From: Planctomycetota bacterium
Lineage (GTDB): Bacteria; Planctomycetota; Phycisphaerae; WQYP01
Length of the DNA: 64,000 nucleotides
Direction: 5' to 3'
Assembly (NCBI GenBank): GCA_021790385.1
Contig: JAJYDW010000009.1
Location: 19,390-83,389, forward strand
Shown here: positions 1 through 64,000 of the stretch, piece after piece
How the letters are laid out: the number at the start of each line of letters is the position of its first letter
Position numbering within the stretch: position 1 is the first letter of the stretch
Made by a program: the position numbers and the translations under genes
Notes under the pieces: generated by a model
The model's input: the letters and a program-made list of their open reading frames with translations, nothing else
Told to the model about the DNA's origin: nothing
Database searches by the model: none

Positions 1-8411: not shown

Positions 8412-9759
8412 GTAAGCTCCAATGAACTGTAAACCGTCCGCCGACGACTATCCTTCTCATTATACATTTGCCATCTCGATTGCAACAATATTCACACCGC
8501 CGAACCATCCGCAATGGACCGCGCAAAGACTCAGGGCCTCAGGACCTCCGGGCCGAGATGATCATAATTTGGCTTTATTCTCGGACGAGGATATGGTTAC
8601 GTGTAGTGTGGCTTAGCGTTTATACAGCGGTTGTCCGCCGCGGAGCGAAGCTGCTTGTGAGCAAGTTTTTTAAGTTGGTGGTGGGCAGGAGAGCTAGGTA
8701 ACAATACGTGAACCGTGGAATGTCATATTGGATATTGAACACATTAACTCATATAAATAATATGTGGTTGATCGGCCTATTTTCGGTGGGTTTCATCATC
8801 ATCTAAACGCGGAGGACTGGGCTGAAATGGTTGCTCCCGCTGTAATTTTTAATTCTTATTTCCGCCAGCATTATTTTCTGCTGCGTGCATGGTGCCTGCG
8901 GTACATCCCTCCAGGGTTGCACGCGGCGCACACTCCCAGCGTGGCTGGCCTTTGCCGTGGCCGCCAAGTGCCGATTTTGCGGGCCTGGTTCGCCTCGATC
9001 ACACTTACGGTGGTACTTTTTTCGCCCCCACGCTGCCCGCCCAACCACCTCCGGGCGCTCGCCGTGATTCCGCCGAGCCAGGCGGCAGGCGGCTTGGGAA
9101 AACCAGGGAGTGATTAGGCCGATCCGCCATGCCCATTACGCCGGTTTCGCCATGATAGGTGATGCCATGAATATAAGACCACGTTTACGGCTAATGGCAG
9201 GAGTCACCCTGATTGGCACCGCTGTGGCGGTGGGGGCGACAGTTCCTACATAACAGCGATGGGTGGTCCGGTGGCGAAATTACAGGCGGCCCTGCGCCAA
9301 GCTCTGGCGGCCGACCGGCTGTGTAGCGCCGACCAAGCCCACCCCTCCACCATGACCCCCGCTAAGCGCAAGACATTTTGGGCGGCAGAAATGGGTTTTG
9401 AATTTGAAATTTCAGAGTTAAGAGTTTGATGGGCAGCGGTAGATTGGGAAGACGCGGCCACCAAGGTGGCCGGCGTAGCGCCAGTTGGCAAGACCCAGCG
9501 GTGGGCCGCTTGTATTCGTCGTGGTTGGAGGGAGGAATAGCTGGAAAATGCGGCCTGGGACGTATAGTAAATCGGAGGTTAAATCCATGATCGAGTGAAT
9601 TGTTAATGTTCGCCGTGGCGATGGGGACATCGCCGGCTACGATGGCGTAGGATATGAATTAATTGTTGCGCGGCGCTGGAGCAGGACTTTTCATTGTAAG
9701 GCGCAGTGGGTAAACTGCGGCAAGTATGGTCGGCGTACGTTTTTAAGGAGCTTGTTACA

Positions 9760-10869
9760 TTGACCTCACTAAATAAAACACGAATCGGCATCATCGGCTG
9801 CGGTAATATCAGCGGCGTTTATTTTCAGGCGGGTAAGCGCTTTGAAAATCTAGAGGTGGTTGCCTGCAGCGATCTGGATATTTCCCGGGCCAAAGCCCGG
9901 GCGGCTGAATTCGAAGTTAAAATCGCATGCAGCCCGCAGGAGATACTTAAGCTGCCGGAAGTGGATCTGATCGTGAACTTAACCATTCCCAAAGCCCATG
10001 CCGAAATCGCCATTGCGGCGTTGGAGCACGGCAAGCACACATACAGCGAAAAGCCTTTCGGCGTGAACAAGGCCGAAGGGCAGGCCATACTTAACGCGGC
10101 GAAAGCCCGGAACCTGCGGGTGGGCTGTGCGCCGGATACTTTTTTAGGCGGCGGCATTCAAACCTGCCGGAAGATTATTGATGATGGGTGGATCGGGCAG
10201 CCCATTGCCGCGACCGCCCACATGGCGTGCCACGGTCATGAAACCTGGCATCCGGATCCGGATTTTTATTACCAGCCCGGTGGCGGGCCTATGTTTGATA
10301 TGGGGCCATATTATCTTACGGCTCTGATTAACCTGATCGGCCCGGTGCGGCAAGTTTGCGGGTTGGCCCGAGCCGCATTTGGCCAGCGGCGCATCACCAG
10401 CAAGCCCAAATTCGGCACGATGATTGAGGTCAACACCCCCACACATGTGGCCGGAGTCATGGATTTCTGCAATGGAGCCATCGGCACCATTGTGACATCC
10501 TTTGATGTGTGGCATCACCAGTTGCCTATCATTGAAATTTATGGAACTACGGGAACATTGCAGGTGCCGGACCCCAACGGCTTTGGCGGAGTCATTCGCG
10601 TACGACGTATGGGCGCGGCGGATTGGGCCACGGTACCGCTGGCTTATGGTTATCAGGAAAATTCACGAGGTTTGGGCGTAGCGGATATGGCTGCGGCCAT
10701 CAAGGCCAATCGTCCGCACCGGGCCAGCGGCGAACTGGCATTTCATGTTCTGGAGCTGATGCAGGGCTTTCTGGATGCCTCCAGAGAACAGGCTTACGTG
10801 CAGATAAAAACACAACCGGATCGGCCCGCGGCGCTGCCGCTGAACCTCGTGGATGGCAAGATTGACTGA
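9760..10869 (+). CDS. Gfo/Idh/MocA family oxidoreductase
   Basis: RIGIIGCGNISGVYFQAGKRFENLEVVACSDLD (Rossmann), EKPFGVN motif. TTG start at 9760 with AAGGAG upstream; the tracked start at 9706 is likely too early. Confidence 0.9.
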   Translation: MTSLNKTRIGIIGCGNISGVYFQAGKRFENLEVVACSDLDISRAKARAAEFEVKIACSPQEILKLPEVDLIVNLTIPKAHAEIAIAALEHGKHTYSEKPFGVNKAEGQAILNAAKARNLRVGCAPDTFLGGGIQTCRKIIDDGWIGQPIAATAHMACHGHETWHPDPDFYYQPGGGPMFDMGPYYLTALINLIGPVRQVCGLARAAFGQRRITSKPKFGTMIEVNTPTHVAGVMDFCNGAIGTIVTSFDVWHHQLPIIEIYGTTGTLQVPDPNGFGGVIRVRRMGAADWATVPLAYGYQENSRGLGVADMAAAIKANRPHRASGELAFHVLELMQGFLDASREQAYVQIKTQPDRPAALPLNLVDGKID

Positions 10870-10876
10870 TCGCCGT

Positions 10877-11020
10877 GAGGGGCTGCGCAAAATAACTGCA
10901 CACTTTACCGGCCGGTTCTTTTCAGCGGTGGCTGGTGGCGGAGTTGTGGTTCGCCGCGGCAATGGTGACATCGTCGGCTACTGCGCCGCATTCATACACT
11001 TTATTTCCTGACCGCCTCTT
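10877..11020. repeat. MITE-like intergenic element, copy 1
   Basis: Left end GAGGGGCTGCGCAAAATAACTGCACA. Reverse complement of right end AAGAGGCGGTCAGGAAATAAAGTGTATGAATG. Similar ends occur at 30972-31135 and 53537. Confidence 0.5.
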
Positions 11021-12065
11021 AGCGCTGATAAAGCGGCAGATAATGAAAGGGCACGCACAAGCCGAGAATAGCCATGCCAGTGGCGTAGGTTTTGTGGCCC
11101 TGCATTTCAATACCAAAGGGGGTCCAGAATCCGGCGGGAGCTTGAATTTTGAGCAGTTGCTCGCAGATATGCGGATAAATAACCCGCCAGTAGCGTCCTC
11201 CCAACTGATTGGCAGCCTGAGAGCAATAATAGACGGCATAAAAATAAAATTGTTCGTTGGTGGCCAAGGGATGCGCCAGAAGATAATCTCCGCCGCTAAG
11301 GGCCTGGGGCATATTGCGTTTGCCCAGCAATTCCAAAGCTACAATGCCGGTTCCCGTGCGGGCCCGGCCCGGAGGGCCGTGTGGCTGATAAGAAAATCCG
11401 CCATTGGGGCAGGCGTCCCGCAAGACAAAAGCAATACCATCTTTGATGGCCGATGCCGGAATATTTGCGCCGGAATCAGCGGCACCGCGCAAGGCCATGA
11501 GTTGCCAGCCGGTACAGGAAATATCCGCATCGGTTTCACCGGGCTGATAACGCCAGCCACCGGCAAAAATGCCCTGTGTGCGTTTTTGGGCTCGCAAAAT
11601 AAGCTGAATGGCTTTGCCGATGGCTTGGCCGATGCGCATGCGCAAATTACCATGACACAAGCCATAAGCTTCCGTCAACATAACCGTACTGATGCCATGA
11701 TCGTACATGGTACCGCCCGGTGGAGCGATGTAACCATCCGGCTGCTGAATGGAAAGAATCCAGTTGATGCCGCGATCAATAACGTGATGATATGGCCCCA
11801 CCTGGGGCATATAACCACGAGCCAGAAAGGCCATAACAGCGACGGCGGTGGAGGCGGGCTTATCTTGTCGGGCCGCGCTAAAGCTGCCGTCGGGCCGTTG
11901 ATGCCGGGCCAGCCAATGCAACCCGCGAGCGATGGCAGCGCGGACGTTTTGGGGCACTGAATCCGGCCCGGTTGTACCGTAGGATGGTGATGCCGTTATG
12001 CCGACCCAAAGCCATGCCAAAACGACGGCACAAAGAATGGCGGGAATGGTTCTGCTGGTGTACAT
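11019..12065 (-). CDS. Secreted prenyltransferase/squalene-oxidase repeat (alpha/alpha barrel) protein
   Basis: Signal peptide; repeats such as GLHWLARHQRPDGSFSA, GINWILSIQQPDGYIAPPGG, GFSYQPHG; terpene cyclase-like repeat pattern. Confidence 0.8.
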   Translation of the reverse strand: MYTSRTIPAILCAVVLAWLWVGITASPSYGTTGPDSVPQNVRAAIARGLHWLARHQRPDGSFSAARQDKPASTAVAVMAFLARGYMPQVGPYHHVIDRGINWILSIQQPDGYIAPPGGTMYDHGISTVMLTEAYGLCHGNLRMRIGQAIGKAIQLILRAQKRTQGIFAGGWRYQPGETDADISCTGWQLMALRGAADSGANIPASAIKDGIAFVLRDACPNGGFSYQPHGPPGRARTGTGIVALELLGKRNMPQALSGGDYLLAHPLATNEQFYFYAVYYCSQAANQLGGRYWRVIYPHICEQLLKIQAPAGFWTPFGIEMQGHKTYATGMAILGLCVPFHYLPLYQR

Positions 12066-12068
12066 GGA

Positions 12069-15000
12069 CTATTCTCCCGGGCCTGTTGCAGTACCCATCC
12101 TGGCAATGCGCAGGTAATAATTACGGATCAACCGGCGATAACCTGGCGGCAGTTTTTGCCGGGCGATGTTGATCAGTCGCTGCTGGCGGAGCGGCCCGAG
12201 ATTTTCCCACTGGGCAGCGCTGATACCAAATGCGGAAATTCTTGGCGGCAGCCTGGCGGCGGGGCCGCTCGGGCCGGATATACCCGACGGATTAGAGGAC
12301 ATACCGGGGGCGGCCTGGCCCGGCCTGGAAGATGCCGCGGCCATAGGTCCAGCCTCCGTAGACATATTGTCCGTCATGGACGCAGTCTGACTCATGGCAT
12401 GGGCAGCGGATTGAAGCGACTGGGCAGCCTGGGCCGCAGCCTGGGCATTGCCGGTGAGGGCATTTTGCTCGGCAGCAATCGCATTCTGGACCTGCTGCGC
12501 CGCGGCAAGCATGGGAGCCGATTCGCGGTGGCCAGAGCTGGAATTATTCTGGCCGTTGGACTGCCGTTGTTGCTGGTTTCCGGAAGTTTGCTGATCACCT
12601 GGAGCGGGCTGATGCGAATGGTTTTGGCCTTGGCCGCCGGCAAGCTGACGATGGATTTCGCCGGCGTGCGCCTGCCATTGCTGATAATGCGGCAATTCCG
12701 CAAGTTCCGGGGAATGATTGAGGCCATTAAGCACATCCCTGGCCATCTGCATGTGTTCCAGAGCCGCCTGCTGATATTCCTGGGAAGCAGGCTGATTGTG
12801 CTGGGCCTGGGCCTTGGCGGCACGGATTTGCTGCGAGGCGGCCCGGCGCATCTGTTGGCGAACCTGGGCCATGGTTTGCGCGATATCCGGCGCGCCTTGC
12901 CGAGCCTGTTTTTTTATTTGGGCTGCAAACTCTGTAGATTTATTGATGGCGGAGGCGATTTTCTTTTGTCGGGCGTGAATGGCCGTGGAATTCAAGGGTT
13001 TAAGATCGGCAATAGCACGGGCAGTTTGTGCGGCCAGCGCATCCTGGCGACGGGCCAACTTCCGCACGGCGCGGCTGGTTTGCTGAGCTTGCCGTTGCAG
13101 GGATTGGTATTGATGCAGCGACTGGGCCTGATGTTGCGCAGCGCTGCGGAGTTTGGCGGCGGCCTGCACGAGCAAGTTACCACCTGCGGGCACCAGTTGA
13201 TGCAGGACATTATGGGCAGCCAGTTTGGCGGCGGCACGGACCGCCTGCAACTTGGCTTGTTGGGTCGGCGAAGGATTTTCGTTAAGCATCTGGTCGGCCT
13301 GCTGACGAATGGCATCAGCCACCCGGGCCGCATGCTCCAGGGCGTCAGCGGGCACGGTTTTCTGTTGCAGCCCGGCCAGGGCCTGCTGCACACGATCTGC
13401 AAGATGATTGGCAATGACTTTATTCTGCAACACCTGCTGCCGGGCGGCCTGTTCCTGCGGCGATTGCGCCTGGCGTGAAAACCTCTGGAGTTGCCCGGCC
13501 TGAACGCGCAGAGTGGAGGCGATATGGCGCTGGGCTTCAAGGCCTGCAGCGTTGTTGTTTTGCTGGAGGTTATTAACCGCAGCCTGCATCATAGCGGATG
13601 TCGGATGCAGCGCATGAGCGCTGTGCAACTGCTGTGCATGGCTGTGATTGAGCTGGGCAATCGCTTGATTGAGGGCCTGCTGCTGCGCAGCCAACGCCCG
13701 AAGTTTTTGCTGCTCGCTCACCACATGAAGCGCCGCTTGCAAGCGGGTATTGGTATGCTTTTGCGCCTGAATAATGTCGGTTATGCGTCGCGAGAGCTTT
13801 TTGAGCTGAGGCTGAAGTTTATCCGCCTCCGGCGTCTGGAGCACCTTGTTTTGATGAAGCAATCCCTGGAGTTGCCGGGTGGCCTGCTGCTGTAAACGGC
13901 TAATGGCCGGTGTTGTACCGGTAGCCGCCAAAGCCTGGGAAATATGAGATTCCTGTTGGGCCAGTTGGGCAAGGGATTTCTTTAACCTTCTTTGCAGGGC
14001 AATGTTCTGATTGTCGGCAATAAAACGGTGCATCAATTGCGCAAGCTGAGCCTGGGCTTGCCCAAGATCCATCCGGCTTTGGGCCGCCAGGGGCTGGCTT
14101 TTTCCCGGTTGATTGGCATTAAACCGGGCCTGGGCCATGGCGTTGGCGGACCGGCGCAAAAGACCGCGGGCTATTTTGTTCGCCTGGGCTGCGATATCGC
14201 CATAATCGGTATGGACGAACTGGCGCGTTTTGGTGGCGAGATTTCGGCCGACCGCGGCGATATTGTTTTTCACCTGCGATGCGAGCTTGCGGAAGTAAGG
14301 AGAAAGTGCGGTCTGATGCGGTTGACCGGCAATCTGGGCCGCCGGCCCCTGTTGCTGCTGAATCATCTGCATCGCGTGCTGGATGGCGGCCTGCAGGGCG
14401 TGTTGTATTTTTTGATCCTGCCGGGCCTGATAACTCTGCTGCAGTCCTGGATCTATGATAAATTCATGGAGCGACGTTTCGGTGACATGTTCAACCGGTT
14501 CTGCGTTGTCGATGGCTTGTAGTTGATAGTTCAGCCGGGCAGGGTGCAGCAATGGCCATTGCTGCAACATCCGGGCAATGGAGACCATCCATTGCCCTTT
14601 GAAGGTGGAAACATTCCGAGATCCCAGCGGTATGGAGAAAGTGCGCGGAGCGGAACCATCCACGGAAACAAATGCGTTGATAGCGGTGAGGCGAAACTGG
14701 GCCGAGGCCCGAAACACCACAGGCACATGATCGTCGGGGCGTACATGAATGGTTTGTGCGGGTTGAATGATCCGGATGGCCGGAGGGAGAGAAGGTAAAA
14801 TGACAATGGGCCATTGATTGCGGCCCACGTTGCCGATGCGTTTATTATTCAGCAAAGCAACACGATAGCTGGTGGTTTTCCACAAAGTGAAAGTGGCCTG
14901 ATACACTTGCAAGCCCATCGGTGTAAGCGGCAGCGTTTGCGAGGTGGACGTGCCGGTTGCCAGGACCAGGGCACTTTTTTTATTCAACGGTTCGGTGGTG

Positions 15001-16016
15001 TGGATTATCACCTGCACCTGGGTCCCCTGCAATCCGGTAAGAGAGCCGCTGTCACTGCGCACAATTTTGGCAGGCAGATGCGAGTAGGCAGGATACGTGT
15101 AATGCTTTTCATAAAGCGTAATCGCCGGACGGGCAATGACCTTCACGGCATACCATGCCGACGCTCCGTCCGCGGTGACAATACGATACTGAAAGCTGCT
15201 TTGATTGTCGGCAAAATCATGCCGAAAGGACCTGGGACCGATGCGGGTCATGGCGGCGGTGGAGCGCTGACTATGGGCATAGAGGGCCTCCACGGAAACA
15301 CCGGCGTCATTTACAGCAAGACGGGGGGGCGGCGGCGCAGGGAAAAACGCCCGAATGGAAACTGCATCTCCCTGCCCGATAGCGACATTGCCGGGCTGCA
15401 CCCGGATATTCTGGTTTACGGGCAAGGCCGCAGCCCACGGCTCTATCGCCTGCTTAAGCCCACGGGCGACCAGCCCCGGCATCAGCAGGCCAATGACCAG
15501 CCACGCCAGGATCAGCGGGGTGCAGTACAATGTCCACCGCCCTAACAATCCCAGTGAAACAGCGCGCTGCGGGTCCACGGTTTGGGCATCCGCTGCGGCC
15601 TGACCAATGACATGGTCCATGAGTTGCCGGGACCCCTGCAGAGCATCCTGCCGGTGCTGCACAAATTCCACCGCGGTCAGAAAACGCTCCTGTGATTCGG
15701 GCGTGGCAACATCCATGCTGGTGGCAGCCTGGGCGATATCCAACGGAATCAGCGCCGGACGGAGCAAACGAATGGACGTAGCAAGTATGATTCCCCAAGA
15801 CAGTATGGTCAACCCCCAGCGCACGATAAAAGGCATGCCGGGGAACCGCCCCAAAAGCAAGGCCGCAGCCAAGGCTACTGCCATAGTAATGGCCGCAACT
15901 TTGGTCAGAGCAATGGCGATGCGCACGGCGCGATGTCGGCCCGCAACAGCGCGCAACGGCCGATGAAGGCGTTCGGACATTTCTGTGAATTCTGGAAGTG
16001 GAGGTACTGCCGACAT
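12069..16016 (-). CDS. Giant (1315 aa) membrane-anchored Gln/Ala-rich coiled-coil protein, DUF4175-like
   Basis: Two TM helices near the N-terminus, a beta-rich extracytoplasmic segment, then a long Q/A-rich helical region. Sits in the MoxR/Bat operon. Confidence 0.7.
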   Translation of the reverse strand: MSAVPPLPEFTEMSERLHRPLRAVAGRHRAVRIAIALTKVAAITMAVALAAALLLGRFPGMPFIVRWGLTILSWGIILATSIRLLRPALIPLDIAQAATSMDVATPESQERFLTAVEFVQHRQDALQGSRQLMDHVIGQAAADAQTVDPQRAVSLGLLGRWTLYCTPLILAWLVIGLLMPGLVARGLKQAIEPWAAALPVNQNIRVQPGNVAIGQGDAVSIRAFFPAPPPPRLAVNDAGVSVEALYAHSQRSTAAMTRIGPRSFRHDFADNQSSFQYRIVTADGASAWYAVKVIARPAITLYEKHYTYPAYSHLPAKIVRSDSGSLTGLQGTQVQVIIHTTEPLNKKSALVLATGTSTSQTLPLTPMGLQVYQATFTLWKTTSYRVALLNNKRIGNVGRNQWPIVILPSLPPAIRIIQPAQTIHVRPDDHVPVVFRASAQFRLTAINAFVSVDGSAPRTFSIPLGSRNVSTFKGQWMVSIARMLQQWPLLHPARLNYQLQAIDNAEPVEHVTETSLHEFIIDPGLQQSYQARQDQKIQHALQAAIQHAMQMIQQQQGPAAQIAGQPHQTALSPYFRKLASQVKNNIAAVGRNLATKTRQFVHTDYGDIAAQANKIARGLLRRSANAMAQARFNANQPGKSQPLAAQSRMDLGQAQAQLAQLMHRFIADNQNIALQRRLKKSLAQLAQQESHISQALAATGTTPAISRLQQQATRQLQGLLHQNKVLQTPEADKLQPQLKKLSRRITDIIQAQKHTNTRLQAALHVVSEQQKLRALAAQQQALNQAIAQLNHSHAQQLHSAHALHPTSAMMQAAVNNLQQNNNAAGLEAQRHIASTLRVQAGQLQRFSRQAQSPQEQAARQQVLQNKVIANHLADRVQQALAGLQQKTVPADALEHAARVADAIRQQADQMLNENPSPTQQAKLQAVRAAAKLAAHNVLHQLVPAGGNLLVQAAAKLRSAAQHQAQSLHQYQSLQRQAQQTSRAVRKLARRQDALAAQTARAIADLKPLNSTAIHARQKKIASAINKSTEFAAQIKKQARQGAPDIAQTMAQVRQQMRRAASQQIRAAKAQAQHNQPASQEYQQAALEHMQMARDVLNGLNHSPELAELPHYQQWQAHAGEIHRQLAGGQGQNHSHQPAPGDQQTSGNQQQRQSNGQNNSSSGHRESAPMLAAAQQVQNAIAAEQNALTGNAQAAAQAAQSLQSAAHAMSQTASMTDNMSTEAGPMAAASSRPGQAAPGMSSNPSGISGPSGPAARLPPRISAFGISAAQWENLGPLRQQRLINIARQKLPPGYRRLIRNYYLRIARMGTATGPGE

Positions 16017-16132
16017 TTAAAAGTCCTTAGAGCCTGGCGGAAACACGAATCGAGTCGTTCTGCCTGTTATTCTATTCTAACGTCCAACCGAATAAATCAT
16101 TCCATCCACAAACCACCATGATGGCGTTTGTT

Positions 16133-19100
16133 CTAAACAATGCCATTACGTTTGCGAATAATCCACTCCACCATCACCACCAGCGTAAAGAGAATAAGAA
16201 ATATAAATTGCAGCAGCTTGGTGTAAAAGCTGTGCGGATTGCCGAAAAATCCGGACTGTTCCGGAATATGCAGGGTTCTTTTAAGGTTCGGTATTTGCCT
16301 GGCCAGTAAGGCGGCAAAAGGACCGGGCAAAGCGATACCATTACCGGCGGCTGCAATTCGCAACATTTGCGCCGGGTCACTGGCAGTATCCAACATTTCC
16401 AAATCCGGCCGTGGCCGGATCCAAAAGGGAAGAGATTTCACTGTGGCGGTCGGGTCGTCTTTGAGCAGCAAACTCACCGGCGGACCGCGGAGTGTGAGCC
16501 GGTAGTGGCCTGATGATAGCCCACTGATGGAGGCTTCATAAAATCCGGGGGAGCCTGGTACACCAATCATCCTGGCGGATGCTACGACCCCACCGGAAGG
16601 TGCCGCCGCATTAACCGAAGATGGAATTTTCCGGACGATTGCCCGGAACGCCAGGCCTGTTTCCGGCAGAAGATTTTCTCCCAGCACACGCGCCCGGACG
16701 CGCACCATTCGCCCCATCCGAAAAGCATGATGGTTCAACCCAAAGCGGACATACCGTCCACCGGCGGGCAGTTGCGACCCCACCGCCCAACGCAGTACCT
16801 GGGACCATAAGACGTTTTGGAGATTGTCCCCCCCCACCTGCCGCAGCCGCCAACTTTCGTCGCTGGCCAGATACAACACCCGCCCAGAACCCACGGACAT
16901 GGTTGCCAGCAGCGCCCGGTGTTTGGACGTTAGACCGTTATGAGCGACATTGGCCCCTGGGTCTCCAATAGCCCATAGCACCCGGGCGGCGGGTTTGACA
17001 TGCGTTTGGCGGCTGTGCCAGTACCAACGCGGCATATCGCGCCACAACTGGGCGTTGTGCCCGTGGGTTAAACCAAACTGGCCAAAACTGGAACTTAAGC
17101 CTTCCGCGGTGAGTTGCGGCACAAAACCTCGCCGAAACTGCTCTTCGAGTACGGCCGGAGACCAATGGCTGGTCGGCTTGACCGGCAGCAAGGATTGCAG
17201 CGGCATACCGATGTAGTCTCCCGGCATGTGCTGAGGACCGGCGATGAGCACCAGTGCCGCACCGCGATTTTTAACCGCGGCCACAATGGCCTGTTGATCG
17301 GCGATATTGAGCACGCGTGGCGGCACATCGCCGATAATAATGAGGTTGTAAACCATCCACTGCTTAATCGTTTGCGGCAGAATTTGCGCCAGATAGCTGG
17401 GATTTTTGGGAAACGCCTGCAACGCCGGCGGTGCCTGGATTCCCGGAATTTTTACGGGATGCAGAAGAATGGCCTGCAAGTGCACCCGCGGATTGCGGGA
17501 AAAATATTTGACCAGATATTGATAATCCCATCCCGGCTGATCATCCACCAGCAGCACCTGCAGCTTATCACGCCGCACCGTTACCCGAAAATGCCGCACC
17601 GTACCCATGCGATTGAGCACTCCCGGAATGGGCAGAATATGGATGGTATACCGATAGCCCCCCGCCAGCGGTGGATGATCTTGAAAGACTACAGGCTCAA
17701 GAACATCCGGACTATGAGCCTTGATAACTTTAGACTCCAGGAGTTTTTTTCCGCGTAGAAATTCCAACCGCACTACTTTGCCGCTCAGGCCGGTAATATG
17801 AATAAGGGCGGTAGCCTTCACCACGGAATGTTTATATATCCAACCGGGAGCTTGAATCTGTTTAATCGTGGCTGCCGGCGCCGCTTTGTCCGAACCTACC
17901 ACCAGGGTAAAAACTTTCATGCCGCGCACGGCCAGAAGCCGGGCAATTTCCGCCGGGGCAGGCCCCGCATTTTGCCGCCCGTCCGAAACAACGACCACGC
18001 TGGAAGCCCGGCCATTGGCTGCGCGCTGGGCCACAGCTTGAAGCCCGGCGGCGAGATTGGTCTGCTTGGCTGTTGAGGACATCGCGCTTTGCAACACCTG
18101 ATTGGCATTGCCAGGCGTTAAAGTGCCGGCCGCCACACCACGGGCGCCGAAACTGACCACCCGCACCCGATAGCGTTTGTACAACTGAGGAAAAGCCACC
18201 TGTACCTTCGGCGGGCGGTAGCTCAAAATAGCCTGCGCCAATTCCGAGCGCGTCATCATGCCCACCCGGGCCAAAGCCTGCGACACCTGCTGATTCCCGG
18301 CGTGAGCCGCCAGGAAAGCTTGATCTTGGTAATTGGCAGCGGCGTTTAAATTCTGCAACACCAGATCCATGTTAATGCGCATGGCCCGCCAGGGAAGCGT
18401 CTGCTGAGGCAGCGGATTTTTAGCCTGTTGAACCTGCTTGATGATGGTAGTCATCATCGCTTGCAGCCGAATTATTCCAGCGTGTAGAGCAGCACTTTCC
18501 TGATGGCCTAAACCCGTGCTCAGGCTATCCGCCACCGCCTTAAATTGGTTTCGCCAGGCACGCAGCCGATGGAGAAATTGCTGATCCACGTGTGATGCCG
18601 CCAATCCGATACTAAAACGGCTGCGGCGCTGCAACTGGGCAAAACGCGAAAGCTCCTGACTTATAATGCTCAAACGGGCCAGGTCCATATCCGTCGAGTC
18701 GGACCACACGCCTGGGGAGATATAACCTAATTGACAAGCCCAACGCAACTGCGCCACGTGCGAACCCTGTGGATCGGTCAGGGCCATCGACTGGCTGCGA
18801 TCCAGCACCAGCCAGAGTGTGCCGGCGGAATGAACGTCATGCGTCCAGCGGAGAGTGGGCCGTAAAAGCAGCAGCACCAACAGGAGGACCAGAGCCAGGC
18901 GTAAAATCAAAAGTAATACCAGCGTTCGCCGGGGCACCAGGGATTTCTGGGCCTGATACAGATATACAATCAAGCCCATGCAAACTACTGCGGCCAGTAT
19001 GATGAGCCAAAGACCAAGGGCCGGCAGCACAGAAAGATGCCAGCCGGAATTACCCGCTGTTTTAGCGGCCGATTCGACTGCGGCCCTGGCTGCGGTTGTT

Positions 19101-19147
19101 GCTTGCATGGCAGTGCTCATATCCTGCAACTCCCTGCGGACAGCCAC
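16133..19147 (-). CDS. VWA-domain / glutamine amidotransferase-like membrane protein
   Basis: LWLVLDRSQSMALTDPQGS (DxSxS MIDAS), N-terminal TM helices, LQVLLVDDQPGWDYQYLVKYFSRNPRVHLQAILLHP. Confidence 0.8.
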   Translation of the reverse strand: MAVRRELQDMSTAMQATTAARAAVESAAKTAGNSGWHLSVLPALGLWLIILAAVVCMGLIVYLYQAQKSLVPRRTLVLLLILRLALVLLLVLLLLRPTLRWTHDVHSAGTLWLVLDRSQSMALTDPQGSHVAQLRWACQLGYISPGVWSDSTDMDLARLSIISQELSRFAQLQRRSRFSIGLAASHVDQQFLHRLRAWRNQFKAVADSLSTGLGHQESAALHAGIIRLQAMMTTIIKQVQQAKNPLPQQTLPWRAMRINMDLVLQNLNAAANYQDQAFLAAHAGNQQVSQALARVGMMTRSELAQAILSYRPPKVQVAFPQLYKRYRVRVVSFGARGVAAGTLTPGNANQVLQSAMSSTAKQTNLAAGLQAVAQRAANGRASSVVVVSDGRQNAGPAPAEIARLLAVRGMKVFTLVVGSDKAAPAATIKQIQAPGWIYKHSVVKATALIHITGLSGKVVRLEFLRGKKLLESKVIKAHSPDVLEPVVFQDHPPLAGGYRYTIHILPIPGVLNRMGTVRHFRVTVRRDKLQVLLVDDQPGWDYQYLVKYFSRNPRVHLQAILLHPVKIPGIQAPPALQAFPKNPSYLAQILPQTIKQWMVYNLIIIGDVPPRVLNIADQQAIVAAVKNRGAALVLIAGPQHMPGDYIGMPLQSLLPVKPTSHWSPAVLEEQFRRGFVPQLTAEGLSSSFGQFGLTHGHNAQLWRDMPRWYWHSRQTHVKPAARVLWAIGDPGANVAHNGLTSKHRALLATMSVGSGRVLYLASDESWRLRQVGGDNLQNVLWSQVLRWAVGSQLPAGGRYVRFGLNHHAFRMGRMVRVRARVLGENLLPETGLAFRAIVRKIPSSVNAAAPSGGVVASARMIGVPGSPGFYEASISGLSSGHYRLTLRGPPVSLLLKDDPTATVKSLPFWIRPRPDLEMLDTASDPAQMLRIAAAGNGIALPGPFAALLARQIPNLKRTLHIPEQSGFFGNPHSFYTKLLQFIFLILFTLVVMVEWIIRKRNGIV

Positions 19148-19174
19148 GCACCCGCCGATGGTCGGCGCGTAGAC

Positions 19175-21400
19175 TTAGACCTTGGCATTGGACACCTCCT
19201 GAGGCACGGTCACCAGAGGCGACGCCAGCAACCGACGACACAACAATACCTCACCGATCAACATGGCCATCACCAACAGAGCCAGCCACGGCCAAAGATC
19301 CACGCCCACCAGCACACTGCTAAGCACACCGGGAATTTGCGCCGGTTTGATCACGCCGTTGATATAGTGCTGGTGGGTCAGCCAACTCAGGTCGGCCTTG
19401 GACACAAGCAGCGGATCCAACGCACTGGAATCAATGGCGACACTGTAATATACCGGCTGCGGAATGACCACCGGTTTAAACACCGCCTGATATAATCCCG
19501 GCAACTGGGTGTGATTATAAACCATCAGGTATTTACCTTCCGCGGTAATTTGCGGTTGCACTGCGACTGCAACCCCCGCCGGATTGATGATTTTGGCACT
19601 TTGCACGGTGGGCTTCACCGGCCCGGTCCAGACAATGGCATCACCAGGTTTTAAAAAGTGCCGCCGGGTATGTTGATTACCGCCCAGCGCCAGGGCATAA
19701 ACGCATTGATCGACCAGAGGGACAAAACTACCGGCGGCGGTGGGCCAATCATTCCAGGAACCATCTACAGGCGTAGACCAGATCACGACCTTGCCGCCTT
19801 CAATGCCCATAGATTTTTCGAGAATAATCGGATCTCCCACGGCGGTTGCCAGCAGAACTTTCACCAGCGGGCTGGCCGGCGTAAGCTGCCACCATTTCGA
19901 CAGAGTTACGCCCACAATCATGTTGCGGTTCAAGGCTGCCAGAATATGAACTATGGAATTACCAGGATGTTTAATCACCAGCATGGGACTGGTGGAAGCG
20001 TGTACCAGCGGCCCCAGGCCGGCCACCGAAAACCCTGCCGCAGGTAAGGCCTTATTCACCAATGACGGCGTGGTGTTTCGGCCCAAAATAAACCAGACCC
20101 CATGACCGGCGCGGGCATAATCACCAAGGTTTGCCAACAGCCGCTGCGGCATGGCGACCGGATCGTTGACAACTACGACTGCGTAGTGTGCAAGCTGCAG
20201 TCTTTGCGCCGTAGAAATGCTTACCACCCGCGGCTGAATCAGGGCCTTGCGGGCCATTGCTGAAGAAAATGGCTGCATTGCCGCCTGCAAAAAACGGCTG
20301 GCCCTGAACCCCCCGGTGTTCACCGCCTGGCTATCAATAATAAGTACTGGAAGATGTCTGCGAACGTGGACGGACGCAATCGCATGGTTATCTGCGGACA
20401 AAGCGTCATGCACATCGGCCTGCACCTTCACCCAGTGGGATCCGGCATTGTTGAAACGATAACGAAAGGCAATCGTCTGCGACTTGCCCGCAGCCAGATC
20501 AGCGATAATCCGCTCTGTGACTATTTTACCGTTGACCAGAAAATGGATAGGCACGTGCGACAACGGCAAGGGTCCGGAATTGCTGATGCTCACGGAAAGC
20601 CGCACCGGACGACCTACACCCACCAGCGCCGGCTGAATGTGAATGGATCCGACGGATAAATTGGACAAGGTCGGGGTGACGTGCACCGGCACATCGTAAA
20701 CCAGTATTTTCCCCGGGCCGGACGGGCCGCGACGCATGAATTGCCGCCATAGCGAAGGATGGTCCACCTGCCACGAAATCGCCCGCTGGTTGGATAACAC
20801 CAGAATCACTTTCTGAAAATTACTGCCGCGGTTGACCATACGCCGGGCCATAGAAATGGCAGCGGGAATGGAGGAACCGGTGAGGCCGGGTGGCTGGTGG
20901 CTCAGCGGGCGGAGGAATTGCCGCCGTAACGCCGCTTGATCCGAAGCAAGGACGGGCAATTTGGAAAGCGACACCGGCCGGTGTTCCGCCAGAATGACCG
21001 ACAGCGTGTCCGCCGGGCGCAACAGGGCCATCACGCGGCGCAGAACCTGCGTTTGTTTCTGGAAGTCGGTCTGCCCGCTGCCTCTTAAGCCGGAGGAAAT
21101 GGAGTGGTCCATCACCACAGCAATATCGCTGGTAGCATGGGAGGAAAACGGATTCAGGTGTCCAGCCCCGAGTATCGGCCGGGCCAGCAAGAATGCCAGA
21201 AGAGCCAGCAGGGCAATGCGCAGCAGCAATAGCAACCATTCTTCAATGGTACGCCGACGTCGTTGCTGAATGGAAGACTCTTCCAGAAACATCATCGCTC
21301 CCCATGGAATAGGCGTAGTGCGATGACGGTGCAATAGATGAATCACTATCGGCACACCGGCAGCCAGCAGACCCAGCAGCAAAATCGGCATTTCAATCAT
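19175..21400 (-). CDS. BatA/aerotolerance N-terminal domain + VWA membrane protein
   Basis: MIEMPILLLGLLAAGVPIVIHLLHRHRTTPIPWGAMMFLEESSIQQRRRRTIEEWLLLLLRIALLALLAFLLARP: classic BatA N-terminus. IAVVMDHSISS VWA-like. Confidence 0.88.
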   Translation of the reverse strand: MIEMPILLLGLLAAGVPIVIHLLHRHRTTPIPWGAMMFLEESSIQQRRRRTIEEWLLLLLRIALLALLAFLLARPILGAGHLNPFSSHATSDIAVVMDHSISSGLRGSGQTDFQKQTQVLRRVMALLRPADTLSVILAEHRPVSLSKLPVLASDQAALRRQFLRPLSHQPPGLTGSSIPAAISMARRMVNRGSNFQKVILVLSNQRAISWQVDHPSLWRQFMRRGPSGPGKILVYDVPVHVTPTLSNLSVGSIHIQPALVGVGRPVRLSVSISNSGPLPLSHVPIHFLVNGKIVTERIIADLAAGKSQTIAFRYRFNNAGSHWVKVQADVHDALSADNHAIASVHVRRHLPVLIIDSQAVNTGGFRASRFLQAAMQPFSSAMARKALIQPRVVSISTAQRLQLAHYAVVVVNDPVAMPQRLLANLGDYARAGHGVWFILGRNTTPSLVNKALPAAGFSVAGLGPLVHASTSPMLVIKHPGNSIVHILAALNRNMIVGVTLSKWWQLTPASPLVKVLLATAVGDPIILEKSMGIEGGKVVIWSTPVDGSWNDWPTAAGSFVPLVDQCVYALALGGNQHTRRHFLKPGDAIVWTGPVKPTVQSAKIINPAGVAVAVQPQITAEGKYLMVYNHTQLPGLYQAVFKPVVIPQPVYYSVAIDSSALDPLLVSKADLSWLTHQHYINGVIKPAQIPGVLSSVLVGVDLWPWLALLVMAMLIGEVLLCRRLLASPLVTVPQEVSNAKV

Positions 21401-22353
21401 CAGCAGCGTCTCTCATACATACGCTGGGCCAGATAAGCCGTCAGTGCCTGATCAAAAGGCTCTTTGGTATTGAGTACAGCCCGGCTGATGCGCAACGAGT
21501 TGGCAGCTTCATGAATGGCCGCCATGTGTTCCCGCAGCCTGGCCATGTACCCGGCGCGAACCAGGGAAGGATCGAGCCGCAACTGGTGGCTGCTGCGTTC
21601 CAGATTTTCAAAAAGCGTCCACTTCCGGAAGGGAAAATTTATCTCATCATCGGCCATCACTTGCAACAGCAACAGTTCATGCCGACGATGGCGAAAATGG
21701 TGCAAAGCCTCAATCAAGTCGTCGCTTTTCTCAAAGCAATCACTGATCAAAATCACCAGGCCTCGATGGCCGAGGCGCTCGGCCACTTCATGGAGCCGCG
21801 GGGCCAGCGATGATTCACCGCCGGATTCGGATTCTTCCAAAGCCTCAATGATATTCATCAGATGCGACGGTGCACTGCGCGGGGGAATAAATTTTCGAAT
21901 CTGGTTGTCCAGAGTGATCAGGCCCACCGAATCCTGCTGCCGCAGTGCCAGGTACGCCAGACAAGTCACCAGAAACTGGCCATAGCGCATTTTGCTAAGC
22001 GGTTCATTGACGCCACGGTACTTCATGGATCCACTGACATCCAGCACAATATGCGCCTGCAGATTGGTATTGACTTCGTACTGCTTGATGTAATAGCGAT
22101 CGGCCTTGGCAAAAACCCGCCAGTCGATGCGTTTGATGTCATCACCGGGCACATATTGACGATGCTGGGCAAAATCAATGGCAAACCCCAGATGGTTGGA
22201 CCGGTGCAAACCCTGCACGTAACCATCCATAAATTGCCGGGCCACCAGTTCCAACCGGCTGATCCGGCCCAGCGCCGCCGGATCCAGCAGGCTCGACGGT
22301 GCAACCCGCACCGCGGCCGGAGATAATGTTGCGTTTTCAAGTGCCATGGTCAC
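21400..22353 (-). CDS. DUF58 domain-containing protein
   Basis: FAQHRQYVPGDDIKRIDWRVFAKADRYYIKQYE and IVLDVSGSMKYRG. 1-nt TGATG overlap with the next gene. Confidence 0.9.
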   Translation of the reverse strand: MTMALENATLSPAAVRVAPSSLLDPAALGRISRLELVARQFMDGYVQGLHRSNHLGFAIDFAQHRQYVPGDDIKRIDWRVFAKADRYYIKQYEVNTNLQAHIVLDVSGSMKYRGVNEPLSKMRYGQFLVTCLAYLALRQQDSVGLITLDNQIRKFIPPRSAPSHLMNIIEALEESESGGESSLAPRLHEVAERLGHRGLVILISDCFEKSDDLIEALHHFRHRRHELLLLQVMADDEINFPFRKWTLFENLERSSHQLRLDPSLVRAGYMARLREHMAAIHEAANSLRISRAVLNTKEPFDQALTAYLAQRMYERRC

Positions 22354-22423
22354 CCGGTATTACTTGAAGTTGATCGTTAGCATGCCGATGCTGCCGGTGC
22401 AGTGGAATCCGCCGGCCGGAGCA

Positions 22424-23521
22424 TCACACGGTCGCCGCCAAAGAAGAAGCCCCCTGCGAGCGCGGTATCTCGCGCAGCAGCCGATCAATGATCTTGTCAC
22501 TGCTCAAGCCCGCCGCTTCCGCACTAAACGTGGTGAGAATCCGATGGCGCAGCACGGGATGGGCCATCTGCGCAATATCTTCCGTCGTAACATGGACCCG
22601 GCCGTGCAGAATTGAACGGGCCTTACCCGCCATAATCAGGTAGATACCCGCCCGCGGCCCGGCCCCCCATTGAATCGATTCGCGGATAAACGCCGGCGCA
22701 TCTTTTTCATGGGGGCGCGTGGCCCGCACCAGATCGCGGGCATAGGCATACACATGGTCCGCCACCGGAACACGCCGAACAATCTGCTGGAGTTGAATCA
22801 CCGCCGCCGCATCCAGCAGCTTGTTCACGGCAGGACGATAATTGGTGGTCGCCTGCTTCATGATCTGCACTTCTTCATCCGCAGTCGGGTAATTCACCAC
22901 GGTCATGAACATGAACCGGTCCAACTGGGCTTCCGGCAGGGGATAGGTACCTTCCTGCTCAATCGGGTTCTGTGTGGCCAGCACAAAAAATGGTTCCGGC
23001 AATTCATAAGTATGCTCCCCTGCGGTAACCCGGTGTTCCTGCATGGCTTCCAGGAGAGCGGCCTGGGTTTTGGGCGGGGTACGATTGATTTCGTCTGCCA
23101 GAATCATGCTGGCAAAAATCGGGCCGCGTACAAATCGAAACGATCGCCGCCCCGTGGTGTGGTCTTCTTCCAGCACATCGGTTCCAGTGATATCCGAAGG
23201 CATTAAATCGGGAGTGAACTGCACCCTTTTGAACGGCAGATTCATGACATCGCTGATGGTTTTGACCAGCAGCGTTTTCGCCAAACCCGGCACGCCCACC
23301 AGCAGGACGTGCCCCTGGCAGAACATCGCCGTCACCACCTGCTCAACAACCTCATGTTGTCCCACAATAACCTTGCCGAGTTGCTCGCACATACTGCGAT
23401 AGGCCCGTGCTAATTCGTCCACAGCCTGTAAATCCGAGCCGGTTACACCCGCCCGTCCCGCCATGGAGGGCAATTTAATAACCGGGGGGGTTGACGTGCC
23501 AAGTGGTGTAGAGTCGGTCAT
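22424..23521 (-). CDS. MoxR family AAA+ ATPase
   Basis: GQHEVVEQVVTAMFCQGHVLLVGVPGLAKTLLVKTISDVMNLPFKRVQFTPDLMPSDITGTDV and ADEINRTPPKTQAALLEAMQE. Confidence 0.95.
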   Translation of the reverse strand: MTDSTPLGTSTPPVIKLPSMAGRAGVTGSDLQAVDELARAYRSMCEQLGKVIVGQHEVVEQVVTAMFCQGHVLLVGVPGLAKTLLVKTISDVMNLPFKRVQFTPDLMPSDITGTDVLEEDHTTGRRSFRFVRGPIFASMILADEINRTPPKTQAALLEAMQEHRVTAGEHTYELPEPFFVLATQNPIEQEGTYPLPEAQLDRFMFMTVVNYPTADEEVQIMKQATTNYRPAVNKLLDAAAVIQLQQIVRRVPVADHVYAYARDLVRATRPHEKDAPAFIRESIQWGAGPRAGIYLIMAGKARSILHGRVHVTTEDIAQMAHPVLRHRILTTFSAEAAGLSSDKIIDRLLREIPRSQGASSLAATV

Positions 23522-23831
23522 TCAAATTTCCTTTAAAATGCCCTGTAAAACAACCCGTCAATACGAATCTAAACGCATTTTACCACGCTTTATTGCTTAA
23601 GAGAGTGAATACCAAAACTAATAAAAGGTGTAAAAACAGTTGGGCGGCGATGGTTGGCGCATTGGCCATCGGAGACCGGCGTCATGGAGATTGCGAAGCC
23701 CGCCTACTCGATGAGATACATTTCCACCTCCATCGAGCAAGAGGTTACAATGGTTATGATGATGTATTGCACAAGGCAGAACACAGTTGCCGAACGCAGA
23801 CCTAAGTATACCTTTTGACGGAATGGTCAGA

Positions 23832-24344
23832 ATGATCAACTTCACCGCCATTGATTTTGAAACCGCCAACTATGAACGCAACAGCGCTTGCTCACTGGCC
23901 ATGATCAAAGTTATGGATGGGGAAATAGTGGACCGGTGGTTTGCTCTGATCCGCCCCCCACCGGGTGACTTTGTATTCACCTATCTGCACGGCATATCGC
24001 CGGAGGATGTCGCTAGCGCCAAAACCTTTGGCGAACATTGGCCCGCGATCCAAATGTTCTGCAGTGACACACCGATGCTCGCCGCCCACAATGCGGCTTT
24101 TGACCGGGAAGTCTTGCAGGCCTGCTGCCGGTTTTATCACATTAAGCCGCCGCGTTATCAGTTTGTATGCACGGTGCAGGCAGCCCGCTGGGCCTGGCCC
24201 CGTTTACCGCGCCACACCCTCGACGCGGTCTGTCGCAAGGTGGACGTGCCGCTCAACCATCATGATGCCCAGTCTGATGCCCATGCCTGCGCACAAATTT
24301 TATTGCGTACCATCAAAGCCGGATATCCGATCGGTTGCCGATGA
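23832..24344 (+). CDS. DEDDh 3'-5' exonuclease (DnaQ-like)
   Basis: INFTAIDFETANYER... LAAHNAAFDREVL... HDAQSDAHACAQILL. Confidence 0.88.
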   Translation: MINFTAIDFETANYERNSACSLAMIKVMDGEIVDRWFALIRPPPGDFVFTYLHGISPEDVASAKTFGEHWPAIQMFCSDTPMLAAHNAAFDREVLQACCRFYHIKPPRYQFVCTVQAARWAWPRLPRHTLDAVCRKVDVPLNHHDAQSDAHACAQILLRTIKAGYPIGCR

Positions 24345-24373
24345 AGGCTGCATCCGGCCAGGAACCTGTTATT

Positions 24374-25456
24374 TCAGATCCATTCAAACTGACTTGCACC
24401 GTTGGCCTTTTTCACCTTACCCAAGAGGTATGGCGTTTCGCCCAACGTCCGCAGGTGAGCCATCATGGGCCTGGCGTAATCCGGCCTGACCACGATACAA
24501 AATCCGATGCCCATGTTAAACACGTTGAACATTTCCTGCTCATCCACGGGTCCGTTTTTCGCCAGCCAGGTAAAAATCGGCGGAACAGGCCAGGCATCCC
24601 GGCGCAGTCGCACGCCCATGCCATCCGGCAATACCCGCGGCAAATTGCCGGGCAAACCCCCGCCGGTAATATGGCTCATGGCCCTGACGACATGCTTCAC
24701 CTTGTATTTTTTCAACAGGGACAATACCGCTTTAACATAAATTCGCGTCGGCTTGAGCAACTCTTCGCCCAAAGTGCATTTGAATTCCTGAATAAAATCA
24801 CCCGGAGTAAGGTGCAGCTTGTCAAAACATATCTTCCGGACCAAAGCGTAGCCATTGGAGTGAATACCGCTGCTGGCCAAGCCAATGACGCTATCGCCGA
24901 TCTTGACTTCCGAGCCATCTAAAACCTTGTCCCGTTCGACCACCCCCACGGCAAAGCCGGCCATATCAAATTCGCCCGGTGCATAAACAGCAGGCATTTC
25001 CGCGGTTTCGCCGCCCAACAGAGCGGCCCCGGCTTCCACGCAACCATCGGAAATACCTTTGACCATTTCCGTGGTCGTGGCTGGATCCAGCTTATGCAAA
25101 GCCAGATAATCAAGGAAAAATAAAGGCTCTCCACCCTGCACAACCAAGTCGTTAACGCTCATGGCCACCAAATCGATGCCCACGGTGTCGTACTTTTTCA
25201 TCTGGGCGGCGATTTTTATTTTCGTCCCCACCCCGTCGGTACAGGCAATAAGCACCGGCTCGCGATAATTTCGGGCAAAAAGCTTTTCGTTGAAGTCCAA
25301 GCGGAAAAGCCCGGCGAAAGCTCCATACTTGCCCAACACCCGCGGTCCGTACGTTCGAGCACAGAGATGTTTTATCTGGTCGACCATTTCATCGCCGGCG
25401 TCAATATTGACGCCGGCCTGTTTGTACGTGAGATTGCCAAGTTTCTGCTTTTTCAT
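24374..25456 (-). CDS. purM: Phosphoribosylformylglycinamidine cyclo-ligase
   Basis: TYKQAGVNIDAGDEMVDQIK, DGVGTKIKIA, LLGGETAEMPAVY, SSGIHSNGYALVRKI, HITGGGLPGNLPRVLP. Confidence 0.95.
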   Translation of the reverse strand: MKKQKLGNLTYKQAGVNIDAGDEMVDQIKHLCARTYGPRVLGKYGAFAGLFRLDFNEKLFARNYREPVLIACTDGVGTKIKIAAQMKKYDTVGIDLVAMSVNDLVVQGGEPLFFLDYLALHKLDPATTTEMVKGISDGCVEAGAALLGGETAEMPAVYAPGEFDMAGFAVGVVERDKVLDGSEVKIGDSVIGLASSGIHSNGYALVRKICFDKLHLTPGDFIQEFKCTLGEELLKPTRIYVKAVLSLLKKYKVKHVVRAMSHITGGGLPGNLPRVLPDGMGVRLRRDAWPVPPIFTWLAKNGPVDEQEMFNVFNMGIGFCIVVRPDYARPMMAHLRTLGETPYLLGKVKKANGASQFEWI

Positions 25457-25522
25457 CGGGCGAGAGTGTAGCAGAATATTGGCCGCCTTGCGAGTGTGCG
25501 GACCAGCCGCTGAATGCCTGCT

Positions 25523-26095
25523 TTATCGCGTGTTGTGCATCGCCATGAAAAACTCGTTCATGGCCGCATGCATCTGCGGATTCCCGCTGCTCAGGCCGCG
25601 GGCCATCATCTGCGGAAGCCGGGCGGCGAAATTACCGCCAGGTCCATGGCCGTGGCCGGGGCCAGGGCCATTGTTACCATTTTGCGGATGGGCGGCCTTC
25701 CACCTGGCATGCATTCTCATAAAGCGGGCTTTCATCTGGCGCACCACCGCCTGTTGCTGGGCCGGAGTGGCACGGGCAAAGGCGAGCAAAAAAGCCTCGA
25801 AATGGGCCCGGCGATTTTGCCACATGGCGCGACGCTGCGCCGGGGTCATTGTTCGCCATGCAGACCGATTAAAATGATGGCCGGGGTGAAACATGGGAAA
25901 TTGCAGAGGTTTACCCGCATTTTGTGCCATAATTTTGGCGACTTCCGGCGAAAGCCCCGCCGCCCGCACCGTACTGGTAAAGAACATGCGTCCGTAAACC
26001 ACTAAAACAGCCAGCACCAGCAGCGCTAATACAATCAAGGATCGCGAGTTGCGGCTGGACCGCTTCAGGCGGTCGATTATTCCGATTTTGGGCAT
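25523..26095 (-). CDS. Membrane-anchored hypothetical protein, His/Met/Ala-rich
   Basis: N-terminal TM (SLIVLALLVLAVLVVYG), then repeated helical RRAMWQNRRAHFEAFLLAF-like segments and a GPGHGHGPGG linker. Confidence 0.6.
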   Translation of the reverse strand: MPKIGIIDRLKRSSRNSRSLIVLALLVLAVLVVYGRMFFTSTVRAAGLSPEVAKIMAQNAGKPLQFPMFHPGHHFNRSAWRTMTPAQRRAMWQNRRAHFEAFLLAFARATPAQQQAVVRQMKARFMRMHARWKAAHPQNGNNGPGPGHGHGPGGNFAARLPQMMARGLSSGNPQMHAAMNEFFMAMHNTR

Positions 26096-26119
26096 AAATA
26101 TCTCCTTTTAGCCATGGTT

Positions 26120-26875
26120 TTAATGCCAAGTGGGTGCCGGTTGTGAAGTGACACCATTCACCTGCGTGATATCCCGGGCCGTACCGACATGCCAATCCGC
26201 AAACAAAACATTGGCGGATGTAAGCTGCCAGGCCGGACCATGAAATGGATACATATCTGCCAGAACCCAAGTACCCGCGGCAGAAAGCAACTGGTAGACA
26301 TCAATAGTATGGTTCGGCGGACCAATTTTCCAATTCTGAATGACATCGCCGGAAAGCCCCATGTTGTATTGGTAACTGGTTCCTTCTGCAGCAAAATAAG
26401 AGGGGTAAGTCGTGGAAGAACCAGCCGGAGAGAACGCGTTAATATCCGCCGGGCACAACCACGCCGCCGGATTACCATGGTCGTTGATCGGCGGCACCCA
26501 ATTGGGTGTGGGGATAGTTGCCGGCGGAGGTACCTTGCCAATCACGCATTGAATTGGCGGTGGGTCGGTCACCACGATACCCTGATCGGTAGTGATGGAG
26601 TAATTGACAGTGGGCATCATCGGCGAAACCGGAAAAATGTTATTGCTGTCCTCCTGAAGATATTCCTGAAATTCCTGCCCCAGGCTATGCAGGTTTGCCT
26701 GGCAGGCGATTTGTGCAGCTCGCTGCCTTGCCGCCGCCAATGCCGGCAATAACAGGCCGATCAGCAAAGCGATAATAGAAATGACCACCAAAAGTTCCAC
26801 CAGGGTAAAACCGTGTAGGGGCCGGCGGAAGCGGTACGATGAACACGTATTCTTCATAATCTTCATATTCTTCAT
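26120..26875 (-). CDS. Prepilin-type N-terminal cleavage/methylation domain protein (pseudopilin-like)
   Basis: [47 protein letters not shown]-terminal [10 protein letters not shown]. Start refined to ATG 26875. Confidence 0.9.
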
Positions 26876-27328
26876 GGTCTGATAATCCTCTATCCAACAT
26901 CCTCTAAATACAGTTCCGCCGCAGGACAACGCTGCATTATTTATAAACAGCATACGCACGCAACACATCACATTCGTAGCAACGCAGCTTGATAGTCAAA
27001 CGTGCCACTTTCACTAAAGTTACAATCGGCCTCGGTGGCCACGCGGATACCCTCAGTCTGGCCTTTAAAACGTTGTAGTCATAATTGTATTTTGAGCCAC
27101 CAAGGGTAGAAAGTCCCCGCAGAGTAGTCTGGCTTCTTGAGGATCTCAACACGGCCAGTGCCAAGGGGATACTCCACCATCGTTTACCGGGAAAATGTTT
27201 AGATCGCGCGCTCACCCGCTTCAAATTCACTTATTGGCACAATATGACTGCCCGCGATTGCGTGATATTCGCCCCCGCCATATTCCACGCCAGGATTCAT
27301 CGGGTTCTCTTTGCAAACGAAACTTTGC

Positions 27329-27334
27329 TATAAT
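27329..27334 (+). promoter_or_regulatory. Candidate extended -10 promoter for the BI-1 gene (TGcTATAAT)
   Basis: TTTGCTATAATACG, about 70 nt upstream of the ATG at 27404. Confidence 0.4.
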
Positions 27335-27403
27335 ACGAACGTAGTTAAATGGTGTCTGCTGCCACCAGAACGATGCAGTGTTTTGAAACGGAGAATAACA
27401 CCC

Positions 27404-28129
27404 ATGAGTCAATTTTCAAATTCCGACTATAACGACGCCCTGGTTCCCTCCGAACAGGCCGATGTCATTGCCCAACGCCGGTTTATCAGTAAAGTTTTCG
27501 CCTGGATGACGGTAGGGCTTTCGGTTACAGGCATTGTAGCTCTGTTGGTATCCGGCAATAAGGCCGCTAATCAATTTGTGAATGGCAGCCCGCTTACCGG
27601 CATTATCCTGTTTGTCGTGATGATCGGCCTGATTTTTGCTATCCGCGGTGCGGTAGCTAAATTGCCGGCCATCACGGCCACGCTGTTATTTCTACTTTTC
27701 AGTGCGGTCATGGGAGCGGCACTATCGTCGATTTTTCTGGTTTACACAAGAACTTCGATTTTTGAGGTGTTTTTTATCTCCGCAGCCACCTTCGGCAGTT
27801 CGGCCGCCTATGGGTATATTACGCAGCGAGATTTGACTTCCTTGGGCCATCTTTGCGGCATGGCACTCTGGGGAATTATTATCGCGATGCTGGTGAACTT
27901 CTTCATGCAGAACTCTGCCTTGCAATACCTTATCAGCGTCATTGGGGTATTGGTGTTTGTGGGACTAACGGCGTATGACACTCAAAAAATCAAGTACCTG
28001 TATATGGCAGGTCCGGATGGCTCACAGGCTAACGAGAAGGCCTCCATTATCGGAGCCTTGACGTTGTATCTTGACTTTATCAACATTTTCCTTTTCCTCC
28101 TGCAGATGCTGGGTCAGCAGCGCGATTGA
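27404..28129 (+). CDS. Bax inhibitor-1/YccA family membrane protein
   Basis: Seven-TM pattern with FISKVFAWMTVGLSVTGIVALLVSGN and GLTAYDTQKIKYLY. Start refined to ATG 27404. Confidence 0.9.
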   Translation: MSQFSNSDYNDALVPSEQADVIAQRRFISKVFAWMTVGLSVTGIVALLVSGNKAANQFVNGSPLTGIILFVVMIGLIFAIRGAVAKLPAITATLLFLLFSAVMGAALSSIFLVYTRTSIFEVFFISAATFGSSAAYGYITQRDLTSLGHLCGMALWGIIIAMLVNFFMQNSALQYLISVIGVLVFVGLTAYDTQKIKYLYMAGPDGSQANEKASIIGALTLYLDFINIFLFLLQMLGQQRD

Positions 28130-28137
28130 AATATGAC

Positions 28138-28177
28138 TTGCATTCAAGCAGGATGGCGCGCATAATATTGAATGCAA
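28138..28177. repeat. Perfect 10-bp inverted repeat TTGCATTCAA-N20-TTGAATGCAA
   Basis: Read directly: 28138-28147 and 28168-28177, between BI-1 and ilvB. Confidence 0.7.
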
Positions 28178-28320
28178 CGGCACACCTGCCTGCCTGCGGG
28201 CTTTGGTGAGTGGGCCTTTTTCGTAAGAAAAGCGACGGCTTGGACCGGCGCAGGTGTAATTCGCCATCGGCGGACGCTTGCTAACCTGGCCAAGGCAGTC
28301 GAAGTTGTTGAAAGGTTTTT

Positions 28321-30243
28321 ATGTCTACTTCCACTTCCCCTATCGGGGCGGGGGCGAATGCGCCTGCCGCCAAAACTACATCCAATTCCAATGCCACCAA
28401 CGCGATCGGCGCTCCACCGTCGCACCGCACGAGCAGCATCGTGGTGGAAAATATCGCGAAAGCGACGGAATTCACCGCCAACGGTTTGCCGGTTCTGGGG
28501 CGACCCACTGGCAAAACGGATCGCTATAACGGCATGACCGGTGCCCAGATACTTTTACAGATGTTGCTGGAGCACGGGGTTACGGATGCATTTGGTTATC
28601 CGGGTGGAGCAATCTTGCCCACGTTTGACCAACTCTACGAAAAGCAACTGAATTTTATTCTGGTGCGGCATGAACAGGGCGCCGGCCACATGGCCGATGG
28701 TTACGCACGTGCCACCGGCAAACCGGGCATTGTGATTGTTACCAGCGGCCCTGGTGCCACCAATACTGTTACCCCGCTGGCCACGGCATACATGGATTCC
28801 ATACCCATGATCGTCTTTTCCGGCCAGGTGCGAAGCTACCTGATCGGTAACGATGCCTTTCAGGAAGCGGATGTTACCGGCATCACACGACCGGTGACGA
28901 AACGGAATTACCTGGTGAAAAATGTGCGTGATCTGCCACGTATCATCAATGAAGCGTTCATTATCGCCACAACCGGCCGGCCCGGTCCGGTGCTGGTGGA
29001 TTTGCCGGTGGATGTGACTACGGGAAAAATCGAGGATGCGGTGGATGATACGCCTTATCTGCCGGGTTACAAAATCTATAAGGCGGGCCACAGCAAAATG
29101 GTGAAAGCCGCGGCGGATTTAATTAATGCCTCGGAACGTCCGGTGTTGTACGTGGGCGGAGGAGTGATTCTCAGCCAGGCGTGGCCGCACGTGCGTGAAA
29201 TTGCCCGTAAAGGCAACATTCCCACCACCACGACACTTCTGGGCCTGGGGGCCTTTGATGAAAACAGTCCGCTTAGCCTGCACATGCTGGGCATGCACGG
29301 CAGCGCGTATGCCAATTATGCGGTGCAGGAAAGCGATTGTCTGATAGCCGTGGGTGCACGCTTTGACGACCGTGTTACGGGCAACCTGAAACTCTTTGCG
29401 CCCAAGGCGAAAATCGTGCATGTGGATATTGACCCTTCCAGCATCAGTAAAAATGTGAAAGTGGATGTGCCAGTGGTGGGTGACGCATGCCTGTGCCTGG
29501 AAGAAATGCTGGGCTACATAGAACCGCGTCCACGCAGTTCGTGGCTTTCGCAGGTGGCCCGATGGAAGGCGTCTTTCCCATTTGCCTATAAAGACGATAC
29601 CGAGCTTTCCAAGCCGCAGGCCATCATCGAAGCCATTAACAAAGTGACCGGCGGAAAAGCGGTGTTCACGACAGGCGTGGGTCAACACCAGATGTGGGCG
29701 GCGCAGTTTGTGCGCTGGAGCGTACCGAGAAGCATGATTACCAGTGGCGGTCTTGGAACCATGGGCTTCGGCCTGCCAGCGGCCATCGGCGCACAGGTCG
29801 GCCGTCCTAATGATCTGGTCATTGACATAGACGGCGATGCATCCTACATCATGACGGCGATGGAGCTGGCCACCATGAGCCAGTACAACCTACCGGTGAA
29901 AGTGGCAATATTGAACAATCGCTTTCAGGGCATGGTGCGGCAATGGCAGCAGCTTTTCTATAAAGGCCGATTTTCGCACAGCGAAATGGTGAACCCGGAT
30001 TTTGCGGCCATGGCGGAAAGCTTTGGCATTCGGGGTCTGCGCTGCCATCGCAAGCAGGACCTGATTCAATGCGTGGAGGAAATGGTGAACCACCCCGGCC
30101 CGTGCGTGGTGGATTTCCTCTGTGAAACGGATGAAAATGTGTATCCAATGGTGGCCAGTGGAAAAGGGCTCCATGAGATGGAGTTGGGCATTGTCGGCTG
30201 TGCAGCGCCCAACAGCGATCGGGAAATGGGCACGTTGGCCTGA
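28321..30243 (+). CDS. ilvB: Acetolactate synthase large subunit
   Basis: GAQILLQMLLEHGVTDAFGYPGGAILPTFDQLY, VRHEQGAGHMADGYARATGKPGIVIVTSGPGATN, DIDGDASYIMTAMELATMSQYNLPVKVAILNN (TPP motif). Confidence 0.95.
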   Translation: MSTSTSPIGAGANAPAAKTTSNSNATNAIGAPPSHRTSSIVVENIAKATEFTANGLPVLGRPTGKTDRYNGMTGAQILLQMLLEHGVTDAFGYPGGAILPTFDQLYEKQLNFILVRHEQGAGHMADGYARATGKPGIVIVTSGPGATNTVTPLATAYMDSIPMIVFSGQVRSYLIGNDAFQEADVTGITRPVTKRNYLVKNVRDLPRIINEAFIIATTGRPGPVLVDLPVDVTTGKIEDAVDDTPYLPGYKIYKAGHSKMVKAAADLINASERPVLYVGGGVILSQAWPHVREIARKGNIPTTTTLLGLGAFDENSPLSLHMLGMHGSAYANYAVQESDCLIAVGARFDDRVTGNLKLFAPKAKIVHVDIDPSSISKNVKVDVPVVGDACLCLEEMLGYIEPRPRSSWLSQVARWKASFPFAYKDDTELSKPQAIIEAINKVTGGKAVFTTGVGQHQMWAAQFVRWSVPRSMITSGGLGTMGFGLPAAIGAQVGRPNDLVIDIDGDASYIMTAMELATMSQYNLPVKVAILNNRFQGMVRQWQQLFYKGRFSHSEMVNPDFAAMAESFGIRGLRCHRKQDLIQCVEEMVNHPGPCVVDFLCETDENVYPMVASGKGLHEMELGIVGCAAPNSDREMGTLA

Positions 30244-30342
30244 ATCCATCTGCGCTTTCAGCGTCCGGCATTGGCGCGGCAACCAGGCAAAACGAAGGGG
30301 CCAGGCGGGTTTGCTGAAGGCTTAACCTTCAAGGAGAATTTC

Positions 30343-30951
30343 ATGCGTCATATTTTAACTGCTACGGTGATGAACGAACCCGGTGTGCTGGCCCATGTTG
30401 CCAACATGTTTTCCGCCCGGGGATTTAACATTGATTCGCTGGTGGTCGGCCGAACCGAAGATCCCAATTTTTCGCGCATGACCATTGTGGTCAACGCCGA
30501 CGAACGCACCCTGGATCAGGTGCGCAAGCAACTGGCTAAAATTGTTACTGTAGTAAAAGTGCGCGACTACAAGGAAACACCGTACGTGTCCAGGGATCTG
30601 ATGCTCATCAAGCTCAGCGCCGCGGCCAACAGCCGCAGCGAAATTATTGAACTCGCCGCCCTGTTCCGAGGTCGCGTTGTTGATGTGGGCATGAGCAGCC
30701 TGATGGTGGAACTTTCCGGTGAAGAAGAAAAACTTGATGCTTTTGTGGAATTGGTGCGCCCCTACGGAATCCGCGAATTGGCGCGCACCGGCGTGATTGC
30801 CATGTCTCGCGGAGGCTCAAGCAACGCCGGAACAGACGACGAAATCCGAATCGAACAACGTCCGGCTACAGCCCGGCCGGTGGTTCGCCAGCCTTTGTCC
30901 GGCAAGCGGCAGCCCAGCCAACAGGAACTTGAAGCCACTCCTCCGGGATAA
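30343..30951 (+). CDS. ilvN: Acetolactate synthase small subunit
   Basis: MRHILTATVMNEPGVLAHVANMFSARGFNIDSLVVGRTEDPNFSRMTIVV (ACT domain). AAGGAG upstream of ATG 30343; directly follows ilvB. Confidence 0.95.
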   Translation: MRHILTATVMNEPGVLAHVANMFSARGFNIDSLVVGRTEDPNFSRMTIVVNADERTLDQVRKQLAKIVTVVKVRDYKETPYVSRDLMLIKLSAAANSRSEIIELAALFRGRVVDVGMSSLMVELSGEEEKLDAFVELVRPYGIRELARTGVIAMSRGGSSNAGTDDEIRIEQRPATARPVVRQPLSGKRQPSQQELEATPPG

Positions 30952-30971
30952 CAACCGATACACACTCTGAT

Positions 30972-31135
30972 GGGGCTGTCAAGAAATAACCTGTACCACC
31001 CGGCTGGCCCTTTTGGCGGCGGGCGTTGTTGCTCGCTCCTTACAGACCCATTACCAGGGTATGCGCGTCGCTCGCGCCTCGCCGGCCGCCAAAATGTCTG
31101 CTCCGTATTCATACACATTATATCCTGACAGCCCC
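30972..31135. repeat. MITE-like intergenic element, copy 2 (complete, TIRs)
   Basis: Left GGGGCTGTCAAGAAATAACCTGTA. Reverse complement of right end GGGGCTGTCAGGATATAATGTGTA (20/24 identical). Confidence 0.65.
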
Positions 31136-31257
31136 TGAGGGAATTTTCGGGTATACTGGTCTGGCGCGGTCGGTCTGCACGCAGCTTCGGCCGTGGCAAG
31201 GTGATGACACAAATTCCAGTGCGTTGGCGAACGACACAGGAAAGGCGATAGTCACTG

Positions 31258-32433
31258 ATGAATGACCGTGAACGCTTTAACGCGACCATGCACTACCAAC
31301 CGCGGGATCGCAGTCCCATCTGCGATTTTGGGTTCTGGCCGGAAACCATCGACGGCTGGCACCGCCAGGGTTTGCCCGTCTGGGTTACCGGCGGACACGA
31401 TACCACGCACACTGATAAATTCTTCGGCATGGATTTGTACAACGGCGGCCCCTCGCCAAACGTGTGTCTTTACCCCGCATTTCCGGCAACGGTGCTGGAA
31501 GATCGCGGTGATCATGAAGTGGTGCAGCAGGGCGACGGCGTGCGCGTGTTGCGTAAAAAATACATGGGTTCCATTCCCACCCACCTGGGCCATCTACTGG
31601 TGGACCGCGAAAGCTGGAGCACGCACTACAAACCTAAACTGAACCCGGCCACCCCCGGCAGATTCCCCAGCGGACCGGACTTGGATCAGGCAGTTAAAAT
31701 TTGGACCGACCCGCACCGCTCCACCCCCTGTGTGGGCTGGGGAGGCAGTTTGTTTGGATGGCTGCGCGACTGGATGGGGATGGAAAATATTGCCCTGGTT
31801 CCGTATGACGACCCGGCGTGGTTTGAAGAAATGGTAACCACCCTGGCAGATGTTATTGTGGCGATGCTGGGCCGGGTGTTCGCCACCGGGGCCAAGCTGG
31901 ACGCCATCAGTATGTGGGAGGACATGTGTTTCAATTCCGGACCACTGTTAAGCCCGCATTTTTTCAAAAAGTACCTGGTACCGCAGTACCGGCGCATTAC
32001 GGATCTGGCCCGCAGGCACGGCGTGGATGTGATATGGGTGGATTGCGACGGGAAAATTGATGATTTGCTGCCTTTATGGCTGGAAGCCGGCGTGAACTGC
32101 ATGTTTCCGCTGGAAGTAGGCACCTGGCAGGCGGACCCCGTGCAATATCGAAAGCACTACGGCCGCGAACTTTTAATGATGGGCGGATTTGACAAACACA
32201 TTCTGTCCCGTAGCAAGAAAGATATTGAACGCGAGGTGCATAGGCTAACACCCCTGGTGGAAGAGGGTGGCTTTATCCCCTTTGCCGACCACCGGGTGCC
32301 GCCGGATGTACCACTGGAAAATTATATGTATTACCTTGAGCAGGCGCGGCGATTCTGGGGAAAAAATCATCCCAGCCTCAAGCCCATAGGGAAGCTTGAT
32401 TTGATCAAAGAAAGCGTATCGCCGCAAAAATGA
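31258..32433 (+). CDS. Uroporphyrinogen decarboxylase (URO-D) family protein, likely corrinoid methyltransferase-type
   Basis: MNDRERFNATMHYQPRDRSPICDFGFWPE...; DVIWVDCDGKIDDLLPLWLEAGVNCMFPLEVGTW; GGFDKHILSRSKKDIEREV. Confidence 0.85.
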   Translation: MNDRERFNATMHYQPRDRSPICDFGFWPETIDGWHRQGLPVWVTGGHDTTHTDKFFGMDLYNGGPSPNVCLYPAFPATVLEDRGDHEVVQQGDGVRVLRKKYMGSIPTHLGHLLVDRESWSTHYKPKLNPATPGRFPSGPDLDQAVKIWTDPHRSTPCVGWGGSLFGWLRDWMGMENIALVPYDDPAWFEEMVTTLADVIVAMLGRVFATGAKLDAISMWEDMCFNSGPLLSPHFFKKYLVPQYRRITDLARRHGVDVIWVDCDGKIDDLLPLWLEAGVNCMFPLEVGTWQADPVQYRKHYGRELLMMGGFDKHILSRSKKDIEREVHRLTPLVEEGGFIPFADHRVPPDVPLENYMYYLEQARRFWGKNHPSLKPIGKLDLIKESVSPQK

Positions 32434-32482
32434 ACCTATCGACCGACAGGGCTGGTGGTCTGGCGACGAAACTGCCCGTATT

Positions 32483-34423
32483 GTGCCAAGCAGGCAAGAA
32501 TTGATGAATCATCCACCTGTTTCATTGCAAATTGAAATCACCACTGGTACGCGTACTGTTTTGCTGGATCAGACCCAGCAAATGCTTCCGCTGACGGAAG
32601 TACTGCGTCATATAGGGTTGCCGCTGAATACTCGCTGCGGCCAGCGCGGAAAATGCGACGGCTGTCTGATAGATTTGCTGCGGGGAAAGTTGATCCACCT
32701 GGTAGATGGCGAAATAATTAACGCCGGGAATCCGTTATTATCCGTGCGGGCTTGCGAATATCGCGTGACGGATCCGCAGAACTCCCCGCCCGAATTACGG
32801 ATTTGTGTGCCGGCCAGGTCCCTGCTGGCTTATGAGCCGCAGGTGCTCAAGGATTACCGCATCAGTGTGCCGTTTTCCATTTTTCCGTTGTGGCAGCAGA
32901 TTCCGGTGCAGCGGCAAGAGCCTGATGAGCACAGCGCCACGGCTGACGGGGCTGCCCACTATCTGAAACAATCTTTGGGTTTGCGCTCTACACCGATTGT
33001 TACCCCCGCAGCCCTGCAACAGTGGAAACAGAACCGGGGAGTCTCCAAGGTTTGGGCTGTCCTGCAATATCAACCATCCGGCTGGTCGATTACCGCATTT
33101 GAACAAGAGCCTGTCAGGCAGCCATTGGGAGCGGCCATCGATATCGGTACCACCACAGTGGTGGCACTGCTGGTGGATTTGAGCACAGGCCAGGTGCTGG
33201 CACAGGCGGCAAATTTTAACGGGCAGATTAACCTGGCTGATGATGTGGTTACACGTATATCTTTATGCGGGCAAGATCCAACCATGATTGCACGCATGCA
33301 CGAGGCTGTATGTGAGGACACGATTGTGCCGTTGCTGCGGGAAACATTGGAAATCGCCCGGGTTCCAGCGGACACATCACTGCAGGCGGTGGCGGTGGCG
33401 GGTAATACCACCATGCAGCATTTGTTTGCTGGTGCGGATCCTTCAGGACTGGGCACGGTGCCGTTTACGCCCAAATTCCTGGAGTATCTACATTTAAACG
33501 GCCCCAGAGTATTTACCGTCGCCAAGAACGGGTCTGCACCGGCCCAAGCCGTTCATCTTCTGCCATCACCGGCCGCTTATGTGGGAGCCGATCTGGCCGC
33601 TGGTATTCTGGCCTCCGGGCTAATTTACGATGATGGCCCATCGCTGCTCATTGATATTGGCACCAATGGAGAAATCATCTTCAAAAAGCAGGATTTGCTC
33701 CTGGGCTGCGCCACCGCCGCCGGCCCAGCCTTCGAAGGTGCCGGGCTGGCCTGCGGCATGCGAGCCGGTGATGGAGCTATTGCCTACGTACACCTGAAGA
33801 CCGATCCGCTGCAAATTCAAACCCGGCGGATTGGTGAAAATGGGTATGCCGCTGGATTGTGCGGCTCGGCTTATGTGGATTTTCTGGCGGAAGCCCGCCG
33901 CACCGGCCTGATCGATACGATGGGCCGCTTTGATCTTCAAGCCGTGCCGGACGCCCAGGCCCACATAATTGCCTGGCGGCCACGTCGCAGTTCAGTGGAA
34001 GACCGGGCGATGGTGTTGGCTTATGGCCAAGCCAAACGCCCCATTGTTGTGGCGGAAGCGGATATTGCCGTGCTCTTATCATCAAAAGCCGCGATTGCCG
34101 CAGGAATTATGATTCTAATGAAGCGGGCCGAGGTGACGCCGGCGCAGATTAAACGCGTATATTTGGCAGGCGGTTTTGGAACTTACATGATTGCCGCCAA
34201 TGCCATCGCCTGCGGACTCTTGCCGGGCTTTACCCCAGAGCAAATAGTCCCCGTCGGCAATACCTCCCTGGCGGGAGCGTACCTTTCGCTGGTAGATGCT
34301 TCCGCCATGGATGAAATCCGCCGCCTCGCCCGGTGTGTCCAGACCCTTGAATTGAATCTGGACCCCGAATTTGAGACCACGTATATCGATCAACTGGCTC
34401 TGCCGGAGGTCCGACCAACATAA
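32483..34423 (+). CDS. 2Fe-2S ferredoxin + ASKHA/DUF4445 protein, RACo-like reductive activator of corrinoid proteins
   Basis: LNTRCGQRGKCDGCLIDL 2Fe-2S motif; AAIDIGTTTVVALLVDLSTGQVLAQAANFNGQ; LIDIGTNGEIIF; AGGFGTYM. Confidence 0.88.
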   Translation: MPSRQELMNHPPVSLQIEITTGTRTVLLDQTQQMLPLTEVLRHIGLPLNTRCGQRGKCDGCLIDLLRGKLIHLVDGEIINAGNPLLSVRACEYRVTDPQNSPPELRICVPARSLLAYEPQVLKDYRISVPFSIFPLWQQIPVQRQEPDEHSATADGAAHYLKQSLGLRSTPIVTPAALQQWKQNRGVSKVWAVLQYQPSGWSITAFEQEPVRQPLGAAIDIGTTTVVALLVDLSTGQVLAQAANFNGQINLADDVVTRISLCGQDPTMIARMHEAVCEDTIVPLLRETLEIARVPADTSLQAVAVAGNTTMQHLFAGADPSGLGTVPFTPKFLEYLHLNGPRVFTVAKNGSAPAQAVHLLPSPAAYVGADLAAGILASGLIYDDGPSLLIDIGTNGEIIFKKQDLLLGCATAAGPAFEGAGLACGMRAGDGAIAYVHLKTDPLQIQTRRIGENGYAAGLCGSAYVDFLAEARRTGLIDTMGRFDLQAVPDAQAHIIAWRPRRSSVEDRAMVLAYGQAKRPIVVAEADIAVLLSSKAAIAAGIMILMKRAEVTPAQIKRVYLAGGFGTYMIAANAIACGLLPGFTPEQIVPVGNTSLAGAYLSLVDASAMDEIRRLARCVQTLELNLDPEFETTYIDQLALPEVRPT

Positions 34424-34460
34424 ATCGGACCCATGAACCCTTCCGGAACCGTCATAACTT

Positions 34461-35474
34461 TTATATGCCGACCAGCGTCTTTGTCCGCAACCGGTACACC
34501 AGCCAGGAACCCATCCACACCGTTGCAGTCAACAGCACAAATCCGGCACCAACAAACACAAAGTGACTATTGATAATGGCTACCCATGATCCCGTCTGGG
34601 GTGACAAAATTCCCCAGATTTCAATGATGCCGATCCCCATGGCCATCACGATGGTGGCCAGAGTCATGGCGGCGTTGTAGTACCTGGCACCACGTGGCGT
34701 GGTGAGCGCCCAATTACAGGCGGAAAGAATAAGGATATTATCCAAGGAATCCACCAGACTCATGCCCGCAGCAAATAAAAGCGGAAATAAAAGACAATAC
34801 CAGATGGGCATACCTTGTGACGCGGTCCCTGCGGAAATAATTAAAATGGCCACTTCGCTGGCGGTATCAAAACCCAGCCCAAAGAGAAATCCAACGGTAA
34901 ACATCTTCCAGTTGTTGTCCACCAATTTCAAGACCGGGCCTAAAAGGGGAGTCAGCAGTCCGCCGGAAAGATTCGTTTCCACCTGCTGGTTGTTTCCAAA
35001 TCGCTCCCCGTCTCGCCACATTTTCGCCTGCCGCCAGGAATGATACAGCCCCCAGAAATTCGCCCCCCCCACCGCCAGCAGCAGCGCGGCCGAAACCACC
35101 CCGCCAAAAACCGTTCCGAATCTCAGTAATCCGGAAAGTGAGTGGCTTACTCGACTGACGCTGACAATAAGCAGCAAAGATAAACCTACTACCACCGTGG
35201 AATGCCCTAGAGAAAACATCAATCCAACGGAAACTCTCTTCTTTCCAGCAGAAAGCAACCGGCGGGTTACGCCGTCAATAGCCGCAATATGATCGGCGTC
35301 CAGAGCATGACGAAGCCCGAAGACATACGCAGTTGCAGCCAGCGCTACCAAAGCCGCGTGTTTATAAAACACCAGCCCTACAACCACCCACAGGCCCAAG
35401 CTCCAGAGAATCAGGAGGGCCAAGAGCCATAAGCCAGCCGCCTTTACTGCAAGCCTGCGATCAATAAGAGGCAT
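34461..35474 (-). CDS. NiCoT family nickel/cobalt transporter
   Basis: FGLRHALDADHIAAIDGVTR and GLGFDTASEVAIL signatures; multiple TM helices. Confidence 0.9.
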   Translation of the reverse strand: MPLIDRRLAVKAAGLWLLALLILWSLGLWVVVGLVFYKHAALVALAATAYVFGLRHALDADHIAAIDGVTRRLLSAGKKRVSVGLMFSLGHSTVVVGLSLLLIVSVSRVSHSLSGLLRFGTVFGGVVSAALLLAVGGANFWGLYHSWRQAKMWRDGERFGNNQQVETNLSGGLLTPLLGPVLKLVDNNWKMFTVGFLFGLGFDTASEVAILIISAGTASQGMPIWYCLLFPLLFAAGMSLVDSLDNILILSACNWALTTPRGARYYNAAMTLATIVMAMGIGIIEIWGILSPQTGSWVAIINSHFVFVGAGFVLLTATVWMGSWLVYRLRTKTLVGI

Positions 35475-35533
35475 TACACTTCTCCATGTTGCCCCAAAAT
35501 ACCATCTTGGGTCGGTTTTATTAACCCCTCCGT

Positions 35534-38152
35534 CTATTGCCCCTCCAGATGCTTTTCAATTTCAACCATGGCACGGGTTTCGTGTTTGGACCGATAGACC
35601 GCCCAGGCAATAATCACAATGGAGATCACTCCAATGGTTGGCGCAATCCAGGATTGGGAACTTAGCTGGTTAATAGCACCGGAGGGCAGGTAAGTCTTTT
35701 CCGTTTTCCACAGAGAGGCGTCGAACGGCAGCATCAACGGAACAGCCAGCAGTGCCACCATATTCATTACCTTCAGCAGAGGGTTAATGGCGGGGCCGGC
35801 GGTATCCTTCAGCGGATCGCCCACCGTATCACCAGTAACCGCGGCTTTGTGCCGCACGGAGCCTTTGCCTTTGTTTTCGGCGGCGCTCCGCGGTTCATCC
35901 TCGATGGTCTTTTTGGCGTTGTCCCATGCGCCGCCGGCATTGGCCATGAATACCGCCATCAACTGGCCGGACAAAATAGCACCAGCTAAAAATCCAGCCA
36001 ACGCCACAACACCCAGCAGGAAACCGACCAGTAGTGGAGAAAGAATGGCCAAGAAACCCGGACCGATTAATTCGCGTTGGGCCGTGGATGTACATATATG
36101 CACCACGCGGCCATAGTCGGGTTTCTTTTCACCGCTCCAGATTTTTGAATCACGGAACTGCAACCGACATTCCTTGACAATTAAAAATGCTGCCCGTCCC
36201 ACCGCCCGAATGGTCATGGAACTAAACAGAAAAGGAACCGCACCGCCCAGCAGCAATCCCACCAGCAGTTTTGGACTCGCCACCGTCATAATGCCGGACA
36301 CGGCTCGATATGCCGCTTCCGCGACTCGGGCGTGATCAGACGTGCCTCCCGTAGCCACCAGGGTGATAAATGCCGCAAATAAACTAACCGCGGCAATCAC
36401 AGCCGAACCAATGGCGATGCCTTTAGTGAGGGCTTTGGTGGTATTGCCGGTAGCATCAAGATCGGCCAGCACCTGGCGAGCCCGCGCATAATTGGCCTCC
36501 CCCATTTCTTCGCGATCATAACCCATTTCGCCGATACCATTGGCATTATCCGCCACCGGGCCGAACACATCCATACTCAAAGTGTTGCCGGCCAGCGTGA
36601 GCATGCCAATACCCGTCATGGAGATGCCATAAGCCACAAAAATCGGATTGGTACCCATGAAGATCAGGCTGCTGGCGGTTACGCAACACGCAATGATAAC
36701 GATAGCACTCACGGAGCTTTCCATACCTACCGACAATCCGGTGATAATGTTGGTAGCCGAGCCTGTGGAGCAGGCTTTGACCATGGAATCCACGGGAGGC
36801 TCGTGGGTACCGGTGAAGTATTCCGTGGACAAGTTCAGGGTCAAGGCCAGAATAATGCCAACCAGTGTGGCTTCTGCCGGACGCATATCCAGTCCGTGAA
36901 TGCCGAAGTTGGCCCACCATGGAGAACTATTCATAACGGCCTGCAGTCCAGCTACATGTGCGATAGCCACACCATTAAACCGCAGATACCAGAAGCCCAC
37001 CGCCAGAAAGCCCACCGTGCTAAGGACCGCTCCGAGGCGATAACCACGGTTAATGGCCCCCATGGCTGCAGCATCGTTGCCGGTATGAGAGGCACGAACA
37101 CTGAACGTTGCAATCATATCTGAACACACGCCCACGCCCCGGACCAACAATGGAAAAATCATGCCGATATGACCGAAGCTGGCCCAGCCCAAGATCATAG
37201 CGGCCACCATGGTAACTTCATAGCTTTCAAAAATATCCGCAGCCATGCCTGCACAATCGCCGACATTGTCACCAACATTGTCCGCGATGGTAGCCGCGTT
37301 TCGCGGATCATCTTCAGGAATATCCTTTTCCACCTTGCCTACCAGATCCGCCCCAACATCCGCCGCCTTGGTATAGATTCCACCACCCACACGCATGAAC
37401 AAAGCCAGCAGTGTTCCACCAAATCCAAAGCCCAGCAGTGCCTCCGGGGCGCGATTGCCAAAATACATAAAGATGGTGGTTGCTCCGATCAATCCCAATC
37501 CATCATTGAGCATGCCTGTAACCGTGCCAGTCCGATAACCAAGCTGCAATGCTTTACCAAACCCTTGCGGAGCCGCAGCCGCCACCGCCAGGTTTCCTTC
37601 CGTTGCCATCAACATACCAACGGTCCCCACCGTCATGGAAAATAGCGAACCCATTAAAAAGGCAACACCACGTCCGAGCGGTATATTCCATCCCGCGGCA
37701 CTGGTCCAACTGGCGGTAGCCACCAGCACCAGAGCAATAAGACCGATTAATGGAAGCAAGGTTTTCCGTTGTCTTCTCAAATAGGCAATGGATCCTTGTC
37801 GAATGGCGGATGCTACCTCCTGCATTTTGGCTGTACCGCGATCAGCCCTCTTGATCAAGCGGATTAAAAACGCTGCATAACACAAACCCGCTATCGCGAT
37901 GAGTAACACCAGAATCAACGCCACCCGCTCCGGCACGGTAAAACTGGGGGTATATAGAAATCCGAAAGGATGAAACTCACCCGTGACAGATCGAACAGAA
38001 TGGCTAATAATTCCGGCTTTCACCGGCGGATATTCCTGCTGGGTAATGCCTATGTAAATGGCCAAAAAACCCGCCAGTACGAACGCCATGACCGTACTTT
38101 TGGCATGACTCAAAAAAAACTTTTTCCAGTCGTTGACGCTTGTAAAGGTCAT
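35534..38152 (-). CDS. hppA: Membrane-bound ion-translocating pyrophosphatase (probably K+-independent, H+-type)
   Basis: GGGIYTKAADVGADLVGKVEKDIPEDDPRNAATIADNVGDNVGDCAGMAADIFESYEVT and GNTTKALTKGIAIGSA. Start refined to ATG 38152 (AAGGAG upstream). Confidence 0.95.
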   Translation of the reverse strand: MTFTSVNDWKKFFLSHAKSTVMAFVLAGFLAIYIGITQQEYPPVKAGIISHSVRSVTGEFHPFGFLYTPSFTVPERVALILVLLIAIAGLCYAAFLIRLIKRADRGTAKMQEVASAIRQGSIAYLRRQRKTLLPLIGLIALVLVATASWTSAAGWNIPLGRGVAFLMGSLFSMTVGTVGMLMATEGNLAVAAAAPQGFGKALQLGYRTGTVTGMLNDGLGLIGATTIFMYFGNRAPEALLGFGFGGTLLALFMRVGGGIYTKAADVGADLVGKVEKDIPEDDPRNAATIADNVGDNVGDCAGMAADIFESYEVTMVAAMILGWASFGHIGMIFPLLVRGVGVCSDMIATFSVRASHTGNDAAAMGAINRGYRLGAVLSTVGFLAVGFWYLRFNGVAIAHVAGLQAVMNSSPWWANFGIHGLDMRPAEATLVGIILALTLNLSTEYFTGTHEPPVDSMVKACSTGSATNIITGLSVGMESSVSAIVIIACCVTASSLIFMGTNPIFVAYGISMTGIGMLTLAGNTLSMDVFGPVADNANGIGEMGYDREEMGEANYARARQVLADLDATGNTTKALTKGIAIGSAVIAAVSLFAAFITLVATGGTSDHARVAEAAYRAVSGIMTVASPKLLVGLLLGGAVPFLFSSMTIRAVGRAAFLIVKECRLQFRDSKIWSGEKKPDYGRVVHICTSTAQRELIGPGFLAILSPLLVGFLLGVVALAGFLAGAILSGQLMAVFMANAGGAWDNAKKTIEDEPRSAAENKGKGSVRHKAAVTGDTVGDPLKDTAGPAINPLLKVMNMVALLAVPLMLPFDASLWKTEKTYLPSGAINQLSSQSWIAPTIGVISIVIIAWAVYRSKHETRAMVEIEKHLEGQ

Positions 38153-38816
38153 AGAGGGTCTCCTTAATCTGAATACCGGGCACAGCACTCCTGGAGCCGC
38201 GGTCGGTTCATCACGGTACGTAATACCCGCCTCAACCAAAGCCAGGGCGGAACCTCTCACGCACTTACTTACTTCTAGAGTTAAGCCCAGATGGTGTCAA
38301 TATATAATGACTCCGCCCCCGCCGGTCTGTTTTCAGGACTGGGCGGCATTGATCACCGCGGCAACACGGCCTGCCGTTCACAAACAACGTCTGGAGAGAA
38401 CTCTGTGCGCCTGCCCCTGGCGCCGCTGAGTTCAGTTGGTCTTCGGAGCTTGGCGCGCAACCGGCGAGGCTCTCGGGACGGCGTTTTCGCGAGGCCAATA
38501 CCCTTATCAACATTAGCGATTTGCAACATCAACCACTCGTATTAGATATACGTATTAAGACCTTGATGCCACCGGATTTTCCGGCAGATTCGCGGCTGTG
38601 TCCCACCTGGCAACCATTCCTCCCCCGCGATCATCTCACGTCTTCACCAGTTCCTGCAAACAGCCGCCAGTTAGGAAATTTACCTATTATCAATAAAGGT
38701 AAGACCCTACATCACATCCAGTGATTATCCTATAGGCATACCCCCGATGTTTCGGCGATACTTACTTTTGTGCAGTGGCCAACAGCAGCACGATGCAGCA
38801 GTGGCCAGGCAGGTGT

Positions 38817-38847
38817 AATTGCGAGTTACTTGCATAGTTTCGCAATT
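38817..38847. promoter_or_regulatory. Candidate ArsR-type operator: AATTGCGA-N15-TCGCAATT
   Basis: Perfect 8-bp arms at 38817-38824 and 38840-38847, about 33 nt upstream of the regulator start at 38880. Confidence 0.5.
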
Positions 38848-38879
38848 AAATACAATCGCAACTGAAGATGGAGTTGCTG

Positions 38880-39341
38880 ATGTTAACCCGGATGAATGAT
38901 GAACTGTGCGAAGTCATGTGCGAGTTCTTCTCGCTGCTGGCCCATCCGACCAGAATCCGGATGTTCTGCACTCTTCAGCATGGCCCCCAAACAGTTTCAG
39001 CACTGGCGGAACAATCACAAATTTCCTTGCCCAATGCGTCTCAACATCTGCGCGTTATGCGTCAAAGCGGAGCCTTGACCCATGAGAAGCGAGGCCAGCA
39101 GGTGTTTTATCAAATTGCTGATCCCCGATTTATCCAGGCCGCCGAAATCATTCGGGATACCTTGCTGGAAAAAGTCCAGGGTCATGCACGGCGGACGGCT
39201 CGTGGCACTGTATACCGCAAGAACCCGCGGCCACAGGCGCAATTGGCCCGGCCAGCCACTCTCTCCATGGTCACCAAAGCACACAATCAACAGAACCATA
39301 ACAAGGTTATACCTCTATTTAAGAAGGAGTTTTCATTATGA
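38880..39341 (+). CDS. ArsR family transcriptional regulator
   Basis: FFSLLAHPTRIRMFCTLQHGPQTVSALAEQSQISLPNASQHLRVMRQSGALTHEKRGQQVFYQIADPRF: wHTH of ArsR. GGAG before ATG 38880. Confidence 0.9.
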   Translation: MLTRMNDELCEVMCEFFSLLAHPTRIRMFCTLQHGPQTVSALAEQSQISLPNASQHLRVMRQSGALTHEKRGQQVFYQIADPRFIQAAEIIRDTLLEKVQGHARRTARGTVYRKNPRPQAQLARPATLSMVTKAHNQQNHNKVIPLFKKEFSL

Positions 39342-39592
39342 CCACCGAAGAATTAACCGCCATAACACCGGACAAGGTGATTGATGCCAGAGGCACAGCC
39401 TGCCCAGGCCCGCTGCTGGAAGCCAAAAAAGGTATCGGCGCGGTGAAAGTAAGCCAGATCATTGAAATCAAATCCAATGATCAAGGCTCACGCAAAGACA
39501 TCAGTGCATGGTCCGGCAAAATCGGCCATGAATTTCTCGGATTTATTGAAGCGGATGGCCACGACCGGCTGTTTGTACGCCGCAAAAAATAA
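39338..39592 (+). CDS. TusA/SirA-like sulfurtransferase
   Basis: VIDARGTACPGPLLEAKKGIGAVKVSQIIEIKSNDQGSRKDISAWSGKIGHEFLG: CPGP motif. Confidence 0.93.
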   Translation: MTTEELTAITPDKVIDARGTACPGPLLEAKKGIGAVKVSQIIEIKSNDQGSRKDISAWSGKIGHEFLGFIEADGHDRLFVRRKK

Positions 39593-39633
39593 CCGCCGAA
39601 TCTGTTGAAATACAGGCAATATCGAGGTGCTGT

Positions 39634-40122
39634 ATGGTTGCCACCTTTACTCCTAAAATTCTGGTTTTAGCCACGGAACGATGCGCCTATCCCGGCGCCG
39701 ATGCCGTAGGCAAAGCCCATCTGGAATACGGTTCCAACGTCAGTGTGCTGCGTGTGCCCTCACCGGTACTGTTTCCGATGGATTTTTATCTGCGCTGCTA
39801 TACGCGGGGAATAGACGGCATACTCATCGCCGCCTGCGGGTCTGACTGCCCGTATCGTGGTGCTTATGATCGCCTGGCCGCGCGCATTGACAAACTCACT
39901 GCCGTGATGAAGCGTGAGGGACTGGAAATTCAGAGAATTCGCCTGACTGCCATTTGTACGGTGTGTATCAAGGCATATCTCAAGGAAGTTGGTGAACTCA
40001 ATGATAAATTGCTCAAGCTGGGACCGGTTGATCGTGCCAAGGCCGCCGCCATTGAGCAAATATGCCGGCGGCAACTCAGACCCGCGGCTGCGGTTGCGGC
40101 GGTCGAACCCGTCAACGCATGA
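39634..40122 (+). CDS. MvhD-like hydrogenase iron-sulfur (delta) subunit
   Basis: ILVLATERCAYPGADAVGKAHLEYGSNVSVLRVPSPVLFPMDFYLRCYTRGIDGILIAACGSDCPYRGAYDR. Confidence 0.88.
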   Translation: MVATFTPKILVLATERCAYPGADAVGKAHLEYGSNVSVLRVPSPVLFPMDFYLRCYTRGIDGILIAACGSDCPYRGAYDRLAARIDKLTAVMKREGLEIQRIRLTAICTVCIKAYLKEVGELNDKLLKLGPVDRAKAAAIEQICRRQLRPAAAVAAVEPVNA

Positions 40123-40128
40123 TGAAAG

Positions 40129-41547
40129 GTGGATGTCATGGTAGCAATGGAGAAAAAGATTCATACGGATGTACTGGTCGTTGGCGGCGGCATCGCCGGC
40201 ATCCAATCCGCCCTGGACATGGCTGATCAGGGATTTAAGGTCATCATCGTCGAGCGGCAATCCAGCATCGGCGGCCAGATGATAGCCTTAAGCAAAGTCT
40301 TTCCCACGTTGGATTGCGCCAGTTGCATCACCACACCCAAAATGTCGGCGGCGGCTCATCATCCCAATATTCAATTGATGGTCAATACCGAAGTGAACCA
40401 GATTGAAACAGTCGGTGCTGGACAGCAGGTTACTGTGACCCGCAAGGCGACCTATGTGGACCCGGAAAAGTGTATCGGCTGCAGGCTATGCGAGTATGCC
40501 TGCGAAATCGAATATCCCGACCCTTTTGAACTGGGATTGGGGGCCATACGGGCTATTGCCATCCCCTTTACCAACGCCATTCCTCAAAAAGCGGTGCTGA
40601 ACCCGGATTATTGCACCACCTGCGGACTATGCGCCAGGGCCTGCCCTACTGACGCCATCGATTATGCCCAGGAGCCGCAAACCTTTACAATTCATGCCGA
40701 TACGGTCATCGTGGCTTCCGGTTTTGCGCTTAACAGTCTGAATGTAAAACCTCAATACAATGCGGCACAAAGTAAAAATGTCATTTCACCCTTGACAATG
40801 GAGCGGCTGCTGGCACCGCACGCCCCATACGGCCGGGTGCTGAGACCTTCGGACGGCAAAATTCCCACCTCCATCGCATTTGTTCAGTGCGCCGGATCAC
40901 GCGATGAAACCATTGGCGTCCCCTATTGTTCGCGCGTTTGCTGCATGTATGCCATCAAGCAAGCCATGCTGCTTTCCGGCGCATTGCCGATGGCCGATAT
41001 CACCATTTACTACATGGATATCCGGGCTTTTGGTAAAGGTTACGAGCAGTTCTACCAGAATGCCAAGGCCATGGGAATTAACTTTGTGCGCGGCAAAGTT
41101 GCACGTATTGAATCCGCTCCGAACGATGATATGCTGCTGCACGTTGAACTGACCGAAGAAGCAGTTGATCCCTGCCGCCAGCAGCGCCATGACCTGGTCG
41201 TCCTGGCCCAGGGCATGCTGCCGCAGTGGAATGTCTCGGAGCATTCATCGCTGCAGTGCGGATCAGACGGCTTTGTGGCCTCACCCGATGTGATCAATCC
41301 AAGCGCCACCAACCTGCCGGGTATTTTCTCCGCCGGTACCGCATCAGGCCCTAAAGATATCGTTGACACGATTACCGAATCCGGAGCAGCCGCCATGGCC
41401 GCCCGCCGTTATTTACATCAACAAAAAGGCGATAAAAACCCGGACATCCCAACCGATACGGCGGCGGTTCACCTTGTTCAGCGAGGCGCGGGAGAAATCC
41501 GTGACGGCCAAACCGTCCAAGCCGGGCTTGGAAAGGAGATCCGATGA
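40129..41547 (+). CDS. HdrA-like FAD/4Fe-4S protein 1 (QmoA-like)
   Basis: VLVVGGGIAGIQSALDMADQGFKVIIVERQSSIGGQM, FPTLDCASCITTPKM, CIGCRLCEYAC and CTTCGLCARACPTDAI. A better start may be ATG 40138. Confidence 0.92.
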   Translation: MDVMVAMEKKIHTDVLVVGGGIAGIQSALDMADQGFKVIIVERQSSIGGQMIALSKVFPTLDCASCITTPKMSAAAHHPNIQLMVNTEVNQIETVGAGQQVTVTRKATYVDPEKCIGCRLCEYACEIEYPDPFELGLGAIRAIAIPFTNAIPQKAVLNPDYCTTCGLCARACPTDAIDYAQEPQTFTIHADTVIVASGFALNSLNVKPQYNAAQSKNVISPLTMERLLAPHAPYGRVLRPSDGKIPTSIAFVQCAGSRDETIGVPYCSRVCCMYAIKQAMLLSGALPMADITIYYMDIRAFGKGYEQFYQNAKAMGINFVRGKVARIESAPNDDMLLHVELTEEAVDPCRQQRHDLVVLAQGMLPQWNVSEHSSLQCGSDGFVASPDVINPSATNLPGIFSAGTASGPKDIVDTITESGAAAMAARRYLHQQKGDKNPDIPTDTAAVHLVQRGAGEIRDGQTVQAGLGKEIR

Positions 41548-43400
41548 ATACGATCAACAACAGCCAACATGACCACCAGGAGCCTCGCATCGGCGTTTAT
41601 ATCTGCCGCTGCGGTGGAAATATTTCCGACGTCGTAGATGTTGATCGCGTCGCTGAGGTGTCCCGGCATATTCCCGGCGTGGTGGTGGCCAAGGTTCACA
41701 CTTTTTGCTGCAGTGACCCCGGCCAAAACACCATCAGCCAGGATATTCAGGCAGAAAAGCTCGACCGGGTGGTGGTGGCATCCTGCTCGCCATTTCTCCA
41801 TGAGTTGACTTTTCGCGGAGCGGTGCAGCGAGGCGGTCTGAATCCGTACCTCTACGAGCATGCGAACATTCGTGAGCAAGGTTCCTGGGCGCATAAACAT
41901 GATCCGGCGGGAGCCACCGCCAAATCCATTCGCATGATTGCCGCGGCTGTGGGCAAATTGCAATATTCCACCCCACTGGATCAAATTCGGCTTCCCAATC
42001 ATCGTAAAGCACTGGTCATCGGCGGAGGCGTTGCCGGCATGAAGGTAGCCGCCGACCTGGCCAGGCGCGGCATTCCGGTGCTGCTGGTGGAATCCAGCGG
42101 TCGTCTCGGCGGACGGTTAAATCAATGGAATCGGGTGTTTCCAACGGATACCCCCGCCGGCCAACTGGTTACTAAACTCCTGGCCCAACTGGATGCAAAC
42201 CCGCTGGTGGAAATACTGTTGAATTGCAAAGTCACCGCGGTAACCGGTTTCGTCGGCAGCTTCCAGGTAACCATTGAAGGACCGCTTGGGCCGTCTGGAG
42301 CTATGACCTCCACACAAACCACCATCGGCGCTATTGTCATGGCCACCGGCTTTAAACCCTACGTTCCCGACGATGGTGAATTTCTCTACAAAAAAGACCC
42401 GGGCGTAGTAACAATGCCCGAATTCATTGACCTGATGCGCGGCCAGCAGACTGACACCGGCGAACTGGTTTACAAAGGCAGAACCATACGCAGCGTCGCA
42501 TTTCTGCACTGCGTCGGCAGCCGGCAAATTGATGGCGTGCATACACCGCGGGCCGATGGAAAAATCAATACTTATTGCTCCCGTGTCTGCTGTACGACCA
42601 CGTTGCAGCAGGCCCTGGCAGCCAAAGAGCGTTTTCCTTCTCTACAGGTGTACGACCTGCATCAGGATATTCGCACCTATGGCCGCGGGCACGAAGATTA
42701 TTACGTACGGGCCGGCAAGGCTGGAGTCGTGTTTTTCCGTTATCACGGCGACGAAATACCGCGTGTCGCGCTTGCGGACGGCAAACGCCCTGCTGAACCA
42801 TCATTGCACATCACTTTTAAGGATTACCTCACCTGGGGTGAAGAGTTAACCCTGGATGTGGATATGCTGGTACTGGCCGTCGGCTTAATGGCCGGCGACA
42901 TTCCCGATCTGATCAATATGTTCAAACTCCCGGTCGGGGAAGATCGCTTCATCCAGGAAATTCACCCCAAGCTGCGACCGGTCGAAATATCCGTTAATGG
43001 CGTACTGTTGGCCGGAACCGTGCAGGGACCGATGAATATTGAAGAAACGCTTAACGCCGCCGGAGCGGCCGCGGTCAAGGCCAGCGCCATGTTCCTGAAA
43101 GATGTGGTGGAATTAAATCCCTATGTAGCCCAGGTGGAAACCGATCTTTGCCAGGGCAGTGGAGCCTGTGTTACCCAATGCGAATATGACGGAGCCATCG
43201 TCATGGTTGAAACCCAGGTGAACGGCAAGACCGTGCGGCAAGCCAAAGTCAACCCGGGCTTGTGTGTAGGTTGCGGGGCCTGTGTGGCGGTATGCCCCAC
43301 CCGGGCGATTAACCTTAACGGCTGGCGACTGGATCAATACGACGCCATGGTTGACGGTCTGACTGCGGATATTCCAGCGGTGGCAGCAGCCACAAGTTGA
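41544..43400 (+). CDS. HdrA-like FAD/4Fe-4S protein 2 (QmoB/HdrA-like)
   Basis: GVYICRCGGNISDVVD, ALVIGGGVAGMKVAADLARRGIPVLLVESSGRLGGRL, CVGCGACVAVCPTRAI. 4-nt overlap with the previous ORF. Confidence 0.92.
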   Translation: MNTINNSQHDHQEPRIGVYICRCGGNISDVVDVDRVAEVSRHIPGVVVAKVHTFCCSDPGQNTISQDIQAEKLDRVVVASCSPFLHELTFRGAVQRGGLNPYLYEHANIREQGSWAHKHDPAGATAKSIRMIAAAVGKLQYSTPLDQIRLPNHRKALVIGGGVAGMKVAADLARRGIPVLLVESSGRLGGRLNQWNRVFPTDTPAGQLVTKLLAQLDANPLVEILLNCKVTAVTGFVGSFQVTIEGPLGPSGAMTSTQTTIGAIVMATGFKPYVPDDGEFLYKKDPGVVTMPEFIDLMRGQQTDTGELVYKGRTIRSVAFLHCVGSRQIDGVHTPRADGKINTYCSRVCCTTTLQQALAAKERFPSLQVYDLHQDIRTYGRGHEDYYVRAGKAGVVFFRYHGDEIPRVALADGKRPAEPSLHITFKDYLTWGEELTLDVDMLVLAVGLMAGDIPDLINMFKLPVGEDRFIQEIHPKLRPVEISVNGVLLAGTVQGPMNIEETLNAAGAAAVKASAMFLKDVVELNPYVAQVETDLCQGSGACVTQCEYDGAIVMVETQVNGKTVRQAKVNPGLCVGCGACVAVCPTRAINLNGWRLDQYDAMVDGLTADIPAVAAATS

Positions 43401-43422
43401 TTTTCACACAGGAGATTTTGTC

Positions 43423-43779
43423 ATGTCTGCCAAAACACTCACTGCAGAACAGAAACAGTCGCTGGCTGCGCTGCGCAAGCGCATGGGTGGTATCAGCGAG
43501 GAAAAACGCGCCCGGCTCAAGGAACAAACAACCATTCGAAAGGCCATTCGCGAAGCGCTGGCCAAAGGCCCTGTTACCGTGCCGGAACTGGCATCCGCCA
43601 CTCAATTTCCGGCGCAGCAGGTTTTCTGGCATCTCATGGGCATGAGAAAGTACGGGCAGGTGCGCGAAGTCGGCGATGCGGACCCATACGTTCGCTACGG
43701 CCTGGTTGAAAGCGATAAACCGACAGTTCCGGAGAAAAAATCCTTCCAAGGCACAGCAGCACCGAGTTCTGCTCATTAA
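43423..43779 (+). CDS. Small winged-helix-like protein embedded in the Hdr/Qmo-like cluster
   Basis: TTIRKAIREALAKGPVTVPELASATQFPAQQVFWHLMGMRKYGQVREVGDADPYVRYGLV. RBS AGGAG; co-directional with tight gaps. Confidence 0.75.
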   Translation: MSAKTLTAEQKQSLAALRKRMGGISEEKRARLKEQTTIRKAIREALAKGPVTVPELASATQFPAQQVFWHLMGMRKYGQVREVGDADPYVRYGLVESDKPTVPEKKSFQGTAAPSSAH

Positions 43780-43803
43780 TATGGTATTTCAGGAGGTCCA
43801 GCC

Positions 43804-44955
43804 ATGACCACACAACTCCATAAGACACTCCACGAAGAGATGCATTTCTTCGGCGGCAAAGACGTGGATTTATGCATGAATTGCGGAACCTGCACCGTCA
43901 TTTGTCCCCTGGCACGGGACGAAGGCGGCACGTTTCCAAGACGCATCATCCGCCTGATTCAGACCGGCCAAAAGCGACTGTTGGTTAAAAGCCTTGATCC
44001 ATGGATGTGTTATTATTGCGGAGATTGCTCGGAAAACTGCCCGCGCCAGGCCAATCCCGCCGAAACCATGATGGCATCGCGCCGATATCTGACCTCGCAA
44101 TATGATTGGACCGGTCTGGCCCGACTATTTTATAAATCCGCTATGATGGAAATTCTGACCATTGTGCTGGTGGGCCTTTTCGTCACCGGCCTGTTTGTGT
44201 GGTTTCATGGCCCCATGGTGCTTTCCTTCCCCGTTCAGCTCAACACCTTTGCCCCGGTCAAGTGGGTTGAATTGGGTGACTGGATCATGGCGGGCACACT
44301 TTCATTTTTCCTGCTGACCAATGCCGCACGCATGGTTTGGAACACGCTGGGCGGAAAACAAATGTTTGGCATTTCCTCCCTGATATACTTCAAGGCCGTA
44401 CCGGTCTTTTTTGATCATATGTTTACCCAGCGGCGATCACGCCAATGTGGATCCACCCGCAGCCGGTCCTTCTGGCTCAAACACCTGCTGCTGGTCAGCG
44501 GTTACCTGAGCATGCTGGTATTGGTGCTGATACTGTTGCGCTGGTTCCAGACCGACCGAATTTATCCGATCTACAATCCCCAGCGACTGTGGGGTTATTA
44601 CGCCACCCTGGCCCTTTTATACCCCACCGGAGCATTCCTAATTTCCCGCTGGCGCAGAAAGGAACCCATTCATTTTTTCAGTGAAGCCAGTGACTGGATA
44701 TTTCTGGTCATGCTGTTTTTGACTGCACTTACCGGCATCATGGTCAGCCTGGCCCGAGTCAATGGATTCCCCATGACCACGTATGTGATATACGTTATTC
44801 ATCTCTCCATCGCGGTGCCCATGCTGGTGGTGGAGGTGCCATTTAGCAAATGGTCCCATTTGTTATATCGCCCCTTGGCGATGTATCTGGTCAGCGTCAA
44901 AAAGGCCGCGGCGGCGGTTTCACTCAAAACACAAACGGAGGCCGCCACTGCCTGA
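43804..44955 (+). CDS. QmoC-like protein: HdrC-type 4Fe-4S domain fused to cytochrome b-like membrane domain
   Basis: CMNCGTCTVICPLARDEGGTFPRRIIRLIQTGQKRLL...CYYCGDCSENCPRQANPAETMMASRRY, followed by several TM helices. Confidence 0.88.
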   Translation: MTTQLHKTLHEEMHFFGGKDVDLCMNCGTCTVICPLARDEGGTFPRRIIRLIQTGQKRLLVKSLDPWMCYYCGDCSENCPRQANPAETMMASRRYLTSQYDWTGLARLFYKSAMMEILTIVLVGLFVTGLFVWFHGPMVLSFPVQLNTFAPVKWVELGDWIMAGTLSFFLLTNAARMVWNTLGGKQMFGISSLIYFKAVPVFFDHMFTQRRSRQCGSTRSRSFWLKHLLLVSGYLSMLVLVLILLRWFQTDRIYPIYNPQRLWGYYATLALLYPTGAFLISRWRRKEPIHFFSEASDWIFLVMLFLTALTGIMVSLARVNGFPMTTYVIYVIHLSIAVPMLVVEVPFSKWSHLLYRPLAMYLVSVKKAAAAVSLKTQTEAATA

Positions 44956-45015
44956 TTGCGGCCAGAATGATTTGGCATGCCATGCGTATAATTTTTGATT
45001 TGAAAGGAGCTTCTT

Positions 45016-45573
45016 ATGACTGTTCTGGAAACATCTGCATGGGAGGAAAAGCTTTCCGCCCTAACCACTCGTGTGGAATCTCTGGAAAAGTCCGCGGGAA
45101 ATGACCACCTGGCCCTGGGCGTGATGAGCGGAAATCTGGATACCACCATGGCGGCGTTTATTATCGCCCTGGGGGCTACTGCTTATGATGTGCAAGTGGA
45201 TATGTTCTTTACATTCTGGGCTATTGCCGCACTGCGCGATCCTAAAAAGGCTGTACGCAAGGGATTTCTGGACAAAATGTTCGGACTGATGTTACCGCGC
45301 GGAGCCAGGGCTTTGCCACTCTCCAAACTGCAAATGGCAGGGGTTGGCCCCAAAATGATTCGCGCGGTCATGCAGCAGCGCGGCGTAAAATCGCTGGAAG
45401 GCTTAATAAAGGATGCCGGGGAACTCGGGGTTCGCATTCATATATGCGAGATGTCCATGAATGTCATGGGCTTCAAACCTGAAGAAATGATTGATTATCC
45501 CAATTTGGACTATGTTGGGGTGGCCACCTTTATTAAATTAATCGGTGAAGCCAAACAGGCATTTTTCCTGTAA
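45016..45573 (+). CDS. DsrE/DsrF-like family protein (DsrE2/DsrE3 type)
   Basis: MFFTFWAIAALRDPKK...DKMFGLMLPRGARALPLSKLQMAGVGPKMIRAVMQQRGVKSLEGLIKDAGELGVRIHICEMSMNVMGF. Confidence 0.88.
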   Translation: MTVLETSAWEEKLSALTTRVESLEKSAGNDHLALGVMSGNLDTTMAAFIIALGATAYDVQVDMFFTFWAIAALRDPKKAVRKGFLDKMFGLMLPRGARALPLSKLQMAGVGPKMIRAVMQQRGVKSLEGLIKDAGELGVRIHICEMSMNVMGFKPEEMIDYPNLDYVGVATFIKLIGEAKQAFFL

Positions 45574-45725
45574 ACTATAGTCACTAGGCCATTGGCCCTG
45601 GAGCTAATGGCGTGGTATCGCCGCTGTTTCGTGATTCGCGCGGCGGCGGGAACGAGGAGGTACCGATCGGCTTTTTCTGATTGCCTGACAGTTTCGGGCA
45701 GTGCGGCCTAAGAGGATCTGATTTT

Positions 45726-46733
45726 ATGGATATGACCACCAATTATCTCGGGATGCAACTTGTAAATCCGTTAGTTGTCGGGTCTTCGCCACTGTCTGCC
45801 GACCTGGACATGGTCAAGCGTCTGGAGGACGCTGGTGCGGCTGCGGTCGTCATGCACTCTCTTTTTGAAGAGCAAATTCGCCGTGATAGCCGGTCTTCCG
45901 TTTACTACCGGGAAATGTACGCCGATAGCTATAGGGAAGAACCCGGCCTGATGCCCACCCCGGAAGAATTTCTGCTTGGCCCTGATGAGTATCTTGAACA
46001 GATCCGCCGCATTCGCCAAGCGGTTAAAATTCCCGTCATTGCTTCCATCAACGGCATCACCGCCGGTGGCTGGGCGGAATATGCCAAATCCATTGTTCAG
46101 GCCGGTGCCCATGCCATTGAGTTAAATGCCTACCGCCTGGCCACCGAGCTAACCGTTACCGGCGATCAAATGGAAGAGGATACCATAGCGGCCATTAAGT
46201 CCGTGCGCCTGCAGGTCAACATTCCCATGGCCGTTAAACTCTGTCCGTTTTATTCTTCATTGCCCAATTTTGCCCTGAAATTAGCCGACATGGGAATTCA
46301 AGGCCTGGTTCTTTTTAACCGCTTTTATCAACCAGATATTGATCCGGAAACACGAACCGTACTGCCCCGCGTTATCATCTCAGATTCCAATGAACTGCTG
46401 CTGCGGCTGCGCTGGATTGCCATTCTGGGTGGCCGCCTGGATGTGGATCTGGCCTGTTCCGGTGGCGTACATACCCATCTGGATGTGATTAAAGCCATCA
46501 TGGCCGGGGCCAATATTACGCAAATGGTTTCCGCTTTGCTTAAGCATGGCCCGACACATTTAACTCGCATACGGGCGGATATGGAACAATGGCTGCAGAC
46601 TCACGGATACCCATCCATCCGTAAGTTGCACCGCTCTATGCAGGGTGTTGAAGGTGTGGATCCTCAAGCCCTCGAACGTGCCAACTACATGCACGTGCTG
46701 CAAAGCTGGCATTACAGCAGATCGGACCGATAG
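45726..46733 (+). CDS. Dihydroorotate dehydrogenase-like protein
   Basis: TTNYLGMQLVNPLVVGSSPLSADLDMVKRLEDAGAAAVVMHSLFEEQI; PVIASINGITAGGWAEYAKSIVQAGAHAIELN; SGGVHTHLDVIKAIMAGAN. Confidence 0.88.
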   Translation: MDMTTNYLGMQLVNPLVVGSSPLSADLDMVKRLEDAGAAAVVMHSLFEEQIRRDSRSSVYYREMYADSYREEPGLMPTPEEFLLGPDEYLEQIRRIRQAVKIPVIASINGITAGGWAEYAKSIVQAGAHAIELNAYRLATELTVTGDQMEEDTIAAIKSVRLQVNIPMAVKLCPFYSSLPNFALKLADMGIQGLVLFNRFYQPDIDPETRTVLPRVIISDSNELLLRLRWIAILGGRLDVDLACSGGVHTHLDVIKAIMAGANITQMVSALLKHGPTHLTRIRADMEQWLQTHGYPSIRKLHRSMQGVEGVDPQALERANYMHVLQSWHYSRSDR

Positions 46734-46797
46734 TCCATCAGCCAAACAGTCGCCCCCGCTCGACCCAAAATGATTGATATATCAACGGCCGACCGGC

Positions 46798-47913
46798 CTA
46801 ATAGCTGCGGTGCCGGAAAAGCCAGGTCGCGACTGAAAGAGTGATGGCGGCGATGAATGCCATTGGCCACATCTGCCCTACCAGCAGATGCAGGGGAGCC
46901 GCCTGCAAAAATACCCCACGCAAAATTACCATAAAATAACGCAATGGGTCCGCCAGCGTAATCCACTGCACCCATTGAGGCATATTGGCGATCGGCGTAG
47001 TGAAGCCGGATAGAATGATTGCCGGAACCAGAAACAAAAATGCTCCCAGCAGCCCCTGCTGCATGGTGGCGGATATAGCCGATATCGCCAGCCCCACCCC
47101 GATGGCAGCCAGCACAAACAATACGGTGCCTGCATAGAGTGTCAGCAGGTTGCCCAGCAGCGGCACATCGAACCACCACACCGCGGCTATGATCATCACC
47201 GTAGCCTCGGCCATACCAATGATAAATCCAGGCAGCGCCTTACCCACCAAAATTTCCACCGGCGTAAATGGCGTTACCAATAGTTGATCAAACGTTCCCT
47301 GCTCGCGTTCGCGGGCCACCGAAAGCGCTGTCACCAGCATGGTCACCACCAGCGTCAGCAATCCCACAATACCGGGCACAACAAACCATTGGCTTAGCAG
47401 GTTGGGATTGAACCAGGCACGGGTTACCAGTTGTGCCGGTGGCCCGGCAATATGGTGGTCCGAATCCCAATGCAGATTAAAGGTCAGAAGGATGTCCCGC
47501 ACGTATCCCAGGGCAATCAGCGCGGTATTGGAATTGCGCCCATCGACAATCACCTGCACTCTGCCCGGACGCCCGGAAAGCAAATTCCGGCTGAATTGCC
47601 GCTGAATATGCACCACCACCAGCGCCCGGCGATTATCAATCAGCGGGGCTATCTGCTGTTGGTGCGTAATCACAGCTACGCGATAAAAATAGGACGATCC
47701 ATGAAAATCCGCCAGCAAATCACGGGCAGCACCTCCGGAATCTTCATTGTACACGGCATACGGCACACGGGTTAAATCGTACGTGGCCGCGTAGCCAAAT
47801 ACCAGAAGCTGCACCAGCGGCGGAACGATGATGACAAACCGGCTTTTTTTATCCTTCAGCAGGGATAAAAATTCCTTGATCATCAAGGCCAGAATTCTCA
47901 TGATCGCAGCCAT
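46798..47913 (-). CDS. ABC-2 type transporter permease (YhhJ/YbhR-like)
   Basis: MIKEFLSLLKDKKSRFVIIVPPLVQLLVFGYAATYDL; VAREREQGTFDQLLVTPFTPVEILVGKALPGFIIG. Confidence 0.9.
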   Translation of the reverse strand: MAAIMRILALMIKEFLSLLKDKKSRFVIIVPPLVQLLVFGYAATYDLTRVPYAVYNEDSGGAARDLLADFHGSSYFYRVAVITHQQQIAPLIDNRRALVVVHIQRQFSRNLLSGRPGRVQVIVDGRNSNTALIALGYVRDILLTFNLHWDSDHHIAGPPAQLVTRAWFNPNLLSQWFVVPGIVGLLTLVVTMLVTALSVAREREQGTFDQLLVTPFTPVEILVGKALPGFIIGMAEATVMIIAAVWWFDVPLLGNLLTLYAGTVLFVLAAIGVGLAISAISATMQQGLLGAFLFLVPAIILSGFTTPIANMPQWVQWITLADPLRYFMVILRGVFLQAAPLHLLVGQMWPMAFIAAITLSVATWLFRHRSY

Positions 47914-47917
47914 GCGG

Positions 47918-49072
47918 CTATTCCAATCTCTTACGGCTTTTACGACGGGTCAGCCCCAGAAAAATCATTACCATGACCGCCAATGCCAGGGCGTTGGGCC
48001 AAAGAACGGGCCATACATCGCCGGCTAAAAAAATCGTGTGCAAAATAGACACAAAGTAACGCGCTGCCAAAACATGGGTAATAATCTGAATTACACGCGG
48101 CATGGAGGAAATATCAAAAATAAATCCGGAGAGAATAAACGCAGGCAGAAACGTGGTGATAATGGCTACTTGCGCCGCCACAAATTGATTCTTGGTAACG
48201 GTGGAAATCAGCATGCCCATACCCAACGCCGCCAGCAGAAACAGCGACGAGGCCACAAATAGAAATCCCACCGAACCACGCAGGGGCACGTGAAAGAGAA
48301 ACACCGCCATCAAAACTGAAAGCGTCATGCCTCCCATGCCCAGAATATAATAGGGAATCAGTTTTCCCAATAGCAGTTCCGGCAGCCGCACCGGCGTCAC
48401 CAGCAGCGCTTCCATGGTGCCACGTTCCCATTCACGTGCCACCACCAGGGCTGTCAACAGCGCTCCGATCAGCGTCATAATGACGGCAATAAGTCCGGGA
48501 ACCAGAAAGTTGCGACTACGCACCTGGCTGTTAAACCAGACCCGTTGCTCGATGTGTACCGAAAACGGTGCCGGTTTGCCCCTCTCTGCCGCCCGATGCG
48601 ATGCCCACCCTTCCCAGGCATTCTGCACGTAACCGGAAACCAGCCGGGCATTGTTTGCATCTACACCGTTCAGAATCACCTGAATGGTAGCCCCGCCCGG
48701 TTGAGTTAAATCCCGGGCAAAACTGGAACGTAAGCACACAATGCCATCCACCCGCCGATGCATAAGGGCCTGCTGCGCCTGCTGCATGGTAGCCATCATC
48801 ACGGTCCGGAAATATGCGGATCCCTGCAACCTCGCGGCAAATCCATAGCCGTCCGGTCCGGGTTTTTCCAGCACCACCGCCACCGGCACGTGCATCGCGT
48901 TAAGTGATACACCGTAACCAAAAAGCAGCAGCAGCACGACCGGCATCACAAAGGCAATGGCAATACTGCTGGGATCACGGATAATCTGCAGAAACTCCTT
49001 GCGAATCAGTCCACGCAGCCGCCGCGGACGACCCCTCGCTGAAACCGGCATGGACGGTAACATCGCCATCAA
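47918..49072 (-). CDS. ABC-2 type transporter permease (YhhJ/YbhS-like)
   Basis: LIRKEFLQIIRDPSSIAIAFVMPVVLLLLFGYGVSLNA; VVAREWERGTMEALLVTPVRLPELLLGKLIPYYILG. Confidence 0.92.
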   Translation of the reverse strand: MMAMLPSMPVSARGRPRRLRGLIRKEFLQIIRDPSSIAIAFVMPVVLLLLFGYGVSLNAMHVPVAVVLEKPGPDGYGFAARLQGSAYFRTVMMATMQQAQQALMHRRVDGIVCLRSSFARDLTQPGGATIQVILNGVDANNARLVSGYVQNAWEGWASHRAAERGKPAPFSVHIEQRVWFNSQVRSRNFLVPGLIAVIMTLIGALLTALVVAREWERGTMEALLVTPVRLPELLLGKLIPYYILGMGGMTLSVLMAVFLFHVPLRGSVGFLFVASSLFLLAALGMGMLISTVTKNQFVAAQVAIITTFLPAFILSGFIFDISSMPRVIQIITHVLAARYFVSILHTIFLAGDVWPVLWPNALALAVMVMIFLGLTRRKSRKRLE

Positions 49073-50883
49073 GCCACCTTCCGCTGTGAGGATTCAATAA
49101 GATGAATAAAGGCATCTTCCATGGTGGGGCTAGGATGGGCTGGAGTGCCGGCACTATGACGTATTGCCGCCGGCGTTCCCATGGCTAAAATTCGGCCCGC
49201 AGCCATAATCGCCAACTCATCGCAGTATTCCGCCTCTTCCATAAAATGAGTGGTCACCATAATCGTCACGCCGCCATCCACCAGACCATTGATGCGATGC
49301 CAAAAATCGCGACGCGCGAGTGGATCTACCCCGGAGGTTGGCTCATCGAGAAATAAAATATCCGGCTTGTGCATCAGCGCCGCAGCCAATGCCAGCCGCT
49401 GTTTGAAACCCAGTGGCAGTCCGCCGCTGTTCATATCTGCTACGGACTCAAGTCCAAATTCCCTTACTATTTCATCGATGCGCCGGCTTCGCTTTCGCCT
49501 CACAAGTCCGTAAGCACTGGCAAAAAAACGCAGGTTTTCCATAACGCTTAGATTGCCATAAAGTGAAAACTTCTGCGACATATAACCAACGCGACTCCGA
49601 GCCACGGCCCGCGCCGTTCTTAAATCGTATCCAGCCACACGCAGCATACCTCCACTGATGGGCAGCAGCCCGCATAACATGCGAAACGTGGTGCTCTTCC
49701 CGGCTCCATTGGCACCCAACAGTCCGAAAATTTTCCCTGGCGCTACGCTGAAACTGATATCATGTACGGCATAAAATGAACCAAACTGTTTGGTAAGGTT
49801 CTTCACTTCAATCACCGCACCGCCAGCCTGGGTTACAACACCAACACCCTTAGCTATTGCTGCGTACCCCGTCGCCACGGCGGCAGCCGGCTGAACCAGC
49901 GGAGCTTGCGTCGATTCGCTTTTAGAGCTGCGCAGAACATCGACAAAAGCGTCCTCAAACCGCGGCGCTACTGGTTCCAGCACTGCGTCAGGAAATGCTC
50001 CTTTCACCTGTTTCGGTGCCTCGGATGCCCGGTCTAAAACCACCCGTACGTCATCGCCGATAATTATCGCATCCACTACCTCCGGTCGCCGGGCCAGTTC
50101 ACGCATCAGTGTGCGCCTGGTGATTCCCGGTACGCGCATCTGAAAGGTCCGCCCGGCCAGAGGCTGACTGAAAGAGTCCGGTGGCCCCTGGTGTAATATC
50201 CGACCTTCGCTCATTAACACCACATCGCGACAGCGCTGGGCTTCATCCAGATATGCCGTGCTTAACAGTACGCTGACTCCTTCGTTTTCCACCAAGCGAT
50301 ACACAATGGCCCATAGTTCTCGCCTTGATACCGGGTCCACGCCCACCGTCGGCTCATCCAGGAGAATTAAACGGGGCGATCGCACCAGGGCACAAGCCAG
50401 CCCCAGCTTTTGCTTCATGCCGCCGGAAAGCCGCCCTGCCAGCCGCCCCCGAAACGCTTCCAGATTGGTCATACGCATCAGTTCGCCATAACGTTTTGCC
50501 CGATCACGCGGAATAACTCCCTGCAGATCCGCGTACAAATCCAGATTTTCCTGCACGGTTAAATCTTCGTACAGACCGAAACGTTGCGGCATATAACCGA
50601 TGGAACTTTGCACGGACTGTGGATCTTTGCCCACATCAATACCCAGAACCTGTATTTCTCCGTCATCGGGCCGCAGCAATCCCGCAACCAGACGCATTAA
50701 CGTAGTTTTGCCGGCCCCATCAGGGCCGATCAAACCCGTCACCGCTCCGGGTTGCATGGCAAAACTTACCGCCTGCAGCGCGCCGATCAACCGTTTGCCC
50801 GCGTGAAAACTCTTGCTGACATTTTTTAATACCAGAACATCGGGAACCGACGTCGTGGGTGCGATGGCGGAGGTGGCGGGCAT
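49069..50883 (-). CDS. ABC transporter ATP-binding protein with two fused nucleotide-binding domains (RbbA/YbhF-like)
   Basis: GLIGPDGAGKTTLMRLVAG...LSGGMKQKLGLACALVRSPRLILLDEPTVGVD and GLLGANGAGKSTTFRMLCG...LPLGFKQRLALAAALMHKPDILFLDEPTSGVD. Confidence 0.95.
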   Translation of the reverse strand: MPATSAIAPTTSVPDVLVLKNVSKSFHAGKRLIGALQAVSFAMQPGAVTGLIGPDGAGKTTLMRLVAGLLRPDDGEIQVLGIDVGKDPQSVQSSIGYMPQRFGLYEDLTVQENLDLYADLQGVIPRDRAKRYGELMRMTNLEAFRGRLAGRLSGGMKQKLGLACALVRSPRLILLDEPTVGVDPVSRRELWAIVYRLVENEGVSVLLSTAYLDEAQRCRDVVLMSEGRILHQGPPDSFSQPLAGRTFQMRVPGITRRTLMRELARRPEVVDAIIIGDDVRVVLDRASEAPKQVKGAFPDAVLEPVAPRFEDAFVDVLRSSKSESTQAPLVQPAAAVATGYAAIAKGVGVVTQAGGAVIEVKNLTKQFGSFYAVHDISFSVAPGKIFGLLGANGAGKSTTFRMLCGLLPISGGMLRVAGYDLRTARAVARSRVGYMSQKFSLYGNLSVMENLRFFASAYGLVRRKRSRRIDEIVREFGLESVADMNSGGLPLGFKQRLALAAALMHKPDILFLDEPTSGVDPLARRDFWHRINGLVDGGVTIMVTTHFMEEAEYCDELAIMAAGRILAMGTPAAIRHSAGTPAHPSPTMEDAFIHLIESSQRKVA

Positions 50884-50886
50884 GAT

Positions 50887-52011
50887 TCACCTCTGCGTAG
50901 CCGGAGCCATCGCGGATTGGCTCACGTGGGATGTCCCCAGTGGAATAATCACTGTGGCCGGCATGCCCAGGCGCAGTTGATTATCCGGATTATTCACGTA
51001 GACACGTACCTGATAAACCAGAGAGGTGCGCAGTTGCGGGGTTTCAATGGATTTGGGAGTAAATTCAGCAGCCGGCGAAATATAGCCTATCCAACCAGAA
51101 TAATTTTTGTGATAGCTGTCCGTGCGCACGATGGCCTTCAGGCCTTCGTGAATTTTTCCCAGGTCCGCTTCCGGCACATAAACGCGCACCCACACCGGAT
51201 TTATTAAAGCCAGCGTGAAAACGGGGGAACCCGGCGAGGCCATATCGCCTACTTCCAGAATCCGATTTTCCACCACCGCGTTACACGGAGCGTAGAGCCT
51301 GCATTCGGCCATGTTCCTCTGCGCCAATGTCACTTGCGCCTTGTCCGCCTGCAACGTTGCCTGGGCGGCACGGATGTCTTCTTTGCGCGGCCCTAAAATA
51401 CTCAGCCGCAGCGTTTCCGCAGCAGCATGCACTTTCGCAGAATCTGCATGGGCAATGGCCATTGCGTCGTCCAGAGCCTGCTTGGTAATATCCTGCTGCT
51501 TGATGAGTCGGCGCAGACGTGCCAGATGAATCCGGGCATTCTGGGCGGTAGCTACTGCCGCAGCCAAATCAGCACGATCACGGGAGATTTCCTCCGGGCG
51601 CGACCCCGCCATCAGCCGATCCACCACCTGCCGCTGAGCCGCTACCAATGCCTGGTCCCGCTGAACCAGCGGCAGCAGCAGGCTGGTATCCATGGTGGCT
51701 ACAAGTTGACCTTTTTTGACATAATCCCCTTCCTTCACCCCCAGAAAATTTATGCGTTGATTCCCATCAAATGCCAGTTGCACCTGGCGGATGTCCACAT
51801 TTCCATAAAGCACTATGTTGTTGCCAGAGGTTTTCCGATGTGTGTTCTTCCAGGCGTAAATGCCGGCTGCAACAGCCCCAACGAGCACCGCCAGACAAAA
51901 AAGCCGCAACACTTTTTTCTTCACGACCATAGTCCAAAGACACGCAGGACCATCCGAACCACTGCAGAAAATCGAGTTCTCAGTTGCCAGACTGGCTTCG
52001 CCATCGCACAA
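50887..52011 (-). CDS. HlyD/membrane fusion family secretion protein
   Basis: VLYGNVDIRQVQLAFDGNQRINFLGVKEGDYVKKGQLVATMDTSLL; coiled-coil hairpin; LYAPCNAVVENRILEVGDMASPGSPVFTLALINPVWVRVYVPEADLG. Confidence 0.92.
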   Translation of the reverse strand: MCDGEASLATENSIFCSGSDGPACLWTMVVKKKVLRLFCLAVLVGAVAAGIYAWKNTHRKTSGNNIVLYGNVDIRQVQLAFDGNQRINFLGVKEGDYVKKGQLVATMDTSLLLPLVQRDQALVAAQRQVVDRLMAGSRPEEISRDRADLAAAVATAQNARIHLARLRRLIKQQDITKQALDDAMAIAHADSAKVHAAAETLRLSILGPRKEDIRAAQATLQADKAQVTLAQRNMAECRLYAPCNAVVENRILEVGDMASPGSPVFTLALINPVWVRVYVPEADLGKIHEGLKAIVRTDSYHKNYSGWIGYISPAAEFTPKSIETPQLRTSLVYQVRVYVNNPDNQLRLGMPATVIIPLGTSHVSQSAMAPATQR

Positions 52012-52062
52012 TGATTTTATGCTACGCTGGATTCAGTGGCAAGCAAAACATGTCTCGCAAGC

Positions 52063-53346
52063 TCAGAATCGATACCCAATCTGAAAACCAAATGAATTCT
52101 CCGCCAATGTCGCACTGGTGGCGGCTAATCCGGGTGCGAGCGGCCCGCCATTGATCGTATTACTGAATGCGTGCTTGTACGCCTCGGTCAAGCTCCAGCC
52201 CATGCCCAAAGTCTGCGTCGCACCCACCGTAATGGTGTTTTGAACCACCGCCGGCAGCAGAAGGTTGGATGCGGTATCGGAGGATCCAATGGGATCTGTT
52301 CCGTATGAATAGCCGCCGCGGATGGCCAGCCACTTCGTTAATTGGTATTGAGTGCCGATGTTGAAAACCCATTCGTCATGCCAATGTGTGCGCATCACTA
52401 CTTGATTGGTGCCCACCCATGGACCATGCAGCGTAAGGGTATTAAGGGTGCTACTCCAGTTAATCCACTGACCTTCCAGGCTGATCGTCCAACGCCTGGT
52501 CGGATGAAAGGCTGCACCGAGCGAGATCTGCTGAGGATAATTAAGTGTCGTGCTGTATTGGCCGGCGTTGCCCTGCACGCCGTTAAAATTTTCTGTGGTT
52601 TCCTGCCAGGTCAGGGGAGTGAAAAAAGTTGGCGTTCTATACATCAATCCCACCGTTACATATTTGTTGATTTTGTGCAGCACCCCCAGCGACACGCCGG
52701 CTCCAAATGCCGTGGACGGGCTCGCCAAATTAATGCCCACGCCATTAAAAGTCTGCTGCATGGACATCTGTTCCAGGGAGATATTCACGCCCAGACCGAC
52801 CGCCCAATCCGGGGTCGGTTTCCACGCCAGTGCCGGCGTCATCGAAAAGTATTGAATATCGCTGTAAACCTGCACCGTTCCCATGGGGGTGTTGGGTTGC
52901 AGATAATTGACGCCCATACCGGAAGTGGCAAACATGCCGCCGCCGAAATATAAATTCGGACCGAACGCCGGAGCAGACCATCCCACCGACGGAATTCCAT
53001 AAAGATTGCTGTGACTGCCCACCTGACCAAAACCGAAGTTGCTGCTTCTGGTGGGGTTGAACCATTCCGCCGAAAAGGCGGCCTGCGGCGGAATAAACGC
53101 CAATCCCGCGGGATTGGTAATTGCGGTCATCGGATCACCGGGATCCGCCACCACAGCGCCGGCCATCCCGATTTCATATTGTCCGATCCCGATGAGTTGA
53201 TAGCCATCCGTAGCCCGGGCCGCCGGTGCCAACGCCCACAGCGACAGCGACGCCGCCAACGCCAGTGGTATAAATTGGCCAGCCAATCGAACCATAGAAT
53301 TGGATTCTGCTCTCACCTGATTGCCAGGTAGTTGAACGTTTTTCAT
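52063..53346 (-). CDS. OmpP1/FadL/TodX family outer membrane protein
   Basis: GYQLIGIGQYEIGMAGAVVADPGDPMTAITNPAGLAFIPPQAAFSAEWFNP; beta-rich, C-terminal ...FGFQIGYRF. Confidence 0.9.
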   Translation of the reverse strand: MKNVQLPGNQVRAESNSMVRLAGQFIPLALAASLSLWALAPAARATDGYQLIGIGQYEIGMAGAVVADPGDPMTAITNPAGLAFIPPQAAFSAEWFNPTRSSNFGFGQVGSHSNLYGIPSVGWSAPAFGPNLYFGGGMFATSGMGVNYLQPNTPMGTVQVYSDIQYFSMTPALAWKPTPDWAVGLGVNISLEQMSMQQTFNGVGINLASPSTAFGAGVSLGVLHKINKYVTVGLMYRTPTFFTPLTWQETTENFNGVQGNAGQYSTTLNYPQQISLGAAFHPTRRWTISLEGQWINWSSTLNTLTLHGPWVGTNQVVMRTHWHDEWVFNIGTQYQLTKWLAIRGGYSYGTDPIGSSDTASNLLLPAVVQNTITVGATQTLGMGWSLTEAYKHAFSNTINGGPLAPGLAATSATLAENSFGFQIGYRF

Positions 53347-53536
53347 GGTAACTCCATTACCTAAAAAAACACCAACACACCGGCAATCATTTTCCCCGGG
53401 TTGAAATTCCCAGGTATTAGGAAAAGCTATTGACTGTTCATAGGTTAATCACCGCAAACACACGTAAGAGTTTGCCCTACACCTGGCACCAATTGGTGCG
53501 ACCGCGATAATTGCACATCCACTTTTGATTGGCGAA

Positions 53537-53626
53537 GGGGCTGTCAGGCAATACTCTATACCATACGGCAAATCCTTTAGGCAGCGGGTGCCGCTCGCGC
53601 CTCGCCGGCCACCAAAATGCCTGCCA
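53537..53626. repeat. MITE-like intergenic element, copy 3 (apparently truncated)
   Basis: GGGGCTGTCAGGCAATACTCTATACCATACGGC and core GTGCCGCTCGCGCCTCGCCGGCCACCAAAATGCCTGCC, matching copy 2 core CGTCGCTCGCGCCTCGCCGGCCGCCAAAATGTCTGCT. Confidence 0.5.
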
Positions 53627-53777
53627 CGCCGGAGCAACGCTGGAACGCGCAACAACCAGCCCACTTCTTCCAACCGTCCAGCAGACCGACAACTATGGAT
53701 GATGTTTACGGCATACACAGAATCCGATCACTGAGATTCTCATCGCCGCGAAACCAAACAGCGCACTACCCGGGATG

Positions 53778-55205
53778 TTATCGCGGCGATACCGGCCATT
53801 GACAACGAACGGTGGTGCCCTGGCCGGGCTGGCTTTCCAGAGAAACGGTTCCACCCATAGCAGCGACCGCGTGTTTCACAATAGCCAAGCCAAGGCCGGT
53901 ACCACGGTCTGCACCGCCCCGGCTGCGATTAACGGTGTAAAACCGCTCGAAGACTCGATCGCGATCCTCCGGAGCGATGCCGCAGCCGGTGTCCTGCACT
54001 TCCAGGATAATCGAGGTGCCAGGGGCGACATCCGGCGCGGATTTCGGCAAGGTGGCAGCCGCACCCGTCACAACCGTGCGCCAACGCACCGCTACGAAGC
54101 CGCTGGTGGTGAACTTAAGGCTGTTATCCACGAGGTTCTTGAGAATAAGCATGATCAGTCGCTCGTCGCCGCGAATGGACACTTCCGGTTCGACCGGACC
54201 CAACCGGAGTTCGATATGTTTTTGCTGGGCAAGGTGGCCGAACATCTCGACAATCATGTCATGAAGCCCTGCAGTATCAATAGGCTCCATCCGTACGACC
54301 GAACGGGGATCTTCCGCCCGGGATAAATCCAGTAAATCACGGACCAGCAACTGCAAGCGCAGAACATGTCCATCGATGATGGACATGCAGCGGCGTAGAG
54401 TTGGTTCGTCGTCCATGCTGGTATCGGCAATGGTATCCACGGCGGCTTTGATGCTCGCCAGCGGGGTCCGGAGTTCGTGACTGGCGTTGGCGACGAAATC
54501 GGTTTTCATCTGGACATTCTGAATGATTTCCGTCTGATCCTGAATAACCAGCAACATGCCCTGGCGTTTGCGATCGAGCATGACCGGAGCCACACCCAAA
54601 TCTACAGTGCGAACCCGCCCGGAAATCATAAGCTTGATCCGATCGCGAATGGGGTGATTTTCACGGCGCGCGGCGGAAATTAATTCCAGCACCGGAACTT
54701 GGGCCAGAAAATCGGTGTAGGGATCGCCGGTGCGGGTTTTACCGCCGCCGGGAAAGACCTCCTGGGCTTTTTCGTTGCAGACGGTGACGTGCATTTTTTC
54801 ATCGGTGATGATCACGGGATCACGAACCTGACCCAGCAACGTCTGCAAATGGGCAAAAACCAGGCCAAGCTCCTCCTGGCCGCGACCGACTTGATCGACC
54901 AGTGCGCCCATGCCGGCGGAAAGTTTTTTTTCCAGGTCCCCGGTGTTGGCACTGGAGACGGCTTTGCCGGCGGCAGGCTGGAGGGCATCGATCTTACTTA
55001 GAACAGATGTGAGGAATCGACGGTGATTCCACCATAATATGGTCAAGCCGACCAAACTTAAGACCAGCAAAGCCAGCAATATGACGACCGCGGATGGAAA
55101 AGCAGTGGCTACCGTGCTTAAATTTAATCCGTCATGCAGCAAAGCGAGTCCCAACCATCCGCGTGCGTCAACCAGGCCGCCAGATATCTTTTTCCAGCAT
55201 GGCAC
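53778..55205 (-). CDS. Sensor histidine kinase (PhoR-like, PAS + HisKA/HATPase)
   Basis: DFVANASHELRTPLASIKAAVDTIAD; LKNLVDNSLKFT; VQDTGCGIAPEDRDRVFERFYTVNRSRGGADRGTGLGLAIVKH. Confidence 0.93.
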   Translation of the reverse strand: MPCWKKISGGLVDARGWLGLALLHDGLNLSTVATAFPSAVVILLALLVLSLVGLTILWWNHRRFLTSVLSKIDALQPAAGKAVSSANTGDLEKKLSAGMGALVDQVGRGQEELGLVFAHLQTLLGQVRDPVIITDEKMHVTVCNEKAQEVFPGGGKTRTGDPYTDFLAQVPVLELISAARRENHPIRDRIKLMISGRVRTVDLGVAPVMLDRKRQGMLLVIQDQTEIIQNVQMKTDFVANASHELRTPLASIKAAVDTIADTSMDDEPTLRRCMSIIDGHVLRLQLLVRDLLDLSRAEDPRSVVRMEPIDTAGLHDMIVEMFGHLAQQKHIELRLGPVEPEVSIRGDERLIMLILKNLVDNSLKFTTSGFVAVRWRTVVTGAAATLPKSAPDVAPGTSIILEVQDTGCGIAPEDRDRVFERFYTVNRSRGGADRGTGLGLAIVKHAVAAMGGTVSLESQPGQGTTVRCQWPVSPR

Positions 55206-55257
55206 GAGACAGCCATGATACCGGATAAAGTCAATTATTGGGGCATACGCCGCAGTT

Positions 55258-55962
55258 TCAAGCCACCTGGTCTTTGGCTTCTAACAGACGGTAACCGACT
55301 CCGCGTACCGTATGGACCATCCATTGAAATTCGCCGAGCTTGCGCCGCACCGCCGTAACATGCACATCAATAGCGCGATCGGTAACAAAGACACCGTTAC
55401 CCATGACCCGGTCGGTCAGTTGATCGCGGGAAAGTACGCGACCCCTGGCATTGGCCAGAGCCGTGAGCAGCTTAAATTCCGTGGGGGTGAGATTGATGGG
55501 TTTTCCTTTGAGGGTAATTTCATGGCGGGCCTGATCAATGACCATGGGACCGGTGTTTAAGATGGGTTGGGTCTGCTCGACGGAAGATTTGCGCCGGAGT
55601 ACCGCGGCGACGCGGGCCAGCAGCACCTTCATGGAAAAAGGTTTGCTCACGTAGTCATCAGCACCAAGAGACAGGCCGACAATAATGTCCGTCTCTTCAC
55701 TGCGAGCGGTGAGCATGAGCAATGGAATCGCGGTGGTTTGAGAATCACCCTTGAGTCGCGTGGCCACTTCCTGGCCGGTTAATCCCGGCATCATCAGATC
55801 AAGAATAATTAAATCCGGCAGGTGCTTACGCGCAATTTCCAGGCCGACCTTGCCGTCGTGGGCATAAAGCACCTCGTAACCGTTGCGTTGCAGGTTGAGA
55901 CGAATCAGCTCCACCAAGTCCCGTTCATCATCGATTACCAGAATTCGCTGCTTACGTGTCAT
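55258..55962 (-). CDS. OmpR/PhoB family response regulator
   Basis: KQRILVIDDERDLVELIRLNLQRNGYEVLYA...DLIILDLMMPGLTGQEV...DDYVSKPF; winged helix VLSRDQLTDRVMGNGVFVTDRAIDVHVTAVRRKLG. Confidence 0.95.
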   Translation of the reverse strand: MTRKQRILVIDDERDLVELIRLNLQRNGYEVLYAHDGKVGLEIARKHLPDLIILDLMMPGLTGQEVATRLKGDSQTTAIPLLMLTARSEETDIIVGLSLGADDYVSKPFSMKVLLARVAAVLRRKSSVEQTQPILNTGPMVIDQARHEITLKGKPINLTPTEFKLLTALANARGRVLSRDQLTDRVMGNGVFVTDRAIDVHVTAVRRKLGEFQWMVHTVRGVGYRLLEAKDQVA

Positions 55963-56235
55963 GGGGAAATCCTCGTTTTACAACTGTTCATCTGTGTAAC
56001 ATTGGCCGCAATGAGTAAAGGTGTCAAGATGCGGGAAAAATGTTTAACATTTTCTAAGCGCAAAGCTAACCAATTGCCTGTGGTAAAAATCGTAGCTGGG
56101 TGGATGACCTTGTTGGGACCTCGCGATTGACGTACAGTGGTGTTGGAAGGCCAGATGTATAATCGGGCAGCAGCCAAATCAGAAGTGGAGTTAAACGCCA
56201 GGTTTGAATCCAGGCCCAAATTTGAAGGAGAATTC

Positions 56236-56661
56236 ATGGAAGAAGGCTGTATTTTCTGCAAGATTGCGGCGGGAACAATTCCGTGTTTCAAAATTTACGA
56301 AGATGAGCTGGTGATAAGCTTTCTGGATATTGGACCGGTGGTTTTGGGCCATACCCTTGTCATTCCCAAAAAGCACTACAAGAACGTGCTGGATGTGCCT
56401 GCGGAAGTGATTTCCAGCATCAGCGGCCGTCTGCCGATGTTGGCCAGAGCGGTGATTTCCGTGGTGCAGGCACCGGCCTGCCATGTGTTGCTCAACAGTG
56501 GAGTCGAGGCGATGCAATCTGTCCACCATCTGCACTACCATATTATTCCGCGAAAGCATGGGGACGGATTTGGCGTTCCTTGGCCGGCAGGACGGCTGGA
56601 CGCAGGGATAGGAAGGCAATTGGCCTTAGAGATCGCTGCAACGATACATCAATCGCGCTAA
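56236..56661 (+). CDS. HIT family protein
   Basis: GCIFCKIAAGTIPCFKIYEDELVISFLDIGPVVLGHTLVIPKKHYKNVLD...VHHLHYHIIPR (HxHxH). AAGGAG before ATG 56236. Confidence 0.93.
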   Translation: MEEGCIFCKIAAGTIPCFKIYEDELVISFLDIGPVVLGHTLVIPKKHYKNVLDVPAEVISSISGRLPMLARAVISVVQAPACHVLLNSGVEAMQSVHHLHYHIIPRKHGDGFGVPWPAGRLDAGIGRQLALEIAATIHQSR

Positions 56662-56816
56662 GTCCAAGCGGATAAGGACAGTTAAGTGTTTTTATGAACT
56701 ACGTTTACAAGCCAGTTTGCAAAGCTATGTCCTCGGCAATAGACTATAACACTTGGTTTATCGGATGACGTACCATGGATGGTTTTCACCGTGGTGAACC
56801 TCTTGGAGTTTAAGGA

Positions 56817-58394
56817 TTGTTTGCCGGCATGACCGCCAACATGCACGATATTATGGTAGTTGCCTACTTAACGGCGCTGCTGATTTTGACCATTTATGGT
56901 ATACACCGTTATTGGATGGTGATGCTATATTATCGCCATGGGCGTAAACGTCTGACAACGCCCGAAAAATTCACCCAGTTGCCCACCATTACGGTGCAAC
57001 TCCCACTGTTTAACGAAAGATACGTTTCCCAGCGAGTGATTGAAGCGGCGTGTCAACTGGATTACCCGGCCGATAAGCTCCAGATTCAGGTGCTCGACGA
57101 TTCGACAGACAATTCTGCGGCAATTGCGGAAGCAGTGTGTTGGAAGATGCGGTCTGCGGGACACGACGTAGAATATATACATCGGACTAATCGCCAAGGA
57201 TATAAGGCAGGGGCCTTGGAAAATGGGCTCAAAACGTGCAAAGGCGAATTTATAGCGATTTTCGATGCCGATTTTGTGCCCGAGCGCGCTATGCTGATGC
57301 AGGCCATTCATTACTTTACGGCCCCTGAAGTAGGCTGCGTGCAGACCCGGTGGGAACACGTCAACCGGCGGCAATCCTTACTAACGCTGTGCCAGGCGAT
57401 CTTCCTGGATGGCCATTTTATGATTGAGCACACCGCCCGGAACCGCGGGGGCCGCTTCATTAACTTTAATGGCACAGGCGGAATATGGAGGAAAACGGCA
57501 ATTATGGATGCCGGCGGCTGGCAGCACGATACGCTGACCGAAGATATGGACCTTTCCTATCGTGCACAGTTGCGGCATTGGAAAATCGTATTTCTGCGGG
57601 ATGTGGTTTCGCCGGCGGAGTTGCCGCCGGAAATTACATCATTTAAGCAGCAGCAGCACCGCTGGACCAAGGGGAGCGCCCAGACGGCTATCAAAATTTT
57701 GCCGGGACTGATGTGGTCGCGTTTGTCGTGGCGCGTGAAAATTGAGGCGTTTTTTCATTTAACCTCGGGCGTGGTGTATCCGTCAGCGGTGATATTGGCA
57801 CTGCTGGTATTTCCAACGTTTTGTTTTGGCGGGCCAAGTCTTCTGTCGCCCAGTTCGCCGCTGCTATGGACGCTGATGATGAGCTTGTTTACGGTCATGA
57901 CCTTTTCGGCGGCGACGTTTTACATTGTAGCCCAAAAGGAACTGGGGGAAAATTGGGTGCGAATGCTGCCGCTGGTACCGCTGCTAATGGCGATCGGTAT
58001 GGGTATTTCTCTGGCTAACGCCCTTGCTGTCATCGGAGGCCTTTTCAGTCGAACAAGCGGCGAATTTTTGAGAACGCCGAAATATGGCATTGCCGCCGGG
58101 GATCACAAAAACCATTGGAAGGGACGGGCCACGAGTTTCAGGCACCGTGGATCCCTGGTGGCATACCTGGAGGTTATCTTTGGATTGTATCTGGTAGCGT
58201 GCATGGTGCTGGCGGTGGTACTGGACCGGGCGATTCTTTGCCTGCCGTTTCTTTTCATTTTCGCTACCGGTTATTTTTACGTAGGCTTTTTGTCCCTGTA
58301 CAGCCAATGGCTTTCTAAACGCGGAGGTTCGCCGCCGACGGATTCGGGCACGACATTGCCGTTGGCGACGGATGTTATTCCGGCGATCCAATAA
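56817..58394 (+). CDS. Glycosyltransferase family 2, multi-TM (cellulose synthase-like)
   Basis: PTITVQLPLFNERYVSQRVIEAACQLDYPADKLQIQVLDDSTDNS; FDADFVPE; TEDMDLSYRAQLRHWK; QQQHRWTKGSAQ. Confidence 0.93.
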   Translation: MFAGMTANMHDIMVVAYLTALLILTIYGIHRYWMVMLYYRHGRKRLTTPEKFTQLPTITVQLPLFNERYVSQRVIEAACQLDYPADKLQIQVLDDSTDNSAAIAEAVCWKMRSAGHDVEYIHRTNRQGYKAGALENGLKTCKGEFIAIFDADFVPERAMLMQAIHYFTAPEVGCVQTRWEHVNRRQSLLTLCQAIFLDGHFMIEHTARNRGGRFINFNGTGGIWRKTAIMDAGGWQHDTLTEDMDLSYRAQLRHWKIVFLRDVVSPAELPPEITSFKQQQHRWTKGSAQTAIKILPGLMWSRLSWRVKIEAFFHLTSGVVYPSAVILALLVFPTFCFGGPSLLSPSSPLLWTLMMSLFTVMTFSAATFYIVAQKELGENWVRMLPLVPLLMAIGMGISLANALAVIGGLFSRTSGEFLRTPKYGIAAGDHKNHWKGRATSFRHRGSLVAYLEVIFGLYLVACMVLAVVLDRAILCLPFLFIFATGYFYVGFLSLYSQWLSKRGGSPPTDSGTTLPLATDVIPAIQ

Positions 58395-58499
58395 GCAGTC
58401 AGCACCGTATATAGTGAGTGTGGAGCGTGGGTGGCGCAAATTGTGCAGGAATTGAATGATTCTATCTGTAAAGAGTTGATCTGCTTAAGGAGCTTATAA

Positions 58500-64000: not shown

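Follow-up and report, generated by a model that had tools for sequence, protein, structure and literature searches.

The stretch of DNA that we analysed (64,000 nt of Planctomycetota contig JAJYDW010000009.1, assembly GCA_021790385.1; the window, in whose positions all coordinates are given) contains a compact operon which, to judge from its sequence, on balance probably specifies a Qmo-like membrane complex that works independently of APS reductase, is dedicated to TusA-held sulfur and acts more likely in the oxidative direction. Its core is a syntenic module, conserved across phyla, that consists of TusA, MvhD, two complementary HdrA halves and QmoC. More tentatively, and with rather less than even confidence, we propose that such modules from several phyla constitute a separate class of quinone-coupled sulfane-sulfur oxidoreductases, in which MvhD, formerly a partner-docking Fe-S subunit, would have become a CxxC dithiol enzyme acting on TusA-bound sulfur, so that a Qmo-type complex would sustain sulfur energy metabolism in the absence of Dsr, Apr and HdrB. 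The class is not entirely unprecedented, as related genes have already been noted under the name type II Qmo, with their function left open (PMC10504309). The CxxC signature of the TusA-linked MvhDs is new.

Gene content and conserved synteny

The operon (38868-45573, forward strand) comprises eight genes that run in one direction with gaps of -4 to 60 bp, in the order ArsR, TusA, MvhD, HdrA_a, HdrA_b, winged helix, QmoC-like and DsrE2/E3-like, where families were assigned by Pfam/NCBIfam profile scores. The eight co-directional genes that had been listed in an earlier note on this DNA are thus all present, tightly packed and supported by Pfam/NCBIfam; the cluster as delimited there is real, except that its start (38880) falls some 12 bp into the ArsR frame, which begins at 38868. 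The TusA sulfur carrier (39338..39592, +; PF01206, 62 bits), in which the alignment places a CPGP motif at 39401-39412, is the only TusA that was found in a search of the host's own genome, and the last gene (45016..45573, +; DrsE_2, PF13686, 150 bits) encodes a soluble sulfur-transfer protein of the DsrE2/E3 family with a conserved Cys in the motif HICEMSM.

The synteny of all eight genes extends through the host's Planctomycetota family, and the core of the module is found also in Chloroflexota, Bacteroidota and Krumholzibacteriota, with TusA as the immediate upstream neighbour of MvhD in 30 of the 31 loci where this could be tested. Dozens of genomes from several phyla share the block, which puts the synteny far beyond chance. 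DsrE-family and YeeE genes adjoin the modules in relatives, and in some Chloroflexota it is a second TusA together with a YeeE of the PF04143 type. The combination YeeE/TusA/DsrE in such Chloroflexota relatives is shared with the YTD cluster, in which YedE/YeeE, TusA and DsrE genes occur together and whose description lists, in the part that we draw on here, no Hdr/Qmo genes (PMC12998232); the host genome itself yielded no PF04143 match and hence lacks a recognisable YeeE.

A sister arrangement carries Vhu/Mvh-type [NiFe] hydrogenase genes in place of TusA (loci L082, L084, L087 and L106). These loci have the same platform of HdrA_b, HdrA_a and QmoC, but their MvhD retains the four cysteines and the SxxE motif, and in the tree the L082-type loci nest inside the same HdrA_a clade as the TusA-linked modules. 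The existence of this arrangement implies that the HdrA-HdrA-QmoC platform takes different partners.

The HdrA pair and the membrane subunit

Alignment to solved HdrA shows that the domains of this protein are split in a complementary way over the two flavoproteins. The QmoA-like HdrA_a (40129..41547, +; HdrA2, 462 bits) consists of the FAD domain with an inserted two-cluster ferredoxin domain and nothing else, and HdrA_b (41544..43400, +; HdrA2, 474 bits), which is QmoB-like without the fused MvhD, consists of the N-terminal domain, an FAD domain that lacks the ferredoxin insert, and the C-terminal ferredoxins. In the tree the module HdrAs fall in clades outside the QmoA/QmoB group, with an SH-aLRT of 100 on the separating branch, and the sub-clades of HdrA_a and HdrA_b match each other; a single clade for the TusA-linked HdrA_a gave p 0.14 in the AU test.

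The QmoC-like protein (43804..44955, +; NF038018, 180 bits, against an equivalog cut-off of 300) has the canonical architecture, i.e. an HdrC domain fused to a membrane cytochrome b-like domain, with domain order and cofactor residues retained. Its HdrC domain contains two [4Fe-4S] motifs, and 8 Cys and 3 His are invariant or nearly so; as far as these residues tell, the protein keeps the Fe-S ligands and histidines expected for quinone contact.

Relation to canonical Qmo, type II Qmo and sHdr

The module resembles canonical (type I) QmoABC in its QmoA/QmoB/QmoC subunit logic, in the complementary division of the HdrA domains over two flavoproteins and in the quinone-facing HdrC-cytochrome b subunit. 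With homologues of QmoA, QmoB, MvhD and QmoC at hand, it could on this logic be taken for an ordinary QmoABC that serves APS reductase, a reading to which we nevertheless assign a practically negligible probability. In the host genome (95% complete) no aprA, dsrA or sat was found, and a search of 24 module genomes from several phyla recovered no aprA (canonical controls 2/2 positive), so that the gene would have to have been missed in a great many incomplete assemblies. Two relatives also carry AprA, and in G011 the module coexists with a separate canonical aprBA-qmoABC locus. Moreover, the apr-linked loci have MvhD fused to QmoB, whereas the module has a free MvhD gene with a CxxC, TusA/DsrE partners rather than AprAB, HdrAs in clades of their own, a winged helix within the operon and a QmoC that scores under the model cut-off. 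The canonical reading was rejected on the basis of the genome-wide aprA/dsrA/sat searches, the tree and synteny.

The nearest recognised relative is type II Qmo, in which QmoAB is nearer to HdrA than type I QmoAB is, QmoC is present, and the genomes may or may not contain Apr/Dsr; the main text of the paper concerned gives no link with TusA and leaves the role open (PMC10504309). The HdrA2 scores, the alignment and the tree are consistent with such a proximity to HdrA, and the module is likely identical with type II Qmo, to judge from the published description of the latter.

Hdr-like proteins clustered with TusA and DsrE-type carriers are likewise characteristic of sHdr (PMC6067878), in which sulfur oxidation is known to be under ArsR-type control (PMC12423496). 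However, sHdr uses HdrB-type CCG subunits and LbpA, whereas the module has the QmoC membrane subunit and MvhD. No HdrB was found in the host genome, where the sole CCG-domain proteins are, according to their neighbourhoods, one of LutA type, encoded in a locus that resembles lutABC, and one of 1031 aa that resembles glycolate oxidase, and no LbpA was recognised in the gene neighbourhoods read. The sHdr reading was therefore rejected as well, given that the CCG matches are not HdrB. The lack of HdrB in the genome, and of MvhAG or other hydrogenase genes among the window genes read, likewise separates the module from HdrABC-MvhADG.

The view in the earlier note that the cluster matches neither textbook Qmo nor sHdr is hence well supported, and the absence of aprAB, sat, dsrAB and HdrB from the window, on which it drew, extends to the whole genome for aprA, dsrA, sat and HdrB, the genes searched. 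The genes do not group with canonical QmoABC and, within the papers searched, our literature searches on this gene combination returned neither a description nor a characterised example.

A CxxC signature in TusA-linked MvhD

The free MvhD/FlpD subunit (39634..40122, +; PF02662, 68 bits) matches solved MvhD proteins, including a fold match to the MvhD of 5odc/8rvu, and retains the fold (TM up to 0.90). It therefore belongs to the FlpD family by profile and by fold, but it lacks the canonical four Cys and SxxE. The canonical four-Cys set is broken and SxxE is replaced by CxxC in 45/45 TusA-linked MvhDs, whereas the signature occurs in 0/36 other MvhD domains, and the distinction also holds with respect to MvhD paralogues within the same genomes. 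In the operon the motif is C108-T-V-C111 (39955..39966, +), located by alignment and paralogue comparison, which makes it a candidate dithiol site. Five cysteines are left in the Planctomycetota proteins, where the CxxC could join with other cysteines in ligating a rearranged Fe-S cluster; L052/L055-type proteins retain the CxxC alone of the six positions checked.

SxxE is present in the MvhDs that are linked to partner enzymes, and its replacement by CxxC in this subunit, which faces the partner, points to a partner of another kind than an Fe-S enzyme; the CxxC could itself handle sulfur directly. A search of HdrA_a, HdrA_b and QmoC for TusA-specific cysteines yielded none, nearly all conserved Cys there being common to the hydrogenase-linked relatives, and the proposed sulfur step consequently rests wholly on MvhD. 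The same substitution bears on the idea that a catalytic partner is encoded elsewhere and that TusA/DsrE merely deliver sulfur to it. AprAB- and hydrogenase-linked relatives do each use a separate enzyme, but none recurs in the module neighbourhoods read, and together with the change to CxxC this leaves such a partner quite improbable.

Proposed mechanism and direction

We propose that TusA would be loaded either directly or via the DsrE2/E3 protein and would dock at MvhD, at the site that homologous complexes would offer to AprAB or hydrogenase, and the CxxC dithiol would there exchange with the persulfide or thiol of TusA. Electrons would pass through the FAD and Fe-S centres of HdrA_a/HdrA_b to HdrC/QmoC and on to the quinone pool. 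The earlier note had suggested a possible quinone-linked persulfide oxidation/reduction complex, a putative activity that fits the association with TusA, DsrE and YeeE and the CxxC of MvhD.

In the host, sulfide or a thiol would be converted to sulfane sulfur on TusA with reduction of quinone. Oxidation is the likelier direction here because the genome encodes a haem-copper oxidase (COX1) and because reducing a persulfide with quinol is energetically unfavourable. The same two points weigh against a reductive version, in which quinol, perhaps aided by flavin-based bifurcation in the two HdrAs, would reduce TusA-/DsrE-bound persulfide to sulfide for cytoplasmic sulfur respiration or sulfane-sulfur detoxification, and the operon moreover lacks a gene for an electron-supplying partner. 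HdrA-type flavoproteins can bifurcate, however, YeeE importers adjoin some modules, and most Chloroflexota/Bacteroidota hosts belong to groups and sites that, by their record titles, are often anoxic, so we give this version a low but appreciable probability; the direction may differ in the anaerobic Chloroflexota and Bacteroidota.

Improbable, in our estimation, is a supply or repair system that would serve tRNA thiolation and the synthesis of cofactors by maintaining the redox state of TusA or other thiols in the cytoplasm, and that would yield no energy. The single TusA of the host would suit it, as would the fact that no sulfite-handling or other downstream sulfite or sulfate enzymes were found there, but so large a membrane quinone complex with its own ArsR and DsrE would be unusual for housekeeping, and some Chloroflexota have a second TusA and YeeE next to the module.

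If the proposed oxidoreductase is real, many Planctomycetota, Chloroflexota and Bacteroidota genomes without dsr/apr, which would for that reason be scored as devoid of dissimilatory sulfur metabolism, have a quinone-linked use of protein-bound sulfur. Some, if not all, of the type II Qmo genes of open function would gain a candidate role, and HdrA-HdrA-QmoC would be a modular redox platform to which APS reductase, hydrogenase or a sulfur carrier can be coupled. The proposal singles out, in the small MvhD subunit, a switch of two cysteines that is open to simple mutagenesis, and the pair of CxxC-MvhD and TusA is a ready genome marker.

Regulatory and accessory genes

The first gene of the operon (38868..39341, +) encodes an ArsR/SmtB-type regulator (NF033788, 76 bits; 50 bits with the BigR model, which is under its cut-off), a possible sulfur-responsive repressor that would release the operon in the presence of reactive sulfur. 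It has the cysteines Cys14, Cys18 and Cys34, whose conservation among relatives is partial. In our reading, Cys34 fits an SqrR/sHdrR-type sensor by position, but the two-Cys pair that characterised ArsR-type sulfur sensors carry (PMC12423496) is not clearly present. The winged-helix protein (43423..43779, +) keeps its place between HdrA_b and the QmoC-like gene across several phyla; its predicted fold (model pLDDT 83) is an SmtB-like winged helix, to which fold comparison added no further clue, and it may be either a regulator or a structural part. Downstream of the operon, a loosely linked gene for a dihydroorotate-dehydrogenase-like flavoprotein (45681..46733, +; NF005741, 404 bits) is a possible ninth gene, which is found 3' of the module in part of the Planctomycetota family.

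Operon and domain make-up

The module operon (38868-45573, forward strand) consists of eight genes, for ArsR, TusA, MvhD, HdrA_a, HdrA_b, a protein with a winged helix, a QmoC-like subunit and a member of the DsrE2/E3 family, with intergenic gaps of -4 to 60 bp; some ORF boundaries used in the analysis are mechanical. When aligned to solved HdrA, HdrA_a consists of an FAD domain with an inserted ferredoxin and nothing else, HdrA_b of an N-terminal domain, an FAD domain lacking the ferredoxin insert and C-terminal ferredoxins, and, with the free MvhD added, the pair amounts to one complete HdrA/MvhD domain set. Canonical QmoA/QmoB show the same domain split, but the MvhD of the module is a separate gene. 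The QmoC-like protein retains eight of eight [4Fe-4S] cysteines and the three invariant histidines. Imperfect inverted repeats, TTACCTAT..AAAGGTAA (mostly conserved in three congeners) and TTACTTGC..GCAATTAA, precede arsR at about 38680-38867 (forward strand), and are a possible ArsR operator.

A CxxC signature in TusA-linked MvhD

Canonical MvhDs carry an S-A-x-E-G motif and four conserved cysteines, which would be the [2Fe-2S] ligands. In all TusA-linked MvhDs (45/45, a number that includes near-duplicates from the same loci in two collections and therefore does not represent 45 independent cases) CxxC replaces SxxE and the four-cysteine set is incomplete; among MvhD domains associated instead with hydrogenase, AprAB or other Hdr genes, 0 of 36 have CxxC. 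Because this locus set had been found via QmoC, the signature was retested by a FlpD family search in 20 genomes. Among the loci read back, TusA adjoins every CxxC MvhD except that of L133, where the contig has less than 750 bp upstream; another CxxC copy in that genome is accompanied by TusA. The canonical paralogues that these genomes also encode retain an S-A-x-E-G type motif, and no TusA occurs within about 1.5 kb on either side of them. The window MvhD is still predicted to adopt the MvhD fold (TM up to 0.90), the CxxC being placed directly N-terminal to helix 112-129.

Distribution and phylogeny

The block is syntenic within the genus and throughout the family, and a scan in which each species was represented by one genome recovered it also in Chloroflexota, Bacteroidota and Krumholzibacteriota. 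TusA lies upstream of MvhD in 30 of the 31 loci with more than 600 bp of sequence 5' of MvhD. In Chloroflexota the gene order is ArsR-TusA-MvhD-HdrA-HdrA-wHTH-QmoC; genes for DsrE-family proteins, another TusA and a YeeE/YedE importer often come next. Most Bacteroidota blocks start with DsrE-TusA. Near the module, several Planctomycetota lineages have a FadL/TodX-type outer-membrane transporter gene (window 52066-53346, reverse strand; L031:3634-4998; L038:417-1964; L041:3538-4788) at varying positions, once between ArsR and TusA, possibly for import of a hydrophobic substrate.

In quick tree searches, HdrA_a of the modules and of a hydrogenase-linked set formed a single clade (37 rows, SH-aLRT 100), separated from canonical QmoA/QmoB by another branch with support 100; HdrA_b gave matching sub-clades. 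Nested in this HdrA_a clade are four loci without TusA (L071, L082, L084, L087), the last three with [NiFe] hydrogenase genes (Vhu/Mvh type in L082) between HdrA_b/MvhD and HdrA_a. A more distant Archaeoglobaceae locus (L106) has a similar gene set. Across L082, L084, L087 and L106 (Acidobacteriota and Archaeoglobaceae), HdrA/MvhD, [NiFe] hydrogenase and QmoC together appear to form a cytoplasmic hydrogenase linked to quinone. TusA-linked rows are split in the best tree, a single-clade alternative not being rejected (AU p 0.14). We read HdrA-HdrA-QmoC as a common platform that takes AprAB, hydrogenase or TusA as interchangeable partners.

A type II Qmo, nearer to HdrA than to QmoAB and occurring with or without Apr/Dsr, has been recognised, its function being left open (PMC10504309). 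Also described are sHdr, with TusA, DsrE, CCG-domain subunits and LbpA (PMC6067878), the YTD cluster (PMC12998232) and, for a Dsr/Apr organism, a discussed oxidation of sulfane sulfur by Qmo/Hdr (PMC4911364). We found no description of TusA-MvhD-HdrA-HdrA-QmoC or of a CxxC MvhD in the open-access literature searched, which is not proof of absence.

Relation to APS reductase and Dsr

Among the 80 loci, apr-linked canonical Qmo differs from the module in having a fused MvhD and no TusA. The 24 module genomes tested, two of which have a truncated block, yielded no AprA and a single DsrA match, which contains an in-frame stop, whereas both proteins were present in the two canonical controls; the hosts are MAGs, and these absences hinge on assembly completeness, for which genomes reached via loci have no figure. 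Module and AprA do co-occur in two family members, G011 and G018. Since G011 has a separate contiguous aprB-aprA-qmoA-qmoB(+MvhD)-qmoC locus (L029), the module is a paralogous system rather than the partner of APS reductase. Four other genomes of the family (G015, G020, G025, G026) contain divergent DsrAB-like pairs scoring under the dsrA cut-off and no aprA above cut-off. In G011, 2-oxoacid:ferredoxin oxidoreductase-like genes lie immediately 3' of the module (L031:12120-15260), and a second HdrA_a-wHTH-QmoC set without HdrA_b, TusA and MvhD (L027:2349-10278) adjoins MinD/Mrp-type ATPases and a CoA-disulfide-reductase-like flavoprotein (names assigned by eye).

Proposed mechanism and host context

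In methanogen complexes, the electrons of the partner enzyme enter HdrA via MvhD. The CxxC of the module MvhD, together with its syntenic partner TusA, a persulfide carrier, suggests that the sulfur chemistry of TusA would be coupled at this CxxC to the HdrA flavins and, via HdrC/QmoC, to quinone. Loading or unloading of TusA would fall to the DsrE2/E3 protein, and regulation of the operon to ArsR.

The host, whose close relatives are Planctomycetota/Phycisphaerales MAGs, encodes a haem-copper oxidase, and for that reason the oxidative direction is the likelier one here, operation in the reductive direction being a live rival. Its TusA and MvhD are single-copy, both in the module. No aprA, dsrA, sat or YeeE was found in this genome (95% complete), nor HdrB, as its CCG-domain proteins are one LutA-like and one glycolate-oxidase-like; a molybdopterin search gave a single weak match. 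At 31258-34420 (forward strand) a URO-D-family methyltransferase-like gene adjoins one for a corrinoid activation protein (AcsV/RamA-like), a pair that may serve corrinoid-dependent methyl transfer alongside the haem-copper oxidase of this planctomycete.
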